A stretch of DNA of 64,000 nucleotides, taken from the NCBI GenBank assembly GCA_024239075.1, contig JANBVI010000020.1, forward strand, positions 124,001 through 188,000, read 5' to 3'. Position 1 is the stretch's first letter; every line of letters begins with the position of its first letter. Made by a program: the position numbers and the translations under genes. The stretch comes from Fischerella sp. CENA71 (GTDB lineage Bacteria; Cyanobacteriota; Cyanobacteriia; Cyanobacteriales; Nostocaceae). Shown here piece after piece: positions 1 through 64,000 of the stretch. Below the pieces are notes generated by a model that saw only the letters and a program-made list of their open reading frames with translations, had not been told where the DNA came from and did not search any database.

Positions 1-342
1 GACTTTACCTTTGTCAGTGATGCTGTAGCGGCGAATTTAGCCGCCGCTACCGTACCAGAAGCTATAGGGGAAATATTTAATATTGGCGGTGGTAGTAGAG
101 TCGTTTTAGCAGAAGTTTTGAAGACAATGGAAGAAATTGTTGGGCATTCAATCAAAAAGAACTACATAGAAAGAGCTATGGGAGATGCTCGTCACACCGC
201 AGCAGATGTGTCAAAAGCACGAAGTATTTTAGGATATCAGCCACAAGTTTCCCTCTATGAAGGATTAAGCCAACAATGGCAGTGGATACAATCATTTTAT
301 TTACAGAAAGTCGGCGGCAAAGAATTCCTTCGAGATCGGTAA
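1..342 (+). CDS. NAD-dependent sugar-nucleotide epimerase/dehydratase, 3' part
   Basis: The reading frame is open from base 1 to the TAA at 340-342, so the gene starts left of the window; the ATG at 118 is internal. The 113 visible residues match the C-terminal end of extended short-chain dehydrogenases that act on nucleotide sugars (UDP-glucose 4-epimerase or UDP-glucuronate epimerase type). Visible signs are FVSDAVAANLAA, the substrate-loop strand EIFNIGGG, and near the end DVSKARSILGYQP followed by a helical tail. The Rossmann fold and the YxxxK active site are outside the window, so the exact sugar substrate cannot be told. Such enzymes feed cell-envelope polysaccharide synthesis. Confidence 0.85.
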   Translation, partial: DFTFVSDAVAANLAAATVPEAIGEIFNIGGGSRVVLAEVLKTMEEIVGHSIKKNYIERAMGDARHTAADVSKARSILGYQPQVSLYEGLSQQWQWIQSFYLQKVGGKEFLRDR

Positions 343-640
343 TTCGTAATTGGTAATTGGTAATTGGTGATTCTTACCCATTGCCCATTACCCATTGCAT
401 AACCACATTCTGAGTCCCCTTGTGGACAAGGAATATTAAATCGATTGTTCAAAAAAACATTAAATTTTTATAAAAAACGCAATTTATCTTCTCCAACTGC
501 AAAAGAGTACGATATCCTGTATAACAATTTGATAAACATGGTAGATGTTTCAATCCTGTCAAATTTGCTATTACTCAAGAATCTACCACTAAGCCCTTGT
601 TTAAATGGGTAAGTTAAATAATGCACACATGTTAGTCAAT
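343..640. repeat. Intergenic stretch with short tandem repeats
   Basis: No gene is seen. At about 343-400 there are heptamer-like tandem repeats (TAATTGG and CCCATTA types) of the sort scattered through heterocystous cyanobacterial genomes. The rest is A+T-rich. Bases just left of 640 are the flank of the IsrB element and would supply its guide. Confidence 0.6.
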
Positions 641-848
641 AACCCTGCCCTAAAGAGGGACGGGGCTTGTAAGAGGCAAATCTTACGTGTTTGACTAGCC
701 CATTGAGACACTGACTGACACGTACTGCCGGATGCTTCCCCAGTCCGGTTTATCTACAAACTGTTTTGCCGACAGTGTTGGGTAAAGCCAAGCCATTTTG
801 TCAGTGTTGGGCGAGGGGACTTACAACTCTACTCGGAGGTTTATCACC
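620..848 (+). ncRNA. Probable omega RNA of the IsrB element
   Basis: The roughly 180-200 nt between the left-end hairpin and isrB hold no credible ORF but several stems: 643-665, GTAAGA/TCTTAC at 669-686, and CCGGA/TCCGG at 728-748. In described IscB/IsrB elements the guide RNA is encoded directly upstream of the protein, with its 5' guide taken from the flank outside the left end. Position and structure fit that plan. The 5' boundary and guide (about 620-640 here) are inferred and the RNA was not compared with a covariance model. Confidence 0.65.
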
Positions 849-2012
849 ATGTTACGAGTAAGCGTTCTATCACCACTAGGCAAACCCCTGATGCCAACAA
901 AAGCCAGTCGTGCTAGACGTTGGTTGAAAGAGGGCAAAGCAAAGGTTGTACACAACGACCTTGGTATATTTCAGATTAAACTGATTTCGCATCCCAAATC
1001 TCAAAACACACAGGCAATTGCTGTAGGGGTTGACCCGGGCAAACATTACACAGATATTGGTGTGCAATCTGCGCGGAGTACCCTGTGGCTAGCTCATCTG
1101 CAACTGCCGTTCAAAACTGTGCGCTCCCGCATGGAACAGCGCCGCATCATGCGGAGAGGGCGCAGAGGTAGAAGAATCAATCGTAAGGTAGCGTTCAGTA
1201 AACGCGCACACCGCCAGAAGCGCTTTGATAACCGTCGCCAGTGCAAAATACCTCCAAGTATTCGAGCTAATCGCCAATTGGAGTTAAGAGTACTTGACGA
1301 ACTATCTTGGATTTACCCCATCACTACAGTGACTTACGAAATTGTTAAAGCGCGTGGTGACAAAGAGTTTAGTCCTGTGATGGTTGGTCAGAATTGGCAG
1401 TTGCAAAACCTGCAAGAATTTGGATTTGAGGAGGTTAAGCAGATTGAGGGCTGGCAGACTATCAATATCAGGCAACAGCTAAAGTTGCACAAACAGAAAC
1501 ACTCCAAAGGTGATGCGATTCCTGCTACTCATGCTGTTGATGGTGTCGCTCTTGCTGCAAGTGCATTTATTCGTTACGGCAGAATTGAGTGCCACTCTCA
1601 AGGGTGGATTGGTGAAATATCAGTAACACCAGCACCATTTACCGTAATTCGTCGTCCTCCCGTGTCGCGTCGTCAACTTCATCTGATGGTTCCCGCTCCT
1701 GGCGGGGTAAGGAGGAAATACGGCGGCACTGTGACGCGGTATGGGTTTAGGAAGGGTGACTACGTTGAAGCCACTCAAGGCGGTAGAACCTATCGTGCTT
1801 GGGTGAGTGGCGACACTGAAAAACAAGTTTCTGTCTCTGACCAAAACTGGAAACGGCTTGGTCAGTTCAGTAAAAACAAAGTCCGGTTGGTACAGCGAAG
1901 CACAGGTTTAATCGTGCTGCCAACTCGGAGATCGTCAAATCTCCTCCCATCGAAGGAGTCGGTTTGACCTGCTATCCCTCCCCGACCTGCTTCGCTGAGG
2001 TTGGGGTCTCTC
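640..2012 (+). mobile_element. IS200/IS605-like element carrying isrB, no tnpA
   Basis: The left end has an imperfect hairpin at 643-665 (CCCTGCCC, loop TAAAGA, GGGACGGGG with one bulged A). The right end has a hairpin at 1980-2006 (CCCCGACCT / AGGTTGGGG, one G-T wobble) just after the isrB stop. Subterminal hairpins on one strand without terminal inverted repeats are the hallmark of IS200/IS605 ends, which TnpA recognises as single-stranded DNA. No TnpA (Y1 transposase) gene lies inside, so the element is probably mobilised only in trans. Exact cleavage positions are inferred. Confidence 0.75.
849..1967 (+). CDS. isrB: IsrB, RuvC-only RNA-guided nickase-type protein (IscB relative)
   Basis: The 372-residue protein starts at the ATG at 849, preceded by GGAGG at 835-839; an in-frame start at 798 lacks such a site. 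Domains in order: PLMP domain (GKPLMPTKASRARRWL, residues 11-26), RuvC-I with D62 in GVDPGKHYTDIGV, an arginine-rich bridge helix (about 93-115), RuvC-II with E164 in TYEIVKARG, RuvC-III with H228 and D231 in HAVDGVALA, and a C-terminal region with RRQLH and KYGGTVTRYGFRKGD. RuvC-II runs into RuvC-III within about 65 residues, so the HNH domain of IscB is absent, which defines IsrB. Known IsrB proteins nick the non-target strand guided by omega RNA. All RuvC acidic residues are present, so it is probably functional. Confidence 0.88.
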   Translation: MLRVSVLSPLGKPLMPTKASRARRWLKEGKAKVVHNDLGIFQIKLISHPKSQNTQAIAVGVDPGKHYTDIGVQSARSTLWLAHLQLPFKTVRSRMEQRRIMRRGRRGRRINRKVAFSKRAHRQKRFDNRRQCKIPPSIRANRQLELRVLDELSWIYPITTVTYEIVKARGDKEFSPVMVGQNWQLQNLQEFGFEEVKQIEGWQTINIRQQLKLHKQKHSKGDAIPATHAVDGVALAASAFIRYGRIECHSQGWIGEISVTPAPFTVIRRPPVSRRQLHLMVPAPGGVRRKYGGTVTRYGFRKGDYVEATQGGRTYRAWVSGDTEKQVSVSDQNWKRLGQFSKNKVRLVQRSTGLIVLPTRRSSNLLPSKESV

Positions 2013-2328
2013 GCAGAAACAAAGATGAAAAATGAATAAAATTTTACTATCCTTTCGCGCCTGTATTCTCTATGCTTGGGATAGATGTAATTTATTTGTG
2101 TCTGTGTCTGCAAAAGCTGGTATTCACTATTGAAATTTTTTAGTGGTGATTACCGTACAAAACCGAATTTGATAGCAACTAAGTAGAGTTAGTTATGATA
2201 TATTTAAGAAGCCAAGACTGGCTTTGCCAAAGTACATAACTCTACGGATCGGCAATAGTTCCGAAGCGGAAAGCGGTTTTGACTAAGCATTTACCAAATC
2301 AAATCTGAATTAAAATTCAATCGAGGTT
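2013..2328. other. Intergenic region before the DUF4327 gene
   Basis: No gene is seen. A small stem AAGCCA/TGGCTT lies at about 2211-2226. The remainder is A+T-rich and presumably carries the promoter of the gene at 2329; no clear -35/-10 pair was identified. Confidence 0.4.
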
Positions 2329-2547
2329 ATGATTCAGCAAGTAATTCACCCTATGGTGAAGTTGCAGCGTAACGTGCAATCACTCGTAGACTCAAACATT
2401 ATCAAGCCAACCGATAGTATCTGGAAAATAGCTCTACTTTTCGGTAATGATTGGCAGCATTGGAAAAAAGAATTGTTGGATTTTGGATTTAATATGCAAG
2501 ATCCGGTTAGTGACTTGTTAGCAGTAGAGGCATGGGACGAAGAGTAA
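2329..2547 (+). CDS. DUF4327-like small cyanobacterial protein
   Basis: 72 residues with a GAGG just upstream of the ATG. The layout resembles DUF4327, a small family of unknown function found in cyanobacteria: a basic N-terminal helix with VQSLVDSNIIKPTDSIW, then DWQHWKKELLDFGF, then DPVSDLLAVEAWDEE at the end (family pattern: LV..g.v....iy.L, W...E.EL..., D.I.DLIg.E.WD). It is acidic at the C-terminus with no membrane segment. A convergent kinase gene follows after 83 bp that hold a loose inverted repeat (GTTAGTAG / CTACTAAC), possibly a shared terminator. The assignment rests on pattern memory. Confidence 0.6.
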   Translation: MIQQVIHPMVKLQRNVQSLVDSNIIKPTDSIWKIALLFGNDWQHWKKELLDFGFNMQDPVSDLLAVEAWDEE

Positions 2548-2630
2548 AAATAGTTAGTAGTTAGCTGTTGGTCGTTAGTTGTTGATAACTATGAACAAGC
2601 AACTACTAACTACTGACCATAAAGTTTTTG

Positions 2631-3845
2631 TTACTGACAAGCTGCTAAGGCTGTGGCTAGTTCCTTTGCTGTCTGATAGCGATCGCGTGGTAGTGGTTGT
2701 GTAACGCGATGAATTACCTCTGCTAGTTTAGGGGTAATAGTTGGGACTTTAGCCACATCAAACCGAAAGCTTCGTCCTTGCTGACGGTAAAATTTGAAAG
2801 GGTTTTCACCACTGAGTAGATAAATTAATGTCGGGCCAATAGCGTATAAATCCGATTGAGTCAGAGGTTGTCCCCGTTCCTGTTCGGGAGCGCAATAGCC
2901 TTCTGCACCAATCCGAGTACCAGGTGCAGTACCAACAATTTCCTTGACTGCACCAAAATCTAGCACAACTATGCAATTATTGGAATTCCGCACCATCAGG
3001 TTTGCTGGTTTAATGTCCCGGTGAATTAGCGGAGGTTCTTGGCTATGCAAATAGTCCAAAATATCACAAGTTTGGATCATCCAAGCGATCGCTTGAGTGG
3101 GAGTGACAGGCCCTTTGTATGCAATCAATTTTTCTAAATCATCACCATGGACTAATTCCATAGCCAAGTATCTTTTTCCGCCCTCCTCAAAAAAATCATA
3201 ATATTTGGGAATTCCAGGATGGTAGAGAGATTTGAGAGTGTTAGCTTCTCGTTCAAATAGTTCACGGGCTTTAGCAATTTTAGCCATGTCAGCATTCATT
3301 TGCTTCAGCACCAAAAGTTGTGGGTGTCCGGCGATTTTTCCAGTATTATCCCAAGCTAAATAAGTGGTTCCCATACCTCCCTGCCCTAATGTCCGCAATA
3401 CTTGATAATTACGAATAGTTTTGATTACAGACAAGGGTTGACCACAATGAATACAAAATAGATTTTGGGGAGAGTTGCCTTCGTGAGTACAACTACTCAG
3501 TGAATAGATTGGTCTATTTGAAACCTTTATTTGCTCAATCTGAAACTTTAAAATCGGGCCTCCCCGCGCCAATTGCAGCAGGGAATCATTTGGTATGGAA
3601 CTTTGAGTAACTAGCACACCATTGAGAAAAGTACCATTTGTACCTTTACTAATCACCTGCCACAAACCGCCATCATCACCCGAACTAATTTGTCTGAGTT
3701 CAAGATGATGTCTAGATACAAGAGTATCGCTTAAAACAACATGATTATCCGCCGAACGACCAATCCGAATCACTGGTTCGTCTTCAAAATGCCAGTTTTG
3801 GAGGGGTGTTTTTTGTTGCGGTTCTAACAGGGTCAGAGTAACCAC
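2631..3845 (-). CDS. FHA domain - zinc knuckle - Ser/Thr protein kinase
   Basis: 404 residues. An FHA phosphothreonine-binding domain (about 20-100; IGRSADNHVVL, SRHHLEL, GTNGTFLNG) is followed by a four-ligand Zn-binding-like patch (C119, H121, C131, C134) and a Hanks-type kinase (about 147-400). Catalytic features are intact: glycine loop LGQGGMGTTY, VAIK-type K181, HRDIKPAN at 275-282, DFG at 296-298 and a CAPEQ activation-segment end. No transmembrane helix is visible, so it is probably cytoplasmic. The PP2C phosphatase gene lies immediately upstream on the same strand, an obvious antagonist. Substrates cannot be predicted. Confidence 0.9.
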   Translation of the reverse strand: MVTLTLLEPQQKTPLQNWHFEDEPVIRIGRSADNHVVLSDTLVSRHHLELRQISSGDDGGLWQVISKGTNGTFLNGVLVTQSSIPNDSLLQLARGGPILKFQIEQIKVSNRPIYSLSSCTHEGNSPQNLFCIHCGQPLSVIKTIRNYQVLRTLGQGGMGTTYLAWDNTGKIAGHPQLLVLKQMNADMAKIAKARELFEREANTLKSLYHPGIPKYYDFFEEGGKRYLAMELVHGDDLEKLIAYKGPVTPTQAIAWMIQTCDILDYLHSQEPPLIHRDIKPANLMVRNSNNCIVVLDFGAVKEIVGTAPGTRIGAEGYCAPEQERGQPLTQSDLYAIGPTLIYLLSGENPFKFYRQQGRSFRFDVAKVPTITPKLAEVIHRVTQPLPRDRYQTAKELATALAACQ

Positions 3846-3904
3846 AATTACAAAGTAACTAAGGGAATGGGATTTTTTGGTAGTTGATAATTGATAGTTG
3901 GTAG

Positions 3905-4010
3905 TTGATTGCTGGTTATTTCTCCATAGACGCGTAAGCGGTTACCTATGGTAGGCTTGTAGCGACAGGAGTGCAAGTAGCCACTCTGTGTCGAAGCGCA
4001 GGGTACAACA
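3905..4010. repeat. Intergenic palindromic repeat
   Basis: The spacer between the PP2C and kinase genes holds two stems: CCATAG ... CTATGG around 3923-3952, and an imperfect CGACAgGAGTG ... CACTC(tg)TGTCG pair around 3963-3995. It looks like the short interspersed repeats common in Nostocales; copy number elsewhere cannot be seen. Confidence 0.45.
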
Positions 4011-4032
4011 AACAACAAACAAAAAACAACTA

Positions 4033-6081
4033 TTAACCATTAACTATATCTTTTTGACTATCTGATACTGGGCGCACTTTTGCCCTAATGAGTACAATGG
4101 TGATGTTGTCATGACCATTGTAATTGTTTGCCAAATCAATTAAATCCCGAACGCCAGTTTCCAGATTAGCGCCAGAACTGAGTAAAGGAAGTAAATGATT
4201 TGAATAGTGGGTTTCTAGTAAATTATTATCTGATAAACCGTCTGAAGCTAAAACAAATAAAGTATCTTCAGTAATCTCAAAAAACTGCACATCCGCAGAA
4301 ATTGAGTGTTCATCACGTGGACCAAGGGCTTGTGTGAGTTGATATGCATCCGGGCGGGTATATGCCACACTAGGCTCAACTCCTCGTGAGATTTCCCGTT
4401 GACCAACTTCGTGATCTACTGTTATTTGTTCTAAACCAGATTTGCGGGTGAGGCGATAAAGACGACTATCACCCACATGAGCCACGGCTGCTTGAGTATC
4501 ATGAATTAACAGCATCACCAAAGTTGTACCCATCCGTCCAACACCAGAACGGGCATCTTGTTGATTGACATTATAAATTGCTTGGTTTGCTTGTCCTATT
4601 GCTTCACGAATTTGCTCTTGTGTGGGTAATTCATTCTCAATCGCATGATTTTGAAAGTATTTTTGCAAAGTGTTAACAGCCAAAGCACTTGCTACCTCCC
4701 CGCCAGCATGTCCACCCATACCATCACAAAGAATATACAAAGCACGGGCCTGCACATGGCGACTGGAGGGTAATTCTAGCTTACTGATTTTGGCATCAAT
4801 ACCAAAGTAGTCTTCATTATGATGTCGTTGACGCCCAACATCGGTCAGCCCAGCATGTTCTAAACTGATTAGCTGCATTGGTAGCACTACTGTGGCCATA
4901 TCATCGTTTTTTGAGACATAGTCTGCTTCTGAGTCATCTAATTGGAGAAGAGTAGGTGAATTAGTAGCTAGATTGACTGTTGCACTCACATGTGATTCAT
5001 CAAAACTAAAGTTTGGTTGCAATTCTGTGGCGATCGCCTGTAAACCAGACTGTAACTGCAACAAAGTATCAATCTTACCAGTTTCCAAATCTGTTAACAG
5101 TTCTAACAAAGAACCAAATTGTGTCCGCTGAGATTCTCTAAAAAGCTTTTGCCAAACATCTGCCAAAGCTTGAATATTCAAACCATTTTCCCATTGTTCG
5201 GATGTGTTGTTCTCTTCATTGCTCAGTGGGCTGTCAGTACTACTTAGTTTATATTGTGACATATATAGCATCTGTAATGCCACTGCTTGGTCTTCATCTA
5301 ACCGCAGATTCGACAAATCCAAAAGACTATGACAACAATTTAAAGGTTCTAGTAAAGCCCAAAGTAGTGTCATCTGATAACAACAATTGACCATTTGTAG
5401 AGAAGTCGTTGACTCATCGTGCCACAAATCCAGTAAACAGGGCCAATCAGAACGATCTTCAATCAGTATGACCTCGATATTCTCGTTTTGCCAAGCATCA
5501 TGAATTGGCGGTATGCCTTGATGAGTATAAGCTGCCAAAGCCACATATGCTTCCGCAGAAGCAGGAACACTACTAGCTTCCATAGCATGTGTTACTAGCC
5601 CTTGATGCTGATTAGCGATCATGGCTTCAAGAGGAGAAACCTGATAAGGCAAACAATCTAAAACTTTTACATATACTTGAGTCTGAGGTGCTAAATCTCT
5701 CAAATCTGGCAGTGAGTCTAGCAACTGATAACGTTGTTGTTGATCTAAGTAGGGGTCTTCTGGAAGCAGGGATGGGTTAGCAGAAGAAACAGAGATAACC
5801 GGACGCGATGAGGTAGGGACAGTTTCAGTCTTTGGCTCACTACCTCTCTCCTTCTGGGTGTTATGAGAGTCTACTTCCCCAACTTCTAAATTTTCTTTCT
5901 TAGTAATAATTGCCCACCAAACTCTGCCACATTCCGCACCACAGTTATGACACTTTTGTGCATTCACAGGCACTTGGGTATTGCATTGCAGACAGAACTT
6001 ATGGGTCAGGGACGCCCCACATTTTTGACAGAATTTGTTGGAATTGGGGTTTTCAAATTGACACTGAGGGCAAATCAGCAT
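4033..6081 (-). CDS. Zinc-ribbon PP2C-type Ser/Thr phosphatase
   Basis: 682 residues. The N-terminus has two CxxC...CxxC zinc ribbons (C4, C7, C18, C21; C30, C33, C44, C47). A long middle part (about 90-400) is unassigned. The C-terminal PP2C domain (about 415-670) shows the metal and active-site motifs HHNEDYFG, CDGMGGHAGGE, GTTLV, HVGDSRLYRL, ASDGLSDN and DNITIV. It removes phosphate from Ser/Thr using two metal ions and probably counteracts the FHA kinase encoded 187 bp downstream on the same strand. The double ribbon suggests docking to a partner. The middle could be a degenerate kinase-like regulatory fold, but I cannot show this. Confidence 0.88.
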   Translation of the reverse strand: MLICPQCQFENPNSNKFCQKCGASLTHKFCLQCNTQVPVNAQKCHNCGAECGRVWWAIITKKENLEVGEVDSHNTQKERGSEPKTETVPTSSRPVISVSSANPSLLPEDPYLDQQQRYQLLDSLPDLRDLAPQTQVYVKVLDCLPYQVSPLEAMIANQHQGLVTHAMEASSVPASAEAYVALAAYTHQGIPPIHDAWQNENIEVILIEDRSDWPCLLDLWHDESTTSLQMVNCCYQMTLLWALLEPLNCCHSLLDLSNLRLDEDQAVALQMLYMSQYKLSSTDSPLSNEENNTSEQWENGLNIQALADVWQKLFRESQRTQFGSLLELLTDLETGKIDTLLQLQSGLQAIATELQPNFSFDESHVSATVNLATNSPTLLQLDDSEADYVSKNDDMATVVLPMQLISLEHAGLTDVGRQRHHNEDYFGIDAKISKLELPSSRHVQARALYILCDGMGGHAGGEVASALAVNTLQKYFQNHAIENELPTQEQIREAIGQANQAIYNVNQQDARSGVGRMGTTLVMLLIHDTQAAVAHVGDSRLYRLTRKSGLEQITVDHEVGQREISRGVEPSVAYTRPDAYQLTQALGPRDEHSISADVQFFEITEDTLFVLASDGLSDNNLLETHYSNHLLPLLSSGANLETGVRDLIDLANNYNGHDNITIVLIRAKVRPVSDSQKDIVNG

Positions 6082-6189
6082 TGTGGAAGTTCCTTAATTC
6101 CCGACCAAGGTGCTTGTGGCTACTACACTCAAAGTGCCACAATTGGCAGCCCCTGCCTATAGTAGACCTACAAATGATTGTAGTTTCAC

Positions 6190-6245
6190 AAGGGAGTTTT
6201 TGTAGCAGTCTTATTCATCCCCACCCCTCTTGTAGGTGGGGAATT
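6190..6245. other. GC-rich hairpin between histidine kinase and phosphatase genes
   Basis: A CCCCACC / GGTGGGG stem at about 6212-6240 is followed by TTCTGTCGAA. It lies downstream of the histidine kinase stop only by its own start-side position, being between two minus-strand genes. It lacks a T tract. The layout (GC stem then a TGTC-like tail) resembles eroded IS200/IS605 right ends; this is weak. Confidence 0.35.
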
Positions 6246-6258
6246 CTGTCGAATTAGG

Positions 6259-7557
6259 TTAAAGTGGCAGTTGAATTGTAAAACAAGTATAGTTAGACCC
6301 ACTTTCAGCTTTAATTGTTCCACCTATATACTTGGTCATCTTTTGTACCAATGCTAAACCTAATCCTGTACCTCCCTGTTTCAAAGGATCGTTACTGGGG
6401 ATACGGTAAAATTTGTCAAATATGCGTGGCAATTCAGATGCAGGGATTTCTACACCATAATTAGTAACCTGAATTTGCATGAAACTAGCTTTTGACTGAG
6501 CAGCAATAATAATTTCTGCATCTGTTGGACTAAATTTACAGGCGTTTGTCAGCAGTTCGATCAAAATACGCTCCAAGCTAAACTGATCGCAGATGAAGCT
6601 CGGAAGATTGTCAGCTATCCTGATGTGCAAATTATGTGAATAACTGTTGCGATCGCGTACTTGAAATAGCCTCACTACCCGTTCTAACCATTCTTGAACT
6701 TGAATAGTTTCTAATACTAGCGGTTTGGCACCTATATCCAAACGTTGTAAATCTAAAAACTTATTAATTAGATTTATCTCTCTGTCACATTCATTGTTTA
6801 AAATTTGGAAATAGCGAGCCACTTTTGAACGTTCTAGATGATGTTTTGACATTTCTGATAACAAGTTTTGCTCTTGGTTGAGCGCAATTTCCAACATCTG
6901 TATGGCCATTTTCATGTTGGTAAGGGGCGTCCTAAGTTCGTGAGAAATAGTGTTGAGAAATTCATCTTTGAGGCGATTGAGGGTCTCTAATTCCTCCAAT
7001 TGCGCTTGTGTGTCTTTTTGACTTTGTTTGAGAGGAACTTCTGCTAATTTTCGCTCGGTTATGTCTTCACAAACCATTAGAATCAATGGATTTTCCTTAC
7101 CTGATTGCAATACCCGCACTCCTACTTTTACCCATACCATTTGACTGGCAGGGCAGTTTAAGCACAACTCGATATTGACAGTTGCATTTTCTTGTGGCTC
7201 TCCTAATAAGGTCATCAATACATCAGATAACCTTTGCTGTTCTGATTGCTCAAACAAATTTAAAACAGGCTGTTGTACTAGTTCTTGTGGAGAATAACCA
7301 AGACTAGTAGCACCAAAATAATTGACAGATAATATTACTCCATCTTGATTGAGAATAAAATAGACACAAGGTATATTTTCATACAACTTGCGATACCATA
7401 ACAGTTCTTCTTGGGTACGACGCCAGGATTCTGCTGTACAAATCTCTACTTCTGAGGCTTTTTCTGGTACAAGTTCCAACCATGCAGATGTTGCAGAAAC
7501 TGTATTATGTTGTTGTTGGCAAGTGTGATGCCTTCTAAATGGCTGATTAAGGCTCAT
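6259..7557 (-). CDS. PAS-domain sensor histidine kinase
   Basis: 432 residues from the ATG at 7557; a TTG at 7578 would add seven residues and neither start has a clear ribosome site. A PAS sensory domain (about 50-165, with an EDITERK end) is followed by a short coiled linker, HisKA with the phosphorylatable His in HELRTPLTNMK, and a HATPase_c domain with NACKFSP (N box), DKFYRI and GGTGLGLALV (G box). No membrane segment is seen, so it should sense a cytoplasmic signal. No response regulator is adjacent, so this is an orphan kinase. It follows the phosphatase gene on the same strand. Confidence 0.92.
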   Translation of the reverse strand: MSLNQPFRRHHTCQQQHNTVSATSAWLELVPEKASEVEICTAESWRRTQEELLWYRKLYENIPCVYFILNQDGVILSVNYFGATSLGYSPQELVQQPVLNLFEQSEQQRLSDVLMTLLGEPQENATVNIELCLNCPASQMVWVKVGVRVLQSGKENPLILMVCEDITERKLAEVPLKQSQKDTQAQLEELETLNRLKDEFLNTISHELRTPLTNMKMAIQMLEIALNQEQNLLSEMSKHHLERSKVARYFQILNNECDREINLINKFLDLQRLDIGAKPLVLETIQVQEWLERVVRLFQVRDRNSYSHNLHIRIADNLPSFICDQFSLERILIELLTNACKFSPTDAEIIIAAQSKASFMQIQVTNYGVEIPASELPRIFDKFYRIPSNDPLKQGGTGLGLALVQKMTKYIGGTIKAESGSNYTCFTIQLPL

Positions 7558-7702
7558 AGAACTTAAACTTGCACCCAAGCGCTGTGTTAACGAAGGAAGT
7601 CAAAAAGAAAAAAACATTATACAGTCAATAGCATGATTTGCGTGAAAAAAGTTAAGACAAAGGTCATTGGTCATTTGTTATTAGTAAGAATTTTAATGAT
7701 GT

Positions 7703-8365
7703 TTATGTTTTCGTAACTCGCCCTCTGTTTATTCCCGATGACTTGCTGAAATTAAGCTGTTGTTTTCTCAAAGAGCGATTGGGAAAAGATAACTTATGTA
7801 GTGACTTGATTTCGTGTGATGTCAAATCACGCCATTCACCGGGTTTTAAATTATCCAAGTGTAACTGAGCGATCGCCACTCGCACTAATCTTAACGTCGG
7901 AAATCCCACAGCAGCCGTCATTCTCCGTACTTGCCGATTTTTTCCCTCAGTCAAAGTCATCTCCAACCATGCTGTCGGTACATTCTTACGAAATCGAATT
8001 GGCGGATCGCGATCGCTTAAGGTTGGTTCTGCTGACAACAGTTGCACTTTAGCTGGTCGAGTGCGGTAATCCTGAATTATGACGCCTTCTTCTAATTTTT
8101 TCAAGGCAGCAGCATCAGGAATACGTTCCACCTGTACCCAGTAAGTACGTTCATGTCCAAACCGAGGATCACAAAGTCGGTGTTGCAGTTGTCCATGATT
8201 TGTCAACAACAATAAACCTTCACTATCCCAGTCCAAACGCCCCACCGGATATACATCAGGAACCGAAATATAGTCTTTTAAGGTGCTACGAGTTGGATTA
8301 TCTTGAGTAAACTGACACAGAACTCCATAAGGTTTGTAGAACAAAATATATCGGTCATTAGTCAT
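7703..8365 (-). CDS. rluE: RluE-like 23S rRNA pseudouridine synthase
   Basis: 220 residues of the RsuA/RluE family, which isomerise uridine to pseudouridine in rRNA. The start reads [12 protein letters not shown], the catalytic Asp is in [15 protein letters not shown], and later blocks are [36 protein letters not shown] and GFPTLRLVR. These follow E. coli RluE (U2457 of 23S rRNA) closely, without an N-terminal S4 domain. A basic tail of about 25 residues extends past the usual end. It stands alone, with the gene at 8399 leaving in the opposite direction. Confidence 0.9.
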
Positions 8366-8398
8366 TGGTTATTGGTCATATAGAGTGAGAAGTGAATT

Positions 8399-9274
8399 AT
8401 GGCAACTTCCAAGATAGACCGTCGGTCTTTTTTATTTTTGGCTGGTGCTTTCTTGGCAAAAAGTTCGTCACTAATACTGCCTGCTACAGCTCAAACTGTA
8501 AAAGTAAATAAGGGTGAAATCAATGGTATCTCTTTTCATCGAGCAATCATTGACCTGACTGACCCTAAAACATTTATTACTATTGGTTTAGCAAATAATG
8601 CATCTGTTGCCAATTCAACACACCGTAGTTATGGTGACGAAGATTTTAGCAAAATGGTAGCTCGTCATCACGCTGCGGTTGTTGCTAATGGAACATTTTT
8701 TGCTAAAAGTGCCAAGAAAGCTGTCATGGGTAATATGGTAGCCGCAGGAAGATTCCTCAAATACAGTCACTGGGAAAACTATGGTACTACCTTGGGTTTA
8801 CGAGCAGGAAACAAACCGGAAATGATCACAGCACGGGTTGAAGGTAAACCCAAATGGAAGGAACATTGGTTTTCAATTACTTGTGGGCCGAGATTGCTGA
8901 GAAAAGGAAAAATTTGGCTCAAACCGAAATTAGAAGGGTTTAAAGATCCTCATGTATTGGGTGTAGCTACACGGGTGGCGATTGGGTATCCTGCTAGCGG
9001 TGAAAAGCTAATTTTAGTAAATTTCAGCGATCGCCTGACTTTAGAACAAGAAGCAAGAGCAATGAGAGCAATGGGTTGCTACGAAGCCATGAATTTAGAT
9101 GGAGGAACATCCAGAGGCTTTGCTGCTCACGGTAATATCATAGTTCCTGCCCAACGTCCTCTGACCAATGTAATTGTGGTTTATGATGCCAAGCATCCAG
9201 CTCCTACAGCTTTACGTCAATCATGGAAGAAGTTTCAAAGAGGTGAGCGTCCGGTGATACCGAAGAGGTCATAA
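8399..9274 (+). CDS. Tat-exported phosphodiester glycosidase (NAGPA/DUF2233) family protein
   Basis: 291 residues. The N-terminus (DRRSFLFLAGAFLAKSS, then ATAQT) is a twin-arginine signal peptide with a likely AxA-type cleavage site, so the protein is probably exported folded. The body matches the phosphodiester glycosidase domain: AAVVANGTFFA, a glycine-rich centre, and MNLDGGTSRGFA near the end, whose Asp and Gly residues are typical of the active site. Relatives act on sugar phosphodiesters in cell-wall or polysaccharide material; the substrate here is unknown. It is 34 bp from the divergent rluE gene and upstream of the thiC riboswitch. Confidence 0.85.
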   Translation: MATSKIDRRSFLFLAGAFLAKSSSLILPATAQTVKVNKGEINGISFHRAIIDLTDPKTFITIGLANNASVANSTHRSYGDEDFSKMVARHHAAVVANGTFFAKSAKKAVMGNMVAAGRFLKYSHWENYGTTLGLRAGNKPEMITARVEGKPKWKEHWFSITCGPRLLRKGKIWLKPKLEGFKDPHVLGVATRVAIGYPASGEKLILVNFSDRLTLEQEARAMRAMGCYEAMNLDGGTSRGFAAHGNIIVPAQRPLTNVIVVYDAKHPAPTALRQSWKKFQRGERPVIPKRS

Positions 9275-9321
9275 ATTGTTAATTCCTTCATCTGCTCTAC
9301 TGCCAAAATGCTAAAATTAGC

Positions 9322-10805
<1,484 letters not shown>

Positions 10806-10820
10806 CTAGTTTTTCTCTAC

Positions 10821-10843
10821 GCCTTGGAATGAAATTCCAAGGC
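10821..10843 (+). terminator. Hairpin after thiC
   Basis: A perfect 10-bp stem GCCTTGGAAT / ATTCCAAGGC with loop GAA starts 15 nt after the thiC stop. It lacks a strong T run, so it may be a transcript 3'-end stabiliser rather than a full terminator. Confidence 0.55.
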
Positions 10844-10961
10844 TATAAAGTTAGCCATTTCAAGCTGGGTGAAGTTCAACAATCCTTTTTTACCACAAAG
10901 ACACTAAGACACCAAGAAAAATACATCTTTAGTTTCGGTCAAAAACTTTCCCAAAAAAAGC

Positions 10962-10990
10962 TTGACAAATTTAAAGGTGTTAGGCATAAT
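10962..10990 (+). promoter_or_regulatory. Sigma-70-type promoter of tRNA-Asp
   Basis: TTGACA at 10962-10967, a 17-bp spacer, and CATAAT at 10985-10990. The tRNA begins 18 nt after the -10 box, as expected for a short 5' leader. Confidence 0.8.
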
Positions 10991-11008
10991 AAAAAAGTTG
11001 CAAATCAA

Positions 11009-11082
11009 GGGACTGTAGTTCAATTGGTTAGAGCACCGCCCTGTCACGGCGGAAGTTGCGGGTTCGAGCCCCGTCAGTCCCG
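11009..11082 (+). tRNA. tRNA-Asp (GTC anticodon)
   Basis: A 74-nt cloverleaf: acceptor GGGACTG / CAGTCCC with discriminator G, anticodon stem CCGCC/GGCGG closing loop CTGTCAC with anticodon GTC, and T-arm GGTTCGAGCC. CCA is not encoded. Confidence 0.95.
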
Positions 11083-11225
11083 TAGAAATTAAGGTTTACA
11101 TACTAGATTAGATATAGTGTTATCGGTTTATATAAATGATATAAACTCTTAGAATTAATAACACTATTTCCAGAATAACCTACAATGATCATGCTTTGCG
11201 ATAATCAATAATTTGCGGATTTGCT

Positions 11226-12674
11226 GTGACTGTTAGAGTACGTATTGCCCCCAGTCCAACTGGAAATTTACATATTGGTACAGCGAGAACGGCTGTATTC
11301 AATTGGTTGTTTGCCCGTCACCACGACGGAAATTTTATTTTACGAATTGAAGACACAGATTTAGAGCGATCGCGTCCCGAATATACAGAAAATATTCTCC
11401 AAGGGCTGCGCTGGCTGGGATTAAATTGGGATGAAGGGCCTTTCTTCCAAACCCAACGCCTAGATATTTATAAGCAAGCAGTACAAAGTCTCCTAGAACA
11501 AGGACTAGCTTATCGCTGCTACACCACTGCTGAGGAACTCGAAGCACTACGAGAAGCCCAAAAAGCTAGAGGTGAGGCTCCTCGTTATGATAATCGTCAT
11601 CGCAATTTAACACCAGAACAAGAAGCCGCATACAAAGCCGAAGGGCGTAGCTTTGTGATTCGTTTCAAAATCGATGATCACCGAGAAATTGTTTGGAATG
11701 ACTTAGTCCGAGATCAAATGGTTTGGCGCGGTAGTGATTTGGGCGGTGACATGGTGATTGCTCGCGCCGCAGCTGATGGTATTGGTCAACCTCTGTATAA
11801 CTTTGCAGTTGTAGTAGATGACATAGATATGCAAATTACCCATGTCATCCGGGGAGAAGACCACATTGCCAACACTGCCAAGCAAATTCTACTTTATGAA
11901 GCCTTCGGTGCAAAAGTCCCAGAGTTTGCCCACACACCCTTGATCCTCAATCAAGAAGGACGCAAGCTTTCTAAACGAGATGGCGTCACCTCTATTTCTG
12001 ACTTTCAAAAAATGGGCTTTACTGCTGAAGCTTTGGTCAATTATATGACATTGTTGGGTTGGTCTGCTCCCGACTCGACAAAAGAAATTTTTACTTTACC
12101 AGAAGCAGCCCAACTGTTTAGCTTTGAGCGTGTGAATAAAGCAGGTGCAAAGTTTGACTGGGCAAAGTTAGATTGGATCAACAGTCAGTATATCCACGTT
12201 ATGCCAGTAGATAAACTGACAGATTTGCTCATTCCTTTTTGGGAAGAAGCCGGGTATAAATTGACTGGAGGACGAGAAGAACGGGTCTGGTTAGAACAAC
12301 TAGTAGTTTTAATTCAACCTAGTTTGACTCGGCTTGTGGATGCTGTCGCCATGAGCAAATTGTTTTTCACCGATGCAGTGGAATTTAGTGAAGAAGCTGC
12401 TGTGCAACTGAAACAGGAAGGTGTTGCTGCTGTGATTGAGGCGGTGAACGCTGCATTACAGAACCAGCAGGAATTCAACGAAGCCAGCGCCCAAGATATT
12501 ATCAAGCAAGTAGTCAAACAACAAAATGTTAAGAAAGGTTTAATTATGCGTAGTCTGCGAGCAGCATTAACTGGAGACATGCATGGGCCTGACTTGATTC
12601 AATCGTGGCTGCTATTGCATCAAATTGGTTTAGACCAGCCGCGGTTAATTAAAGCAACAGCAGAATCTCAGTAG
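11226..12674 (+). CDS. gltX: Glutamyl-tRNA synthetase
   Basis: 482 residues starting at a GTG (11226). Class I aminoacyl-tRNA synthetase that charges tRNA-Glu. In cyanobacteria this enzyme is usually non-discriminating, also charging tRNA-Gln for later amidation, and it feeds tetrapyrrole synthesis through Glu-tRNA. The HIGH motif is in [13 protein letters not shown] and the KMSKS motif is [19 protein letters not shown] and the C-terminal helical anticodon-binding part are present at full length. The ATG-less start is supported because the protein begins right at [12 protein letters not shown]. It lies 143 bp after tRNA-Asp. Confidence 0.97.
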
Positions 12675-12689
12675 GTTGATACAATTTTG

Positions 12690-12736
12690 GTGTCTTGGTG
12701 GTAAAAAATAAATCTTAAATTTAACCACTAAGACAC
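12690..12736. terminator. Shared terminator between gltX and xth
   Basis: Arms GTGTCTTGGTGGT (12690-12702) and ACCACTAAGACAC (12724-12736) pair over 13 positions with one G-T. It lies between two convergent genes, so it can serve both. The right arm is part of an ACACTAAG tandem repeat. Confidence 0.6.
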
Positions 12737-12763
12737 TAAGACACTAAGAAAATCCTCGTATAT

Positions 12764-13546
12764 CTAAAATTCGACAATTACTGGTGCATGGTCGCTAGGT
12801 TGGGTTAACTTGCGGGGAGTAATATCAATAGTGCAGCTTTTTGCACGCTCGTACAAATTGGGTGTCAAATAATGATGGTCGATTCGCCAACCCAAATTAC
12901 GGCGAAATGATGCGGCGCGGTAATCCCACCAACTGTAGTGTCCGCCTTCGGATGTGAATTTGCGAAAAGCATCGGCAAACCCCAGTGTTAAGATATCTCG
13001 CAGTGCTTGGCGTTCTGCTTCAGATGCCATAATGCGATTTTCTGAATTCGCTTTTTCGTGGATATCTTTATCTTCCAAAGCAATATTAAAGTCACCACAC
13101 ATACAAATGTCTGGGGTTGATGTTAGCAGAGTTTGTAAATACTTTCGTAGAATCGCCAACCAACGCAGCTTATATTCGTACTTTTCGCTGCCAACTGCCG
13201 AACCATTAGGTACGTAAAGATTAATGACTCTAATGTCGTTGATTACACCTGTTAATACCCGCTTTTGCTCGTCAAATTCTGGTGATATTTCTGGCAAGAT
13301 TGCGGTAAAACTGGTGCTGACATTTTGTAGAGGTTGTCGGCTGAGAATGGCAACACCATTGTAAGATTTTTGACCAGAAAAATAAAGATGATAGTCTAAT
13401 TCTGCAAATGGCGATCGCGGAAAATGATCATCAATAACTTTCGTTTCTTGTACACACAACACATCTATTGGATTTTGAATTAACCAATCAACAACATGCT
13501 GTAAACGAGTGCGAATAGAGTTAACATTCCAAGTAGCAATTTTCAT
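12764..13546 (-). CDS. xth: Exodeoxyribonuclease III
   Basis: 260 residues, the usual length for ExoIII/AP endonuclease. It cleaves at abasic sites in base-excision repair and degrades DNA 3'-5'. Motifs are KIATWNVNSIR at the start, VQETK with the metal-binding Glu, the catalytic Asp/Asn pair in GDFNIA, YSWWDYR, WRIDHHY and SDHAPV with the catalytic His at the end. It is convergent with gltX and single. Confidence 0.95.
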   Translation of the reverse strand: MKIATWNVNSIRTRLQHVVDWLIQNPIDVLCVQETKVIDDHFPRSPFAELDYHLYFSGQKSYNGVAILSRQPLQNVSTSFTAILPEISPEFDEQKRVLTGVINDIRVINLYVPNGSAVGSEKYEYKLRWLAILRKYLQTLLTSTPDICMCGDFNIALEDKDIHEKANSENRIMASEAERQALRDILTLGFADAFRKFTSEGGHYSWWDYRAASFRRNLGWRIDHHYLTPNLYERAKSCTIDITPRKLTQPSDHAPVIVEF

Positions 13547-14198
13547 TATTTAAAAGTTAACAGTCAATAGTTAGAGTCTAGGTAATTAGTTAATAATTTA
13601 GTTGTTGATGGTTGGCTTATTCCCCCTACTGTTCCTCTTTTTTCATTCTTTTTTCTCTTTTCTCAACTTTTAAAAATTGCTCTTCTAGCAAAATTTAGTA
13701 TTTTTCCTTACAAAACGCTTTATTATCTATGATCCCCAAGATAGATGCAACTAAAATATTACTGGTTTTAAATTGATTCAGTATAGTTACCTGATTGCTT
13801 GTGCTGATGATCTGCAATACCTACTAGACTGTGGTAAGTATCATCAGAATATTAAGAATATATAAAAAGTTTCTTGTTTGAACTTTTGATTTTCTTTCTT
13901 CTGTTTTGCTGCACTAGAAGGTAACTGCAAAGTTAGGTTAACCAATTTTGAACTTTTAGGAGTCATTGAGGTTAATGTTAAAGTCAAATAGTTAGGTACA
14001 AATGCTTTATTGACGTATGAAAGTCCTGTGAAATCAATAAGCAGTAACTAGTTGTCAACTTAATAAATATTAGCTACTCCTAACAATAAATGTGGAGGGA
14101 TGATTATTCAAGCTGTAAAATTAACCACTGATAACTGATAACTGATAATTGATAATTCTTGATAAAGGACTATATCACCTGCTGAACCAAAACAATAT
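13547..14198. other. Long intergenic region
   Basis: No gene or structured RNA is recognised in 652 bp. It is A+T-rich. Near the right end, four heptamers (CTGATAA three times, then TTGATAA) sit at 14128-14155, just upstream of the glycosyltransferase gene. Confidence 0.5.
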
Positions 14199-15266
14199 AT
14201 GAAGATCGCTCAAGTAGCCCCTTTATGGGAACGAGTTCCGCCTCCAACCTATGGAGGAATTGAACTAGTAGTGAGTCGCTTGACCGATGAACTAGTTCGT
14301 CGTGGTCATGAGGTAACACTGTTTGCTTCTGGAGATTCACAAACTTTGGCTAAGTTAGAAGCAGTCTATCCACGTGCATTGCGTTTAGACCCCAATGTCA
14401 AAGAGTATACAGCATACGAGATGCTGGAACTCAGCCAAGTTTATCAACAGGCGGCGGAATTCGATTTAATCCATTCTCATGTAGGGGTTTCGGCTTTACC
14501 TTTGGCCAGTTTGGTGCCAACACCTACAGTACATACTCTGCATGGCAATTTTACTGAAGATAATTGCAGCGTCTACAGCCATCATCAAAAGCAACCATAC
14601 ATCAGTATTAGCGACGCGCAGAGACAGATAAACCTAAATTATGTTGGCACAGTTTACAACGGAATTAACCCAAGCGATTATCTTTTTGTAGAGAAACCCC
14701 AAGAGCCACCGTATTTGGCATTCTTAGGACGCTTTTCACCAGAAAAGGGACCACACCATGCGATCGCGATCGCCAAAAAAACAGGTTGGCCCTTGAAAAT
14801 GGCTGGAAAAGTAGATGTAGTAGATTCAGAATTTTTTGAAAAAGAAATTGCTCCTCAAATTGATGGTCAGCAAATTCAGTTTTTTGGAGAAATAAATCAC
14901 GCTGAGAAAGCAGCGCTTTTTGGGAATGCTGCAATTACTTTATTTCCCATAACTTGGCCAGAACCTTTTGGTTTGGTAATGATTGAATCCATGGCCACTG
15001 GTACGCCAGTCATTGCGATGAATTTGGGTTCTGTACCTGAAGTTATTAATCACGGTGTCACTGGTTTTATTTGTCAAAATGTTGACGAAATGGCGGCGAT
15101 GATTCCTCAAGCATTGGAACTCAATCGTCATAGATGCAGAGAATACGTAGAAAACAGATTTAGCGTTATTCAAATGGTCAATGGGTACGAGGCGGTTTAT
15201 GAACAAGTGATCAAAAATCGCGCAAATTTAAATGGACGCATTCATTCTGCAAAAATCGTGTTTTAA
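14199..15266 (+). CDS. Family GT4 glycosyltransferase
   Basis: 355 residues, two Rossmann-like halves (GT-B fold). The N-terminal acceptor half has the glycine-rich PPPTYGGIELVVSRL loop. The C-terminal half has FLGRFSPEKGPHHAIAIA and the donor-binding EX7E-type motif EPFGLVMIE, followed by GTPVIAMNLGSVPEVI. No signal or membrane segment. It transfers a sugar from an activated donor, probably to a cell-surface glycan or small molecule. A small zinc-ribbon gene follows 55 bp later on the same strand and the terminator comes after that gene, so the two may be co-transcribed. Confidence 0.9.
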   Translation: MKIAQVAPLWERVPPPTYGGIELVVSRLTDELVRRGHEVTLFASGDSQTLAKLEAVYPRALRLDPNVKEYTAYEMLELSQVYQQAAEFDLIHSHVGVSALPLASLVPTPTVHTLHGNFTEDNCSVYSHHQKQPYISISDAQRQINLNYVGTVYNGINPSDYLFVEKPQEPPYLAFLGRFSPEKGPHHAIAIAKKTGWPLKMAGKVDVVDSEFFEKEIAPQIDGQQIQFFGEINHAEKAALFGNAAITLFPITWPEPFGLVMIESMATGTPVIAMNLGSVPEVINHGVTGFICQNVDEMAAMIPQALELNRHRCREYVENRFSVIQMVNGYEAVYEQVIKNRANLNGRIHSAKIVF

Positions 15267-15321
15267 ATAACTTTTTCTGAGCGGATTTTAATCAATAAAT
15301 TTTTTAAAGGAGGACATTAAT

Positions 15322-15495
15322 ATGAGCATGAGAAGCAACATCTGTCCATGTTGTGGAGATTCTCTCTTGCGTCATGTCCGTCATGGTGAATTCTACTGGT
15401 TTTGTCAGACATGTCGGCAAGAAGTACCACTGCTAAATATTAATATTAACAGTCTCTCAAGTGCGATCGAACGCAGAATTGTAGCTAGAGACTAA
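15322..15495 (+). CDS. 57-residue zinc-ribbon protein
   Basis: A short gene with a near-perfect ribosome site (AAAGGAGG ending six bases before the ATG at 15322). The protein begins MSMRSNICPCCGDSLL and has a second cysteine pair in CQTCRQEVP, giving CxxC...CxxC spacing of a zinc ribbon, then a short helical tail SLSSAIERRIVARD. No membrane segment. It is followed by a strong terminator. The function is unknown; similar tiny zinc ribbons in cyanobacteria are conserved but uncharacterised. Confidence 0.8.
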   Translation: MSMRSNICPCCGDSLLRHVRHGEFYWFCQTCRQEVPLLNININSLSSAIERRIVARD

Positions 15496-15519
15496 TTAAT
15501 TTGTCAACTTTGAATGAAG

Positions 15520-15562
15520 AGTTCGTAGAAAGCACTAAAGTGCTTACTACGAACTTTCTTTT
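15520..15562 (+). terminator. Intrinsic terminator
   Basis: Stem AGTTCGTAG / CTACGAACT with inner stem AGCACT / AGTGCT, followed by TTCTTTTG. It ends the glycosyltransferase/zinc-ribbon transcript and, by symmetry, may also serve the convergent FHA-GAF gene. Confidence 0.85.
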
Positions 15563-15582
15563 GCTTTGTTCAGTGCAATTTT

Positions 15583-16683
15583 TCAAGTAAGATTATCTTT
15601 GTTTCTGAACTGCTCTGCGTATTGCTGCAACTTTTGAAAATAATCAAGGTTCACAATCTCTGCAACATCACTTTCTTTTTTTGCTAAGTCAATTTGAATT
15701 TTTAAATCTAATACTTCTTGTTTGAGCTTTTGTTCGCGTTTGTAAAACTCACGAGACATGTGAATAGCTGCTGCGGCTTGATTTGCTAAAGCACTCAAAA
15801 ATTCTAAATCTTCGTCAGTATAACTGATCAGAGGAGATAAATTATCGACGTATAACACCCCGAACACTTGCGTATAAGTTTTGAGAGGTACGCACATGCA
15901 ATTTTGAATTGCTTCTCGGACAATTGAAAAAGAATCATTAAATCGCTGATCGCGTTTAGCATCCTGAGTGATAATTGCATCCCCGCTTTCATAAGCGAGA
16001 TTGACGATTTTGCTACTGTAAAGCTGTTGATAGCCAGCAAGATCCTCTCTTAACTTGCTGGCTTTTAGTTCGAGTTGTTGAGACTGTTCATCAACCAAGA
16101 GAATCGCCGCGTGATCGATTCTCATAATTTGAAATATTAGATCGAGAATCTTGTGGAGAAGTTGATCGGGTTCGTCAGGTGAACAGAGTTGTTTGCTGAC
16201 TTCTAAGAGAATTTTGAGTTTGTTGACTGTTTGTTGCTCGCGATCGCGAGACTTTAATTTGATAATAGAATCTTCGCTTGGCTTCTGGGCGACCAAATCC
16301 TGAAGTTGCGACTCATTTTGGGGAAGAGGAATTTGTTTAAAATGATCGCTTAATAATTCTTGATTATCTCTGATTGGTTGCGCCTGGGATTTTTTCAGAG
16401 AATGAACGAATTTTAGCTGAAGTTGACCACAAGCGATCGCATCGCCGTCACGAAGTTGAGATACAGTAACTTTGACTTGATTGACAAAGGTATGATTGCT
16501 ACTGCCACAATCTTTAATCGTCACTCCATTGGGGGCGACGTGAATCTGCGCGTGGTAACGAGATACGGTTTCTTCCAGCAAAACAATAGTATTATCGATT
16601 TTACGACCAAGGGTGTTAAATCCTTGTTTCAACTCATAAACTCTCTCATTTGGTGTTTCAGGGGCGTAGATTAAATACGGCAC
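15583..16683 (-). CDS. FHA-GAF domain protein
   Basis: 366 residues from a GTG start. The N-terminal FHA domain (about 20-100; LGRKIDNTIVL, SRYHAQIHV, SSNHTFVN) binds phosphothreonine peptides. A GAF domain (about 170-320; IMRIDHAAILLVDEQ, NCMCVPLKTYTQVFGVLYVDN) binds a small molecule or chromophore-like ligand. A C-terminal coiled coil (about 320-360) suggests dimerisation. There is no output domain, so it is probably an adaptor downstream of a Ser/Thr kinase. GAF cysteines for a bilin are not obvious in the usual position. Confidence 0.85.
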   Translation of the reverse strand: MPYLIYAPETPNERVYELKQGFNTLGRKIDNTIVLLEETVSRYHAQIHVAPNGVTIKDCGSSNHTFVNQVKVTVSQLRDGDAIACGQLQLKFVHSLKKSQAQPIRDNQELLSDHFKQIPLPQNESQLQDLVAQKPSEDSIIKLKSRDREQQTVNKLKILLEVSKQLCSPDEPDQLLHKILDLIFQIMRIDHAAILLVDEQSQQLELKASKLREDLAGYQQLYSSKIVNLAYESGDAIITQDAKRDQRFNDSFSIVREAIQNCMCVPLKTYTQVFGVLYVDNLSPLISYTDEDLEFLSALANQAAAAIHMSREFYKREQKLKQEVLDLKIQIDLAKKESDVAEIVNLDYFQKLQQYAEQFRNKDNLT

Positions 16684-17148
16684 TTTTACTGTTCGGATGT
16701 TCTGTAGCTGATTACTTTAAATGGTAACTATCTTTTTAGTCAGTCGCACACAGGTACTTTATTTAAGACTTACAAGACCTAAATTAAACCAAGAACGAAC
16801 CTAACGCCATAACCCACTCACTCACCCCCAAAACTCGCGACGGAATGTCGCATCCGGTGCTGGTGGTTGTGAAAGATGCTCAATCGCATAGATGAAGTAT
16901 AAGCATTACCTAAATTGTTGAAGAAAATAGCTTATCTAGAGCGAGATCGCCTATAGTTTTCAAACATCCTCTCATATGGTTGTTCTCAGTGCAATTTAAA
17001 AGACATATTTATTTTCCAAATGTTCATAAATCAAAAATACATATCTGGGCGATTATTTAATTTATTTTTTAAATAATAAATCCAATATACTCCGTTATTT
17101 GTTAATATAAAAGCAGCAAAAAATTTAAATACTTTTTGGACAAATAAC
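16684..17148. other. Intergenic region left of the peptide locus
   Basis: No gene is seen in 465 bp. The right half is very A+T-rich and presumably holds the promoter for the GG-leader gene at 17149, which has no clear ribosome site. Confidence 0.4.
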
Positions 17149-17343
17149 ATGATTATTGCTGATTTAAAATTTGACGAATTAGTAGAACTTCCAAACACCA
17201 TAATTGGTGGTGCTTCATCGTTTTATAGTTACACTAATTCTAATTCGGAGGATACTTCTGGATTAAAAAAAGCTAAGGAAAAGCTAATGGAATTATCACC
17301 TTCAGGCAAAACTCAGGGAGGCTCTTTCATGGAAGATATTTAA
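17149..17343 (+). CDS. Double-glycine leader peptide precursor
   Basis: 64 residues. The leader MIIADLKFDELVELPNTIIGG has the acidic, amphipathic form of bacteriocin-type leaders, ending in GG where a C39 peptidase would cut. The mature part (43 residues) starts ASSFYSYTNSNS and is Ser/Asn-rich, then charged and helical (LKKAKEKLMELSPSG), with no cysteine, so no disulphide or lanthionine is expected. It lies on the opposite strand from the exporter genes and is followed by a terminator at 17511. Mature activity is unknown. Confidence 0.7.
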   Translation: MIIADLKFDELVELPNTIIGGASSFYSYTNSNSEDTSGLKKAKEKLMELSPSGKTQGGSFMEDI

Positions 17344-17388
17344 TAGCTAGTTTTGCAAGATTAATTAAGACAAGAGTGAGCATAAGTT

Positions 17389-17466
17389 ATGATAGAGATG
17401 GTTTATCTAATTCTACAAGTGTCACTTTTAATGTTGGCATTAGCCATAAAAAATCTTATAAAGTAA
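17389..17466 (+). CDS. Possible 25-residue membrane peptide
   Basis: A short ORF begins 45 nt after the GG-leader gene and before the terminator. It encodes mostly one hydrophobic helix (VYLILQVSLLMLALAI) with a basic end NLIK. Size and place would fit a tiny partner or immunity-like peptide, but the ribosome site is weak and such ORFs arise by chance in A+T-rich DNA. Confidence 0.3.
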   Translation: MIEMVYLILQVSLLMLALAIKNLIK

Positions 17467-17510
17467 CTTGATTGTTAGTAATTGGAGTTTAAACCATCTA
17501 ATATTTTTAC

Positions 17511-17560
17511 ATATCCCTTGTTTTTCAAAAACTTTTCTAAAACAAGGGATATATTTTTAA
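17511..17560 (+). terminator. Intrinsic terminator of the GG-leader gene
   Basis: Perfect 14-bp stem ATATCCCTTGTTTT / AAAACAAGGGATAT (17511-17524 and 17539-17552), followed by ATTTTTAA. Confidence 0.85.
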
Positions 17561-17611
17561 TATTGACTAACATATTAACACCTTTAACGAAATATTTATG
17601 AGAATTAAATA

Positions 17612-17639
17612 TAGGCATAACAAAGATTTGCTATGCCTA
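17612..17639 (-). terminator. Hairpin after the minus-strand GG-leader gene
   Basis: TAGGCATA(a)CAAA / TTTG(c)TATGCCTA with a two-base loop, 57 nt beyond the stop at 17696. Possible end of the minus-strand transcript; no clear T tract. Confidence 0.45.
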
Positions 17640-17695
17640 CACTAGATTAACTATCTGACTACAAACAAATTGTTTCACCTTTAGGTACTAATTAA

Positions 17696-18007
17696 TTAAA
17701 TTACTGATATTGCTGATAGACTTCCAGCATAATTTACACCCTCTTTAGTACCTTTTGACGTACTAGTTATAACTTTAATCTTTTCAGTTTTCTTTGCTAA
17801 AATTTTATGCTTGATTCCGAACTTATCTGTTGTCTCCTTCTCAAAGGAATATTCTCCTGGATGCTTATCAAAATCAGCTAAATCATCCAGAAAAATATTT
17901 GATATGTCTTGAAAAAGATGAGTTGGGAATAAACCACCCTGGATTTGCAGATCATTAGAAAGCTCAATTTCAAAAAAACTGAGATTATCAATTTTTAATC
18001 CACTCAT
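17696..18007 (-). CDS. Larger GG-leader precursor-like protein
   Basis: 103 residues with a GAGGA ribosome site. The N-terminus SGLKIDNLSFFEIELSND ends in LQIQGG, a double-glycine cleavage site after residue 25. The remaining 78 residues start LFPTHLFQDI and contain acidic and lysine-rich stretches with a C-terminal Ala/Ser/Gly-rich end (NYAGSLSAISVI). It has two prolines after the cleavage site, unlike the array peptides. It follows the five-gene array on the same strand behind a hairpin, so it has probably its own transcript. It may be an exported effector of the same exporter. No known family recognised. Confidence 0.65.
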   Translation of the reverse strand: MSGLKIDNLSFFEIELSNDLQIQGGLFPTHLFQDISNIFLDDLADFDKHPGEYSFEKETTDKFGIKHKILAKKTEKIKVITSTSKGTKEGVNYAGSLSAISVI

Positions 18008-18111
18008 AATTACATCCTCATTTGCAATACAATTTAGTTTACTAACATATCACTCCACACAAAATCACTAGATTACTTGCACTATTATTAGCAAGAACAA
18101 AGACAATTATT

Positions 18112-18140
18112 CTCGTTACCAGATTGAAACTGGTAACGAG
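18112..18140 (-). terminator. Hairpin at the end of the precursor array
   Basis: Perfect 11-bp stem CTCGTTACCAG / CTGGTAACGAG with a 7-nt loop, about 165 nt past the last array gene; on the minus strand it is followed by the A+T-rich AATAATTGTC. Confidence 0.6.
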
Positions 18141-18303
18141 GTTTGAATGGTTCGCATCCTATGTTCAACGAGGAAGACTAAGGGAAAATCGTATTTTACC
18201 AAAGCCCTCCGTTACAACAGCTAGCTTGCAATTGCAAACATCGCCAAATTTAACTTCTCAAGCATCCAATTAGTAACCAACCAAAAATTGATTAATTACA
18301 TTT

Positions 18304-18468
18304 TTAGTAATCTTTGTATTTGTCATCGTAGTACTTGCGATCGCCAGCTACAGCAACTGCAACCGCAACATTCTTGGCCTTACGATATCTATCGTACCCA
18401 CAACAACCACCACCAATAACTAGACTAGATTCAACAGATTCGATGTGATTAAGATCAGAAATAATCAT
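18304..18468 (-). CDS. Array precursor 1, GG-leader peptide
   Basis: 54 residues, too short for a long-ORF search. Leader MIISDLNHIESVESSLVIGG ends in GG at residue 20. The mature part begins GCCGYDRYRK, then the conserved AKNVAVAVAVAG, DRKYYDDKYKDY to the stop. AGGA lies upstream of the ATG. The tail is rich in Tyr, Lys and Asp; the VAVAVAVAG run is a hydrophobic small-residue strand. Two adjacent cysteines follow the cleavage site. No proline. It is on the same strand as the exporter genes, and is the most downstream copy. No lanthipeptide, cyanobactin or other RiPP maturase is nearby, so modification is uncertain. Confidence 0.8.
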   Translation of the reverse strand: MIISDLNHIESVESSLVIGGGCCGYDRYRKAKNVAVAVAVAGDRKYYDDKYKDY

Positions 18469-18705
18469 GGTTTATCCTGGGAATATTTTAATCGTTTTTT
18501 GCTGTGAGTTCAGAGGATGTCTGAAAATTTATGGACGAATATAATTTGCTCCTACACACTCTATGTTCAACTAGGAAGACTAAGGAAAAATCGCGATTTT
18601 CCCAAAGCCCTACGTTACAACAGCTAGCTTGCAATTGCAAACATCGCCAAATTTGACTTCTTAAACATCCTCTGAGTAACAAATCAAAATTGATTGATTA
18701 CATTT

Positions 18706-18870
18706 TTAGTAATCTTTGTATTTGTCATCGTAGTACTTGCGATCGCCAGCTACAGCAACTGCAACTGCAACATTCTTGGCCTTGAATCCATCGTAATTAC
18801 GAAGGCAACAACCACCAATAACTTGACTAGATTCAACAGATTCGATGTGATTAAGATCAGAAATAATCAT
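18706..18870 (-). CDS. Array precursor 2, GG-leader peptide
   Basis: 54 residues with leader ending SSQVIGG. The variable part reads CCLRNYDGFK, followed by AKNVAVAVAVAG and the same DRKYYDDKYKDY tail as copies 1 and 3. Leader nucleotide sequence is nearly identical to its neighbours, whereas the ten residues after GG differ. The HIP1 core GCGATCGC lies inside the GDR codons. The hydrophobic plus-strand ORF across this site is a shadow of it. Confidence 0.8.
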   Translation of the reverse strand: MIISDLNHIESVESSQVIGGCCLRNYDGFKAKNVAVAVAVAGDRKYYDDKYKDY

Positions 18871-19106
18871 GGTTTCTCCTGGGAATATTTTAATCGCTTT
18901 TTGCTGTGAGTTCAGAGGATGTCTGAAAAGTTATGAAAGAATATAATTTGCTCCTACACACCCTATGTTCAGCCAGGAAGACTAAGGGAAAATCGCGTCT
19001 TACCAAAGCCCTCCGTTACAACACCTAGCGTGCAATTGCAAACATCGCCAAATTTAACTTCTTAAACATCCTCTGAGTAACAAATCAAAATTGATTGGTT
19101 ACATTT

Positions 19107-19271
19107 TTAGTAATCTTTGTATTTGTCATCGTAGTACTTGCGATCGCCAGCTACAGCAACTGCAACCGCAACATTCTTGGCCTTGAATCCATCGTAATTA
19201 CGACGGCCACAACCACCAATAACTTGACTAGATTCAACAGATTCGATGTGATTAAGATCAGAAATAATCAT
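19107..19271 (-). CDS. Array precursor 3, GG-leader peptide
   Basis: 54 residues. Leader identical to copy 2; variable part CGRRNYDGFK (one cysteine, two arginines in place of CL), then AKNVAVAVAVAG and DRKYYDDKYKDY. Copies 2 and 3 differ by few residues, all directly after the cleavage site, which points to recent duplication with change focused on the new N-terminus of the mature peptide. Confidence 0.8.
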   Translation of the reverse strand: MIISDLNHIESVESSQVIGGCGRRNYDGFKAKNVAVAVAVAGDRKYYDDKYKDY

Positions 19272-19507
19272 GGTTTTTCCTGGGAATATTTTAATCCTTT
19301 TTTGCTGTGAGTTCAGAGGATGTCTGAAAAGTTATGAAAGAATATAATTTGCTCCTACACACCCTATGTTCAGCCAGGAAGACTAAGGGAAAATCGCGTT
19401 TTACCAAAGTCCTCCGTTACAACACCTAGCGGGCAATTGCAAACATCGCCAAGTTTGACTTCTTAAACATCCTCTTAGTAACCAATCAAAATTGATTGAT
19501 TACATTT

Positions 19508-19687
19508 TTAATAATCTTTGTATTTGTAATCGTAGTACTGATCATCGTAGTACTTGCGATCGCCAGCCACAGCAACTGCAACCGCAACATTCTTGGCCTT
19601 ACGGTAATCATAGTATTTACCGCCACAACCACCAATAACTTGACTAGATTCAATAGATTCGATGTGATTGAGATCAGAAATAATCAT
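19508..19687 (-). CDS. Array precursor 4, GG-leader peptide
   Basis: 59 residues. Leader has V12 changed to I, ending SSQVIGG. The variable part is CGGKYYDYRK. The tail is extended by five residues (DRKYYDDQYYDYKYKDY), a small in-frame duplication of a Tyr-Asp unit, making it the most Tyr-rich copy. The remainder matches the family. Confidence 0.8.
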   Translation of the reverse strand: MIISDLNHIESIESSQVIGGCGGKYYDYRKAKNVAVAVAVAGDRKYYDDQYYDYKYKDY

Positions 19688-19929
19688 GGTTTATCCTGGG
19701 AATATTTTAATCGTTTTTTGTTGTTATTTCAGAGGATGTTTTAAAAGTTGTGGACGCATACAATTTGCTCCTACACACCCTATGTTCAACCAAGAAGACT
19801 AAGGGAAAATCGCGATTTTCCCAAAGCCCTACCTTACGAAACCTAGCTTGCAATTGCAAATATCGCCAAGTTTGACTTTTCAGATATCCAGTTAGTAACC
19901 AATCAAAAATTAATTGATTACATTTTTTT

Positions 19930-20106
19930 CTAGTACTTGCGATCGCCAGCTACAGCAACAGAAACCGCAAGATTCTTGATCTTTTTATCACCATTACCAT
20001 TGTCATTGTCGTCGAATCTGTCGAAGTCGAACCAGCCATAACCGCCGCCGCCAACAACTTTATTAGATTCAACGGCTTCGATGTGATTCAAATCAGAGAT
20101 TAACAT
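19930..20106 (-). CDS. Array precursor 5, divergent GG-leader peptide
   Basis: 58 residues and the first gene of the array in transcription order. Leader MLISDLNHIEAVESNKVVGG. The variable part is long and different: GGYGWFDFDRF then DDNDNGNGDKK, Gly/Asp/Asn-rich with no cysteine. The conserved block survives as IKNLAVSVAVAGDRKY and stops early. It lies 312 bp downstream of the PpiC-like gene on the same strand. The Asp/Asn/Gly run might bind metal; this is a guess. Confidence 0.75.
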   Translation of the reverse strand: MLISDLNHIEAVESNKVVGGGGYGWFDFDRFDDNDNGNGDKKIKNLAVSVAVAGDRKY

Positions 20107-20418
20107 GGTTTCTCCTGGGAATTAATTAATCATTTTTTGCTGTTATTAAAGCGATAAAATTTATTTTTACCGCTTACATTTTTATATTATCTTACTTTTA
20201 ATAAAAAATCTTTTTTTGGACTATATTTAAAATAAAAATAATTAATTTAAAAGCTGTTTTCTATCTAATTTAAATAAAATTTTTATATGGAAAATAAGTA
20301 TAAACAAGAACAACAAAAATGGACGATTAAGCCAAAGCTTATCGTCTAAAAAATCTATATCACCTTTAAAAACTTATTTAAATTCAGTTTAGTTTATCTG
20401 ATCAATGATTGTTTAATA
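20107..20418 (-). other. Intergenic region before the array with a terminator
   Basis: 312 very A+T-rich bases. On the minus strand, a stem GACGAT(t)AAGC / GCTTATCGTC at 20322-20346 is followed by CATTTTTGTT, a good intrinsic terminator for the PpiC-like gene. The array therefore probably has its own promoter in the A+T-rich part (20107-20320). Confidence 0.65.
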
Positions 20419-21216
20419 TTAACTAGTAATCGAATAATCTTCTTTCCCCACTTCGTTTTGTGATTGCAAATTGATATCTGTGTCTAAATTGAGCACTATT
20501 TCCATACTTTCAATTTGTTTTTTTAACCAATCAGAAAACAAATCAAAAATTATTTGTTGGTATAACTCGTCATCTAATTGGGGTTGAATTATTTCTTCAA
20601 CCCAAATTAAATACACTCCTTTAGTAGTTGTTATTGGTTTCAAAACTTGTGGTGGTGTTGCGGCAAACACCGCAGCTGCAACTTCAGGGCGAAATTCTTG
20701 GCGGCGTCGAATTCCTTGATATCCACCAGCACGACGTAATTCTGGTACTTGGATATATTGGCGGGCGATTTCTGAAAAACTGATTTCACCTTCTTCTATT
20801 TCATAAAACAATTCCAAAGCTAAATCTCTATCCTCAAGGATGACTTCATAGGTAACAGCAGCTAGATACTCAAGTTGATTTTGGTAAAAGAACTTTTCGA
20901 CATGATCTGCAAATAAATAATCTGCCAACTTCTTAGAGAGAACTTGATGGTAGATTAATTCTTCAAACTCATCTAAAGAAAGATGATGTTTTTTGAGCCA
21001 TTCCCAAGTATCTTTTGCTTTGATGAGTTTCTTCTCTAAGCGCAGCTTGTCTCCTTCTTCTTGAAGTTCTGCTTTCTCGATGTGAATACCAGCTTCTTTA
21101 GCTGCTTCAGCAATGATTTTTTCAGACGCGATCGCCTCCACAACTATAGGAATTTGGCAAGAAAGTTTGATGTTACGAATAATCTCTGAAGAAGTCACAG
21201 TGAGATTTTTAGCCAT
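20419..21216 (-). CDS. PpiC/SurA-like peptidyl-prolyl isomerase of the peptide locus
   Basis: 265 residues with GGAGTGA upstream of the ATG. The N-terminal half is helical and SurA-like (about 1-120), and the C-terminal half resembles parvulin rotamase (about 125-235: FSEIARQYI, GGYQGIRRRQEF, AVFAATPP, LKPITTTKGVYLIWVEE). There is no signal peptide, so it should act in the cytoplasm before export, perhaps holding precursors in an exportable form or maturing another locus product. It lies 111 bp after the HlyD gene in the same direction and is followed by a terminator. A paralogue lies at 27179. Confidence 0.8.
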   Translation of the reverse strand: MAKNLTVTSSEIIRNIKLSCQIPIVVEAIASEKIIAEAAKEAGIHIEKAELQEEGDKLRLEKKLIKAKDTWEWLKKHHLSLDEFEELIYHQVLSKKLADYLFADHVEKFFYQNQLEYLAAVTYEVILEDRDLALELFYEIEEGEISFSEIARQYIQVPELRRAGGYQGIRRRQEFRPEVAAAVFAATPPQVLKPITTTKGVYLIWVEEIIQPQLDDELYQQIIFDLFSDWLKKQIESMEIVLNLDTDINLQSQNEVGKEDYSITS

Positions 21217-21238
21217 GATGCAATCACTCCAATTTTGT

Positions 21239-21331
21239 GATTCGTCATTTGTCCTTTGTCCTTTGTCATTTGTAATGAGTACTAACTATTAATCAATGAT
21301 CAATGACTAATAACTAATGACTAATGACTAA
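21239..21331. repeat. Heptanucleotide tandem repeats
   Basis: Runs of TTTGTCC / TTTGTCA and ACTAATG / ACTAATA heptamers fill the PpiC-HlyD spacer. These short tandem repeats are typical of heterocystous cyanobacteria. Confidence 0.7.
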
Positions 21332-22860
21332 AGCTTCAAACCATCTTTTTGCAGCCGCTGGAATGGATCTAAGACAAAGTCAATCACCCGTCGTTGACGA
21401 ATAACGACTTCTGCGGTTGCTGTCTGACCAGGATTCAATAGAATACGTTGGTTGCCATTTTGCAGATACTGCTGATCCAAAGCGATGTCTAAATCAAAGC
21501 TTTCTTGTTTCCCTTGGGGTGTTTGAATAACTTTTGAGTCGGGAGATACCCAAGTAACTTTGCCCTGAGCAATGCCATACTGTTGAAAAGGATAAGCATC
21601 TAACTTGATTTTGACTGGCATTCCTACCTTCAAAAAGCCACTTTGTTGAATAGGCATCTGGGCTTTCAGGATGAAGGGCGTATTTTGGGGTGCAATTTGG
21701 GCTACTCTTTGACCAAGTTGTACTACAGCTCCTGGCTTTGTGACTGGAAACTCAAAAACTACACCATTAACAGGCGATCGCACTATTCGTTGCTGTAACT
21801 GAAGCTTTATAGATGCCATTTGGCTTTTGATTTGAGCAATTTGAGATTCTAAGCCAGTGATTTGTGTTTGGAAGTCTTTGATTTGTTGCCGATTTTTGAG
21901 AATGGCCAATTTACCAGCTTGTAACAAGCTTTGATAATTGCTTTGCTCCGCTTGGAATTGCAGTTTTGCTTTCGCAATATCAGACTCTAACTGATTGACT
22001 GTTGCTTGATAACGACTTTGTTCTTCTGCTAAACGCAATTGAGCTTGTTTAACATCAGATTGAGCCTTTTCATAGATTTGCTTGCTTTGCTGTTGCTCTT
22101 TTTTGAGTTGGTCAATTTGCGTTACGGATACCGCGCCATCCTTTAACAATTGACTATAGCGATGAACTATTCTGGAATCTAGCTTCAAACGCTCTTCAGC
22201 CGATTTCAGATCATTACGACTCGTAAAAATTTGTTGCTGTGCTTGGTTGAGTAATGCCTGTTTTTCTAACTTTTGTAAATTGTAGATACTCTGTTTGGCA
22301 TCCAGTTCTTGTTTTGCCTGGTTGACTTGGGATATTTTTTCTAATGCTTGAGATTTGTTTTGTTGCTCCTGAACACCTAGCGTCAACTGGAGTTGGTTTG
22401 TGAGTAGATAATATTGCGATCGCTGATTGAGCAATCCAGTCAGTTTTTCTTGAGCTTGCTGGAGTTCGGTTTGCAAGATATCAGATTCAAGTTCCAGCAG
22501 AACTTGTCCTGCTTTAACAGTGTCACCTTCCTTGACTTGAACAGCCTTCACACTCCCGCTGGACAATGCATCTAGTTTCTGTGTTGAACCTTTAGGTTCT
22601 ATACGTCCTCTGGCATTACCAGTCTCATCTACCTTGGTAAGCACTGACCAAGGTATGGCAAGAACTGTAAAACCTATAAGTGTATACAGAACACTACGAG
22701 TCCAAACTCTCGGTAAGGCATCTAGTAACTCTTCAGTGGCATAATGCCAATCTTTGGCCTGTTCTTTAGGCTTAATAAATTCCTGAGTTTGTGGATAGCT
22801 TTGCTTCTCATCTGGTTTGTTAACCAGTGCAGATGAAGAATTCGTATGTGGAGATGGCAT
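21328..22860 (-). CDS. HlyD-family membrane fusion protein
   Basis: 510 residues. A single membrane helix lies at about 57-77 (SVLYTLIGFTVLAIPWSVL), followed by lipoyl/barrel-sandwich halves (SGSVKAVQVKEGDTVKAGQVLLELE early; IVRSPVNGVVFEFPVTKPGAVVQ late), separated by a long coiled coil (about 130-355), and a beta-barrel end. It links an inner-membrane ABC exporter to an outer-membrane channel such as TolC. It starts 117 bp downstream of the exporter gene, the standard order for a type I secretion pair. No TolC gene is in the window. Confidence 0.92.
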   Translation of the reverse strand: MPSPHTNSSSALVNKPDEKQSYPQTQEFIKPKEQAKDWHYATEELLDALPRVWTRSVLYTLIGFTVLAIPWSVLTKVDETGNARGRIEPKGSTQKLDALSSGSVKAVQVKEGDTVKAGQVLLELESDILQTELQQAQEKLTGLLNQRSQYYLLTNQLQLTLGVQEQQNKSQALEKISQVNQAKQELDAKQSIYNLQKLEKQALLNQAQQQIFTSRNDLKSAEERLKLDSRIVHRYSQLLKDGAVSVTQIDQLKKEQQQSKQIYEKAQSDVKQAQLRLAEEQSRYQATVNQLESDIAKAKLQFQAEQSNYQSLLQAGKLAILKNRQQIKDFQTQITGLESQIAQIKSQMASIKLQLQQRIVRSPVNGVVFEFPVTKPGAVVQLGQRVAQIAPQNTPFILKAQMPIQQSGFLKVGMPVKIKLDAYPFQQYGIAQGKVTWVSPDSKVIQTPQGKQESFDLDIALDQQYLQNGNQRILLNPGQTATAEVVIRQRRVIDFVLDPFQRLQKDGLKL

Positions 22861-22977
22861 AGTTCCTGGCTCATGGATAAGGAAAGGGGGACAAGGAAGG
22901 AGGACAATGGAGAAAAGAGAAAACTAACTATTGACGCTTGACCATTGACCAATGACCAACAACAACAATTAACCTGT

Positions 22978-25900
22978 TTAAGATAACTGTTGTTGATTCA
23001 GGTAGTAGTAGTGACCTTTTTTAGCGATGAGTTCGTCGTGAGTACCGCTTTCTACCAATAAGCCATGATCTAAAACCAGAATTAAGTCAGCGTTGCGGAC
23101 AGTAGAAAGACGATGAGCAATGATTACACTTGTGCGTTCTTTAAGAATGGTTTTGAGATTGTTTTGAATAATGCGTTCTGATTCAGCATCTAGATGACTG
23201 GTGGCTTCATCTAAAAGCAACAAGCGGGGATTTCCTAGTAAAGCACGGGCGATCGCTAGGCGTTGGCGTTGTCCACCGGAGAGCATTCCACCACCTTCAC
23301 CAATTTGGGTTTCATAACCCAATGGCAGCTGCTGGATAAATTCATCTGCTCCCGCCATGTGTGCTGCTTGGGTAATTTCTTCCAAAGAAGCATCTGGATG
23401 AGCTATGGCAATGTTTTCGCGAATAGTACCACCAAAAAGGAAGGAATCTTGGTCTACTACACCAACTTGAGAACGAAGCGATCGCAGGGAAATATTATTG
23501 ACATCTTGACCATCGATCAATACTTTGCCATCACTCGGTGGATATAAACCCAAAATCAATTTGCTGAGTGTGGTTTTCCCAGAACCACTGCGTCCAACCA
23601 CAGCTACCATTTGTTCTGGTTGGATTTCAAAGTTGATATTTTCTAAGACATTGGTATCATTTTCTGGATGGTAGCGAAAGGTAACATTCTGAAAACGAAT
23701 ATGACCACGTAGACTATCCAAAGGTTTACGGGGTTTGTGCTCTAAGTCTTCTTCTGGTTCTGCTTCTAAAACATCATTGATACGTTCGGTGGAAATGACA
23801 ATTTCCTGTAATTGATTCCATAGCAATGACAGCCTTTGAAAAGGACTGATTACATTACCCACCAGCATATTGAAAGCGACCAACTGCCCAATCGTGAGTT
23901 CTTGATTAATAACCAACGATGCTCCATACCAGAGTAAGGAGGTATTCACGAAGGTTTCAATTACACCAGTAATCACAGTCAGACGGTTGCTGATTATCTG
24001 AGCATTAAAAGCTTTTTTAATCAATTTATTCAGTAGTTCTTCCCAACGCCAGCGCACTGTCTGTTCTATGGACAATGAGCGAACAGTGCGAATTCCTGTC
24101 AAGGACTCGATGAGATAGCTGTTTTCTTCTGCCCCAGCATTAAAAATCTCTCTAGAGATGCGGCGTAGAATACTAGTGCTAGCCAGCGCCAAGATAAAAA
24201 ATGGCGGTACAGTGAACAATACAAACAACGCCATGCGCCAGCTATACCAGAACATCATGGCCAGATAGATCACCAATGTCAGCAAATCCAGCAAGATAGA
24301 CAGTGTCTGTCCAGTCAGGAAGCGCTGAATCTTTTCGTTTTCTTGAACACGGGAGACGATGTCCCCAACATAACGAGACTCAAAATACGAGAGAGGTAAA
24401 CGGAAGGTATGTTTGATAAACCCTACCAATAAGGCAACGCTAACACGGTTGGCAGTATGATCCAGCAAGTATTGCCGTACTCCGTTCATGATCACCCGGA
24501 ACAAACCGAAAATGATCATCCCCAAAGCAATAGCATTTAAGGTGGTAAAACTGCGTTGTACTAACACCCGGTCTAATAGTAACTGGGTAAAAACTGGTGT
24601 TACCAATCCAAATAACTGAATCAGGACTGAGGCAAAAAAGATTTCTAGTAGTACCTTATGGTGAGGTTTGACTAAGTCAAAAAACTTCCAAAGGCTAGTA
24701 GTTTTGTTTTCGGCATCTTTAAGTAGGGCTGTGGGTTGCAGCAACAATGCATAACCAGTCCAACCCTTTTCAAATTCCTTGGGGGTGAGAGTGCGTTGAC
24801 CGATCGCAGGATCACCCACAATCACATGCTTTTTCGTTATTTCATAGACGACGATAAAGTGCTTACCTTCCCAGTGAACAATTGCAGGTAAAGGTTGTTC
24901 TGCCAATTTATCAAAACTGGCTTTTACAGGCCGGGTAACAAAACCAAGGCTTTCGGCAGTTGTAGCAATAGCCCGTAGAGATGCCCCACTACGGCTAACG
25001 TTGGTCATATCCCGTAGACGATTAACACTAAAGTGCTTACCCCAATAGCTACCAATCATTACCAAGCAAGCAGCACCACAGTCAGAAGCACTTTGTTGAG
25101 CATAAAAGGGATAGTGACGGGTAAGGCGTCCCCACCAATGCCCCATTTGCACTTTTGGACTGGGAAAATAAGGGCGTAGTTTTGTTTGCTCTGGTTTTAG
25201 TTGTTTTAGCTGTTGTGGCTGCTTTGTAGATGTTTCTGGTATGGGAAAAGGAATAATGTTTTTGTGACGTTCGGGTTTGTTTACTGGTGGTGTTTCCTTC
25301 TCATCAATGGCAATTGGTATTGAATCAAAACCATCAATATTCCCTAGTTCTGGCCAGTATTGTAATGCTGTTTGCCAATGAGAACGTTTGAGACTGTAGA
25401 TGATTGTGGGCGCAACTGTCTGCCAGTGAGTTGGCGTCTTTGGAACAGAAATATCTCCCTGATTCAGCTTTTGACCATTAGCATGAAGCAGTTCTCCTCG
25501 GTAAAGTAGCCATAGTTGCTGATCTTGGCATAGCTCCATGGGTAGAGAACCTATTTCCAGACTGTGCCGTTCACATAGAGATAAAACTTTGAACATTTCT
25601 GGCACAGAGATCGGAAACTGTGATGAGTTTTGGCTATAACCAAGCAACAGATCCCAAATTTCTGCTTTTTGATAAAGGCGATCGCGGATTTCGGCAGAGT
25701 TATGCATCAATCTCTGCATTACCTCACCTTTGAGATAGCAAAGTTTTAAGCGATGGGAAGCTCTGGCTGCATATGGCTGGAATTCTATTGTGGGAAACAA
25801 AGTGATTTCACCAAATGTCCCTCCTTTTGTCAGAGTCGCAATCAAGTTATCACAGCTATCTAGCAATCTAACTTTGCCTGCAATGACAATATAAATTCCT

Positions 25901-26061
25901 GCCTGAGTTTCTGTGGCTTGCCAAAACTGCTGTGTCGGTGGTGGTTCTATAATTTCCACCGCTGCCAAACAGTCCTCTAATTCCTTTTTTGAGAGCGTCT
26001 CACCGAAAGTCACAGTGAGTTGTTGAGCCACTAGCTCTTGCTCAGAAAACACAGATAACAC
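22978..26061 (-). CDS. Peptidase-containing ABC exporter (C39) with N-terminal cNMP-binding-like domain
   Basis: 1027 residues from the GTG at 26061, chosen because GGAGG lies seven bases before it; an upstream GTG at 26088 would place that ribosome site inside the gene. A cNMP-binding-like fold (about 40-125; GIYIVIAGKVRLLD, GGTFGEITLF) and a second degenerate copy come first. Then the C39 peptidase with C328 in DCGAAC, H401 in GKHFIVV and D417 in GDPAIG; six membrane helices (about 475-760); and an ATPase with Walker A GRSGSGKTT (about 820), LSGGQRQR, LLLLDEAT and IIAHRLS. It should cut leaders after GG and export the mature peptides. All active-site residues are present. Confidence 0.95.
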   Translation of the reverse strand: MLSVFSEQELVAQQLTVTFGETLSKKELEDCLAAVEIIEPPPTQQFWQATETQAGIYIVIAGKVRLLDSCDNLIATLTKGGTFGEITLFPTIEFQPYAARASHRLKLCYLKGEVMQRLMHNSAEIRDRLYQKAEIWDLLLGYSQNSSQFPISVPEMFKVLSLCERHSLEIGSLPMELCQDQQLWLLYRGELLHANGQKLNQGDISVPKTPTHWQTVAPTIIYSLKRSHWQTALQYWPELGNIDGFDSIPIAIDEKETPPVNKPERHKNIIPFPIPETSTKQPQQLKQLKPEQTKLRPYFPSPKVQMGHWWGRLTRHYPFYAQQSASDCGAACLVMIGSYWGKHFSVNRLRDMTNVSRSGASLRAIATTAESLGFVTRPVKASFDKLAEQPLPAIVHWEGKHFIVVYEITKKHVIVGDPAIGQRTLTPKEFEKGWTGYALLLQPTALLKDAENKTTSLWKFFDLVKPHHKVLLEIFFASVLIQLFGLVTPVFTQLLLDRVLVQRSFTTLNAIALGMIIFGLFRVIMNGVRQYLLDHTANRVSVALLVGFIKHTFRLPLSYFESRYVGDIVSRVQENEKIQRFLTGQTLSILLDLLTLVIYLAMMFWYSWRMALFVLFTVPPFFILALASTSILRRISREIFNAGAEENSYLIESLTGIRTVRSLSIEQTVRWRWEELLNKLIKKAFNAQIISNRLTVITGVIETFVNTSLLWYGASLVINQELTIGQLVAFNMLVGNVISPFQRLSLLWNQLQEIVISTERINDVLEAEPEEDLEHKPRKPLDSLRGHIRFQNVTFRYHPENDTNVLENINFEIQPEQMVAVVGRSGSGKTTLSKLILGLYPPSDGKVLIDGQDVNNISLRSLRSQVGVVDQDSFLFGGTIRENIAIAHPDASLEEITQAAHMAGADEFIQQLPLGYETQIGEGGGMLSGGQRQRLAIARALLGNPRLLLLDEATSHLDAESERIIQNNLKTILKERTSVIIAHRLSTVRNADLILVLDHGLLVESGTHDELIAKKGHYYYLNQQQLS

Positions 26062-27178
26062 CCGCTCACCTCCAGGAATCAAATACACGAATCCGCTGTA
26101 GCTGTTTTTAAAATTATTTTGGTCAAATTTTCATAGCGACACAAAAGAGTTAGCTGAGATTTTGCACTAAGCCCTGGCGTGCAACTTCTAGTTGCTGAAT
26201 GCAAGATGTCAGCTTACTTTATACGATAATGCAAAGCTTGAATTATATTTGAATCAAGCCGAAATTATGAGCTTTCATTTGGATTTCTCTGGTTATTGAT
26301 CATTAGCCATTTGTAAATCAATATTCTAGAAATGACAAATGATTTATGACAGCAACAAGCAATTTTGACAAATATGCTTCTGCATTGAGTTTTACACAAT
26401 TATCATCAGAGTCTATCTCTGATTTAGGAATAATGGGTATCTAAGCGCTATCGCTATGTAGAAAGATAATTACCCTTTATTTTGCTCAATAAATGGATTA
26501 TTAAAATAATAATCATGAGACCATCGCAATCCTTATTTTTGTGTTTTACTACTTTTCTAGGAATCTATCAAAAGACTGAATTACCTCCTAAATAATTATT
26601 TTTAGTAAAATCGAACACACAAAGTTTCTAAAAAATTAATATTGCCCAAAATCATGCATTTTTCAGGTCTGGGATGAATGTTAAAGATAAATATGTGAGG
26701 TATAAACATTCTCTTATTTTCCCTTTTACCTTTTCTATTTATCCCTTAGCAGATAAGCATTAGCTCATACACTACAGTTATTCTGTATATATCTGAAAAC
26801 TTTTTCAATATATTTTGGTTAAATTTACAAGATTTGCTTACTGTTGCATGATTACTTTATGAACTCTTCAAGAATAATTGTTGTGTATGAATATCAATTT
26901 TATTGTTTGAAAAATAGGCAATAAAAGATGTTATGGTTTAAAAATGTATTGTTTTACTAAGTAAACTTTGTTTAATTAGCCATTTTTAATATTTGCTGGC
27001 TTTTTTGTCATTTTATTCATCATCAAGAGAGATATTTATTATATTTTACGTCTTTTTATGTGATGAGAAGCATTGAGCTTCAGTGTTTATATGGCTATTA
27101 ATTTTAATTAATGTATATAAAAAAAATAACAGTTGTAAAATTGCATTTTTGTATCTAATTTGTATCTTTATTGTATAT
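26062..27178. other. Long A+T-rich gap between exporter and second PpiC-like gene
   Basis: About 1.1 kb without a convincing gene on either strand. No GG-leader ORF was found when ATG starts on both strands were read. A 32-codon ORF at 26346-26444 (+) has no GG motif and is not supported. The exporter promoter probably lies within 26062-26300. Confidence 0.5.
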
Positions 27179-27206
27179 CTAATGTATCTGAAGTGTATCT
27201 ATATCA
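27143..27206. repeat. Degenerate GATACA repeats across the stop of the second PpiC-like gene
   Basis: On the minus strand, AGATACA-type units recur about five times (spaced 11-17 bases), starting inside the last codons and continuing past the stop. They could be a slippage tract or a binding array. Confidence 0.45.
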
Positions 27207-27943
27207 ATTCCATCCGAATTTAACAAATACTGCGCTTCATTAATCAGCCATTGTTGAAACATATTATTGAGGATTTCTTCATGCCTTTGAGGTGTTAATT
27301 CTGCTATAATAAACTCTTCAACGATAAGAAGATGATAGCCTTGTTCACTTTTTAATGGGCCAATTAATTGTTTAGGAGGAGTACTAAAAACAAGCTCACC
27401 TATATTTGCTTGGATAGCCCAACGATAAATTTGTCCTTCATAGCCACATTTATGTCTACGGTTATCATCAATGTCATAAATGTGTGCCGCATCATAGAAA
27501 CTAATTTCGCCTTCTTCAATTTGGTAATAGATTTCTTGAGCAAGCTTTTTGGATGTCACTATCATTTGATAAAGAATGACTTGCTCAAATTCGTGTCGAT
27601 TTTGGTTAAAAAATTTTTTTACTTCTTTAGCAAAGAGTGTCTGTGCTACTTTTTGCGCTAGCAGTTGATTGCGAATTCCCATCTCCCAATCATAGGGACT
27701 AACAAATTGCTCTGCTAACCATGTCAAGGTATCAACAGCTTTTTCTAAACGCTGTTCACGACGTTGACGGTCTGCTTCTATTTCAATTTCTTCTGTAGTA
27801 ACAATTATGCCCCTTTCTTTGGCTGCATTGTCTATAATTCTTTGATATAAGATTTTTTGACATATTTGCCTCAAAGTCATTTCACTTTTGAGGTAGTTGA
27901 TGATCTCCCCAGAAGTTATATTTATTTGAGAAATATCTTTCAT
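27179..27943 (-). CDS. Second PpiC/SurA-like protein of the peptide locus
   Basis: 254 residues, clearly a paralogue of the protein at 20419: helical N-terminal half, QLLAQKVAQTLFAKEVKKFF corresponding to VLSKKLADYLFADHVEKFF, YYQIEEGEISFYDAAHIY corresponding to FYEIEEGEISFSEIARQY, then GYEGQIYRW and LIGPLKSEQGYHLLIVEEF. No signal peptide. The conserved YxIEEGEISF motif between the two is striking. It lies at the head of the locus, before the 1.1 kb gap. Parvulin active-site residues are only partly recognisable, so it may be a chaperone rather than an isomerase. Confidence 0.75.
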   Translation of the reverse strand: MKDISQINITSGEIINYLKSEMTLRQICQKILYQRIIDNAAKERGIIVTTEEIEIEADRQRREQRLEKAVDTLTWLAEQFVSPYDWEMGIRNQLLAQKVAQTLFAKEVKKFFNQNRHEFEQVILYQMIVTSKKLAQEIYYQIEEGEISFYDAAHIYDIDDNRRHKCGYEGQIYRWAIQANIGELVFSTPPKQLIGPLKSEQGYHLLIVEEFIIAELTPQRHEEILNNMFQQWLINEAQYLLNSDGIDIDTLQIH

Positions 27944-28109
27944 CTTGGTGTACGCACCTCATGACGGCTACTTATTACATAGGAGCGTTTTGTATATAAA
28001 TACACTTTTTACTCCAAAACCCTTTGGAGTAAAAGCGTATCTTGAGATGGAAGGAGAATAACAATAGACAATTGTGCTATTAGAGGAAACCACAAGCAGC
28101 GAGCCTATT

Positions 28110-28307
28110 TTAGTAAGCTAAATTTTCTAAAGTTTCTCGTAAATAGCGCTGTACCTGTTGTTCAAGGCTGAGTTTTTGGAATTGAGTATCGCGTTCCAAC
28201 AACCAGCGTTGGAAACCAGAACTAGCTGCGATCGCACTCTTTAAATGATGCCAAATTTGAGTTTCATCAGAAAAATGGCGATCGCTAGGAGTTTGAATTG
28301 GTGCCAT
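28110..28307 (-). CDS. Small conserved-looking protein at the head of the peptide locus
   Basis: 65 residues with AAGGA upstream. Amphipathic and helical: IWHHLKSAIAASSGFQRWLLERD, then LEQQVQRYLRETLENLAY. No signal, membrane segment or GG motif. It is 166 bp upstream of the second PpiC-like gene on the same strand and probably belongs to the same locus. Its role is unknown; small size could fit a regulator or a leader-binding helper. Not a recognised family. Confidence 0.6.
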   Translation of the reverse strand: MAPIQTPSDRHFSDETQIWHHLKSAIAASSGFQRWLLERDTQFQKLSLEQQVQRYLRETLENLAY

Positions 28308-28908
28308 AAGTTTTTTGTCCTTAGTTTTAGCTTAATTGGTAGACTTATCCACATATCTTTAGTTTTGTTTTGTACACCTATTGTTGAAAATAGGAATAAA
28401 CAGAACCAATCTTATATCTAAATCGATTGCACCCCCGCAATTGTGAAACCTTGCCAAACTTGTTATTAAAGCTAATACTTCTATGGCAGTAAATTCTGTT
28501 TCATGTGTGACTAAAAGCGATACTATGCTTACGGTAATTTGCTGATAAAAATTATTTTAATTAAAGCAGCTAAATAGTTTTTAATGAGTCTTAACGCTTC
28601 ACAGTATAAAGCAACAGGCTTGGAACAATTTACTACTATGAGAGTAAATATTAATTACAACAGCGTTTAATTTAAACCAATCATAATCTTAGCCAACAGC
28701 GCCAGCTAAAAATAAAACTTGATAAATCTAATAAAAATAATGTTGTGACAGAATTAATTAAATTATAATTCTGGCTTGCCGAAAGCTCATCAAGCCAGAG
28801 AGAGATTTGCTAGATATGGGTTGACATGGAGAGTTTAAAGAAAACTTTCCATGTCCGGTGTTTAGCCTAGATACGAAGTGTCCACTTCCTCTCTTGCCAG
28901 CCACAGTT
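28308..28908. other. Intergenic region after infB
   Basis: No gene is seen in 601 bp. The right part holds two hairpins that follow the infB stop (listed separately); the left part is A+T-rich and would hold the promoter for the gene at 28110. Confidence 0.5.
28769..28855 (-). terminator. Two hairpins downstream of infB
   Basis: A 13-14 bp stem GACATGGAGAGTTT / AAACTTTCCATGTC at 28823-28855, then TCTGGCTTG / CAAGCCAGA at 28770-28799, followed on the minus strand by the A+T-rich AATTATAATTTAATT. Together they probably end the rimP-infB transcript. Confidence 0.6.
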
Positions 28909-31900
28909 TTATCTCGCCGCAGCTGAGAGGGTACGACGCTTAGTCACCATTTGGTAGGCTTCAATGATGTCGCCTTCCGCCCAGTCACTATATTTATCAA
29001 CGCCGACACCGCATTCAAACCCTGTGTTGACCTCGCGAGTATCTTCTTTCATGCGCTTGAGCGAATCCAGAATACCTTCGTAGACAACTTTACCACCACG
29101 ACGTACTCGCAGTTTGCAGTTGCGAACCAGTTTGCCAGATTGAACATAACAACCTGCAACGGCTCCGCGACCGACAGGGAAGACAGCACGTACTTCTGCT
29201 TGACCGAGGGGTTCTTCTACTAACTCTGGTTCTAATAGACCTTCCAAAGCACCTTGGATGTCTTCTAGGAGTTTGTAGATGATGTTGTATTCTCGTACAT
29301 CTACACCAGCTTCATCAGCAGCTTGTCTAGCACCACTGGCGTAAGTGGTGTTAAAGCCAATGATCACGGCTCCACTAGCAGCAGCTAAGTCAATATCGGT
29401 CTGGGTAATTTCTCCCGCAGAAGCTAACAGTAAGCGGATTTGGACTTCGTTTTGTGGAATTTGCTTGAGTGATCCCACAATTGCCTCTACTGAGCCTTGG
29501 ACATCTCCCTTGAGGATCAAGTTGAGTTCTTTCAACTCGCCTTCTTGAGCCTGAGCTGAGATCGCAGCCAGGGTGACACGACCTTGCATGAGACGGGATT
29601 GACGCTGTTTTTCTGCGCGATCGCTTGCGAGCGCTCGTGCTTCTTTTTCGATGTGGAAGACTTCAAACTCATCTCCTGCTGCTGGCACATCACTTAAACC
29701 AAGTACCTCAACAGCGAAAGAGGGAGTTGCGGCTTCAACCTTTCTAGCTCGGTCATCGATCATCGCCCGGACTTTACCAAATACCGAGCCAGCTACAAGG
29801 ATATCACCTACTCGCAATGTACCATTTTGTACAAGCAGAGTGGCAACAGCACCTTTGGCTTTGTCTAAGTGAGCTTCAATTACGGTTCCTTTCGCACGAC
29901 GATCTGGGTTAGCAGATAGTTCTTCTACTTCTGCAACCAACAAGATCATCTCAAGTAGGGTATCGAGATTTTCGCCTTTGATTGCACTCACAGGAACCAT
30001 GATTGTTTCACCGCCCCATTCCTCTGGAGTCAGACCATAATTAGTTAACTCTTGCTTAACTCGGTCTGGTTGAGCGCCTTCTTTGTCGATTTTGTTAATT
30101 GCCACAACAATAGGCACCTCTGCGGCTTTGGCGTGGCTAATAGCTTCAATCGTTTGGGGACGGACACCATCATCGGCTGCTACAACTAAAATGGCAATGT
30201 CTGTAACCCTTGCTCCTCGCGCCCGCATGGCTGTAAAGGCTTCGTGACCAGGTGTATCTAAAAATACTACTTGCTGGACTTTGCCGCCATGTTCTACGTC
30301 TACGTGGTAAGCACCGATATGTTGTGTAATACCGCCTGCTTCGCCAGCAGCTACCTTGGTATTGCGAATTGAATCGAGCAAGGTAGTTTTACCGTGGTCT
30401 ACGTGACCCATAATTGTCACTACTGGTGGGCGTCGGTGCAGATTTTCTAAGTCTGCTACGTCGATCATTTCTGTGACTTTACGGGCTTCGGCTTCTGGTT
30501 CCTGGGTTTCGACTTGTGTATCTAGTTCGTTGGCAATTAAAGTAATTGTGGGAATATCCAAGCTTTGGGTGATACTCACCGCCATGCCTTTGAGGAACAG
30601 AATTTTCACAATTTCTGTGTCAGCAACCACTAAGGCATCAGCCAACTCTTGGACAGTCATTGTGCCTGTGACAATTAAGACTTCAGGGCGTTCGCGCTTT
30701 TGCTCCTGTGGGCGACGTTGTTGGTCACGAACTGCCGCAGTCGCAGTTTTTTTGGTTGGTTTAGGAGCGGCTGCAACGGCAGCAGTTTGTGCTGGTTTGC
30801 CCGTCTTCGGTTTAGGCGGACGTACGATCGCATTACTGATCGCAACAGCAGCAGCAGCTAGCTCTGTGTCCTCATCATCTAGGAAATCATCTTCAAAGTC
30901 TTCTTCATCAACAATAGGCTTGGCACGTTTACCTTTAACGCCTGCTTTAGCCTTGTTAGATTCTTTGACTTCGTCAATTTCTTCTTCTTGCCACTTTTTA
31001 CCAACTTTTGGTTGACGTGGAGGTGTAGGACGCTTGAGTTCAACGATTTCGGGAGTTTCTTCCTCTTGTGTCGTTTCTACCTCTGGTACTAACTGTGCTT
31101 TTACTGGTGCTACTGGCCCAGGTTTTTGTGGCCCTACTGCTGCTGGTGCTGGAATTGGACGTGTTGGAGGCTTGGGTCTTGGGGATTCTCCTACAACAGA
31201 GACACCTCTATTGCCTTTTTGCTCCGATGAGGCTCGTCCTCCAACTGGACGTGCGGGTCTAGGTGGTTGTTGGCTAGTCTCTTTCGCTTCTGCACTTGTG
31301 GCAGGCTGTGGTTTACCCTTACCCTTAACTGGCTCACGAGGAGTTTGGTCGCGATCGCGTTTGAGGATCGGTTTCTCTGCTTGATGAGCTTGGGGCGTTG
31401 ATTCTGATTTCTCCGCAGCAGGTCTTGTGGGTGGAGCAACCAGTTGCGGTTTTTGGGGTCTTTCTGGTTTTGATTTACTTGGTGCAGGGGAAGTTGGTTC
31501 TGGTTTTTCCGCTGCCATTTTTTCCGGGGGCTGGTTGTTGGGCTTGGGCGTTTTCTCTGCGTTGGTCACAGCAGTTTCTGGGATTGCCTCAGACTGATTT
31601 CGGGAAATAGGTCGAATAGGTGCCGTCGGCTTCATGGATGAGACTGGTGTGGCGAAGGGTCTGGGGGGTGAGAGCGGGTTAACTTCAGAAGAAGCAATTT
31701 GAGTATTGGTAGCAGCTGACGCCTCAAGGGCGTTGCCAGGGTGATTTTTAGGTAGTTGTGGTTTGCGAATTTCTAACAATTCTTGTTTTTGAGATGCAGC
31801 TGGTCGATGGCGAGATGGTATTTGTGTTGTATTGGACTTATGACTAATTGCACCATGATGCTCTTTTTTTGGCATTTGGTGCGTAGCCGCCAGTTTCTCC

Positions 31901-32055
31901 GCTTGAGAACGAATGCGTTCTGCTTCGGATTCTGTAATCGTGCTGCTATGACTTTTGACCGCAATATTGAGCTGGTCGCAAATTGCTAATAGCTCTTTGT
32001 TATCCAAATTCAATTCCTTTGATAATTCGTAGATTCTAACTTTGCCGTTGTTCAT
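28909..32055 (-). CDS. infB: Translation initiation factor IF-2
   Basis: 1048 residues, the long cyanobacterial form. IF2_N repeats lie at the start ([22 protein letters not shown]) and before the GTPase, separated by a Pro/Lys/Ala-rich linker (about 60-460). The G domain has GHVDHGKTT (G1), DTPGHE (G3) and NKID (G4), then the IF2 domains II-IV that bind fMet-tRNA. It promotes subunit joining on the 30S initiation complex. It is last in the rimP-nusA-ylxR-infB order. Several long plus-strand frames across the low-complexity linker are shadows. Confidence 0.97.
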
Positions 32056-32487
32056 CCACTCTTCCCCTTTAATTTACAGCTTTAGCGGATGGATGCCAGA
32101 TAAAAGCGACATCTCCACCCTTTGATTACTGTTTTTAGGTTGCCGTTTTGTTGCCGGTGCCTCCAATCAGGAAAGAGAGATGTATCGGTTTAAGGCTGGC
32201 ATCGCCACCTAAAACGATGGTTGACGCCGGACTGCGCGTGGGCGCTACCAGATTGCAATTTTTTTTGTTTTTGTTTTGCTGATTCTGAGTCTTCCACAAC
32301 ACATTAAGCGTAAGTCTTGTTTGGAGTGTTGTCTCGCCCCTTTTGGATATTGAAGAGCGATTTGCCAGACACCCTACTCTATTTTGGCACTAAATTCGAG
32401 CCTAGCTGAAGATATAGCGATAGCCTTTAGGTACGGTTATCGACATAATTGTTTCAGGTAATTACCGCCAAAGCGATTAAGCTCGAT
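32056..32487 (-). other. infB leader region
   Basis: 432 bp between ylxR and infB with no gene. On the minus strand it is unusually GC-balanced and can form several short stems, with an internal A-rich tract, ending in AGGGGAAGAG before the infB ATG. This is longer than a plain operon spacer, so a separate infB promoter or leader element is possible; I recognise no known motif. Confidence 0.4.
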
Positions 32488-32751
32488 TTAATTTTGGAGA
32501 TTGCTTTGGGCTAAACGCTGCCACAATGTCTGATACAGTGTTTCTGGCACTGATGCATGTAGCGATCGCCCTAACCTGTTTTTTTTCTGAGCTGCACTTA
32601 GACAACTCATATTAGGGCAAATGTAGGCAGAACGCCCCATGCCCTCATCTAATTGTACCTGTCCAGAAGGAAAGACGCGGACAATCCGCCAAAACTCATT
32701 TTTTAGATCCACTTTGCGACAGCTAATACAACGTCGATAGTTTGGTTTCAT
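32488..32751 (-). CDS. ylxR: YlxR (DUF448) family protein
   Basis: 87 residues from the ATG at 32751; the longer frame begins at a TTG and adds 13 poorly conserved residues. Signature RRCISCR near the start, GRSAYICPNMSCLSAAQKKNRLGRSL later. YlxR is a small RNA- or RNase P-associated regulator conserved between nusA and infB in many bacteria. Position and sequence agree. Confidence 0.92.
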   Translation of the reverse strand: MKPNYRRCISCRKVDLKNEFWRIVRVFPSGQVQLDEGMGRSAYICPNMSCLSAAQKKNRLGRSLHASVPETLYQTLWQRLAQSNLQN

Positions 32752-32913
32752 AAATTTAGAATCAGGCAGGAGACAGGAAGTATAAGTCAAGACAAAATAA
32801 TACTGTTGTTGCTTATTTACCTGTTACTTATTACCCAATACCAAATATATATGTTTTGTTTCATCGATATTTTTGATGCACACCTTAAATATAAGGGCTA
32901 GTTAATGTTTTAA

Positions 32914-34266
32914 CTATTCTTGATCGCCATCGTAAAGTTCGTCTTCGAGTTCGTCGTCAATGTCCTCGTCCTCTTCAATGTCGTCTTCAATTTTATTGTT
33001 AAATTCATCTTTTAACTGTGGTTGATTTTCGTCTTCAAATTCCTCTTCGTCTAATTCTTCCTCCTCCATTTCGTTCAGTTCTGCGGCATATTTTGCCCTA
33101 GCAGCAGCAAATTTAGTATCTTCTGCTGCATGATCATACTTAGCTTTGTCTTTGATATCTATTTTCCAGCCAGTTAGACGAGCTGCCAAGCGGACGTTTT
33201 GTCCTTCTTTTCCTATTGCTAAACTGAGTTGATCTTCTGCCACTAGGACATGAGTTTGCCTGGTTTCTGGGTCCATGAGCCGCACTTCATCTACTCGTGC
33301 TGGACTCAAGCCATTAGCAATGTAGGTAGCAGGGTCTGGGGACCAGCGAATGACATCGATTTTTTCACCTCGCAACTCGTTGACTACTACTTGAATCCGT
33401 GATCCCCGTGCGCCAATACAAGCACCTACCGGATCTACATCCCGATCTAGGGTATCTACAGCAATTTTAGTCCGAGGTCCGACATGACGGGATGGGGGGT
33501 TAGCTTCCCTAGCCACTGCTACGATGCGTACGACTTCATCTTCAATTTCCGGGACTTCGTTGGCAAATAAGTAAACTACTAAACCAGCGTCGGCCCGAGA
33601 TACTAATAACTGTGGTCCCCGTTGTTGACCTTGAGAAACTTTTTTTAAATAGACTTTGAATGTCGCACCAATCCGATAATTGTCATTAGGCAATTGTTCA
33701 CGTTTGGGCAATTCCGCTTCTACTTCAGGCTGACCAAAACCACTACTGACAGCCAAAATCACTGACTGACGCTCAAACCGCAAAACTCTCGCTTGTAGGA
33801 CTGTTCCTTCTAAATCTTGAAACTCTTCTTGAATTAATTGCCGTTGTTGATCCCGCAGTTTTTGCGCCAAGACTTGCTTAGTTTGCATTGCTGCCATCCG
33901 TCCAAATTCGCCTTGATCTGGGGTAACATCTAGTACTACTTCTTGACCTAATTGTGCTTCTTCACCTCCCATGTCTTGAACCTGTTGTAAGGCAATTTCA
34001 TGGTCAGTGTTGCTGACTTCTTCGACTATAGTTTTGGTAGCAACGACGCGAAAACCTTCTTCTTCTACATCTAGTTGGACATCAAAGTTTTCAAAATAAT
34101 CTTCATCAAATTGTTTTTTGTCTAAATTTTGAGCACGACGGTAACGTTCGTAACCTTTTAATAATGCCTCTCGAATGGCTGATTGAACTGCGACGCGAGG
34201 TAAATTACGCTCTCTACTTATACTTTCTATTAACTCTTTTAAACCAGGTAAACTAACCATTGACAT
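32914..34266 (-). CDS. nusA: Transcription termination/antitermination factor NusA
   Basis: 450 residues from the ATG at 34266, chosen for its AAGGAGAT site; the open frame extends upstream into repeat DNA but without a site. Order: N-terminal RNA polymerase-binding domain (about 1-130), S1 domain (about 135-200), two KH domains (about 205-350; VGACIGARGSRIQ, AIGKEGQNVRLAARLTGWKI) and a very acidic tail (about 395-450, rich in Glu and Asp). The two C-terminal acidic repeats of E. coli NusA are replaced by this tail, as in other cyanobacteria. Confidence 0.96.
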   Translation of the reverse strand: MSMVSLPGLKELIESISRERNLPRVAVQSAIREALLKGYERYRRAQNLDKKQFDEDYFENFDVQLDVEEEGFRVVATKTIVEEVSNTDHEIALQQVQDMGGEEAQLGQEVVLDVTPDQGEFGRMAAMQTKQVLAQKLRDQQRQLIQEEFQDLEGTVLQARVLRFERQSVILAVSSGFGQPEVEAELPKREQLPNDNYRIGATFKVYLKKVSQGQQRGPQLLVSRADAGLVVYLFANEVPEIEDEVVRIVAVAREANPPSRHVGPRTKIAVDTLDRDVDPVGACIGARGSRIQVVVNELRGEKIDVIRWSPDPATYIANGLSPARVDEVRLMDPETRQTHVLVAEDQLSLAIGKEGQNVRLAARLTGWKIDIKDKAKYDHAAEDTKFAAARAKYAAELNEMEEEELDEEEFEDENQPQLKDEFNNKIEDDIEEDEDIDDELEDELYDGDQE

Positions 34267-34452
34267 AAGCAATCTCCTTAAATAATGAGGGATTAAGGAT
34301 TGGGGACTAGGAACTGGGGATTGGGGGGACAAGTAGAACTAAGAGGAGAAGGAAGAATAATTGAAGAAATCTCTTCCTTGTCTCCCCCTCTCCCTTGTCT
34401 TTTCCCAATACCCGATTACCAATCCCCAATCACCAATCCCTTTGCCCTTCTC
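34267..34452. repeat. Inverted heptamer-type repeats between rimP and nusA
   Basis: GATTGGGGA/GGAACTGGG units at about 34290-34330 face CCAATCCCCAATCACCAATCCC-type units at 34405-34440, so the transcript could fold into a loose long hairpin within the operon. These are common intergenic repeats of the group. Confidence 0.6.
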
Positions 34453-34914
34453 TTATCGGCGTTCATCCAACTGTACTTTAGTAATCTGAGTGAGGGGAAT
34501 TGCGATCGCCCGACCTTTTTGATTTAAGTAAACAGATGTTTCATCCCGCCGAATTAATTGGCCAGTCCACTCTTGTTGTCCTTCATAGGGCGGGAAAGTG
34601 GAAACGATGACGGGAAATCCTTTGAAGGAATTAAATTCTCTGTCTGTTGTTAATTGTCGGGAAATACCAGGACTGGATACTTCCAAAACGTAAGTATCTG
34701 GAATGACTTCTGCCGCATCTAGAGTTGCTTCTAAAGCGCGGCTCATCCGTTCACAATCATCTAACCCAGTGTCTTGGTGTGGGTTGCGAATGTCTACCCG
34801 CAAAACTGGTGGACGTTGGTTTGTGTGAAAAACGACTCCAACGATCTCTAACTCCAGTTCTTCTGCTACTGGTACGGCTAAATCAATAATTTGTGGGACT
34901 AAGGGATGAGTCAT
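34453..34914 (-). CDS. rimP: Ribosome maturation factor RimP
   Basis: 153 residues, full length. RimP assists 30S assembly. Motifs: [52 protein letters not shown] and a C-terminal SH3-like end ([11 protein letters not shown]). First gene of the nusA operon. Its ATG is only about 20 nt after a terminator-like hairpin. Confidence 0.95.
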
Positions 34915-34928
34915 GCAACAATTCCAAC

Positions 34929-34953
34929 AAAAAAAGTGGGTACTTACCCACTT
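34929..34953 (-). terminator. Terminator/attenuator directly upstream of rimP
   Basis: On the minus strand AAGTGGGT, loop AAGT, ACCCACTT is followed by TTTTTGTTGG: an 8-bp stem with a T tract that ends about 15 nt before the rimP ATG. It could end the upstream gene's transcript or attenuate the rimP-nusA operon. Confidence 0.8.
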
Positions 34954-34988
34954 CCTGCGATAGGGATATCTTCCAAGAAGTCTTTAGA

Positions 34989-35006
34989 CGAATCAAAATT
35001 GATTCG
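34989..35006. promoter_or_regulatory. Palindrome CGAATCAA-AA-TTGATTCG
   Basis: An 18-bp palindrome with a 2-bp centre, about 75-90 bp upstream of rimP. Either an operator-like site or an early stem of the operon leader. Confidence 0.5.
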
Positions 35007-35080
35007 CCTCTCTCTGAGTGTAGCGTATTTTTTTCAGGGCGAGAAGCAATAAATATTTAATCTTAGTCAAGAGTCAATTG

Positions 35081-36529
35081 TCAATTGTTATTAGGCACTC
35101 TTTCACTACTCACACCTGTCGGTTTCAATTTATTCTCCTGCCCCCTTTTGAGCCGTGTAGTTTGCTCCAAAATTTTATTAAAATCCTCTTGTGATAAACG
35201 TTCAACATAATTCAGCTTGATTTCCTCTAAAAAATCTACAAGCAGGCTTTGTAATTCTGAGAGTACGTGTTTTTGTTTTATTTGCTCTCCTAAAGCTTCA
35301 CCAAAGCGTTGTAATAATTGACTAGAGAGTTTTGCTGCAACAGGATCTTCCACGGCAGTAACTAGAGCATTGTATAGATTGGTGGTGATTTGAGTTGTCA
35401 GTTGTTCACCCAACTGTGTTTGTATTTTTGCCACTCCGGGTAAGTTTTGCAGGTTGCGGTAGACAGGAGAATTATTTAACGCACCTTCTAGGTTGTGATG
35501 CAAAAGCGCCACTAGTTCTGGTTGAATTGTAGGCAGAACTTCGTAGACGATAGTTTTTACCAAGATCGCAGCGATCGCTTCCACTTCATTGACATTATTG
35601 ATGTCGATATAAGGACGCAATTTCTCTTTTTGCAAAAACCAACTCAATAATTCGCCCCTGTGAATAGAAACTTGTACCTGGTTAATCACCCTCACCACAA
35701 CTATCTCAGTAAGATCCTCAGCAAAATTTGATACGATTCCTAAATGAATTTGCTGTCTAATCGGTTGTAAATTTAAGAGTTCTGCTTGATCAAGACGAAT
35801 AATCACAGGTATGACTCGTAACCAGCGCCAAAAGGGTATTAGTAAAAATAAGTCATACCAGCGCCACAAAATCGCATTTAACCAACTAAAACTGTGATAG
35901 CGACGTTTAATATAAAAACTACGAATGAGTAATTCGACAGCAAATATGCAGACACAAGGTAAATCAATTAGCCAAAAATAATCAACATATTCACCATTTT
36001 CTCCTATCCTTCGGTAGTAATTCGTAGCAATTAAAGGTCTTACCTGCTGGTTAAAAAACATGATTTCTTTTGTCCAGCCATTTTGCAATAAATACTCCTG
36101 ACTCCAAAAAATCTCAAAGGCTGTTTTGGCAGAGTCTTGCTTGAGATGAGTACGCATTTGATTTTTAATTTTTTCCAATGTGCCACTTTTATTGGCTGAT
36201 GCAAAGGGATTATTTGCTATCATTTCCACACTCAAACGGCGTAAATCAGCTAGCTTTTTTTCTACCTCCGGCGACTGTAAACCTGTTTTACTGACCTGAT
36301 TTTTAAGTACATCAATTGTGTTGAGATATTTTTCTGTTTCTCTATGAGGTTCAATACCTTTGAGTGGATCATAGGCAATCACAATTCGCGGTGCATACTG
36401 TAAGTACCTATCACGCCAAGAAATATAACTTACATTAAATAAGACTAAGCATAAATTGATAGTGGCAATTATTGCCATTACTCGTTCAAACCAGAGTTTA
36501 TAATTTTTTAGAGATTTGGAATCAGACAT
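35081..36529 (-). CDS. Membrane protein with voltage-sensor-like segment, unknown function
   Basis: 482 residues from the ATG at 36529; a longer frame begins at 36574. A first membrane helix (about 15-35, VMAIIATINLCLVLFNVSYI), then a soluble stretch, then helices around 185-260 (YFWLIDLPCVCIFAVELLIRS, WYDLFLLIPFW) with the arginine-containing WRWLRVIPVIIRLDQAELL that recalls S3-S4 of ion channels. The C-terminal half is long, helical and soluble. No pore signature is seen, so a channel role is not shown. Similar proteins appear in cyanobacteria as hypothetical membrane proteins. Confidence 0.65.
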   Translation of the reverse strand: MSDSKSLKNYKLWFERVMAIIATINLCLVLFNVSYISWRDRYLQYAPRIVIAYDPLKGIEPHRETEKYLNTIDVLKNQVSKTGLQSPEVEKKLADLRRLSVEMIANNPFASANKSGTLEKIKNQMRTHLKQDSAKTAFEIFWSQEYLLQNGWTKEIMFFNQQVRPLIATNYYRRIGENGEYVDYFWLIDLPCVCIFAVELLIRSFYIKRRYHSFSWLNAILWRWYDLFLLIPFWRWLRVIPVIIRLDQAELLNLQPIRQQIHLGIVSNFAEDLTEIVVVRVINQVQVSIHRGELLSWFLQKEKLRPYIDINNVNEVEAIAAILVKTIVYEVLPTIQPELVALLHHNLEGALNNSPVYRNLQNLPGVAKIQTQLGEQLTTQITTNLYNALVTAVEDPVAAKLSSQLLQRFGEALGEQIKQKHVLSELQSLLVDFLEEIKLNYVERLSQEDFNKILEQTTRLKRGQENKLKPTGVSSERVPNNN

Positions 36530-36851
36530 TATAGCTATAAAAATTACAAGTACTTTGTGGGTGATGATAAACAATCAAGTTAGCAAAAAGCAACTATCAA
36601 CTAGCAATAAACAACTATAATTTATGTTGTTTTAGATTTCTTTATCTATCATTTTCGCTAAGTAGAAATACTATTTGTGAATTAATTTGTAAAATTTTTT
36701 ATACCAAATCCTCTAATTTTAAACTGAATCCCACTAGTTTTAATCAAAAATCATTAATATTTCAGCCAAAGTATTTATATAAACTTAAAATGCATCTGTT
36801 AGTTCTGGTAACATCAATATTTTCCCGGCTTCATTGAAAGGAGTTTGAATT
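36530..36851. other. Divergent intergenic region
   Basis: 322 A+T-rich bases between divergent genes; presumably holds both promoters. No clear motif. Confidence 0.4.
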
Positions 36852-37442
36852 ATGTGGTGTGAATTTGGAAAATCAAGTTTTAGTGTAGCTACCATTTGTA
36901 TAGTAACGGCGGCAACAAGTGTAGCGATCGCACAGACACCAACAACTGTACGGCAGCAAATCTATACTCCACAGCAATTTCGTAGCGTACTGCAAGGATT
37001 AGGTTATAAAGTTACGGTATCAAACGCACCCCTAACAGATGCAGAGACTAAAAAAGCAATTCAAGAATTTCAAAAGGGTTATAGACTACAACCAGCGGAT
37101 GGCATAGCTGGGCCAAAAACTCAAGCTTATGCAGCAAATATTGTCAAAATTTTACAAGCAAATCTGAATCTCGTAACTAAGCCAAATCCTCCTCTACCTA
37201 AAAACTCATTTTACGGGCCTCAAACCCAATCCGCAGTCAAAGCTTATCAGAAAAAACTACAGCTTCCCGAAACAGGAATTGCTGATTTAGCATTGCGGCA
37301 AAGACTTGACAAAGATGCTAAGAAAATACTTCAAAATCCATCAGTAGCGCCATCATCTACGCCACCATCACCAACACCAACACCAACATCGACAGCCACA
37401 CCTAAGACAACGCCAACAACAACCCCATCACCAACACCTTAG
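36852..37442 (+). CDS. Exported peptidoglycan-binding (PG_binding_1) protein
   Basis: 196 residues with GAAAGGAG upstream. N-terminal signal peptide (hydrophobic 10-27, ending AIAQT). Two PG_binding_1 repeats follow: QFRSVLQGLGYKVTV ... AIQEFQKGYRLQPADGIAGPKT, and KPNPPLPKNSFYGPQT ... VKAYQKKLQLPETGIAD. The C-terminus is a Pro/Thr/Ser-rich tail (about 165-196) of low complexity, such as a wall linker. It probably binds peptidoglycan in the periplasm; no catalytic domain is present. Confidence 0.85.
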   Translation: MWCEFGKSSFSVATICIVTAATSVAIAQTPTTVRQQIYTPQQFRSVLQGLGYKVTVSNAPLTDAETKKAIQEFQKGYRLQPADGIAGPKTQAYAANIVKILQANLNLVTKPNPPLPKNSFYGPQTQSAVKAYQKKLQLPETGIADLALRQRLDKDAKKILQNPSVAPSSTPPSPTPTPTSTATPKTTPTTTPSPTP

Positions 37443-37522
37443 ACGGGAAGAGGGATCGGGGATTCTCCAGAGGAGACGCTTCGCGAACGGGGATTAGGGA
37501 GAAGGGAGATAAGGGAGACAAA

Positions 37523-37560
37523 CCAATGACCAATGACCAATGACCAATGACCAATGACCA
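37523..37560. repeat. CCAATGA heptamer x5
   Basis: Five perfect tandem copies of CCAATGA (37523-37557), a classic heterocystous-cyanobacterial short tandem repeat. Confidence 0.9.
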
Positions 37561-37592
37561 TTGTAGAGAGGCGATTAATCGCCTCTCTACAA
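37561..37592. repeat. Perfect 32-bp palindrome
   Basis: TTGTAGAGAGGCGATT and its exact complement make a 16-bp stem without a loop, 6 bp beyond the stop of the protease gene. It may act as a transcript end or be a mobile palindromic repeat. Confidence 0.85.
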
Positions 37593-37597
37593 ATGTA

Positions 37598-38491
37598 CTA
37601 ACGCATTTGATTTGGTTCTTCTAGGGGTCTACCCTTGGGAACCGGCAGGATGGGACGACGGTCATCATAAGGCATGGGGATGTACTGTACCGTTGGGCGT
37701 CCGCCTTGAGGTTGCGGATACAACTCCATCAGGTCGTAAACTATACGGGGCAGTCCGACTGTTACGGGCAGCCCCATCTCTGTTGCTTCTTCAACGGTAA
37801 TCGGATAGTCATGAGTAACCCGTCCTGTTGTTAAAGCTTCAACGATTTTTTCAATATCTTCTGGCTTAACTTTTTGTTTAGGTACATTGTCTTTTAGTAG
37901 AGTCCGCACAAAGCGCTGCACCTGCTGTATGGCCTTACGCGATAAGTCAGCCATAATCAGTGTTTGATCATCAATTTCACTGATGGGTTTATCTTCTAAA
38001 ATTTTTAAAATACTTGCCGCCGGGAAATTACCAAGTTGAGGATCAACAGGCCCTAAAACAGCATTGGCGTCCATGATAATTTCATCAGCAGCTAGGGCAA
38101 GCATAGTACCGCCACTCATAGCATAGTGGGGTACAAAAACTGTAACTTTAGAGGGATGACGAATTAATGCTCTAGCAATTTGCTCAGTAGCTAAAACTAA
38201 ACCACCGGGAGTATGTAAGATTAAGTCTATTGGCACATCTGGCGGAGTAAGGCGAATTGCCCGCAGAATCTGTTCCGAGTCTTCGATAGTTATGTAGCGT
38301 GATAGCGGAATTCCCAGTAAACTAATAGATTCTTGGCGATGAATTAGAAAAATTACTCTGCTTTTGCGTTGCTGCTGAAATTCTTGAAGGGCGCGGAAGC
38401 GACGATACTCAATCTGACGTTTTTGCCAAATCGGTTGAAAAGACGAAAAAAGCAGAAATATCAAGAATAAATCACCAATACCAAAACTCAT
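37598..38491 (-). CDS. Membrane-anchored ClpP-fold serine protease (SDH_sah family)
   Basis: 297 residues. An N-terminal hydrophobic segment (about 7-18) anchors it. The ClpP/crotonase-like body has ILHTPGGLVLATEQIARAL, the probable nucleophile Ser in HYAMSGGTMLALAADE, and PVDPQLG. Layout and motifs match the serine dehydrogenase proteinase (SDH_sah) family, related to SppA. It probably degrades membrane or signal-peptide fragments. A proline-rich C-terminus follows. Confidence 0.85.
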   Translation of the reverse strand: MSFGIGDLFLIFLLFSSFQPIWQKRQIEYRRFRALQEFQQQRKSRVIFLIHRQESISLLGIPLSRYITIEDSEQILRAIRLTPPDVPIDLILHTPGGLVLATEQIARALIRHPSKVTVFVPHYAMSGGTMLALAADEIIMDANAVLGPVDPQLGNFPAASILKILEDKPISEIDDQTLIMADLSRKAIQQVQRFVRTLLKDNVPKQKVKPEDIEKIVEALTTGRVTHDYPITVEEATEMGLPVTVGLPRIVYDLMELYPQPQGGRPTVQYIPMPYDDRRPILPVPKGRPLEEPNQMR

Positions 38492-38662
38492 AGATTTGAA
38501 TATTTAAAAATAACGGTTTGTCGTCATTATTGTCCCAATTTTTGAGAATTGGCAGTTCTATCTGAAGAAACAAAAGCGTATTGGGTATTGGGCATGGGGT
38601 ATGGGGCAACAAGTTCTTGAATTTTTAATTTTTAATTGATGTGTCCCCCTTGTCCCTCTTAC

Positions 38663-38697
38663 CAATTTTTAATTTTTAATTTTTAATTTTTAATTAT
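38663..38697. repeat. AATTTTT heptamer repeats
   Basis: At least four tandem AATTTTT units just downstream of the WD40 kinase gene. Confidence 0.75.
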
Positions 38698-38713
38698 TTT
38701 GTCCCCAATCTCC

Positions 38714-40516
38714 TCAGCTGCATCGCCAAATTTTGATGGTGTCGTCATCACTACCACTGATTAAAATTTGCCCACTTGGGCTATAGGTGACAGACCGGAT
38801 ATAGTTCAAATGACCAGTTAGAGTGCAAATTTCTTTACCTGTACTGACGTGCCAAATTTTGATGGTTTTGTCCCAACTACCGCTTGCTAACCACTGTCCA
38901 TCAGGACTAAAGGCAAGTGACCATACTGAATTAGAATGCCCTGTGAGGGTGCAAATTTCTTGACCTGTACTTACTAACCATAGTTTGATAGTAGAGTCTG
39001 AGCTGCCACTGGCGATCATTTCGCCATCTGGACTGAAGGCGATCGCATTCACAAAAAATGAATGTCCCTTCAAAGTGCGAATTTCTTGACCTGTATTTAT
39101 GTACCACAGTTTGACTGTGTAATCAGCACTACCACTGGCAATCACTTCTCGATTCGGACTCCAAGCAACAGACCAAACAGTATCAGTATGGCCAACAAAA
39201 GTCCGAATTTCTCTACCTGTACTCACTTGCCATAGTTTAATCTTACAATCAGCACTGCCACTAACCAGCATTTGTCCATTCGGGCTAAAGCTGACAGAAT
39301 TCACCCCATTGGTATGACTCCTCAGAGTACGAATTGCTTTACCAGAACTAATTAACCACAGTTTAATAGTCTCATCCCAACCCGCACTGGCAAGAATTTC
39401 TCCATCTGGGCTGAAGGTAACACTACTAACCATACTGGAATGACCAGAAAACCAACGACCAAGGCTACGTAGTAACTTACCACTCTCCAATTGCCACAGT
39501 TTGATCGTAGTGTCACTACTACCACTTGCTAAAAGCTGACCGTCACTATTAACTGCTACAGTTTGCACCATGCTGGCATGGCCTTTGAGAGTATTTACAC
39601 ACTCCCATTCCCCTTGACTCAGTAAAGTAGTAGTTTGAGTGTGAGTGTTTGGAGTGATAATTTGTGTGGGGGGTACAGAAGAATCTTCCTCAAACTCACT
39701 ATCTAGTAGATTTAACCACTCTTGTACGCTTTGAGGACGCTGCTTGGATTGCAATTCCATACCGCGCAGAATTGCTAGATTTACCTTGTGGCTAAGATTG
39801 GGATTGTAGTACAGTGGTGGTCTAAGAGAAATGTTGCGCCGTCTCTCTTCTGCACTGGTTGGTATGATCCCAGTCACCAAGCTATATAAGGTAGCTGCTA
39901 AACCATAAACATCGATGTATTCTCCCCGTGGTGCTTCCAATTCGTATTGTTCGGGAGGGGCAAAACCAGGAGTACGATAGACTGTATGCTTTTGTACAAC
40001 GTTGGGAATAAATTCTCTGGCAATACCAAAATCAATCAAAACAGCTTCTAATTTATCGTTGCGAAGCATAATATTGCGTGGCTTTATGTCCCGGTGTAGC
40101 AAGCCTTTGCGGTGAATCATGTCTACAGCAGCGCCCACTTGCCGTATGTAAAGCAGTGCTTCTACTTCTGGTAGTATTCCTAGTCGCTGTAAGCGCTTAC
40201 CCATATCTTCACCTTCGATGTACTCCATCACCATACAAGGCATATTTGCTTCATCGAAGATATTTTCTATTTGGACTATATGCGGATGGCGACACACAGC
40301 CAGTCTCACAGCTTCATCCCGAAAGTCAAGCCTCAACTTGTCTCGGTGCGGTTTCCAGGCAGGGTTATTGAAGATTTCTTCTTTTAATGTTTTAATAACC
40401 CGCAGTTCTCCATTTTCGTTGGTGGCGAGGTAGGTAATACCAATTCCCCCCTCACCTAGTTTTCTTTGGATTATATATCGTCCCCCAAACAACCGTTGTC
40501 CTGGATTCCAAACCAT
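38714..40516 (-). CDS. Ser/Thr kinase with seven C-terminal WD40 repeats
   Basis: 600 residues. Kinase domain (about 10-270): GEGGIGITYL, VAIK-type K42, LLHRDIKPRN, IDFGIARE and PGFAPPEQ. After a short linker come seven WD40 repeats (about 305-600), each ending with an xSGSxDxTIKLW-like block, enough for one closed seven-blade propeller. No membrane helix. Such kinases are frequent in filamentous cyanobacteria; the propeller probably binds a substrate or partner. Confidence 0.93.
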   Translation of the reverse strand: MVWNPGQRLFGGRYIIQRKLGEGGIGITYLATNENGELRVIKTLKEEIFNNPAWKPHRDKLRLDFRDEAVRLAVCRHPHIVQIENIFDEANMPCMVMEYIEGEDMGKRLQRLGILPEVEALLYIRQVGAAVDMIHRKGLLHRDIKPRNIMLRNDKLEAVLIDFGIAREFIPNVVQKHTVYRTPGFAPPEQYELEAPRGEYIDVYGLAATLYSLVTGIIPTSAEERRRNISLRPPLYYNPNLSHKVNLAILRGMELQSKQRPQSVQEWLNLLDSEFEEDSSVPPTQIITPNTHTQTTTLLSQGEWECVNTLKGHASMVQTVAVNSDGQLLASGSSDTTIKLWQLESGKLLRSLGRWFSGHSSMVSSVTFSPDGEILASAGWDETIKLWLISSGKAIRTLRSHTNGVNSVSFSPNGQMLVSGSADCKIKLWQVSTGREIRTFVGHTDTVWSVAWSPNREVIASGSADYTVKLWYINTGQEIRTLKGHSFFVNAIAFSPDGEMIASGSSDSTIKLWLVSTGQEICTLTGHSNSVWSLAFSPDGQWLASGSWDKTIKIWHVSTGKEICTLTGHLNYIRSVTYSPSGQILISGSDDDTIKIWRCS

Positions 40517-40977
40517 TAGTAATTATTGCTAAATCTGCTATTTATTTTGACCGATAATTCCTTAATGGTACAAGCACTCATATTCCATAGGGAAGTAATC
40601 CAAAATTCCATTTAAAAAAGGGGTGTGGGGGTGTAAAGGTATAGGGGTGTAAGAATATTCATATTTTTATTCACTCTGGTGTACGCAATTTATGATATTG
40701 GACTCCTATTTAATTTTTTAATAGAACTCAGTACACTTTCTGTTCCCTATTCCCGTTTCCTGTTAAGAGCCTGAACTAATCACTTCATAAACCAAACCAG
40801 ATTACTATAGCTACTCATTAAAATTATTAATATTTATCTTGCGTAATTTTTGTGTTTTGGGGTGTAGGACATAATGTTGATTTTTAGATTGCATTTTTAT
40901 TAATAAAAAATATACTTTATATCTGGAAAGCAGGAAGCTGATAATGTAGTTTTTATCATTCCTGCTGAGATCGAGAT
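40517..40977. other. Divergent intergenic region
   Basis: 461 bp, no gene. A G-rich tract with three or four GGGGTGT-type repeats lies at 40619-40652. The rest is A+T-rich and includes the promoter area for the gene at 40978. Confidence 0.5.
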
Positions 40978-41895
40978 ATGACCGCAATGCTAAAAAATCT
41001 AAAATTGAGACAAAAATTTACAATATTACTAATTCTTATTCTTGTGTTTGGTTTGGGCTTGAGTGGGTTGAGTCTATCTTCGTTACTCAGGCAAAATGCT
41101 AAACAAGAAATTGCTAACAATGCTTTGTCACTCATTGAAACGATTACTGCATTGCGTGAGTATACAGTTTCTCAAGTCACGCCAGAACTAGTTGATAAAT
41201 TGGAAACGAAATTCTTGCCACAAACGGTATCTGCTTATTCAGCTAGAGAAGTATTTGAAATTTTGCGAAAAAAACCAGAATATAAAGACTTTTTTTATAA
41301 GGAAGCAGCACTCAATCCTACAAGTTTAAGGGATAAAGCTGATTCTTTTGAATCAGATATTATCAAGCGTTTTACTGATGAAAAAGATTTAAAAGAGTTA
41401 AATGGTTTTCGTTCATTACCTAGTGGGGATATTTTCTATATCGCTCGTCCGCTCAAGCTGACTCAACAAGCTTGCTTGAGGTGTCACAGTACTCCTGACG
41501 TTGCACCGAAAACGATGATTGAGCGTTATGGTGCAGAAAACGGATTTGGATGGCAATTGAATAGTATTATTGGCGCGCAGATAATTTCTTTGCCAGCTAG
41601 CAAAGTGATTGAAAAAGCACATAAATCTTCTTTTGTAATTATTCTAATTGTCTCTGCTGTTTTTATTTGTGTTGTGCTTTTAGTCAACATTTTCTTAGAA
41701 CGCCAAGTTATTCGTCCTTTAAAACGTCTAACTCGTGTAGCTGAGGAAGTTAGCACAGGACATATGGATGTTGAATTTAAGCAAATCACTAATGATGAGA
41801 TTGGTAATCTTGCTAAGGCTTTTAAACGCATGAAGTTAAGTTTAGAAATGGCAATGAAAAGACTGAAAAGAAATACTGGAACTACAGAAATTTAA
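40978..41895 (+). CDS. DUF3365 (Tll0287-like) membrane sensor with CxxCH haem motif and HAMP, copy 1
   Basis: 305 residues. Membrane helix 13-36, a periplasmic DUF3365 domain with C166-x-x-C169-H170 (CLRCH) for covalent haem c, a second helix about 218-240, and a HAMP domain (about 241-295, RQVIRPLKRL ... EEVSTGHMDVEF). It stops after HAMP with a basic tail: no kinase, methyl-accepting or cyclase output. It may pair with another protein, for example the nearby Ser/Thr kinase. Haem could sense redox state, oxygen or NO; that is inference. Confidence 0.85.
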   Translation: MTAMLKNLKLRQKFTILLILILVFGLGLSGLSLSSLLRQNAKQEIANNALSLIETITALREYTVSQVTPELVDKLETKFLPQTVSAYSAREVFEILRKKPEYKDFFYKEAALNPTSLRDKADSFESDIIKRFTDEKDLKELNGFRSLPSGDIFYIARPLKLTQQACLRCHSTPDVAPKTMIERYGAENGFGWQLNSIIGAQIISLPASKVIEKAHKSSFVIILIVSAVFICVVLLVNIFLERQVIRPLKRLTRVAEEVSTGHMDVEFKQITNDEIGNLAKAFKRMKLSLEMAMKRLKRNTGTTEI

Positions 41896-42030
41896 TATTT
41901 GTCAATCAAACATAAAAAATATGTTATATATTTCAATTGTGGTGAGATGAACAAATATAATTTACTTCCTACAATTATTTGCCAAACATCATGAACTCTA
42001 TAAAGAAAAAATTAACTAGTATGATGTTAA

Positions 42031-42999
42031 ATGGTTAAAGTTATGCTAAAAAACTTACGATTGAAACAAAAAGTTACGATTTTATTACTTGTAATTCTGA
42101 CATTTGGTTTAAGCTTGAGTGGTTTGGCTTTATCTTCTGTTTTAAGGCAAAATGCCAAACAAGAAATTACCTCTACAGCTTTGATGTTAATGGAAACTAT
42201 GATTGCTGTTCGGCAGTACACTAGCAATCAAGTTAATCCAGAACTTGTTGATAAATTGGAAACTGAGTTTTTACCGCAATCAATACCTAGTTACTCAGCA
42301 AGGGAAGTTTTTGAGAATTTGCGACAAAAACAAGATTATCGAGATTTCTTTTATAAAGAACCAACCTTAAATCCAACTAATCTGCGGGATAAGGCTGATA
42401 GCTTTGAGACACAAGTTGTTAATAGTTTTCGGGCTAACAAAAATTTAAAAGAAACAAGTGGATTTCGCTCGCTTCCCGGCGGAGATATTTTTTACATTGC
42501 TCGTCCACTTACTGTTTCTGCTCCAAAATGCCTAGAATGCCATAGTACGCCAGATAAAGCACCAAAAAGTATGGTAGATCGCTATGGTACAGCTAACGGT
42601 TTTAACTGGCAATTAGGTGAAATTATAGGCGCGCAAATTATTTCTGTACCAGCTAGCAGAGTAATTCAAAAAGCAAACCAATCTTCTCTGTTAATTGTTG
42701 GACTTGTATCTCTTGTTTTTGTGATCGTAATTGTTTTAGTTAACATCTTTTTGAATCGACAAGTAGTTCTTCCTCTCAAACGCATCACTCGTGTAGCAGA
42801 AGAAGTCAGCACGGGACATATGGAGGTTGAGTTTGAACAGTTATCTAATGATGAAATTGGTAATCTCGCCAAAGCTTTTAAACGCATGAAGTTAAGTTTA
42901 GAAATGGCCATGAAACGGCTCAAACGCACTCCTGGAAATACGCATGGTACACATGGTACAGGAGGTATGGGGAGTACTGGAAGTATTGACTACCCTTAA
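42031..42999 (+). CDS. DUF3365 membrane sensor with CxxCH and HAMP, copy 2
   Basis: 322 residues, a tandem duplicate of the gene at 40978 with the same order: membrane helix, DUF3365 with CLECH, second helix, HAMP. It ends with an extra Gly/Thr/His-rich tail (GNTHGTHGTGGMGSTGS). An alternative start is the Met at residue 5. The spacer of 135 bp is short enough for one transcript. A terminator follows at 43074. Confidence 0.85.
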   Translation: MVKVMLKNLRLKQKVTILLLVILTFGLSLSGLALSSVLRQNAKQEITSTALMLMETMIAVRQYTSNQVNPELVDKLETEFLPQSIPSYSAREVFENLRQKQDYRDFFYKEPTLNPTNLRDKADSFETQVVNSFRANKNLKETSGFRSLPGGDIFYIARPLTVSAPKCLECHSTPDKAPKSMVDRYGTANGFNWQLGEIIGAQIISVPASRVIQKANQSSLLIVGLVSLVFVIVIVLVNIFLNRQVVLPLKRITRVAEEVSTGHMEVEFEQLSNDEIGNLAKAFKRMKLSLEMAMKRLKRTPGNTHGTHGTGGMGSTGSIDYP

Positions 43000-43073
43000 G
43001 GTGAATAGTAATAGAATTGTGATTTGAAAAAATACCCGGCGATGTTCGCCCTGCGCTGTTACACGCAACTTAC

Positions 43074-43098
43074 GCCTGCCTACGCAGGCTATTTATTA
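43074..43098 (+). terminator. Terminator after the DUF3365 pair
   Basis: GCCTGC, loop CTAC, GCAGGC, followed by TATTTATT, between convergent genes. Confidence 0.6.
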
Positions 43099-43112
43099 TA
43101 TAGAATAATTTT

Positions 43113-44588
43113 CTACGAAAATAAGCGTCTAGTAAATTCCAATGCGGCTTCTGACTCTGGTATTTCTCTGGCTAAGAGTTCTACAAATTGGTAAGGTGTC
43201 GTTTGGGGATTTTCAGCTAAGATATCTTCTACAATTAGGCTGGCGATGGGACCAATATAGAAGGCTAAAGCATCTTGACAACGCCGTATAAATGCAGCGT
43301 TGAGTGAAGTTATTTGTTGCTGATTTTGATTCGTTTGTGAGTTTTGATAATTCGGTTGATTTTGATAAGTTTGTCGATTTGGAAAACTTGGTTGATTTTG
43401 ATTCGTTTGTGAGTTTTGATAATTCGGTTGATTTTGATAAGTTTGTCGATTTGGAGAACTTGGTTGATTTTGATTCGTTTGTGAATTTTGATAATTCGGT
43501 TGATTTTGATAAGTTTGTCGATTTGGGAAATTTGGTTGATTTTGATTTGTTTGTGGATGGCGAGAAGTTTGTTGATTTGATGGTTTACTCAGCACCGTTT
43601 CATCTAAATCTGAATTAGTAGACTGAGATTGAGATATTGTTAGGGTTGTTTGAGCATCCGGAGCAAGTATGGTGGGAGGAACATCAAACATTGTTGATGA
43701 TGATGCTGTTTGGGGTTTTCCTAAAAGCTCAAGATCCCTTAAAACTTCTTGAGATGTTTGATATCTATACCTGGGTGTATCTGACAGCATTTTATCCAGG
43801 ATTTGAGCAAATTCATCGCTGACATAAGTGTAAAAACGCCACTTCCACTCCAAGCTGTACTGATCCATGAGCAAGGATGGGTCTTTACCTGTAAGTAGTA
43901 CAATTGCTGTGACTCCCAAAGCATAGAGATCACTGCTAGGAGAACACAACCCCAAGCTGATTTGTTCTCGGGGGGCGTATCCTACTTTCCCGACCAAAGA
44001 CATTTTACCTACAAAGGTCGCTTGGTTGGTATTAGTAACTTCATTGAGATCAGCTATTTGTTTTCCTACTCCAAAGTCAATTAAGACGGGCAAAATATTA
44101 CCTTCAGGTAACATGATATTGTCAGGTGAAATATCCCGATGAATAATATGATGCTGATGTATGTACTCTAAAATAGGCAATAGATTTTTTAACCACTGAA
44201 TGACTTCTTCTTCAGTAAAAGTTTGTCCTTGAAGTTGGCGATCGCGTAATAAGGCTGAGTAAGTTTTACCATTCACATATTCTTGTACTAAAAAAAGGCG
44301 ACCATCTCCTTCAAAACAAGCCAAAAAACGAGGTATTTGTGGATGTTCTAACTGGTGAAGAATTTTTGCTTCTCTTTTAAACAAATTGCGACATTTTTCT
44401 AATCCTCCTCCCCCTGTCCCAATCGGCGCAAATTCCTTAAGGACACAAGCTTCATTAAAGCGACGAGTATCAAACGCTAAGTAGGTTCGCCCCAGACCCC
44501 CCTGTCCTAGCAGTTGTTGGATGATGTAACGATTATCAATTAATGTTCCTGAAGGTATTTCTGGTTTGACTAAGGGGATCTGAGACAT
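43113..44588 (-). CDS. Ser/Thr kinase with Asn/Gln-rich repeats and a C-terminal helical domain
   Basis: 491 residues. Kinase domain (about 18-285): LGQGGLGRTY, K51, HRDISPDN at 150-157, DFG at 171-173, YAPREQ. In the catalytic loop the usual Lys (HRDxK) is Ser154; Asp152 and Asn157 are kept. Next comes an N/Q/P-rich linker with three 24-residue repeats (NRQTYQNQPNYQNSQTNQNQ plus four). The C-terminus (about 425-491; CQDALAFYIGPIASLIVEDIL) is a compact helical domain found at the end of other cyanobacterial kinases. Cytoplasmic. It is convergent with the DUF3365 pair. Confidence 0.9.
   Translation of the reverse strand: MSQIPLVKPEIPSGTLIDNRYIIQQLLGQGGLGRTYLAFDTRRFNEACVLKEFAPIGTGGGGLEKCRNLFKREAKILHQLEHPQIPRFLACFEGDGRLFLVQEYVNGKTYSALLRDRQLQGQTFTEEEVIQWLKNLLPILEYIHQHHIIHRDISPDNIMLPEGNILPVLIDFGVGKQIADLNEVTNTNQATFVGKMSLVGKVGYAPREQISLGLCSPSSDLYALGVTAIVLLTGKDPSLLMDQYSLEWKWRFYTYVSDEFAQILDKMLSDTPRYRYQTSQEVLRDLELLGKPQTASSSTMFDVPPTILAPDAQTTLTISQSQSTNSDLDETVLSKPSNQQTSRHPQTNQNQPNFPNRQTYQNQPNYQNSQTNQNQPSSPNRQTYQNQPNYQNSQTNQNQPSFPNRQTYQNQPNYQNSQTNQNQQQITSLNAAFIRRCQDALAFYIGPIASLIVEDILAENPQTTPYQFVELLAREIPESEAALEFTRRLFS
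43321..43536. repeat. Three 72-bp in-frame tandem repeats
   Basis: Units start at 43321, 43393 and 43465, and a partial fourth at 43537. They encode the Asn/Gln-rich kinase linker and differ at few bases, so the array is young. The plus-strand Asp/Phe-rich frame here is a shadow. Confidence 0.9.
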
Positions 44589-44959
44589 ATCATGAGACTC
44601 CTAATGATTTCGCATATCGAAATTTGTTTACATATAACTTCAACTCCTAGCCTATGAGTTTTCGTACAAGAAATCCAAAATATATATGAATCTACACTTT
44701 TATATGTAAAGCTCTCTAAACATAAATTTTTGATGAATTTTAAATTTGGATTTCCAGACTTACTTTTGGAGAATACACGTTGAAGTTTTGACATTAAATG
44801 ACTATTGTAAAAGCCAATAAGTTTCTGTTTGAGATATTTGTTAACATCATCAATTACTAGCACCCTAAATATTTATTAGGTATAAGATCAAAAAATATGC
44901 AAATATTTTATTAATTTTTATTAACTATTATGCAACTATTGAGTTAATTGCTTGCTAAT
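44589..44959. other. Intergenic region upstream of the N/Q-rich kinase
   Basis: 371 A+T-rich bases; presumably the kinase promoter. A minus-strand frame across it has no ribosome site or recognisable domain and overlaps the kinase start. Confidence 0.4.
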
Positions 44960-45862
44960 TTACTTTGTCGGGTTAGAGGTTTCTGGTATGAGAACAGCAG
45001 GTGTTTGCTTTACTTTTGGCTCTATAGGCTGAACTTTTTCTACTAACTTAATAAATTCCTGGTAATTAGGTATTTTAGCAGCAGGAATGTAACCTGCATC
45101 GGCAGTAATATCGGCAGGTGCATCATTCATGGCTTTTTGGATTTGTTGTTGGAGATTGCGATCTACTGTTGGCGCAAGTAACATTACTCCAGAAGGAATC
45201 CAGCGACTAATGTGTAAAGTTCTAAACTTGGTCGTAGTGAAACTGCGACGATGTACCTCAAAATCTTGCTCTGATATAGCACCAGCATCAACTGTCCCGT
45301 TTTCAATCCATTCAAGTACAGTTTTAGGAGTGGGAGCAAAACGAATTTGAGCCAAAGTTAAACCATAGAGATCGTACAAAGGGACATAGTAGCCAGCAGC
45401 AGAACCAATTTCTCCTAAAGCAACAGTTTTGTTAGACAAATCTGATATTTTATTGATTGGTTTATCATCTCGGACAATTAATAAAGAACGTTGTCTATTA
45501 CTAACTCCTTCCATGGAAAATAAAGGAATGTAAAGTTCTTTGCCGATCGCGATCGCAGCTAAACCCGGAGGTGCAAATACTAATTCCCATTTTTTGTTGT
45601 GAATTTGGTCAATTGCTTGCAATTCGTTGTAAGCTGGCTCCAAATCCACAATTGACTTAGTTTGTGATGCAATGTAATCTTTAAAGCGCTCATACTTATC
45701 AAGCGATAACTTTCCTTCTCCGTAGCTAATCACCCCGATAGTCAGTCTGTCAGGACTCTCGCTTGTTTTTGGTTGTGAGTCACATCCGAATCCAAATAAC
45801 CCTATTAATGCCACTAGCTGAAAGAGTAAAAAACGTGACTGAATAAAAATATTAATTTTCAT
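44960..45862 (-). CDS. PhnD-like phosphate/phosphonate-binding lipoprotein
   Basis: 300 residues. A lipoprotein signal with lipobox LFGFGC (C27). The body follows periplasmic phosphonate-binding PhnD-type proteins: RLTIGVISYGEGKLSLDKYERF, ELVFAPPGLAAIAIG, KTVALGEIGSAAGYYVPLYDLYG and GTVDAGAISEQDF. No PhnC or PhnE subunits are adjacent, so it is an orphan and may feed a distant transporter or act as a sensor partner. Confidence 0.85.
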   Translation of the reverse strand: MKINIFIQSRFLLFQLVALIGLFGFGCDSQPKTSESPDRLTIGVISYGEGKLSLDKYERFKDYIASQTKSIVDLEPAYNELQAIDQIHNKKWELVFAPPGLAAIAIGKELYIPLFSMEGVSNRQRSLLIVRDDKPINKISDLSNKTVALGEIGSAAGYYVPLYDLYGLTLAQIRFAPTPKTVLEWIENGTVDAGAISEQDFEVHRRSFTTTKFRTLHISRWIPSGVMLLAPTVDRNLQQQIQKAMNDAPADITADAGYIPAAKIPNYQEFIKLVEKVQPIEPKVKQTPAVLIPETSNPTK

Positions 45863-46210
45863 AATTTTAGTTACAACAGCAGGAGATGATCAGGCGCAAT
45901 TAATTTCAATGATCGTACTTCGATCTCCTTGCAAAAGGCGATCGCACAAAAAAGTTAACCTTTTTTACGACAAATGTTGCTATTTGAAAATATATCTTGA
46001 CTAATGTGGTTTGATTTTGATCATGATGGAAGAAATAAGTTCTGTTGTTTGGAACAACCAACAAACAACAACAATCTAAATAAATACCTTCACATCTATG
46101 CTTATTCCGTTAAATTACGAAGAAATTATCAAAAATAATCCGGAAAATTACCCATAATTCCTGTAGGATACGGGTATGGCTTTAACCAGAGAATAGGTAT
46201 AATAAATTTC
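45863..46210. other. Divergent intergenic region
   Basis: 348 bp, A+T-rich; holds promoters of the PhnD-like and FHA-ABC genes. A HIP1-like site (GCGATCGC) is at about 45938. No other feature. Confidence 0.4.
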
Positions 46211-48640
46211 ATGACAGGGAGCTTTGAACAAGCGACGCTTGTTAGTCCTCAACCTTTTTTGGAACTGAATAACAAAGGTCAAATCCTACGGCTTTATCTG
46301 CAAAAAGATCAGCATCGCTTGGGACGTGGTCGCGAATGGGCAGATTTAGAAGTACCAATCGGCTGGGAAGTCTTCTCCAGAAAACAAGCTACTTTACGTA
46401 AAGAAGGAGGAGATTATCGAATCTATGATGGTGATGGAGCCAATCCTAGTCGTAATGGTATATTTTTGAACCAATTACCAATTGATCCTAGTGGCTATTT
46501 ATTAAAAAATGGCGTGCAGTTAGAAATCGGACAATCTCCTCACAACCGAATTCAGCTAACTTACTATAACCCTGTTGATGCGCCAGTCGCGATCCCCACA
46601 AACCGCCGTTTGACGTTAAAAGGCTTGAAGGACTGGCCTGTGCAATTGGGGCGATCGCCAAAACCGGATCGCTATTCTTCCATGCAGTTGGATGCGCCTA
46701 CAGTCTCTCGCCTCCACGCGACAATTTATCCTGATGGTCAAGGAGGACATTTTCTCCAAGATTTAAGTACAAATGGTACTTTTGTCAATGGTCAACGAGT
46801 TTCTAAACGCTTTCAGTTAGTAGATCAAAGTAGAATTCAAATCGGGCCGTTTAGCCTGCTTTATCGCCCAGATTGTCTAGAATTATTAGACAGTGGTAGT
46901 CAAATCCGTCTTGATGTCAACCGCTTGCAACGCAAAGTCAAAGACAAAGAGGGACGAGAAAAAATCATTCTCAACGATGTATCTTTGGTGATTGAACCAG
47001 GACAGCTAGTAGCGTTAGTTGGTGGTAGCGGTGCTGGTAAGTCTACCTTGATGAAATCTTTGTTGGGAATTGAGCCAGTATCTTCTGGTACAGTCTACCT
47101 AAATGGTGACAACTTGCGGCAAAATTGGCCCATGTATCGTTCACAACTAGGTTATGTTCCCCAAGATGATATTGTACACCCCGACCTCCGGGTAGAAGAA
47201 GTACTAGCCTATGCCTGTAAACTGAGGCTTCCACCTGATACTAATGTACAGCAAGTAGTAGATACTACCTTAGAACAAATTAAACTAACTCACGTAAGGA
47301 CAAATTTTATACGGAATCTCAGTGGTGGACAACGTAAGCGCGTCAGTATTGGCGTGGAACTATTAGCCGACCCGAAACTATTCTTTTTAGACGAACCAAC
47401 ATCTGGTCTTGACCCTGGCTTGGATAAAGAAATGATGCGTCTGTTGCGAGAATTAGCAGACCAAGGGCGGACAGTAGTGTTAGTGACCCATGCTACAGCT
47501 AATATTGAAGTGTGCGATCGCATTGTCTTCATGGGGAGAGGTGGTAAACTCTGTTACTTTGGCCCTCCTAAGGAAGCACTGGGCTTTTTTGAAATGCCCT
47601 CAGAAGACTTAAAGTATTTTTCAGATATTTATATCAAACTCGATCAAGGCAGTAATGGCAAAGACGTTGCATCAACGGTTGATTATTGGTCGCAGAAATA
47701 CGAAAGATCATCAGAATGCCAGAAGTACGTAAAATCACTGTTAAAGCCAGGTAAAGATAGTACATCAAAAGCAGACGATCGCATTCACACAGGCATATCT
47801 CCTATTAAACAACTGGTGTTGTTGAGTCAGCGATATCTGCAATTAGTGCTACGCGATCGCACGAGTATAATTTTATCGTCAGTATCAGGACCGATTGCGA
47901 TCGCTCTCACAGCTTGGATCTTACGAAACGAAACACCCCTTAAAAAACTCAACCCCGCAGAAATCACCCAAGGACCTTTAGCACTCAAGGTACTATTTAT
48001 ATTTAGTTGTATAGGAATTTGGGTAGGGCTTTCTAGTTCTGTAAGAGAGATTGTTAAGGAAGCAGCTATTTACGCACGAGAACGACTGATTAACTTGGGT
48101 TTAATTTCCTATTTAGGTTCTAAAGTTGCAATTCGTTCCAGTTTAGTGCTGCTGCAAACTCTATTAATTACTGCGGCTATATTAATCGGTTTTAAATCCC
48201 CAGAATATAATCTCATACCTTGGTTTTTGGGTTTAGGAATTACTACCTTTTTAACCCTGCTGGCGAGTGTTAGTCTGAGTTTAATGATTTCTGCCCTAGT
48301 CAAAACAGAAAACGAAGCAAATAGTATTCTTCCCTTGATTATGATTCCTCAAATCATTCTCTCAGGAGTGCTATTTAAAATGACAGGTTTAGCAGCTAAA
48401 TTAGGATGGCTAACAATTAGTAGATGGTCAATAGGTGCTTACGGAACTTTAGTTAATGTCAATGCAATGGTTCCAGAAAATACGCCAGGTTTACCTTCTC
48501 TGACAGATATTTTTGAAAAGTCTGATGTGTACAATGCAAATTGGAATAATTTGGGATTAAATTGGGGTATTTTGGGGATACATACCTTAGTTTATTTAAT
48601 TGTGGCGCTGTTGTTACAGAAACGCAAAGATATTGTTTGA
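46211..48640 (+). CDS. Double-FHA ABC transporter (ABCG-like half transporter)
   Basis: 809 residues. Two FHA domains come first (about 30-120, LGRGREWADLEV; and 140-220, LGRSPKPDRY, SRLHATI, STNGTFVNG). The ATPase (about 230-470) has Walker A GGSGAGKST at 271-279, LSGGQRKR, LFFLDEPTSG and an H-loop. Five or six membrane helices (about 545-805) of ABC-2 type follow. This order (ATPase before membrane) is that of ABCG exporters. The FHA domains suggest control by a Ser/Thr kinase, several of which are in this window. Substrate unknown. Confidence 0.92.
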   Translation: MTGSFEQATLVSPQPFLELNNKGQILRLYLQKDQHRLGRGREWADLEVPIGWEVFSRKQATLRKEGGDYRIYDGDGANPSRNGIFLNQLPIDPSGYLLKNGVQLEIGQSPHNRIQLTYYNPVDAPVAIPTNRRLTLKGLKDWPVQLGRSPKPDRYSSMQLDAPTVSRLHATIYPDGQGGHFLQDLSTNGTFVNGQRVSKRFQLVDQSRIQIGPFSLLYRPDCLELLDSGSQIRLDVNRLQRKVKDKEGREKIILNDVSLVIEPGQLVALVGGSGAGKSTLMKSLLGIEPVSSGTVYLNGDNLRQNWPMYRSQLGYVPQDDIVHPDLRVEEVLAYACKLRLPPDTNVQQVVDTTLEQIKLTHVRTNFIRNLSGGQRKRVSIGVELLADPKLFFLDEPTSGLDPGLDKEMMRLLRELADQGRTVVLVTHATANIEVCDRIVFMGRGGKLCYFGPPKEALGFFEMPSEDLKYFSDIYIKLDQGSNGKDVASTVDYWSQKYERSSECQKYVKSLLKPGKDSTSKADDRIHTGISPIKQLVLLSQRYLQLVLRDRTSIILSSVSGPIAIALTAWILRNETPLKKLNPAEITQGPLALKVLFIFSCIGIWVGLSSSVREIVKEAAIYARERLINLGLISYLGSKVAIRSSLVLLQTLLITAAILIGFKSPEYNLIPWFLGLGITTFLTLLASVSLSLMISALVKTENEANSILPLIMIPQIILSGVLFKMTGLAAKLGWLTISRWSIGAYGTLVNVNAMVPENTPGLPSLTDIFEKSDVYNANWNNLGLNWGILGIHTLVYLIVALLLQKRKDIV

Positions 48641-48785
48641 ACATTATCAAAGCTCAACAGAAACAGCAAAATCAGGATAAAGAGTCATACAAAAAACGTT
48701 GGAGTTGATTTTAAAGTATCAACAGTAGGGTATTAGGTGATAGCTATAAGGTACTGCATTAAAATAAATTCCCTCAGAATATAAA

Positions 48786-48862
48786 TTGAATTCTGCGGCT
48801 ACACTAACAAAACCTGCTTGCGAGGATTTGATCTGTAGTAGCCGCAATTTTCAATTGCTACA
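48786..48862. repeat. Long imperfect palindrome between FHA-ABC and radA
   Basis: TGCGGCTAC at about 48795 pairs with GTAGCCGCA at about 48836, with further pairing AACAAAAC / GTTTTGTT in the flanks. It lies between convergent genes and can serve as a terminator; it looks like an interspersed palindromic repeat. Confidence 0.6.
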
Positions 48863-48876
48863 AAGTTTTGTTAATA

Positions 48877-50454
48877 TCACTCGTCATCCGGTTCTAAATC
48901 TTCATCCTCCAACGAAGCCTGTGGTATTGCTGCAATAATTGCATCTATTACCTTAGAAACTGGCAAAATCTCAATATTCAAACTAGGAAACTTTTGTCCT
49001 TTCGGGACGATCGCTCTTTTAAATCCTAATTTCGCTGCTTCTTTTAACCGTAATTCCATTTGTGACACAGGGCGCACCTGTCCACCTAAACCGACTTCAC
49101 CAATTAATACAGTGCCAGGATCGACAATGCGATCGCGAAAACTAGCGACAATCGCAATTGCTACACCCAAATCTACTGCTGGTTCTTCGACGTTCAACCC
49201 ACCCGCAGAAGCGACGTAGGAATCCAGTTTCGACATGGGAACACCTACCCGCTTTTCTAATACTGCCAAAATCTGCACCAAGCGGTTGTAGTCTACGCCT
49301 GTGGTAGAGCGACGGGGCGAGGCGTAACTTGTTGGACTTACCAACGCTTGTAACTCCACAACAATCGGGCGTGTACCTTCGCAAGCAACTACAATCGCAG
49401 TCCCAGGTCCTGGATCATCACGGTTTCCCAAAAATAGTTCGCTGGGGTTGGAAACTTCCCGCAAACCGTGTTCTACCATTTCAAAGATGCCGATTTCATG
49501 GGTAGCACCAAAGCGGTTTTTCACTGTCCGTAATAACCGATGGGAAGCAAAGCGATCACCTTCAAAATATAACACCGTATCTACAAGGTGTTCTAAAACT
49601 TTCGGCCCGGCGATCGCTCCTTCTTTAGTGACGTGTCCGACAATCAACATGGTAATATCTTCATGCTTTGCCACCTTCATTAAAGCGGCGGTACATTCCC
49701 GTACCTGGGCGACAGAACCGGGTGCAGAGGTTAGAGCAGGGAAAAAAACTGTTTGAATACTGTCAATTACTGTCAAATTGGGTTTAAGAGATTCGACTTC
49801 CTTCAGTATCTCTTCTAAATCTGTTTCCGGTAATACATATAAATCGGCAGTTTTTCCTTCTATATGTGATATTTCTGAAGTTTCTTGCGTATCTTCTATT
49901 ACTTCTATTACTTCAGTTGTGGTAGTGTCACCATGCTCATGACCATTACCATTAGTATTATCATTACTAACTACGTTGAGTGGTTTTGTTACACCCAATC
50001 GGGAAGCTCTTAATTTAACTTGTTGTCCCGATTCTTCTCCGGAGACGTAGAGGATGCGGTATCTTTGTGCTAGCTCATTTGATACTTGCAGAAGCAACGT
50101 AGATTTACCTATACCTGGATCACCACCGATTAATACCATCGAACCAGGAACAACACCACCGCCGAGGACTCGATCTAGTTCACCATAACCAGAAGGCCAG
50201 CGTGTAACTTGGCGATCGCTAATTTGATCAAATCTCAAAGAAGATCGTGGCTTTGCTGGTTTATTCGCAGATTTAGTGTTTCCTTGCTGAGAATGCCAAC
50301 TACTCACCCCCCGACTTGGAATATCAGTTGAGGATTGAATAGCGATTTCTTCTTCTAAGGAATTATATGTGCCGCAAGATGGACACTTTCCAAACCATTG
50401 TGGAGATTCTGCGCCACATTGGTTACAAACGTAATAAGTTTTTGGCTTTGGCAT
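48877..50454 (-). CDS. radA: DNA repair protein RadA
   Basis: 525 residues. N-terminal zinc finger (C10, C13, C24, C27), RecA-like ATPase with Walker A GGDPGIGKST, the RadA-specific KNRFG motif, and a C-terminal Lon-protease-like domain (RPVSQMELRLKEAAKLGF). It drives branch migration in recombinational repair. An insertion of roughly 50 residues, Asn/Thr/Glu-rich (NDNTNGNGHEHGDTTTT), lies after ASRLG in the ATPase, so it is longer than E. coli RadA (460). The gene is divergent from rpaB. Confidence 0.95.
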   Translation of the reverse strand: MPKPKTYYVCNQCGAESPQWFGKCPSCGTYNSLEEEIAIQSSTDIPSRGVSSWHSQQGNTKSANKPAKPRSSLRFDQISDRQVTRWPSGYGELDRVLGGGVVPGSMVLIGGDPGIGKSTLLLQVSNELAQRYRILYVSGEESGQQVKLRASRLGVTKPLNVVSNDNTNGNGHEHGDTTTTEVIEVIEDTQETSEISHIEGKTADLYVLPETDLEEILKEVESLKPNLTVIDSIQTVFFPALTSAPGSVAQVRECTAALMKVAKHEDITMLIVGHVTKEGAIAGPKVLEHLVDTVLYFEGDRFASHRLLRTVKNRFGATHEIGIFEMVEHGLREVSNPSELFLGNRDDPGPGTAIVVACEGTRPIVVELQALVSPTSYASPRRSTTGVDYNRLVQILAVLEKRVGVPMSKLDSYVASAGGLNVEEPAVDLGVAIAIVASFRDRIVDPGTVLIGEVGLGGQVRPVSQMELRLKEAAKLGFKRAIVPKGQKFPSLNIEILPVSKVIDAIIAAIPQASLEDEDLEPDDE

Positions 50455-50624
50455 TCTTAAATATTATTAAATAATCTTAATTTTTTCTTAATTCTTCAGC
50501 AAAACAAAAATCCAATAATAGAAGTAGTTACAGCTTTTTCCAACGGAATAATTGGAATGATATCTTAATATTATGGTATGAAAAATTAATCATGAAAATT
50601 TTTAGTTAAGGAGCGTTGATTAGC

Positions 50625-51353
50625 TTGGAAAGTCATAAAGAAAAAATTCTGGTAGTAGATGACGAAGCCAGCATTCGCCGAATTTTGGAAACCCGGCTTT
50701 CGATGATTGGTTACGATGTTGTAACTGCTGGCGACGGCGAAGAAGCTTTGGATACTTTCCGCAAGACTGACCCTGATTTGGTAGTTTTGGACGTGATGAT
50801 GCCTAAGCTCGATGGCTACGGCGTCTGTCAAGAATTGCGTAAGGAATCAGATGTCCCAATAATTATGTTAACAGCACTGGGGGATGTTGCTGACCGGATT
50901 ACTGGTCTTGAACTAGGTGCTGATGATTACGTAGTTAAACCTTTTTCGCCCAAAGAACTCGAAGCCCGAATCCGTTCAGTACTAAGGCGGGTAGATAAAA
51001 ACAGTGCTTCTGGAATTCCCAGTTCTGGAGTGATCCATGTTGGAAATATCAAAATTGATACCAACAAGCGGCAAGTCTACAAAGGTGATGAGCGTATTCG
51101 CTTGACAGGTATGGAATTTAGCTTACTAGAACTCCTAGTGAGTCGTTCTGGAGAAGCTTTCTCTCGTTCAGAAATTTTGCAGGAGGTTTGGGGGTATACA
51201 CCAGAACGCCATGTAGATACCCGTGTAGTGGATGTACATATTTCTCGTCTGCGAGCAAAATTAGAGGATGATCCTAGTAACCCAGAATTGATTTTGACAG
51301 CCAGAGGAACCGGTTATCTTTTTCAACGGATTATAGAACCGGGAGAAGAGTAA
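50625..51353 (+). CDS. rpaB: OmpR-type response regulator RpaB
   Basis: 242 residues from the TTG at 50625; AAGGAG at 50608-50613 is 11 nt from it but only 2 nt from the in-frame TTG at 50616, so the later one is preferred. Receiver domain (ILVVDDEASIRRIL, phosphoacceptor D56 in VVLDVMMPKLDGYG, K in DDYVVKPFSP) and winged helix (EILQEVWGYTPERHVDTRVVDVHISRLRAK split into two parts). The whole matches RpaB (Ycf27), the essential high-light/photosystem regulator. The cognate kinase NblS is not in the window. Confidence 0.93.
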   Translation: MESHKEKILVVDDEASIRRILETRLSMIGYDVVTAGDGEEALDTFRKTDPDLVVLDVMMPKLDGYGVCQELRKESDVPIIMLTALGDVADRITGLELGADDYVVKPFSPKELEARIRSVLRRVDKNSASGIPSSGVIHVGNIKIDTNKRQVYKGDERIRLTGMEFSLLELLVSRSGEAFSRSEILQEVWGYTPERHVDTRVVDVHISRLRAKLEDDPSNPELILTARGTGYLFQRIIEPGEE

Positions 51354-51435
51354 ATTTCTAAGGAAGGGAAGTAGGACAAGGGGGACAAGGGAGACAAGGA
51401 GGACAAAGGAGACAAAAAAATGACTTTTGACTAAA

Positions 51436-51622
51436 ATTGATGGGATACAAGCCCCGTTCTAGAAGGACGGCTTTGCCCTGGATTTCTACTAGAATAAAAA
51501 CAAGTCGCCATAGGGCATTGGGAGACTTTAAACGGACATGGAGAGACTGTAAGACCAAGGCACGCAAGTTTCTGTGAAGTGTCAAGGAATCCTCGCTGCT
51601 TTAGGATGAGGAGGTATGTCAA
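51436..51622 (+). mobile_element. Short non-autonomous IS200/IS605 (tnpB-type) derivative
   Basis: About 187 bp. The left part has GATGGGATACAAG followed by an imperfect hairpin CCGTTCTAGAAGGACGG. The right part reads GTGAAGTGTCAAGGAATCC, a GC stem and GAGGTATGTCAA, the typical layout of cyanobacterial tnpB-element right ends, which also make the 3' end of the reRNA. Only this scaffold remains; no tnpB or tnpA frame. It lies between rpaB and the CCB gene. Identity of the parent element is inferred. Confidence 0.6.
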
Positions 51623-51641
51623 TTTTCAGCATTGATCAAGC

Positions 51642-52298
51642 ATGGCAAAATCCGATCCGAACCGTATTTTGCGGCGTCTACCTATTGTTGTGGGGGGGTT
51701 AGGCGCTGTACTTTTGTTAACTAACCGTTTGCTGACACCAGCAATTACAGAGTCTCAAGCTCGTGCAGATGTCTTGGGTGTGATTTTGAGTGGGGTATTG
51801 ATTTTAACGGGTTTACTTTGGCAGCAAGTACAACCGCGATCGCCTGATGCAGTAGAACTAATTGGAGAAGAAGGTTTTGTACTTGCTCCTGATTTACCCC
51901 AAACAATCAAAACAGAACTTGCTTGGGCATCGCATTTATTGTTAACTAATACAGTCACGCGATCGCTTGTAGTTTTTTATCAAGGTAAAGTTTTATTGCG
52001 AAGAGGAATTTTAGGCACGAAATCAGAGGTGACACCAGGGCCGATTTTAAAAAGAGTGCTAGAAAAACAACAACCTGTGTATTTAGTTGCCTTAAAAGTT
52101 TATCCAGGAAAAATAGAATTTGATTATTTGCCAGAAAATACTCAAGGAGTAATTTGTCAACCAATTGGTAAAGAAGGTGTTTTGATTTTAGGTGCAAATG
52201 CTCCTCGCAGTTATACCAAACAAGATGAAAACTGGATCGCTGGGATTGCTGACAAATTAGCTGTCACCCTGAGTGAGATGATGGGGGATAAACAATGA
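51642..52298 (+). CDS. CCB2/CCB4-type cofactor assembly of complex C subunit B
   Basis: 218 residues. Two N-terminal membrane helices (about 13-30 and 43-60) and a soluble domain. Sequence order RRLPIVVGGLGAVLLLTNR, ARADVLGVILSGVLILTGLLW and GEEGFVLAPDLP matches the CCB2/CCB4 family, which helps attach haem ci to cytochrome b6 of the b6f complex. Start ATG at 51642, which is only 20 bp past the IS-derivative. No other CCB genes are near. Confidence 0.8.
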   Translation: MAKSDPNRILRRLPIVVGGLGAVLLLTNRLLTPAITESQARADVLGVILSGVLILTGLLWQQVQPRSPDAVELIGEEGFVLAPDLPQTIKTELAWASHLLLTNTVTRSLVVFYQGKVLLRRGILGTKSEVTPGPILKRVLEKQQPVYLVALKVYPGKIEFDYLPENTQGVICQPIGKEGVLILGANAPRSYTKQDENWIAGIADKLAVTLSEMMGDKQ

Positions 52299-52364
52299 AA
52301 AATTAAAAATTTAGGAAGAAGGTATGAGGGCTGGGTATTGAGCATGATTAACCAACCACTAAAA

Positions 52365-52391
52365 ACTAACAACTAACAACTAACAACTAAT
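52365..52391. repeat. AACTAAC heptamer repeats
   Basis: Four near-perfect AACTAAC/AACTAAT units right upstream of the DUF456 gene. Confidence 0.7.
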
Positions 52392-52402
52392 AATATATAT
52401 TT

Positions 52403-52918
52403 ATGCAAATAGTTTATTTATTACTAATTGCCTTAATGGTTGTAGGTATTATTGGCTCTGTGGTTCCAGCTTTACCAGGTGCCAGTTTAATATTAATAGC
52501 TATTATTATTTGGGGATTTGTAAAAGGTTCTTTTGCTGCTATTAGTGCGCCATTGATTGTCACAGCTATAGTTTTAGCTCTAAGTATTGGTGTAGATTTA
52601 TTAGCTGGTTATTTGGGTGCAAAACAAGCAGGTGCTAGTAAATGGGGACAAATAGGTGCAGTGATTGGTTTAGTTGCTGGGTTTTTAGGATTATTACCAG
52701 CTTTACCTGTAGGAGGACCACTGTTAGGAATATTGTTTGGTCCTCTAGTAGGAGCAATTATCGGTGAATTAATCTATAGAAGAGATTTTGCGATCGCACT
52801 CAAAGCTGGTATAGGAATTGTAGTTGGTACAGTTGTGGGAAATTTAATTCAGGGAATACTGGCGATCGCAGCTGTTGTGTTTTTCTTAGTCAATACTTGG
52901 CCACAAGTCTTTGGTTAA
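52403..52918 (+). CDS. DUF456 small membrane protein
   Basis: 171 residues with about five membrane helices. Glycine-rich turns typical of DUF456: GIIGSVVPALPGASLILIA, DLLAGYLGAKQAGASKWGQIGAVIGLVAG, PVGGPLLGILFGPLVGAIIGEL. The glycine-zipper-like stretches suggest tight helix packing. Function of the family is unknown. No ribosome site is obvious since heptamer repeats occupy the upstream DNA. Confidence 0.85.
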   Translation: MQIVYLLLIALMVVGIIGSVVPALPGASLILIAIIIWGFVKGSFAAISAPLIVTAIVLALSIGVDLLAGYLGAKQAGASKWGQIGAVIGLVAGFLGLLPALPVGGPLLGILFGPLVGAIIGELIYRRDFAIALKAGIGIVVGTVVGNLIQGILAIAAVVFFLVNTWPQVFG

Positions 52919-52945
52919 AAAAAGCTGCTGATCTATTCAGCAGCT
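52915..52945 (-). terminator. Intrinsic terminator of the first LEVG gene
   Basis: AGCTGCTG / CAGCAGCT stem with 7-nt loop; on the minus strand it is followed by TTTTTTT. It starts 16 nt past the stop of the gene at 52961. Confidence 0.9.
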
Positions 52946-52960
52946 AAAACAGTATCATCT

Positions 52961-53722
52961 TCAGCCTGCTGATAAAATCTTTTTACGTTGTCGTAAGCCA
53001 AACATACCTGCGATCGCCAAAGCACCCAAGCCAAAAGTTGTTCCTGCTTCCGGTACAGCTTTTGATGTTCCCTTGATTCCAGATAAGTTCACACCATCAC
53101 CATAGTTGGGAAACTTCTGAGAATGACCATTACCCAACTGCACTTCAAAAGATTTGACATCGTAAAAAGTTAAAGCTTGAATATTGTTATTCTTTCCAGC
53201 TTTCAACATCATATTGTCAACTGACTTGTCATTGATTAACAAAACGCCAGTACCTATATCTTCCACATCAAAAAAATCTAGAGTTATTTCCGACATTACA
53301 TTTGTGAATTCAAACAAGAAGCGACCAACTTCTAATTGACCATCTTCAGGTAACTTATCGTTTTCTGTAATAGCTACAGGACGTAACCAGTATTCATTGA
53401 TTTTTGTATTTGTACCTGCGTCTTTTGTTCCGAAACTAACTTTTAAACCTTGCCCTTGATAGGTGTTAGAAGTGGCACTATCATCCACAAATAATCGGCT
53501 AGTAGCATATCCACCAGCCCCATCAAAATCTAAACTTGTGACTGTGTAACCTAGTGAAGTTGTACTCAGACATTTACTTGGATCAAGACAAGCAAGATTA
53601 GTCTTAATTTCACCTTCTTGTGTGGGAATGAGAGAACCAGCATGAGCAGCAGGCGCACCAGCAATTACGCCCAAGCCCAAAGCTGTTCCCATCATTGCTG
53701 CGAAAAAATGAAGTTTATGCAT
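52961..53722 (-). CDS. LEVG-family PEP-CTERM protein, copy 1
   Basis: 253 residues. Signal peptide (ends APAAHAG), a beta-rich body with EIKTNLACLDPSKC, DFDGAGGYATSRLFVD, the name-giving QLEVGRFLFEF and DFFDVEDIGTGVLLI, then the C-terminal sorting signal VPEAGTTFGLGALAIAGMFG with RQRKK. The PEP motif is changed to PEA-G form; exosortase would cut there and link the protein to the outside. One cysteine pair (ACLDPSKC) may form a disulphide. Function unknown; likely surface or sheath protein. Confidence 0.88.
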   Translation of the reverse strand: MHKLHFFAAMMGTALGLGVIAGAPAAHAGSLIPTQEGEIKTNLACLDPSKCLSTTSLGYTVTSLDFDGAGGYATSRLFVDDSATSNTYQGQGLKVSFGTKDAGTNTKINEYWLRPVAITENDKLPEDGQLEVGRFLFEFTNVMSEITLDFFDVEDIGTGVLLINDKSVDNMMLKAGKNNNIQALTFYDVKSFEVQLGNGHSQKFPNYGDGVNLSGIKGTSKAVPEAGTTFGLGALAIAGMFGLRQRKKILSAG

Positions 53723-54404
53723 GATTCCCCTTCTGCAACCCTTAAATAAAATTAGTAGAAAAAAATGATGATCTATCGGTATTGCACCACTAAGCTAATA
53801 GATAACTTGCTGAAATGGGTAGTAGGAAAAATATATTTTACATTCTCTTGATTTGCAGAGAAAAACCTAATCTTACTCCGTAAATTCACAAGATATCTAC
53901 GTATTAATAACTAGAAAATAAAAATAATAACGTATATACAAAAGTAACTACAGCAAGCTAGAAAAAAGGACATGCAAGTAAATTTTCGTAGAAGAAACAG
54001 ATATGACCCGTGAACAAGAAGATCCCCAACTTCTTGTAGACAACCGTAGGGTAGAGCTTCCCAGATGGTAGAAGTAGGGGATCTGATTTCTCAATTTTCA
54101 CAACTTTCTTATAAAAAAAATGAGTAGTATAAAGTAAAAAAGTTCTGGACTTATTTACTCTATCTACTCAATCAGATTAAACAGAAGGAGAAACTTAAAA
54201 AAATAAATGCCTAAATAATGAATTTTTTATTTACTATCAATCCTTTGATGAAGCTAATAGTCTAATAGGACAACTTACTTTACTTGATTATAGACATCCG
54301 GTTTCGGAAAACTGAGAAACCGGCTTTCTAGATAAATCACACGGTGAGTAAATAGTAAATGTTTGTGCAGTAGCTCACTAATTATATAATGTTATAACTA
54401 AATT
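53723..54404. other. Region between the two LEVG genes with two palindromic repeats
   Basis: No gene in 682 bp. Two repeats stand out: AGATCCCCAACTTCT / AGAAGTAGGGGATCT at 54020-54034 and 54070-54084, and CCGGTTTC / GAAACCGG at 54298-54323. Both look like interspersed palindromes of the group. The promoter of copy 1 should lie near 53723-53900. Confidence 0.6.
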
Positions 54405-55163
54405 CTAAGCTACTGATGCAGTTTTTTTGCGTTGTCGCAAACCGAAAGCACCTACTACTAACAAAGCACCTAAACCGACAATATTTCCTGGTTCTGGTAC
54501 TGGTTTGGGAATCATTGCTCCTCTAATATCAACACCATCACCTGTTTTAAATTTGCTAGAATAAGCGTTACCTAACTGCACTTCAAAAGATTTAACGTTA
54601 TAAAGAGTCAATGACTGAATGTTGTTATTTTCTCCAGCAGGTACATTCAAATTGCTAACTGATTTACCATTTATTAGCAAGATAGCAGTACCTATATCTT
54701 CCACATCAAAAAACTCTAAACTTACTTTCGACATTTCTTCTATGAAATTAAATGAGAAGCGACCGACTTCTAATTGACCACCTTCAGGTAACTTACCTTT
54801 TTCTGTAATCGCTACAGGGCGGAACCAATATTCGCTTAATGCTGGGTTTGTACCTCCATCTTGTGTCCCGAAACTAACTTTTAGACCTTGTCCTTGATAA
54901 GTATTAGAAGTGTTTCTGCTATCTACAAATAATCGACTAAGACCATAATCTCCAGCCCCATCATAATCTAAACTTGTGACTGTGTAACCTAGTGAATTTG
55001 TGCTGATACACTTAGTTGGGTCAAGACATGCAAGGTTGGTTTGTATTTCTCCTTCTTGCTGAGGAACTAGAGAAGCAGCCTTTGCAGATGGTGTAGCAGC
55101 AGCAATACCTAAACCAACAGAAAATGCTATTAATGTTTTTGTTAAAGCAGAAATTTTTTGCAT
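54405..55163 (-). CDS. LEVG-family PEP-CTERM protein, copy 2
   Basis: 252 residues, closely related to copy 1 along the whole length: signal peptide (ends AKAAS), QTNLACLDPTKC, DYDGAGDYGLSRLFVD, QLEVGRFSFNF, EFFDVEDIGTAILLI and the sorting signal KPVPEPGNIVGLGALLVV, then RQRKK. This copy keeps the canonical PEP. The pair arose by tandem duplication; each is probably expressed on its own. Confidence 0.88.
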   Translation of the reverse strand: MQKISALTKTLIAFSVGLGIAAATPSAKAASLVPQQEGEIQTNLACLDPTKCISTNSLGYTVTSLDYDGAGDYGLSRLFVDSRNTSNTYQGQGLKVSFGTQDGGTNPALSEYWFRPVAITEKGKLPEGGQLEVGRFSFNFIEEMSKVSLEFFDVEDIGTAILLINGKSVSNLNVPAGENNNIQSLTLYNVKSFEVQLGNAYSSKFKTGDGVDIRGAMIPKPVPEPGNIVGLGALLVVGAFGLRQRKKTASVA

Positions 55164-55560
55164 GATTTATTGGAAATAACTAAGGATGATTGCGGATATA
55201 AGAAACAAACTTTTTTGTTTGTTCTGAAACATATTTGTATGTTATTTCCGTATTTGAGTAATTGTCATCTCAAAATCAGAACATTTACTTCTTCTTGATT
55301 TTCAGAAAAACTTTGGGAAAAATACTGAATTTGCCTATAACAAAATATACTTTAGATTTAGATAGCATTACTTAATACTAAAAAACAAGAGGTCTTGAAT
55401 GGTATTAAACTCTTAATTTAAAAAATTTTATAAATTGATTTATGAAGAATAAATATATTAAGACAAGTCTTTGTAAAAAAATTGGTTCACGTATTTGTGA
55501 ACCGTTCGTTATATTGTACCTTCCTACACTCCAACACCCATTTGTAATACTTATCTGAAC
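55164..55560 (-). other. Intergenic region with the terminator of the HEAT gene
   Basis: 397 bp without a gene. On the minus strand GGTTCAC, loop AAATAC, GTGAACC (55484-55503) is followed by AATTTTTTT, an intrinsic terminator of the gene at 55561. The rest is A+T-rich and includes the promoter of LEVG copy 2. Confidence 0.8.
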
Positions 55561-56226
55561 TTATAAAGTTTCTAGTGACTTTCGTGCTTCTGTTGCAACA
55601 ACTTCCACTTGATCATTAGCCAATGTTTCTAATATATTTTTGGCCTCTGTTCCTTTGAGACGACCTAAAGCTTGTGCAACTCTATAGCGAATTTGCCAAT
55701 CTGGATTTGTAGCGTAGGGAGCTAAAAGTGGAATTGCTTGTGCATTTCCCAAGTCACCAAGAGAACTAATCGCAGCAGTTTGCACTAATTCATTGTCTGA
55801 AGAAAGCGCCTGTTGGAGTAAGTCAAACGATCGCGGCTCACCCAATTCTCCTAAAGTAGCGATAATGCTAAACTTGACGATCCATTCGTTGCTTGTTTCA
55901 TAAAGCTGCTGCAAATCTTCAAAAGCTGCTTTGAGCTTCAAAGCGCCCAAACAGTCTGCTGCTGCTGCTTGGACATCTGGTTCTGGATCATTGAGCAAGC
56001 GATCGCGTAATAAACTCAAAGATAAGTCTAAATCTTGCCCACCCAACGTATCAAACTGACTCACTGCTGAGTAGCGAACACGGGAATTGCTGTCATTGAT
56101 AGCATTTTGAATTAACTCAAAACCAAGAGTTGGTTCTAGTTCGCGAATTTGATTCACTGCTCGTAAGCGATCGCCCAAATCCTCAGAAATCAGTAATTGT
56201 TTTACAGATTCAGGATTAACACTCAT
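55561..56226 (-). CDS. nblB: HEAT-repeat protein, NblB-like
   Basis: 221 residues made of HEAT/PBS-lyase-type repeats (DLGDRLRAVNQIREL, SNSRVRYSAVSQFDTLG, PEPDVQAAAADCLGALK, NELVQTAAISSLGDLG, PDWQIRYRVAQALGRLKG). Length and the start SVNPESVKQLL resemble NblB, which helps release bilins during phycobilisome breakdown under nutrient stress, and more distantly the bilin lyase CpcE. The symbol is tentative; a phycobilisome lyase-type role is the alternative. No CpcF-like partner is adjacent. Confidence 0.65.
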   Translation of the reverse strand: MSVNPESVKQLLISEDLGDRLRAVNQIRELEPTLGFELIQNAINDSNSRVRYSAVSQFDTLGGQDLDLSLSLLRDRLLNDPEPDVQAAAADCLGALKLKAAFEDLQQLYETSNEWIVKFSIIATLGELGEPRSFDLLQQALSSDNELVQTAAISSLGDLGNAQAIPLLAPYATNPDWQIRYRVAQALGRLKGTEAKNILETLANDQVEVVATEARKSLETL

Positions 56227-56239
56227 CTATTTATCTCAC

Positions 56240-56316
56240 TTTTTTTAAATTTGTCATTTGTCAATTGTCACTTATCATTTGTTAATAAACTAATGACCAA
56301 TGACAAAAGACTAATG
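56240..56316. repeat. Heptamer tandem repeats
   Basis: TTTGTCA/ATTGTCA units followed by AATGACC/ACTAATG units between the HEAT and CBS genes. Confidence 0.7.
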
Positions 56317-56317
56317 A

Positions 56318-56782
56318 CTAATCTTGACCTGCGGCCATTGCTCGAATGACATCGCCACGGGTAAGAATACCAATTACTTGACCCTCGCTGTCAAGAACTG
56401 GTAAACGATGAACATTGCGATCGCTCATGGTTTTGGCTGCTTCTTTTAAGCTTTTATCAGGGGAGACAGTGATGGGGTGTTTACTCATCACTTCCCCAAC
56501 GGTTTGTCCCAAAGCTTTGTGCAAATCGCGATCATATGTAGCTGGGTTTTTTAAATAGATCACGCTATCAAGAAACATAATATACGCTGGAGGCGTGACT
56601 CCTGTTTCTTGCCACATTAAATCAGTTTCCGAGATAATACCTACCAATTTACCGGCGTCATCTACAACAGGTAGACCACTGATGCGTCGTTCTGCCAGAA
56701 TTTGGATAGCTTCCTTCAAAGGAGTTTCGGGTCGGACTAGAATTGGGTCACGACTCATTACGTCGGCGACGGTCTTAGGCAT
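56318..56782 (-). CDS. CBS-domain pair protein
   Basis: 154 residues that consist of two CBS domains: VADVMSRDPILVRPETPLKEAI ... GKLVGIISETDL and GEVMSKHPITVSPDKSLKEAA ... GQVIGILTRGDV. CBS pairs bind adenosyl nucleotides (AMP, ATP, SAM) and regulate partner proteins. It has a spacer between the domains (about 75-95) with YIMFLDSVIYLKNP. Stand-alone form; no effector domain. Confidence 0.92.
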   Translation of the reverse strand: MPKTVADVMSRDPILVRPETPLKEAIQILAERRISGLPVVDDAGKLVGIISETDLMWQETGVTPPAYIMFLDSVIYLKNPATYDRDLHKALGQTVGEVMSKHPITVSPDKSLKEAAKTMSDRNVHRLPVLDSEGQVIGILTRGDVIRAMAAGQD

Positions 56783-56852
56783 TTGTTTGGTGACACCTTT
56801 TTCAAAGCACTCTGGGATTATTGTAGAGAATTTTGGTCATTGGTCATTGCCA

Positions 56853-57905
56853 CTAACAATCAACTAATGATTGAGTTTCACAAAAGACTTGTAACAAATC
56901 AATACAGTTGGCGATCGCTCCTAAGTGAGCAATTTCGTATCCGTGGGTATTTTGGGTGGGGAAGGCTAAACATGCAGCACGGGCGACATGACCGAATTTC
57001 ATCGCAATAGAAGCATCGCTACCAAAACCATTTAAGATTGCAAGTTGCACTGGTATATTTAATTGTTTGGCAGACTGGTGTAATTGTCCATTGAGAGTTT
57101 CATCATACATCCCATAGGCATCTTGAGACAAAATTACAGGATTTTTGCCGTCTTCAATGGGGTATTCTGACGATAAAGGACAAATTTCTAAAGCGATTAA
57201 GGCATCTAAGCACTGGTTTTGAGTAAAGTAAAGCGCCCCAATTGCTCCCACTTCTTCTTTTGCTGATGCAACCAAATATACATCAACTGCTGGCTGTGTA
57301 ATCTTTTCTGCCAGAGCTAACAAAATTGCTACAGAGGCTTTATTGTCTAATGTATAACTGGCAATATGGTCTTTTAGCCGAATTGGATGCTTGCGATGCT
57401 TACCAATTACCATTCTAGTTCCCGCTCGAATGCCAGCTGCTTCTAGTTCGGCAGTGGTACATTTTGTTTCAATCCAAGCATCTTCCCATTTCACAGCAGT
57501 ATCTTCTTGCTGGATTTTTTGTGGTGATTCGTGGGAAACGTGACGCGAACCAAAACTGAGAATTCCACTGATAGTTCCATTATCTCCTAGTAAATCAACA
57601 ACACCTTCACCGTAAACCCAAGGAAATGCACCACCTAGTTTGCGGACTTCGACTTTACCTTCTTCACCGATGGTTTTGACGATTCCACCAATTTCATCTT
57701 TGTGAGCAGTGATAGCGATCGCTCGCTCAGGATTTTTACCAGGTATTTTAGCAATGATGTTATCAGCGCGATCGCACCAAGCTTTGACTCCCAAGTCTGT
57801 AAATCTCTGCATCAAGTATTGGTTAATTTCTGTTTCAACACCACTAGGAGAGTGGTGCATGACCAATTCTGCAATTATTTTGAATAAGTGGTCGTAATCC
57901 CACAT
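56853..57905 (-). CDS. M42 family metallo-aminopeptidase
   Basis: 350 residues from the ATG at 57905 (MWDYDHLF); the open frame reaches 57944. M42 (FrvX-like) aminopeptidases form dodecameric shells with two metal ions per subunit. Motifs: ITAHKDEIGG with metal ligand H68, DNKASVAILLAL (Asp), SAKEEVGAIGA (Glu base and metal Glu), EICPLSSEYP (Asp replaced), and the last ligand His in NTHGYEI. Divergent from the class II aldolase gene, sharing a 60-bp promoter region. Confidence 0.88.
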   Translation of the reverse strand: MWDYDHLFKIIAELVMHHSPSGVETEINQYLMQRFTDLGVKAWCDRADNIIAKIPGKNPERAIAITAHKDEIGGIVKTIGEEGKVEVRKLGGAFPWVYGEGVVDLLGDNGTISGILSFGSRHVSHESPQKIQQEDTAVKWEDAWIETKCTTAELEAAGIRAGTRMVIGKHRKHPIRLKDHIASYTLDNKASVAILLALAEKITQPAVDVYLVASAKEEVGAIGALYFTQNQCLDALIALEICPLSSEYPIEDGKNPVILSQDAYGMYDETLNGQLHQSAKQLNIPVQLAILNGFGSDASIAMKFGHVARAACLAFPTQNTHGYEIAHLGAIANCIDLLQVFCETQSLVDC

Positions 57906-57965
57906 AAGTATACTCAGAGTATATGAGCTTTTGAATGCAAACAATCATAATATTAGGTGGGCAAA

Positions 57966-58742
57966 ATGCAAGCTATCTCTGTCGAGCAACCTAATCTTCC
58001 CCAACCCCCAGTTTTTTCTACACTTGAAGAAGAACGTCTACATCGTAAGCAACGTCTAGCGGCGGCGTTTCGCTTGTTTTCTCGTTTTGGTTTTGATGAA
58101 GGTATTGCAGGTCACATTACCGCTCGTGATCCAGAACAATTGGATTGCTTCTGGGTAAATCCTTTTGGTATGCATTTCGGTTTAATTCGAGTCAGTGACC
58201 TGATTTTAGTTAATCACCGAGGTGATGTAATTGCAGGCGATCGCCCTATCAATCAAGCGGCTTTCACAATTCATTCCCAAGTCCATTTAGCTCGTCCTGA
58301 TGTGGTTGCAGCAGCTCATGCTCACTCACTCTATGGCAAAAGCTGGTCTAGTCTTGGTCGCCTGCTTGACCCCCTTACCCAAGATGCTTGCATGTTCTAC
58401 GAAGATCACAGCTTATTCGATGATTATACTGGTGTAGTTTTGGAACTGGAAGAGGGTAAACGCATTGCTCAAACTCTGGGTAATAATAAAGCCGTCATTC
58501 TCAAAAATCACGGCTTGCTCACAGTCGGTCATTCAGTTGATGAGGCTGCATGGTGGTTCATCACAATGGAGCGCACCTGTCAAGCCCAATTATTAGCAGA
58601 AGCAGCTGGTAAACCAAATCCAATTAAACATGAGTACGCTAGCATAGCACAAAGCCAGGTAGGTTCTCATTATATGGGCTGGTTTAGTTTTCAACCTTTG
58701 TATGAAATGATTGTCCGGCAAGAACCAGATTTGCTGGAGTAA
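57966..58742 (+). CDS. Class II aldolase/adducin family protein
   Basis: 258 residues from the ATG at 57966, after AGGTGGG; a GTG at 57957 is less likely. Zinc ligands are H118 and H120 in AAAHAHSLYG and H182 in KNHGLLTVG; Glu is in DEGIAGHITARD. The family splits sugar phosphates such as fuculose- or ribulose-phosphate; adducin-like members act on other substrates, and the true one is unknown. The 3' end overlaps the convergent GDSL gene by 59 bp. Confidence 0.9.
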   Translation: MQAISVEQPNLPQPPVFSTLEEERLHRKQRLAAAFRLFSRFGFDEGIAGHITARDPEQLDCFWVNPFGMHFGLIRVSDLILVNHRGDVIAGDRPINQAAFTIHSQVHLARPDVVAAAHAHSLYGKSWSSLGRLLDPLTQDACMFYEDHSLFDDYTGVVLELEEGKRIAQTLGNNKAVILKNHGLLTVGHSVDEAAWWFITMERTCQAQLLAEAAGKPNPIKHEYASIAQSQVGSHYMGWFSFQPLYEMIVRQEPDLLE

Positions 58743-59787
58743 TCTGCTGTTCTACAAGCTGCAAATTTCCAAATTCTTGAGGCCAAGATGAAGTAGATAA
58801 GGACTGCTCATTCAACGCTTCGAGGGCTGTTTGTGCTACGAAGTTATGGACACGTGTTGTAGGATGTATACTGTCCCAAAATAAATACTCATCGGAATTT
58901 CCACTTTGGCTACCGCATATATTCAAGTTTCCTTGAATAATATCCTCAAAGTTACATAATAAATAAGCATCAGTCACATTGGTTAAACCAAATTGGCTGG
59001 GGGAAGTTTGCAGTTTTATAAATAGGGAATTGACATCAACAGCAATAATATGAACGCCAGGAATTGAACTCAGAGTTTTTAAACTTGCTGCCAATGCCAT
59101 ATTATGTTTCTGAGTCAAAGTAGTTAATTGATCAGAATTCGGTTTATTTGATGTTAAAGGAAGTTTGCCTAAATCTGCTAAGTTAATCACCATGATATTT
59201 TTAGCACCTGCTAAGGCAAGCAATGCCACTGATCTTGACAAATTTGCAATTGTTTGATTAACATCAGTAGCGCCACCAAAAACATAATCATTCCCACCAC
59301 CCCAGATGATATAAAGTGCATCTGGATCAGCTTGTTGATTGCTTTCTCGTAAATAGCGTGTGAATAAACCAACTTGCCCAAGCACTCCTGGTAATAGGGA
59401 TTTTGGAACTGTAGCATTACCCAAACCAGAACTACTTCCTGCAAAGGCATAATTAATACCTTCGCTGGGAATGCTATTTTTTAAGTCAGTAAATAAAGTT
59501 GGGGACAGTCCTAGTTCATCTCCAAGATATTCTACCCACACCTTGCCATTAGAAAGGCGTCCTTTATAGTAGGGTGGACTTGGTGGAATGTAGGATTTTG
59601 AGGCATTGTAAAAGTTGCCAGCGTCAGAAAGACTATCACCAAATACATAAATTTTACTAATCTTTGTTGCAGCCAAAGATTTAAGCGGCGACACAAAAGA
59701 TAGGAGCAAAAATCCTGCTGCGATAATTTCTTTTTTGAGACTAAATTTGTGCTTAAATTGATAAACGATCGCACTAATAAGTTGCAT
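58684..59787 (-). CDS. Exported SGNH/GDSL hydrolase
   Basis: 367 residues. Signal peptide (hydrophobic 20-37, ending SLAAT). Block I is FGDSLSDAGNF with catalytic S52, block III GGGNDY, and block V DSIHPTTRVHNF with the catalytic Asp and His. This is the lipase/esterase GDSL-II family (as phospholipase/thermolabile hemolysin type), probably acting in the periplasm or outside. The last 20 codons overlap the end of the aldolase gene in opposite orientation. Confidence 0.9.
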   Translation of the reverse strand: MQLISAIVYQFKHKFSLKKEIIAAGFLLLSFVSPLKSLAATKISKIYVFGDSLSDAGNFYNASKSYIPPSPPYYKGRLSNGKVWVEYLGDELGLSPTLFTDLKNSIPSEGINYAFAGSSSGLGNATVPKSLLPGVLGQVGLFTRYLRESNQQADPDALYIIWGGGNDYVFGGATDVNQTIANLSRSVALLALAGAKNIMVINLADLGKLPLTSNKPNSDQLTTLTQKHNMALAASLKTLSSIPGVHIIAVDVNSLFIKLQTSPSQFGLTNVTDAYLLCNFEDIIQGNLNICGSQSGNSDEYLFWDSIHPTTRVHNFVAQTALEALNEQSLSTSSWPQEFGNLQLVEQQITPANLVLAGQSFHTKVEN

Positions 59788-60074
59788 ATTATCAAGGGTG
59801 GAGAATTTCCAGTCACAGAGTAATATGCCAGCAAAAGGCTTTTTCAGTCAAGCACAAAAGCAACTATTACAACGAATCTTGAGAAAAAGTGAATGTTAAT
59901 AGATGAAAAAGTAAGGCTTAATACTGTTTATAAACAACTCAATTAATTGCAGGAATTCACTTTCCAATAAAGAACAGATAGCTGCTGGAAATTGTGCAAA
60001 ATATTTTCAGCATTTTGATCTCAATAGAATTATTCTTACTTTGAATAATGTTAATACCATATTGGTTTAACGGA

Positions 60075-61493
60075 CTACTGGGGCGATCGCGTTAATTTCA
60101 GAGCATCTATTGCTGATATACCTTCACCTTGAGTACCAAAGTACCACAATGCTGCTGCCGCTTCCGCACGAGTTACTGGTTTTTTCGGTTGGAAAAGTGT
60201 GGTGTAACCATATACCCGACGGATGTTAGATTGTTCTCCATTTTGGAAATCAGCCAATATCGCCCGTAACGCTTTGGGGTCAATTTTTGCTGCATCCTGA
60301 AAGCCCCAAGTCTGACTGACTGCACTCACACTAGCAGTAGGTAAAGCTTGGCGGGTATCCAAAGGAACTTTTGACATGAGTAGTTGTTCCCGTGTCAAAG
60401 GCGCATCCGGACGAAACAAAACTTGTGTAGAATCACCAGATAAAAGACTAGGAAACAAACCACTTTCAGCTAATCCTTGAATAGCTGGAAAATCTGGATC
60501 TGTTTTTGCTACATCACTAAAAGCTGGTTGGGCGTTTTCTGATGCCAAGCGAATCTGTTTAGATGGAATATTGGCATACATAGCATTATTAGCAGCCACT
60601 AGCCAACGAGCATATTCTCGACGGGTGATATTTTTGTTCGGTTCAAATAGATTGGTTGTAGCAGTAGAATTATTTTTTGTACCTTGAGACTCTACAGACA
60701 AAATACCCAAACGAGCGACATCTTGAATATATTTTTGCAATTCTTGGGGTGCTTTGTTTAAGTCACTAAATTCTTGAGTACCAGATATGACTGTTGATGT
60801 AGAGTTGCTAGTGCTAGAACTATCATTTGGTTGGCTGACTGAGCTCTCTGGTTGTACAGGACCGATAAACTGCGGATCGCCAGGTTGAGGAGCAGTATCA
60901 CTACTAGAAATTTGACTGCTAGGAGTTGGGGTAGCTTGAGCTATAGTTTTGGAGCTTGGCTGGTACTCAATCAGTAATTCGGTAGCTGTCTGTGGTTGAT
61001 TGGGTGCAGGGTTAGTGACTGATTGAGGTTTAATAGAAATCGTTAGCTGTAAATTATCCCGTGTTGCGGTAAAAGTACCACTTTGATCATCATTTGGCTG
61101 TTGGGAAATCTGCCAATTATTATTTTGCAACTGACTACGATAAAAGCTTGCGATGAAATTGCTGGGATCAGAACTCAGCCAACGAGTTGACACTTTGCTC
61201 TGTGAGTCAGTTGCAGGAGAAACTTCCTGGATTTGAGCGTTCGGATAAATCGGGATATCTTTGGGAAAATCAGCTGGTAACTGGACTGTTGATTGGGTTG
61301 ATTGGTTTGAGTTCTGGCGATCGCCATTAGGCGTTTGATTAGCACCAAAAATGACTGGGTTATCTTTCAGCCGAGAATCTGCTGCTAAAGACTGCTCAAG
61401 GTTTTTACCAATATTACTATTGGCACAGGCCGTGAGGGAAGTGAGTAAAACTGCCAAACTAAGAAAGACAGCTGAACGTTGAAAGTACAGCAC
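60075..61493 (-). CDS. Lipoprotein with C-terminal SLH domains
   Basis: 472 residues. Lipobox LTAC (C23). After a Ser/Gln-rich linker there is a folded part (about 75-185; PKDIPIYPNAQIQEVSP, FYRSQLQNNNWQI), another Ser/Thr/Pro-rich linker (about 190-240), then SLH domains (about 255-465; ITRREYARWLVAANNAMY, AFSDVAKTDPDFPAIQGLAESG, FRPDAPLTREQL, KKPVTRAEAAAALWYFG). SLH domains bind peptidoglycan-linked polymer, so the protein probably bridges membrane and wall. Function unknown. Confidence 0.88.
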   Translation of the reverse strand: MLYFQRSAVFLSLAVLLTSLTACANSNIGKNLEQSLAADSRLKDNPVIFGANQTPNGDRQNSNQSTQSTVQLPADFPKDIPIYPNAQIQEVSPATDSQSKVSTRWLSSDPSNFIASFYRSQLQNNNWQISQQPNDDQSGTFTATRDNLQLTISIKPQSVTNPAPNQPQTATELLIEYQPSSKTIAQATPTPSSQISSSDTAPQPGDPQFIGPVQPESSVSQPNDSSSTSNSTSTVISGTQEFSDLNKAPQELQKYIQDVARLGILSVESQGTKNNSTATTNLFEPNKNITRREYARWLVAANNAMYANIPSKQIRLASENAQPAFSDVAKTDPDFPAIQGLAESGLFPSLLSGDSTQVLFRPDAPLTREQLLMSKVPLDTRQALPTASVSAVSQTWGFQDAAKIDPKALRAILADFQNGEQSNIRRVYGYTTLFQPKKPVTRAEAAAALWYFGTQGEGISAIDALKLTRSPQ

Positions 61494-62404
61494 AGGAAAT
61501 GAAAAATTGAGTGTCAGTTTCTACCCTAGCGTATTTAAAAGAGGATCGGGGAGCGGGGAAAGGGGATCAGGGACAAGGGGGACAAGGAAGAATTTTTTAA
61601 CATGTTTCTTCCCAATCCCCGATTCCCAATCTCCGATTCCCGATTCTTGACTCAAAAGTGTTAAGCTGGAATTAAAGCCGCGTTTGCTTTACCCAATTTA
61701 TAGAAAAGGAACGCGATCGCTTGTAGTTCGAGACTGGCGATCGCTAAAACTATTGGGCTGAAGATGGTAAGCTAGATAGACCAAAATCAAGAAACTTCCA
61801 ATCCTAGCCATTCCAAAAAAGTTGATAGTATTATATGGCTAGTAGTAGTTTGTCGATTTTGTACTCGACGCTTTAGCGTAACTAAAAACCCATCAGTAAC
61901 TGTTTTGATATTTCACCAGCAAAACAGTATAGCTTGGTAGTTGTTTCCCAATAATCTTGAAATTATCTATTGGGGAAATGCGGTTTTCGCATGTGCTTAA
62001 TTTAACTTTTTAAATCGTAGTTATACTATTGTTTTTAGTGATGGCTCACCTTTGTCTTGGGCTTAATTTATATTTCTTAAGTAGCCTGTTCGGTTTACAG
62101 TCAAAAAGCTGTTGTATAAAAAAAGCCATCCACTCTTGACTAAATATATTTAATTCAGCGAAGATCGCGACTTAGACTTATTGCACAAGTCTTGTCAAGA
62201 AAAAACTAGGCTCAGGCAAAGGCAAAGCAAATGTTTGAAAAAGACATATTGCATCTCAAAAACCTATAGAGAATTGGAGTATGAAAAATCTAAAATAGAT
62301 ATTAAATTAAAAACAAACAAAGATCATTATATCGACACACGCCAATCGATTTTACTTTCTCTATCAGCGTCGTCGGTCTGTTACCAGTGCTAAAACACGA
62401 TTAC
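61494..62404. other. Long intergenic region before sasA
   Basis: 911 bp without a convincing gene. GGGGATCGGG-type and CCCGATTCCC-type units at 61540-61650 face each other as inverted repeats. Two GCGATCGC sites lie at 61710-61745. A 70-residue frame at 62181 has no ribosome site or domain and is not supported. The sasA promoter should be in the right part. Confidence 0.5.
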
Positions 62405-63598
62405 ATGCAAGCTTCCCAGGATCAGCCCAATTATTCTGAAGCTCCACTACAGTTGTTACTTTTTGTCGATGGACGACCAAAGTCTCGACAGCAAGTCCAG
62501 CGAATTCGTGCGTATTTGAAAGAATTACAGGCTGACTACAAGTTTGAACTACAAATTGTTGATGTCGGACAACAACCCTATTTGGCTGAACACTTCAAAC
62601 TGGTAGCAACACCAGCTTTAATCAAAATTCACCCAGAACCTCGACATATTTTAGCTGGTAGTAATATAGTTACACAGCTTAAAAATTGGTGGCCTCGCTG
62701 GCAAATAGCAGTCGATACCTATATAAAATTACAGAGCGACCTGCAAGAAAACACAGAGGATAATGGTTACACCGCCTCAGTTTCTAAATCCTCTATTCGT
62801 TCAATTGCTCTATCTGCGGAACTTCTGCACCTGTCAGATGAAGTTTTTCGCTTAAAACAAGAGAAGGAGGAACTCGAAGAGCAATTACAGTTTAAAGATC
62901 GAGTAATTGCGATGCTAGCTCATGATCTCCGTAATCCTCTAACAGCCACAGCTCTGGCTATAGAGACTCTCCAATCCAACTATAATCCAGAGAAAGCAGG
63001 TTTTGAGCGGCTAACGCCGACAATGACAAATAACTTATTCAAACAAGCCCGTAACCAAGCTCGCATTATAGATCGTATGATTACTGACCTTTTGCAAGTA
63101 GGTCGTAACAATAACGAAAAAGAATTTCCGGTTAAGCCACAAAAAACGAATTTGGGAAAACTGTGCTTGGATGTTTTGGAAGAATTGAGCGATCGCTATA
63201 CAGGCAAATCCTTAAAAGTTGAAAAGGATATTCCCAAAGATTTACCCCTAGTTTACGCCGATCCGGAACGTATCCGTCAGGTATTGATAAATCTCCTGGA
63301 TAATGCTATTAAATATACACCCGATGGTGGTATAATCACTGTTGCAGGGCTACATCGTACTACCCAAAAAGTTCAATTTAGTATTGGTGACACAGGGCCT
63401 GGTATACCTGAAGAAAACCGCGATCGCATTTTTGAAAATCATTTTCGTCTCGAACGAGATGAAAGTAAAGAAGGCTACGGCATAGGTCTGTGTTTGTGCC
63501 AACGCATTATCCGCGCCCACTATGGTCAAATATGGGTAGATTCTTCACCCAGTAACGGCGCATGGTTCCACTTCACCTTACCAGTATATATAAAGTAG
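62405..63598 (+). CDS. sasA: Adaptive-response sensory kinase SasA
   Basis: 397 residues from the ATG at 62405; a GTG at 62387 would add six. The N-terminal KaiB-like thioredoxin fold (about 15-100; [28 protein letters not shown]) binds KaiC. A linker leads to HisKA with H173 in [19 protein letters not shown], then HATPase_c ([29 protein letters not shown]). SasA reads the KaiABC clock and phosphorylates RpaA; neither kai nor rpaA genes are in the window. Confidence 0.94.
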
Positions 63599-63688
63599 TT
63601 AGTAGTAGGTGGTTGTACTAGACGTGCTATGGCATTTCTGTATACTATTGGGAAACCCCCGCAACACAGTGGCTCCCCTTGTCTCCTT

Positions 63689-64000
63689 TCAGCTTTCCCT
63701 ACTTTGCCATTCTCGCAATGCAGCAATAATTTGGATATTTGCTTCTGGAAAAGCAAAAGTTTCTAATTCATCAACACTCACCCAACACACTTCATCGCAT
63801 TCTATTGGCTGGGGAACTCCTTGTATGAGGTGGCAATGATGTACTGTGAGAGTAACGCGGATTTGCGTGTATGTATGATCAATAGTGATGAGGTGTTCAC
63901 CAACTTCAACTACTATTCCTAATTCTTCTTTTATTTCTCGTTGAATACACTCTTCGATAGTCTCATCAAGCTCTATTTTACCCCCCGGAAATTCCCACAA
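63689..64000 (-). CDS. MutT-like Nudix hydrolase, 3' part
   Basis: The frame is open at the right edge (the last codon, TTG, reads Leu in LWEFPGGK), so the N-terminus lies outside. The Nudix box is complete: GGKIELDETIEE then CIQREIKEELGI, with spacing Gx5Ex7REUxEExGU. The rest (HCHLIQGVPQPIECDEVCWVSVDELE) is typical of 8-oxo-dGTP diphosphatase MutT, which removes oxidised nucleotides. It is convergent with sasA. Confidence 0.9.
   Translation of the reverse strand: MWEFPGGKIELDETIEECIQREIKEELGIVVEVGEHLITIDHTYTQIRVTLTVHHCHLIQGVPQPIECDEVCWVSVDELETFAFPEANIQIIAALREWQSRES

Follow-up and report, generated by a model that had tools for sequence, protein, structure and literature searches.

A tandem array of five genes for small GG-leader peptides lies behind an exporter cluster in the window, a 64,000-nucleotide stretch (contig C20, positions 124001-188000) of the 7.47-Mb genome of a filamentous cyanobacterium, and its later copies differ mostly in a short segment after the GG site that, judged from synonymous change, appears to be older than the leader and core around it. 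Our preferred reading, held with somewhat less than even confidence, is that the peptides are cleaved and exported together, that the gene copies are homogenised by recombination while old N-terminal types are kept, and that the products have a surface or matrix role. The array, its linkage to the exporter and, for one species pair, the order of segment ages can be read from the DNA itself.

The array consists of five minus-strand open reading frames within 18304-20106 with a repeat period of 401, and Tandem Repeats Finder reports 4.4 copies of this period at 18158-19927 (91% matches, score 2701); the 401-bp tandem repeat is not a product of chance. In transcription order the precursors are 58, 59, 54, 54 and 54 aa long, and each has a constant GG leader and a VAVAVAVAGDR tail, with a variable segment between the GG and the tail, a scheme from which W1 departs.

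18158..19927, minus strand: 401-bp tandem unit of gene plus spacer (Tandem Repeats Finder)
19930..20106, minus strand: W1, first precursor, 58 aa, with a Cys-free variable part GGYGWFDFDRFDDNDNGNGDKKI and the short end GDRKY
19508..19687, minus strand: W2, precursor of 59 aa, variable segment CGGKYYDYRKA with one Cys
19107..19271, minus strand: W3, precursor of 54 aa, variable segment CGRRNYDGFKA, a recent duplicate of W4
18706..18870, minus strand: W4, precursor of 54 aa, variable segment CCLRNYDGFKA
18304..18468, minus strand: W5, last precursor, 54 aa, variable segment GCCGYDRYRKA with two Cys

The reading frames and the 401-bp repeat bear out the original prediction of five GG-leader precursor genes arrayed on the minus strand. 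The near-constant leaders and tails that it described are found in W2-W5 but not in W1, the leader of which is 78-80% identical to the other four and the end of which is GDRKY, behind a variable part of 23 residues. The spacers, described as almost identical, are better called similar, the four complete ones being 86-95% identical. Within its own genome, the full-length spacer occurs only in the array at 18158-19927, and two short partial matches lie upstream of W1 and beside an orphan peptide gene of the genome, on contig C64. W3 and W4 are recent duplicates; their leaders show no change, the core differs by a single synonymous change, and the two changes in the variable part are both non-synonymous. 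The predicted mature forms are 34-39 aa long, the range originally given, and contain 0-2 Cys and 2-10 Tyr; they would run from a Cys/Tyr/Lys/Asp/Gly-rich start through an alternating Val-Ala stretch to a charged, Tyr-rich end, and those of W2-W5 are predicted to carry a charge of +1.7 to +2.7 and to be hydrophilic overall (GRAVY -0.67 to -1.19).

The claim that the tail belongs to no known family agrees with the searches. None of the five peptides had a Pfam or NCBIfam model above cut-off, and the candidates below it were chance matches, the best being dihydroorotase (13.9 bits, cut-off 482); the NHLP and Nif11 (N11P) models of NCBIfam and Pfam gave no match at E≤1, and ten relatives from other cyanobacteria likewise had no family model above cut-off. 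Four leader and tail strings had no match in the literature searched, supplementary tables lying outside that search, and tblastn against a plasmid collection gave no match. AlphaFold2 returned a mean pLDDT of 55.2, a pTM of 0.16 and no structural elements.

Directly upstream of the array and on the same strand are genes for an exporter, an HlyD-type adaptor and a PpiC-type isomerase, and two further GG-leader precursor genes are found on the other side.

22978..26088, minus strand: ABC exporter with N-terminal cNMP-binding, C39 peptidase, membrane and ATPase domains (Pfam)
21328..22860, minus strand: HlyD-type periplasmic adaptor (TIGR01843, 230.3 bits, cut-off 208.65)
20419..21216, minus strand: PpiC-type peptidyl-prolyl isomerase, the SurA/rotamase of Wang et al. 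(PF00639, 33.1 bits, cut-off 21.7)
17696..18007, minus strand: precursor of a second GG-leader family (103 aa), encoded on the strand of the array and downstream of it
17149..17343, plus strand: third GG-leader precursor family, 64 aa, on the strand opposite to the array

The exporter domains were recognised with E-values of 8.6e-8 (PF00027; 32.5 bits, cut-off 27.5), 1.3e-40 (PF03412; 138.7 bits, cut-off 22), 1.7e-54 (PF00664) and 1e-36 (PF00005), and the PpiC protein scored 59.1 bits against TIGR04500, under the cut-off of 180. The order exporter, HlyD, PpiC stands ahead of the array in all seven relatives examined (loci L035-L041). Among 25 named loci with the leader, a C39 reading frame, HlyD and PpiC are each present in the flanks of 18, a count that includes contigs too short to judge; loci L050-L053 and L059 lack all three, and their peptides are orphans. 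A relative of the gene at 17696-18007 follows the array in L037, L038, L039 and L041, and relatives of that at 17149-17343 are again opposite to the array in L035-L039 and L041, none being listed for L040; the products of both genes are probably co-substrates of the exporter. The other neighbours scanned within 11226-32790 are of housekeeping or generic character: a tRNA synthetase, a member of an exonuclease family, a glycosyltransferase, a GAF/FHA protein (15583-16683, the regulator-like gene nearest to the array), a second PpiC, IF-2, YlxR and three small reading frames with no family above cut-off. Among the 20 proteins scanned in this interval, no immunity-like or peptide-modifying gene, no M16 peptidase or Group II modification gene, and no LanM or other lanthionine synthetase was recognised. 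Prochlorosins (ProcA/ProcM) also combine a constant leader with a variable mature part; the present array differs from them in that no LanM was recognised near it and the C-terminal part is constant.

As such loci are described by Wang et al. (2011; PMC3140520), this one is a long-type cyanobacterial "bacteriocin" cluster of groups I/II, and it is assigned to the two groups jointly because they are described there as identical in the absence of modification genes. It shares with them a long-type C39 exporter with a CAP_ED/cNMP domain, HlyD, SurA/rotamase and dense GG precursors, of which one to sixteen copies were reported (PMC3140520), and it differs in that its precursors have no NHLP or Nif11 match and have a constant tail besides the constant leader. 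The same survey covered 58 genomes of cyanobacteria, counted 290 GG-type precursors in them, applied the bacteriocin label by genome mining and called the products of most of these precursors unknown (PMC3140520); for subsection V, 116 bacteriocin clusters of all groups were counted in 13 genomes (PMC4558948).

A stem-loop follows the stop codon of each gene.

19894..19922, minus strand: stem-loop 3' of the W1 stop (conserved-stem analysis and fold)
19477..19504, minus strand: stem-loop 3' of the W2 stop (conserved-stem analysis and fold)
19076..19103, minus strand: stem-loop 3' of the W3 stop (conserved-stem analysis and fold)
18675..18702, minus strand: stem-loop 3' of the W4 stop (conserved stem; missing from the minimum-energy fold of a 120-nt stretch)
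18272..18300, minus strand: stem-loop 3' of the W5 stop (conserved-stem analysis and fold)

The stem has 10 bp, and 95.8% of 190 cells are paired across 19 sequences, a value reached in 5 of 500 shuffles; the covariation score is 0.148 (3 of 500 shuffles), with just one double change (90 of 500). RNA fold z-scores of the five spacers are -3.41, -1.56, -0.33, -1.45 and -2.09. Intrinsic terminators were rejected, one having been found against 1.6 expected, as were promoters in every unit, sites of the sigma-70 type being rarer than in shuffles (4 against a mean of 10.8); Rfam gave no hit at gathering thresholds in 17000-21000.

The leader is widespread: its profile was found at E≤0.001 in at least 71 of the 388 genomes of the order, and a single leader query at E≤0.01 in 29 of the 218 genomes of the family. 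Among the loci examined, the Val-Ala-GDR tail occurs only in the window genome and in six relatives with a similar array, namely Fischerella sp. PCC 9431 (G175, genes A), F. muscicola SAG 1427-1 (G173, M), Westiellopsis prolifica (G174), F. thermalis PCC 7521 (G071, T), F. muscicola PCC 7414 (G069, U) and G070 (V). In Pelatocladus maniniholoensis (G172, P1-P4), another relative with such an array, a related Val-Ala stretch lacks the GDR, and tail and gene order are different. The Westiellopsis array contains a run of N and was left out of the comparison.

The differences between W2-W5 are concentrated in the new N-terminus of the mature peptide, as had been predicted. Over the six pairs, DNA identity is 95-100% in the leader, 95-100% in KNVAVAVAVAGDR, 94-100% in the C-terminus (longer by 15 bases in W2) and 89-95% in the spacer that follows, whereas in the variable segment it is 63-70%, W3-W4 at 94% excepted; pairwise alignment of this segment gives 55-73%, and 94% for W3-W4. 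Part of this contrast arises because leader and core appear to be homogenised within the genome. Synonymous change is likewise unevenly spread. In the variable segment of W2-W5, pS is 0.470 (15.7/33.3 sites) and pN 0.201, against 0.062 (9.0/145.0) and 0.013 in leader plus core and 0.300 (6.0/20.0) and 0.000 in the short C-terminus, values that rest on only 33.3 variable-segment synonymous sites over six dependent pairs and are inflated by codons with several changes. The ten pairs among A2-A6 of PCC 9431 give 0.318 and 0.187 in the variable segment, 0.033 and 0.011 in leader plus core, and 0.571 (20.0/35.0) and 0.096 in the C-terminus, where pS exceeds the 0.318 of the variable segment. The variable-segment pN/pS is 0.43 for W2-W5 and 0.59 for A2-A6, from segments of 6-26 codons and pooled pairs that are not independent. 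The pooled ratios were taken without the first genes (W1, A1, M1, T1, U1, V1), without any gene from Pelatocladus and without the gapped array of Westiellopsis, and orphan peptides enter none of the evolutionary counts.

We take the order of segment ages to be what counts, rather than the pS values themselves. With the exporter, HlyD and PpiC genes as a clock, pS is 0.141-0.180 to F. muscicola SAG 1427-1, 0.170-0.213 to PCC 9431 and 0.308-0.392 to F. thermalis PCC 7521. Because the pS of the variable segments of W2-W5 is above the clock and that of leader plus core below it, the former look older, and the latter younger, than these splits, that between this genome and F. muscicola among them. 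The age of the C-terminus, judged in the same way, does not follow that of the core; because its pS is high in both genomes, the tail end appears not to be cleanly homogenised, and the C-terminus, together with the raw spacer identities, weakens the picture of a clean mosaic.

Comparison with F. muscicola SAG 1427-1, in which M2 is the positional counterpart of W2, suggests that the same segment types persist there. When W2, W5, M2 and M5 are paired by position, the variable segment has 8 sites that group the orthologs, none that group genes within a genome and none that cross, against 2, 13 and 2 in all other segments (Fisher p 9.2e-5 for 8:0 versus 2:13). When the pairing is swapped as a control (W2-M5, W5-M2), the fit worsens: pS in the variable segment is 0.507 instead of 0.259, and there are 7 gap codons instead of 1. 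The variable segments of W5 and M5 are identical at 31 of 33 nucleotides, with both changes silent and the peptide unchanged, and their spacers are 87-88% identical. The ortholog pS in the variable segment (3.5/13.5) is above that of the exporter genes. F. muscicola thus holds the same segments by position, and the persistence of types is firm for this one species pair only, because PCC 9431 gives no positional support: by strict position, its ratios of orthologous to within-genome sites in the variable segment are 1:1 with W, 1:2 with M and 1:1 with T, and the 4:2 obtained for W2/W5 with A2/A4 comes from pairs picked by similarity and is biased. With T, U and V, the genes of the window paired by position give 3:0, 3:1 and 3:1 in the variable segment and 0:31, 1:31 and 1:38 in the flanks; M with T gives 2:1 in the variable segment. 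Among T, U and V themselves, most flank sites group orthologs (13:5, 14:12 and 11:8), and homogenisation is therefore weaker there.

Mean distances within and between genomes (W, M and A; 17 and 38 pairs, gaps ignored) are 0.065 and 0.167 in the upstream segment, 0.021 and 0.056 in leader plus core, 0.102 and 0.183 in the C-terminus, and 0.177 and 0.193 in the variable segment, and the nearest neighbour comes strictly from the same genome for 13 of 17 units upstream, 9 of 17 in leader plus core and 8 of 17 in the C-terminus. Upstream spacers are no more alike within W2-W5 (177/200) than between orthologs (178/199 and 175/200), and for these spacers it is the shared-site patterns only that favour homogenisation. 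The first gene, with counterparts in the same place in five relatives (M1, A1, T1, U1 and V1), behaves differently from the later ones. In three first-gene quartets, the W1/M1 and W1/A1 leaders and upstream segments group by ortholog (for example, 6:0 in the leader and 44:0 upstream), and the 5' half of the first gene is therefore not homogenised. All six arrays of this layout (W, M, A, T, U and V) agree in the number of Cys before the Val-Ala stretch, which is one in the second gene and two to four in the last; the first gene has none in four arrays and one in two. Outside these relatives, only Moorena (L056) among seven other arrays has first 12 mature residues with a distinctly lower similarity than the remainder (0.67 versus 0.97), Oscillatoria (L083) giving 0.69 versus 0.80; with one such pattern among seven, it is therefore not general to the leader family.

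The earlier expectation of fast N-terminal diversification finds no support, as this very segment also shows raised synonymous change. Positive selection that keeps producing new N-termini, as in a diversifying toxin or a surface epitope, would fit the excess of non-synonymous over synonymous change in the variable segments of W3-W4 (2 to 0, with none in the leader), A2-A4 (7 to 1) and W2-W5 (9 to 3). These pairs lend the synonymous-to-non-synonymous comparison some support for the claim, but both pooled ratios given above speak against it, and so do the orthologs W2-M2 and W5-M5, for which pooled pN/pS is 0.18 in the variable segment and 0.73 in leader plus core; we regard such selection as distinctly improbable. 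What stands of a focused diversification is the location of the change, right after the GG; a fast pace finds no support in the W5/M5 segment, which is identical in protein (2 synonymous, 0 non-synonymous changes). If each species had instead expanded a single ancestral gene separately, with later convergence on one-Cys and multi-Cys N-termini, this would account for the grouping of flank sites by genome and for the failure of type sharing by strict position in PCC 9431. The identity of W5 and M5 extends to silent sites, however, and this, with the 8:0 of the F. muscicola quartet, makes separate expansion an unlikely explanation overall, although for more distant species separate expansion with convergence is possible.

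As to function, we favour surface or matrix material over a bacteriocin or a signal, a choice that sequence alone cannot decide. A bacteriocin-type weapon of several peptides against related cyanobacteria, with N-termini fitted to different targets, would be consistent with the cataloguing of this cluster type (PMC3140520, PMC4558948), with the predicted cationic character of mature W2-W5 and with the several distinct peptides per array. It is nevertheless rather unlikely, since that label was given by genome mining in both surveys, mature W2-W5 are predicted to be hydrophilic, the W5/M5 segment is conserved, and the scan of 20 window proteins recognised no immunity-like gene, although small unscanned reading frames or unknown families might hold one. 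A cell-to-cell signal in filament development, as proposed for the exports of HetC, finds an argument in the cNMP, C39 peptidase and ABC exporter layout that HetC of Nostoc PCC 7120, which is needed for functional heterocysts, has in common with the present exporter (PMC10986499). No GG-leader gene is reported near hetC (PMC10986499); the precursors here are adjacent. Against a signal, five parallel low-complexity, Tyr/Lys/Asp-rich copies would be unlike one defined ligand, and no receptor was recognised beside the array, where the closest regulator-like gene is that of the GAF/FHA protein. A signalling role therefore seems highly doubtful. The nearest case found with a tested function is that of EbfG1-4 in Synechococcus elongatus PCC 7942, which we liken to the array by features and not by homology: these are several small GG-motif proteins, encoded together, that are secreted efficiently only with the C39 exporter PteB and without which biofilm does not form (PMC4997328). 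EbfG1-3 form amyloid (PMC9981879), and the hotspot motif described for them (Ala, hydrophobic, Asn, Ile, small; PMC9981879) is missing, by inspection, from the five peptides. By this analogy and from their composition, we infer a joint extracellular role for the peptides, most likely as surface or matrix material.

Under this surface or matrix reading, the C39 exporter next to the array would cut each precursor after the GG, and the cleaved peptides would leave through HlyD and an outer-membrane channel, with PpiC as a chaperone. Recombination between adjacent copies, either gene conversion or crossing-over that halts at the dissimilar segment, would level the leader, the Val-Ala core and the spacers of the later genes within a genome, and the N-terminal segments would persist as older types, Cys-poor in the first gene, one-Cys in the next and multi-Cys in the last. 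Either recombination halts at the dissimilar segment or selection opposes it there, and the sequence fits both; recombination merely stopping at dissimilar DNA would suffice without selection. Cleavage, export, recombination as the cause and the matrix role are what we infer. A similar pattern is seen for TLR1/TLR6, where conversion limits the divergence of adjacent tandem genes (PMC2077338), although these are mammalian receptors and the analogy is one of pattern only. The Val-Ala stretch might serve for self-association, and the N-termini might give each component its own ability to cross-link or bind. A stricter version, in which a fixed repertoire of Cys-poor acidic, one-Cys and multi-Cys peptides with distinct cross-linking roles is kept through speciation and co-assembles into one extracellular material, while recombination rewrites leader, core and spacers but passes over a specificity segment some 11 codons long (6-26 in the relatives), is speculative and quite unlikely as a whole.

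The locus is thus probably an exported-peptide cluster of a known kind, in which the mosaic history is the informative part and the function is deduced. Because the differences look old and are partly shared with a sister species, the array may encode a small standing set of peptides and not a fast-changing toxin. It makes the choice between a conserved repertoire, as expected of structural or signalling peptides, and open-ended diversification, as expected of a weapon, a testable one. It is also a candidate bacterial case of within-array homogenisation with one spared segment, and a warning that similar flanks can let old variation pass as new.

The invariant Gly-Asp-Arg of the precursors W1-W5 in the window array is encoded by codons underlain by the octamer GCGATCGC, known as HIP1. 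The same residues are identical in the like arrays of Fischerella muscicola SAG 1427-1, F. muscicola PCC 7414 and one further relative genome (M, U and V), where the codons for them lack GCGATCGC.

Short KYDD-like in-frame repeats lie within variable segments, the residues just after GG, of Westiellopsis (locus L041, about 6697-6747) and F. muscicola PCC 7414 (L038, 7565-7768), and these repeats suggest that replication slippage contributes to changes in length. In Pelatocladus (L040), the precursor genes at 6889-7065 and 7231-7407 encode identical proteins, and this pair is a very recent duplication. The Westiellopsis array is interrupted by an N run (L041 6919-8238), and copy numbers of arrays like these from draft genomes may be in error.

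Orphan peptides with nearly the array leader occur near 337993 of another contig of the same genome (G000:C64; L042) and in loci L050-L053 and L059, with cores rich in Lys/Asp/Tyr/Cys or Gly/Tyr/Lys. No C39 exporter, HlyD or PpiC gene was found in the fetched flanks of the five loci L050-L053 and L059.

Further features of the window are as follows.

17149-17343, plus strand, GG-leader precursor family distinct from W1-W5 and from the next; adjoins the array
17696-18007, minus strand, GG-leader precursor family distinct from W1-W5; adjoins the array
27179-27943, minus strand, second PpiC-like gene (PF00639 match, 36.7 bits); lies on the upstream side of the exporter
43113-44588, minus strand, predicted serine/threonine kinase gene with in-frame repeats

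The kinase-gene repeats (36/72 bp, 43321-43555) specify Asn/Gln/Tyr/Pro-rich repeats. The second PpiC-like gene also has an upstream counterpart in loci L045-L049. For both precursor families adjoining the array, several genomes hold relatives in the corresponding position, and the products of the two families probably use the same export machine as the array peptides.
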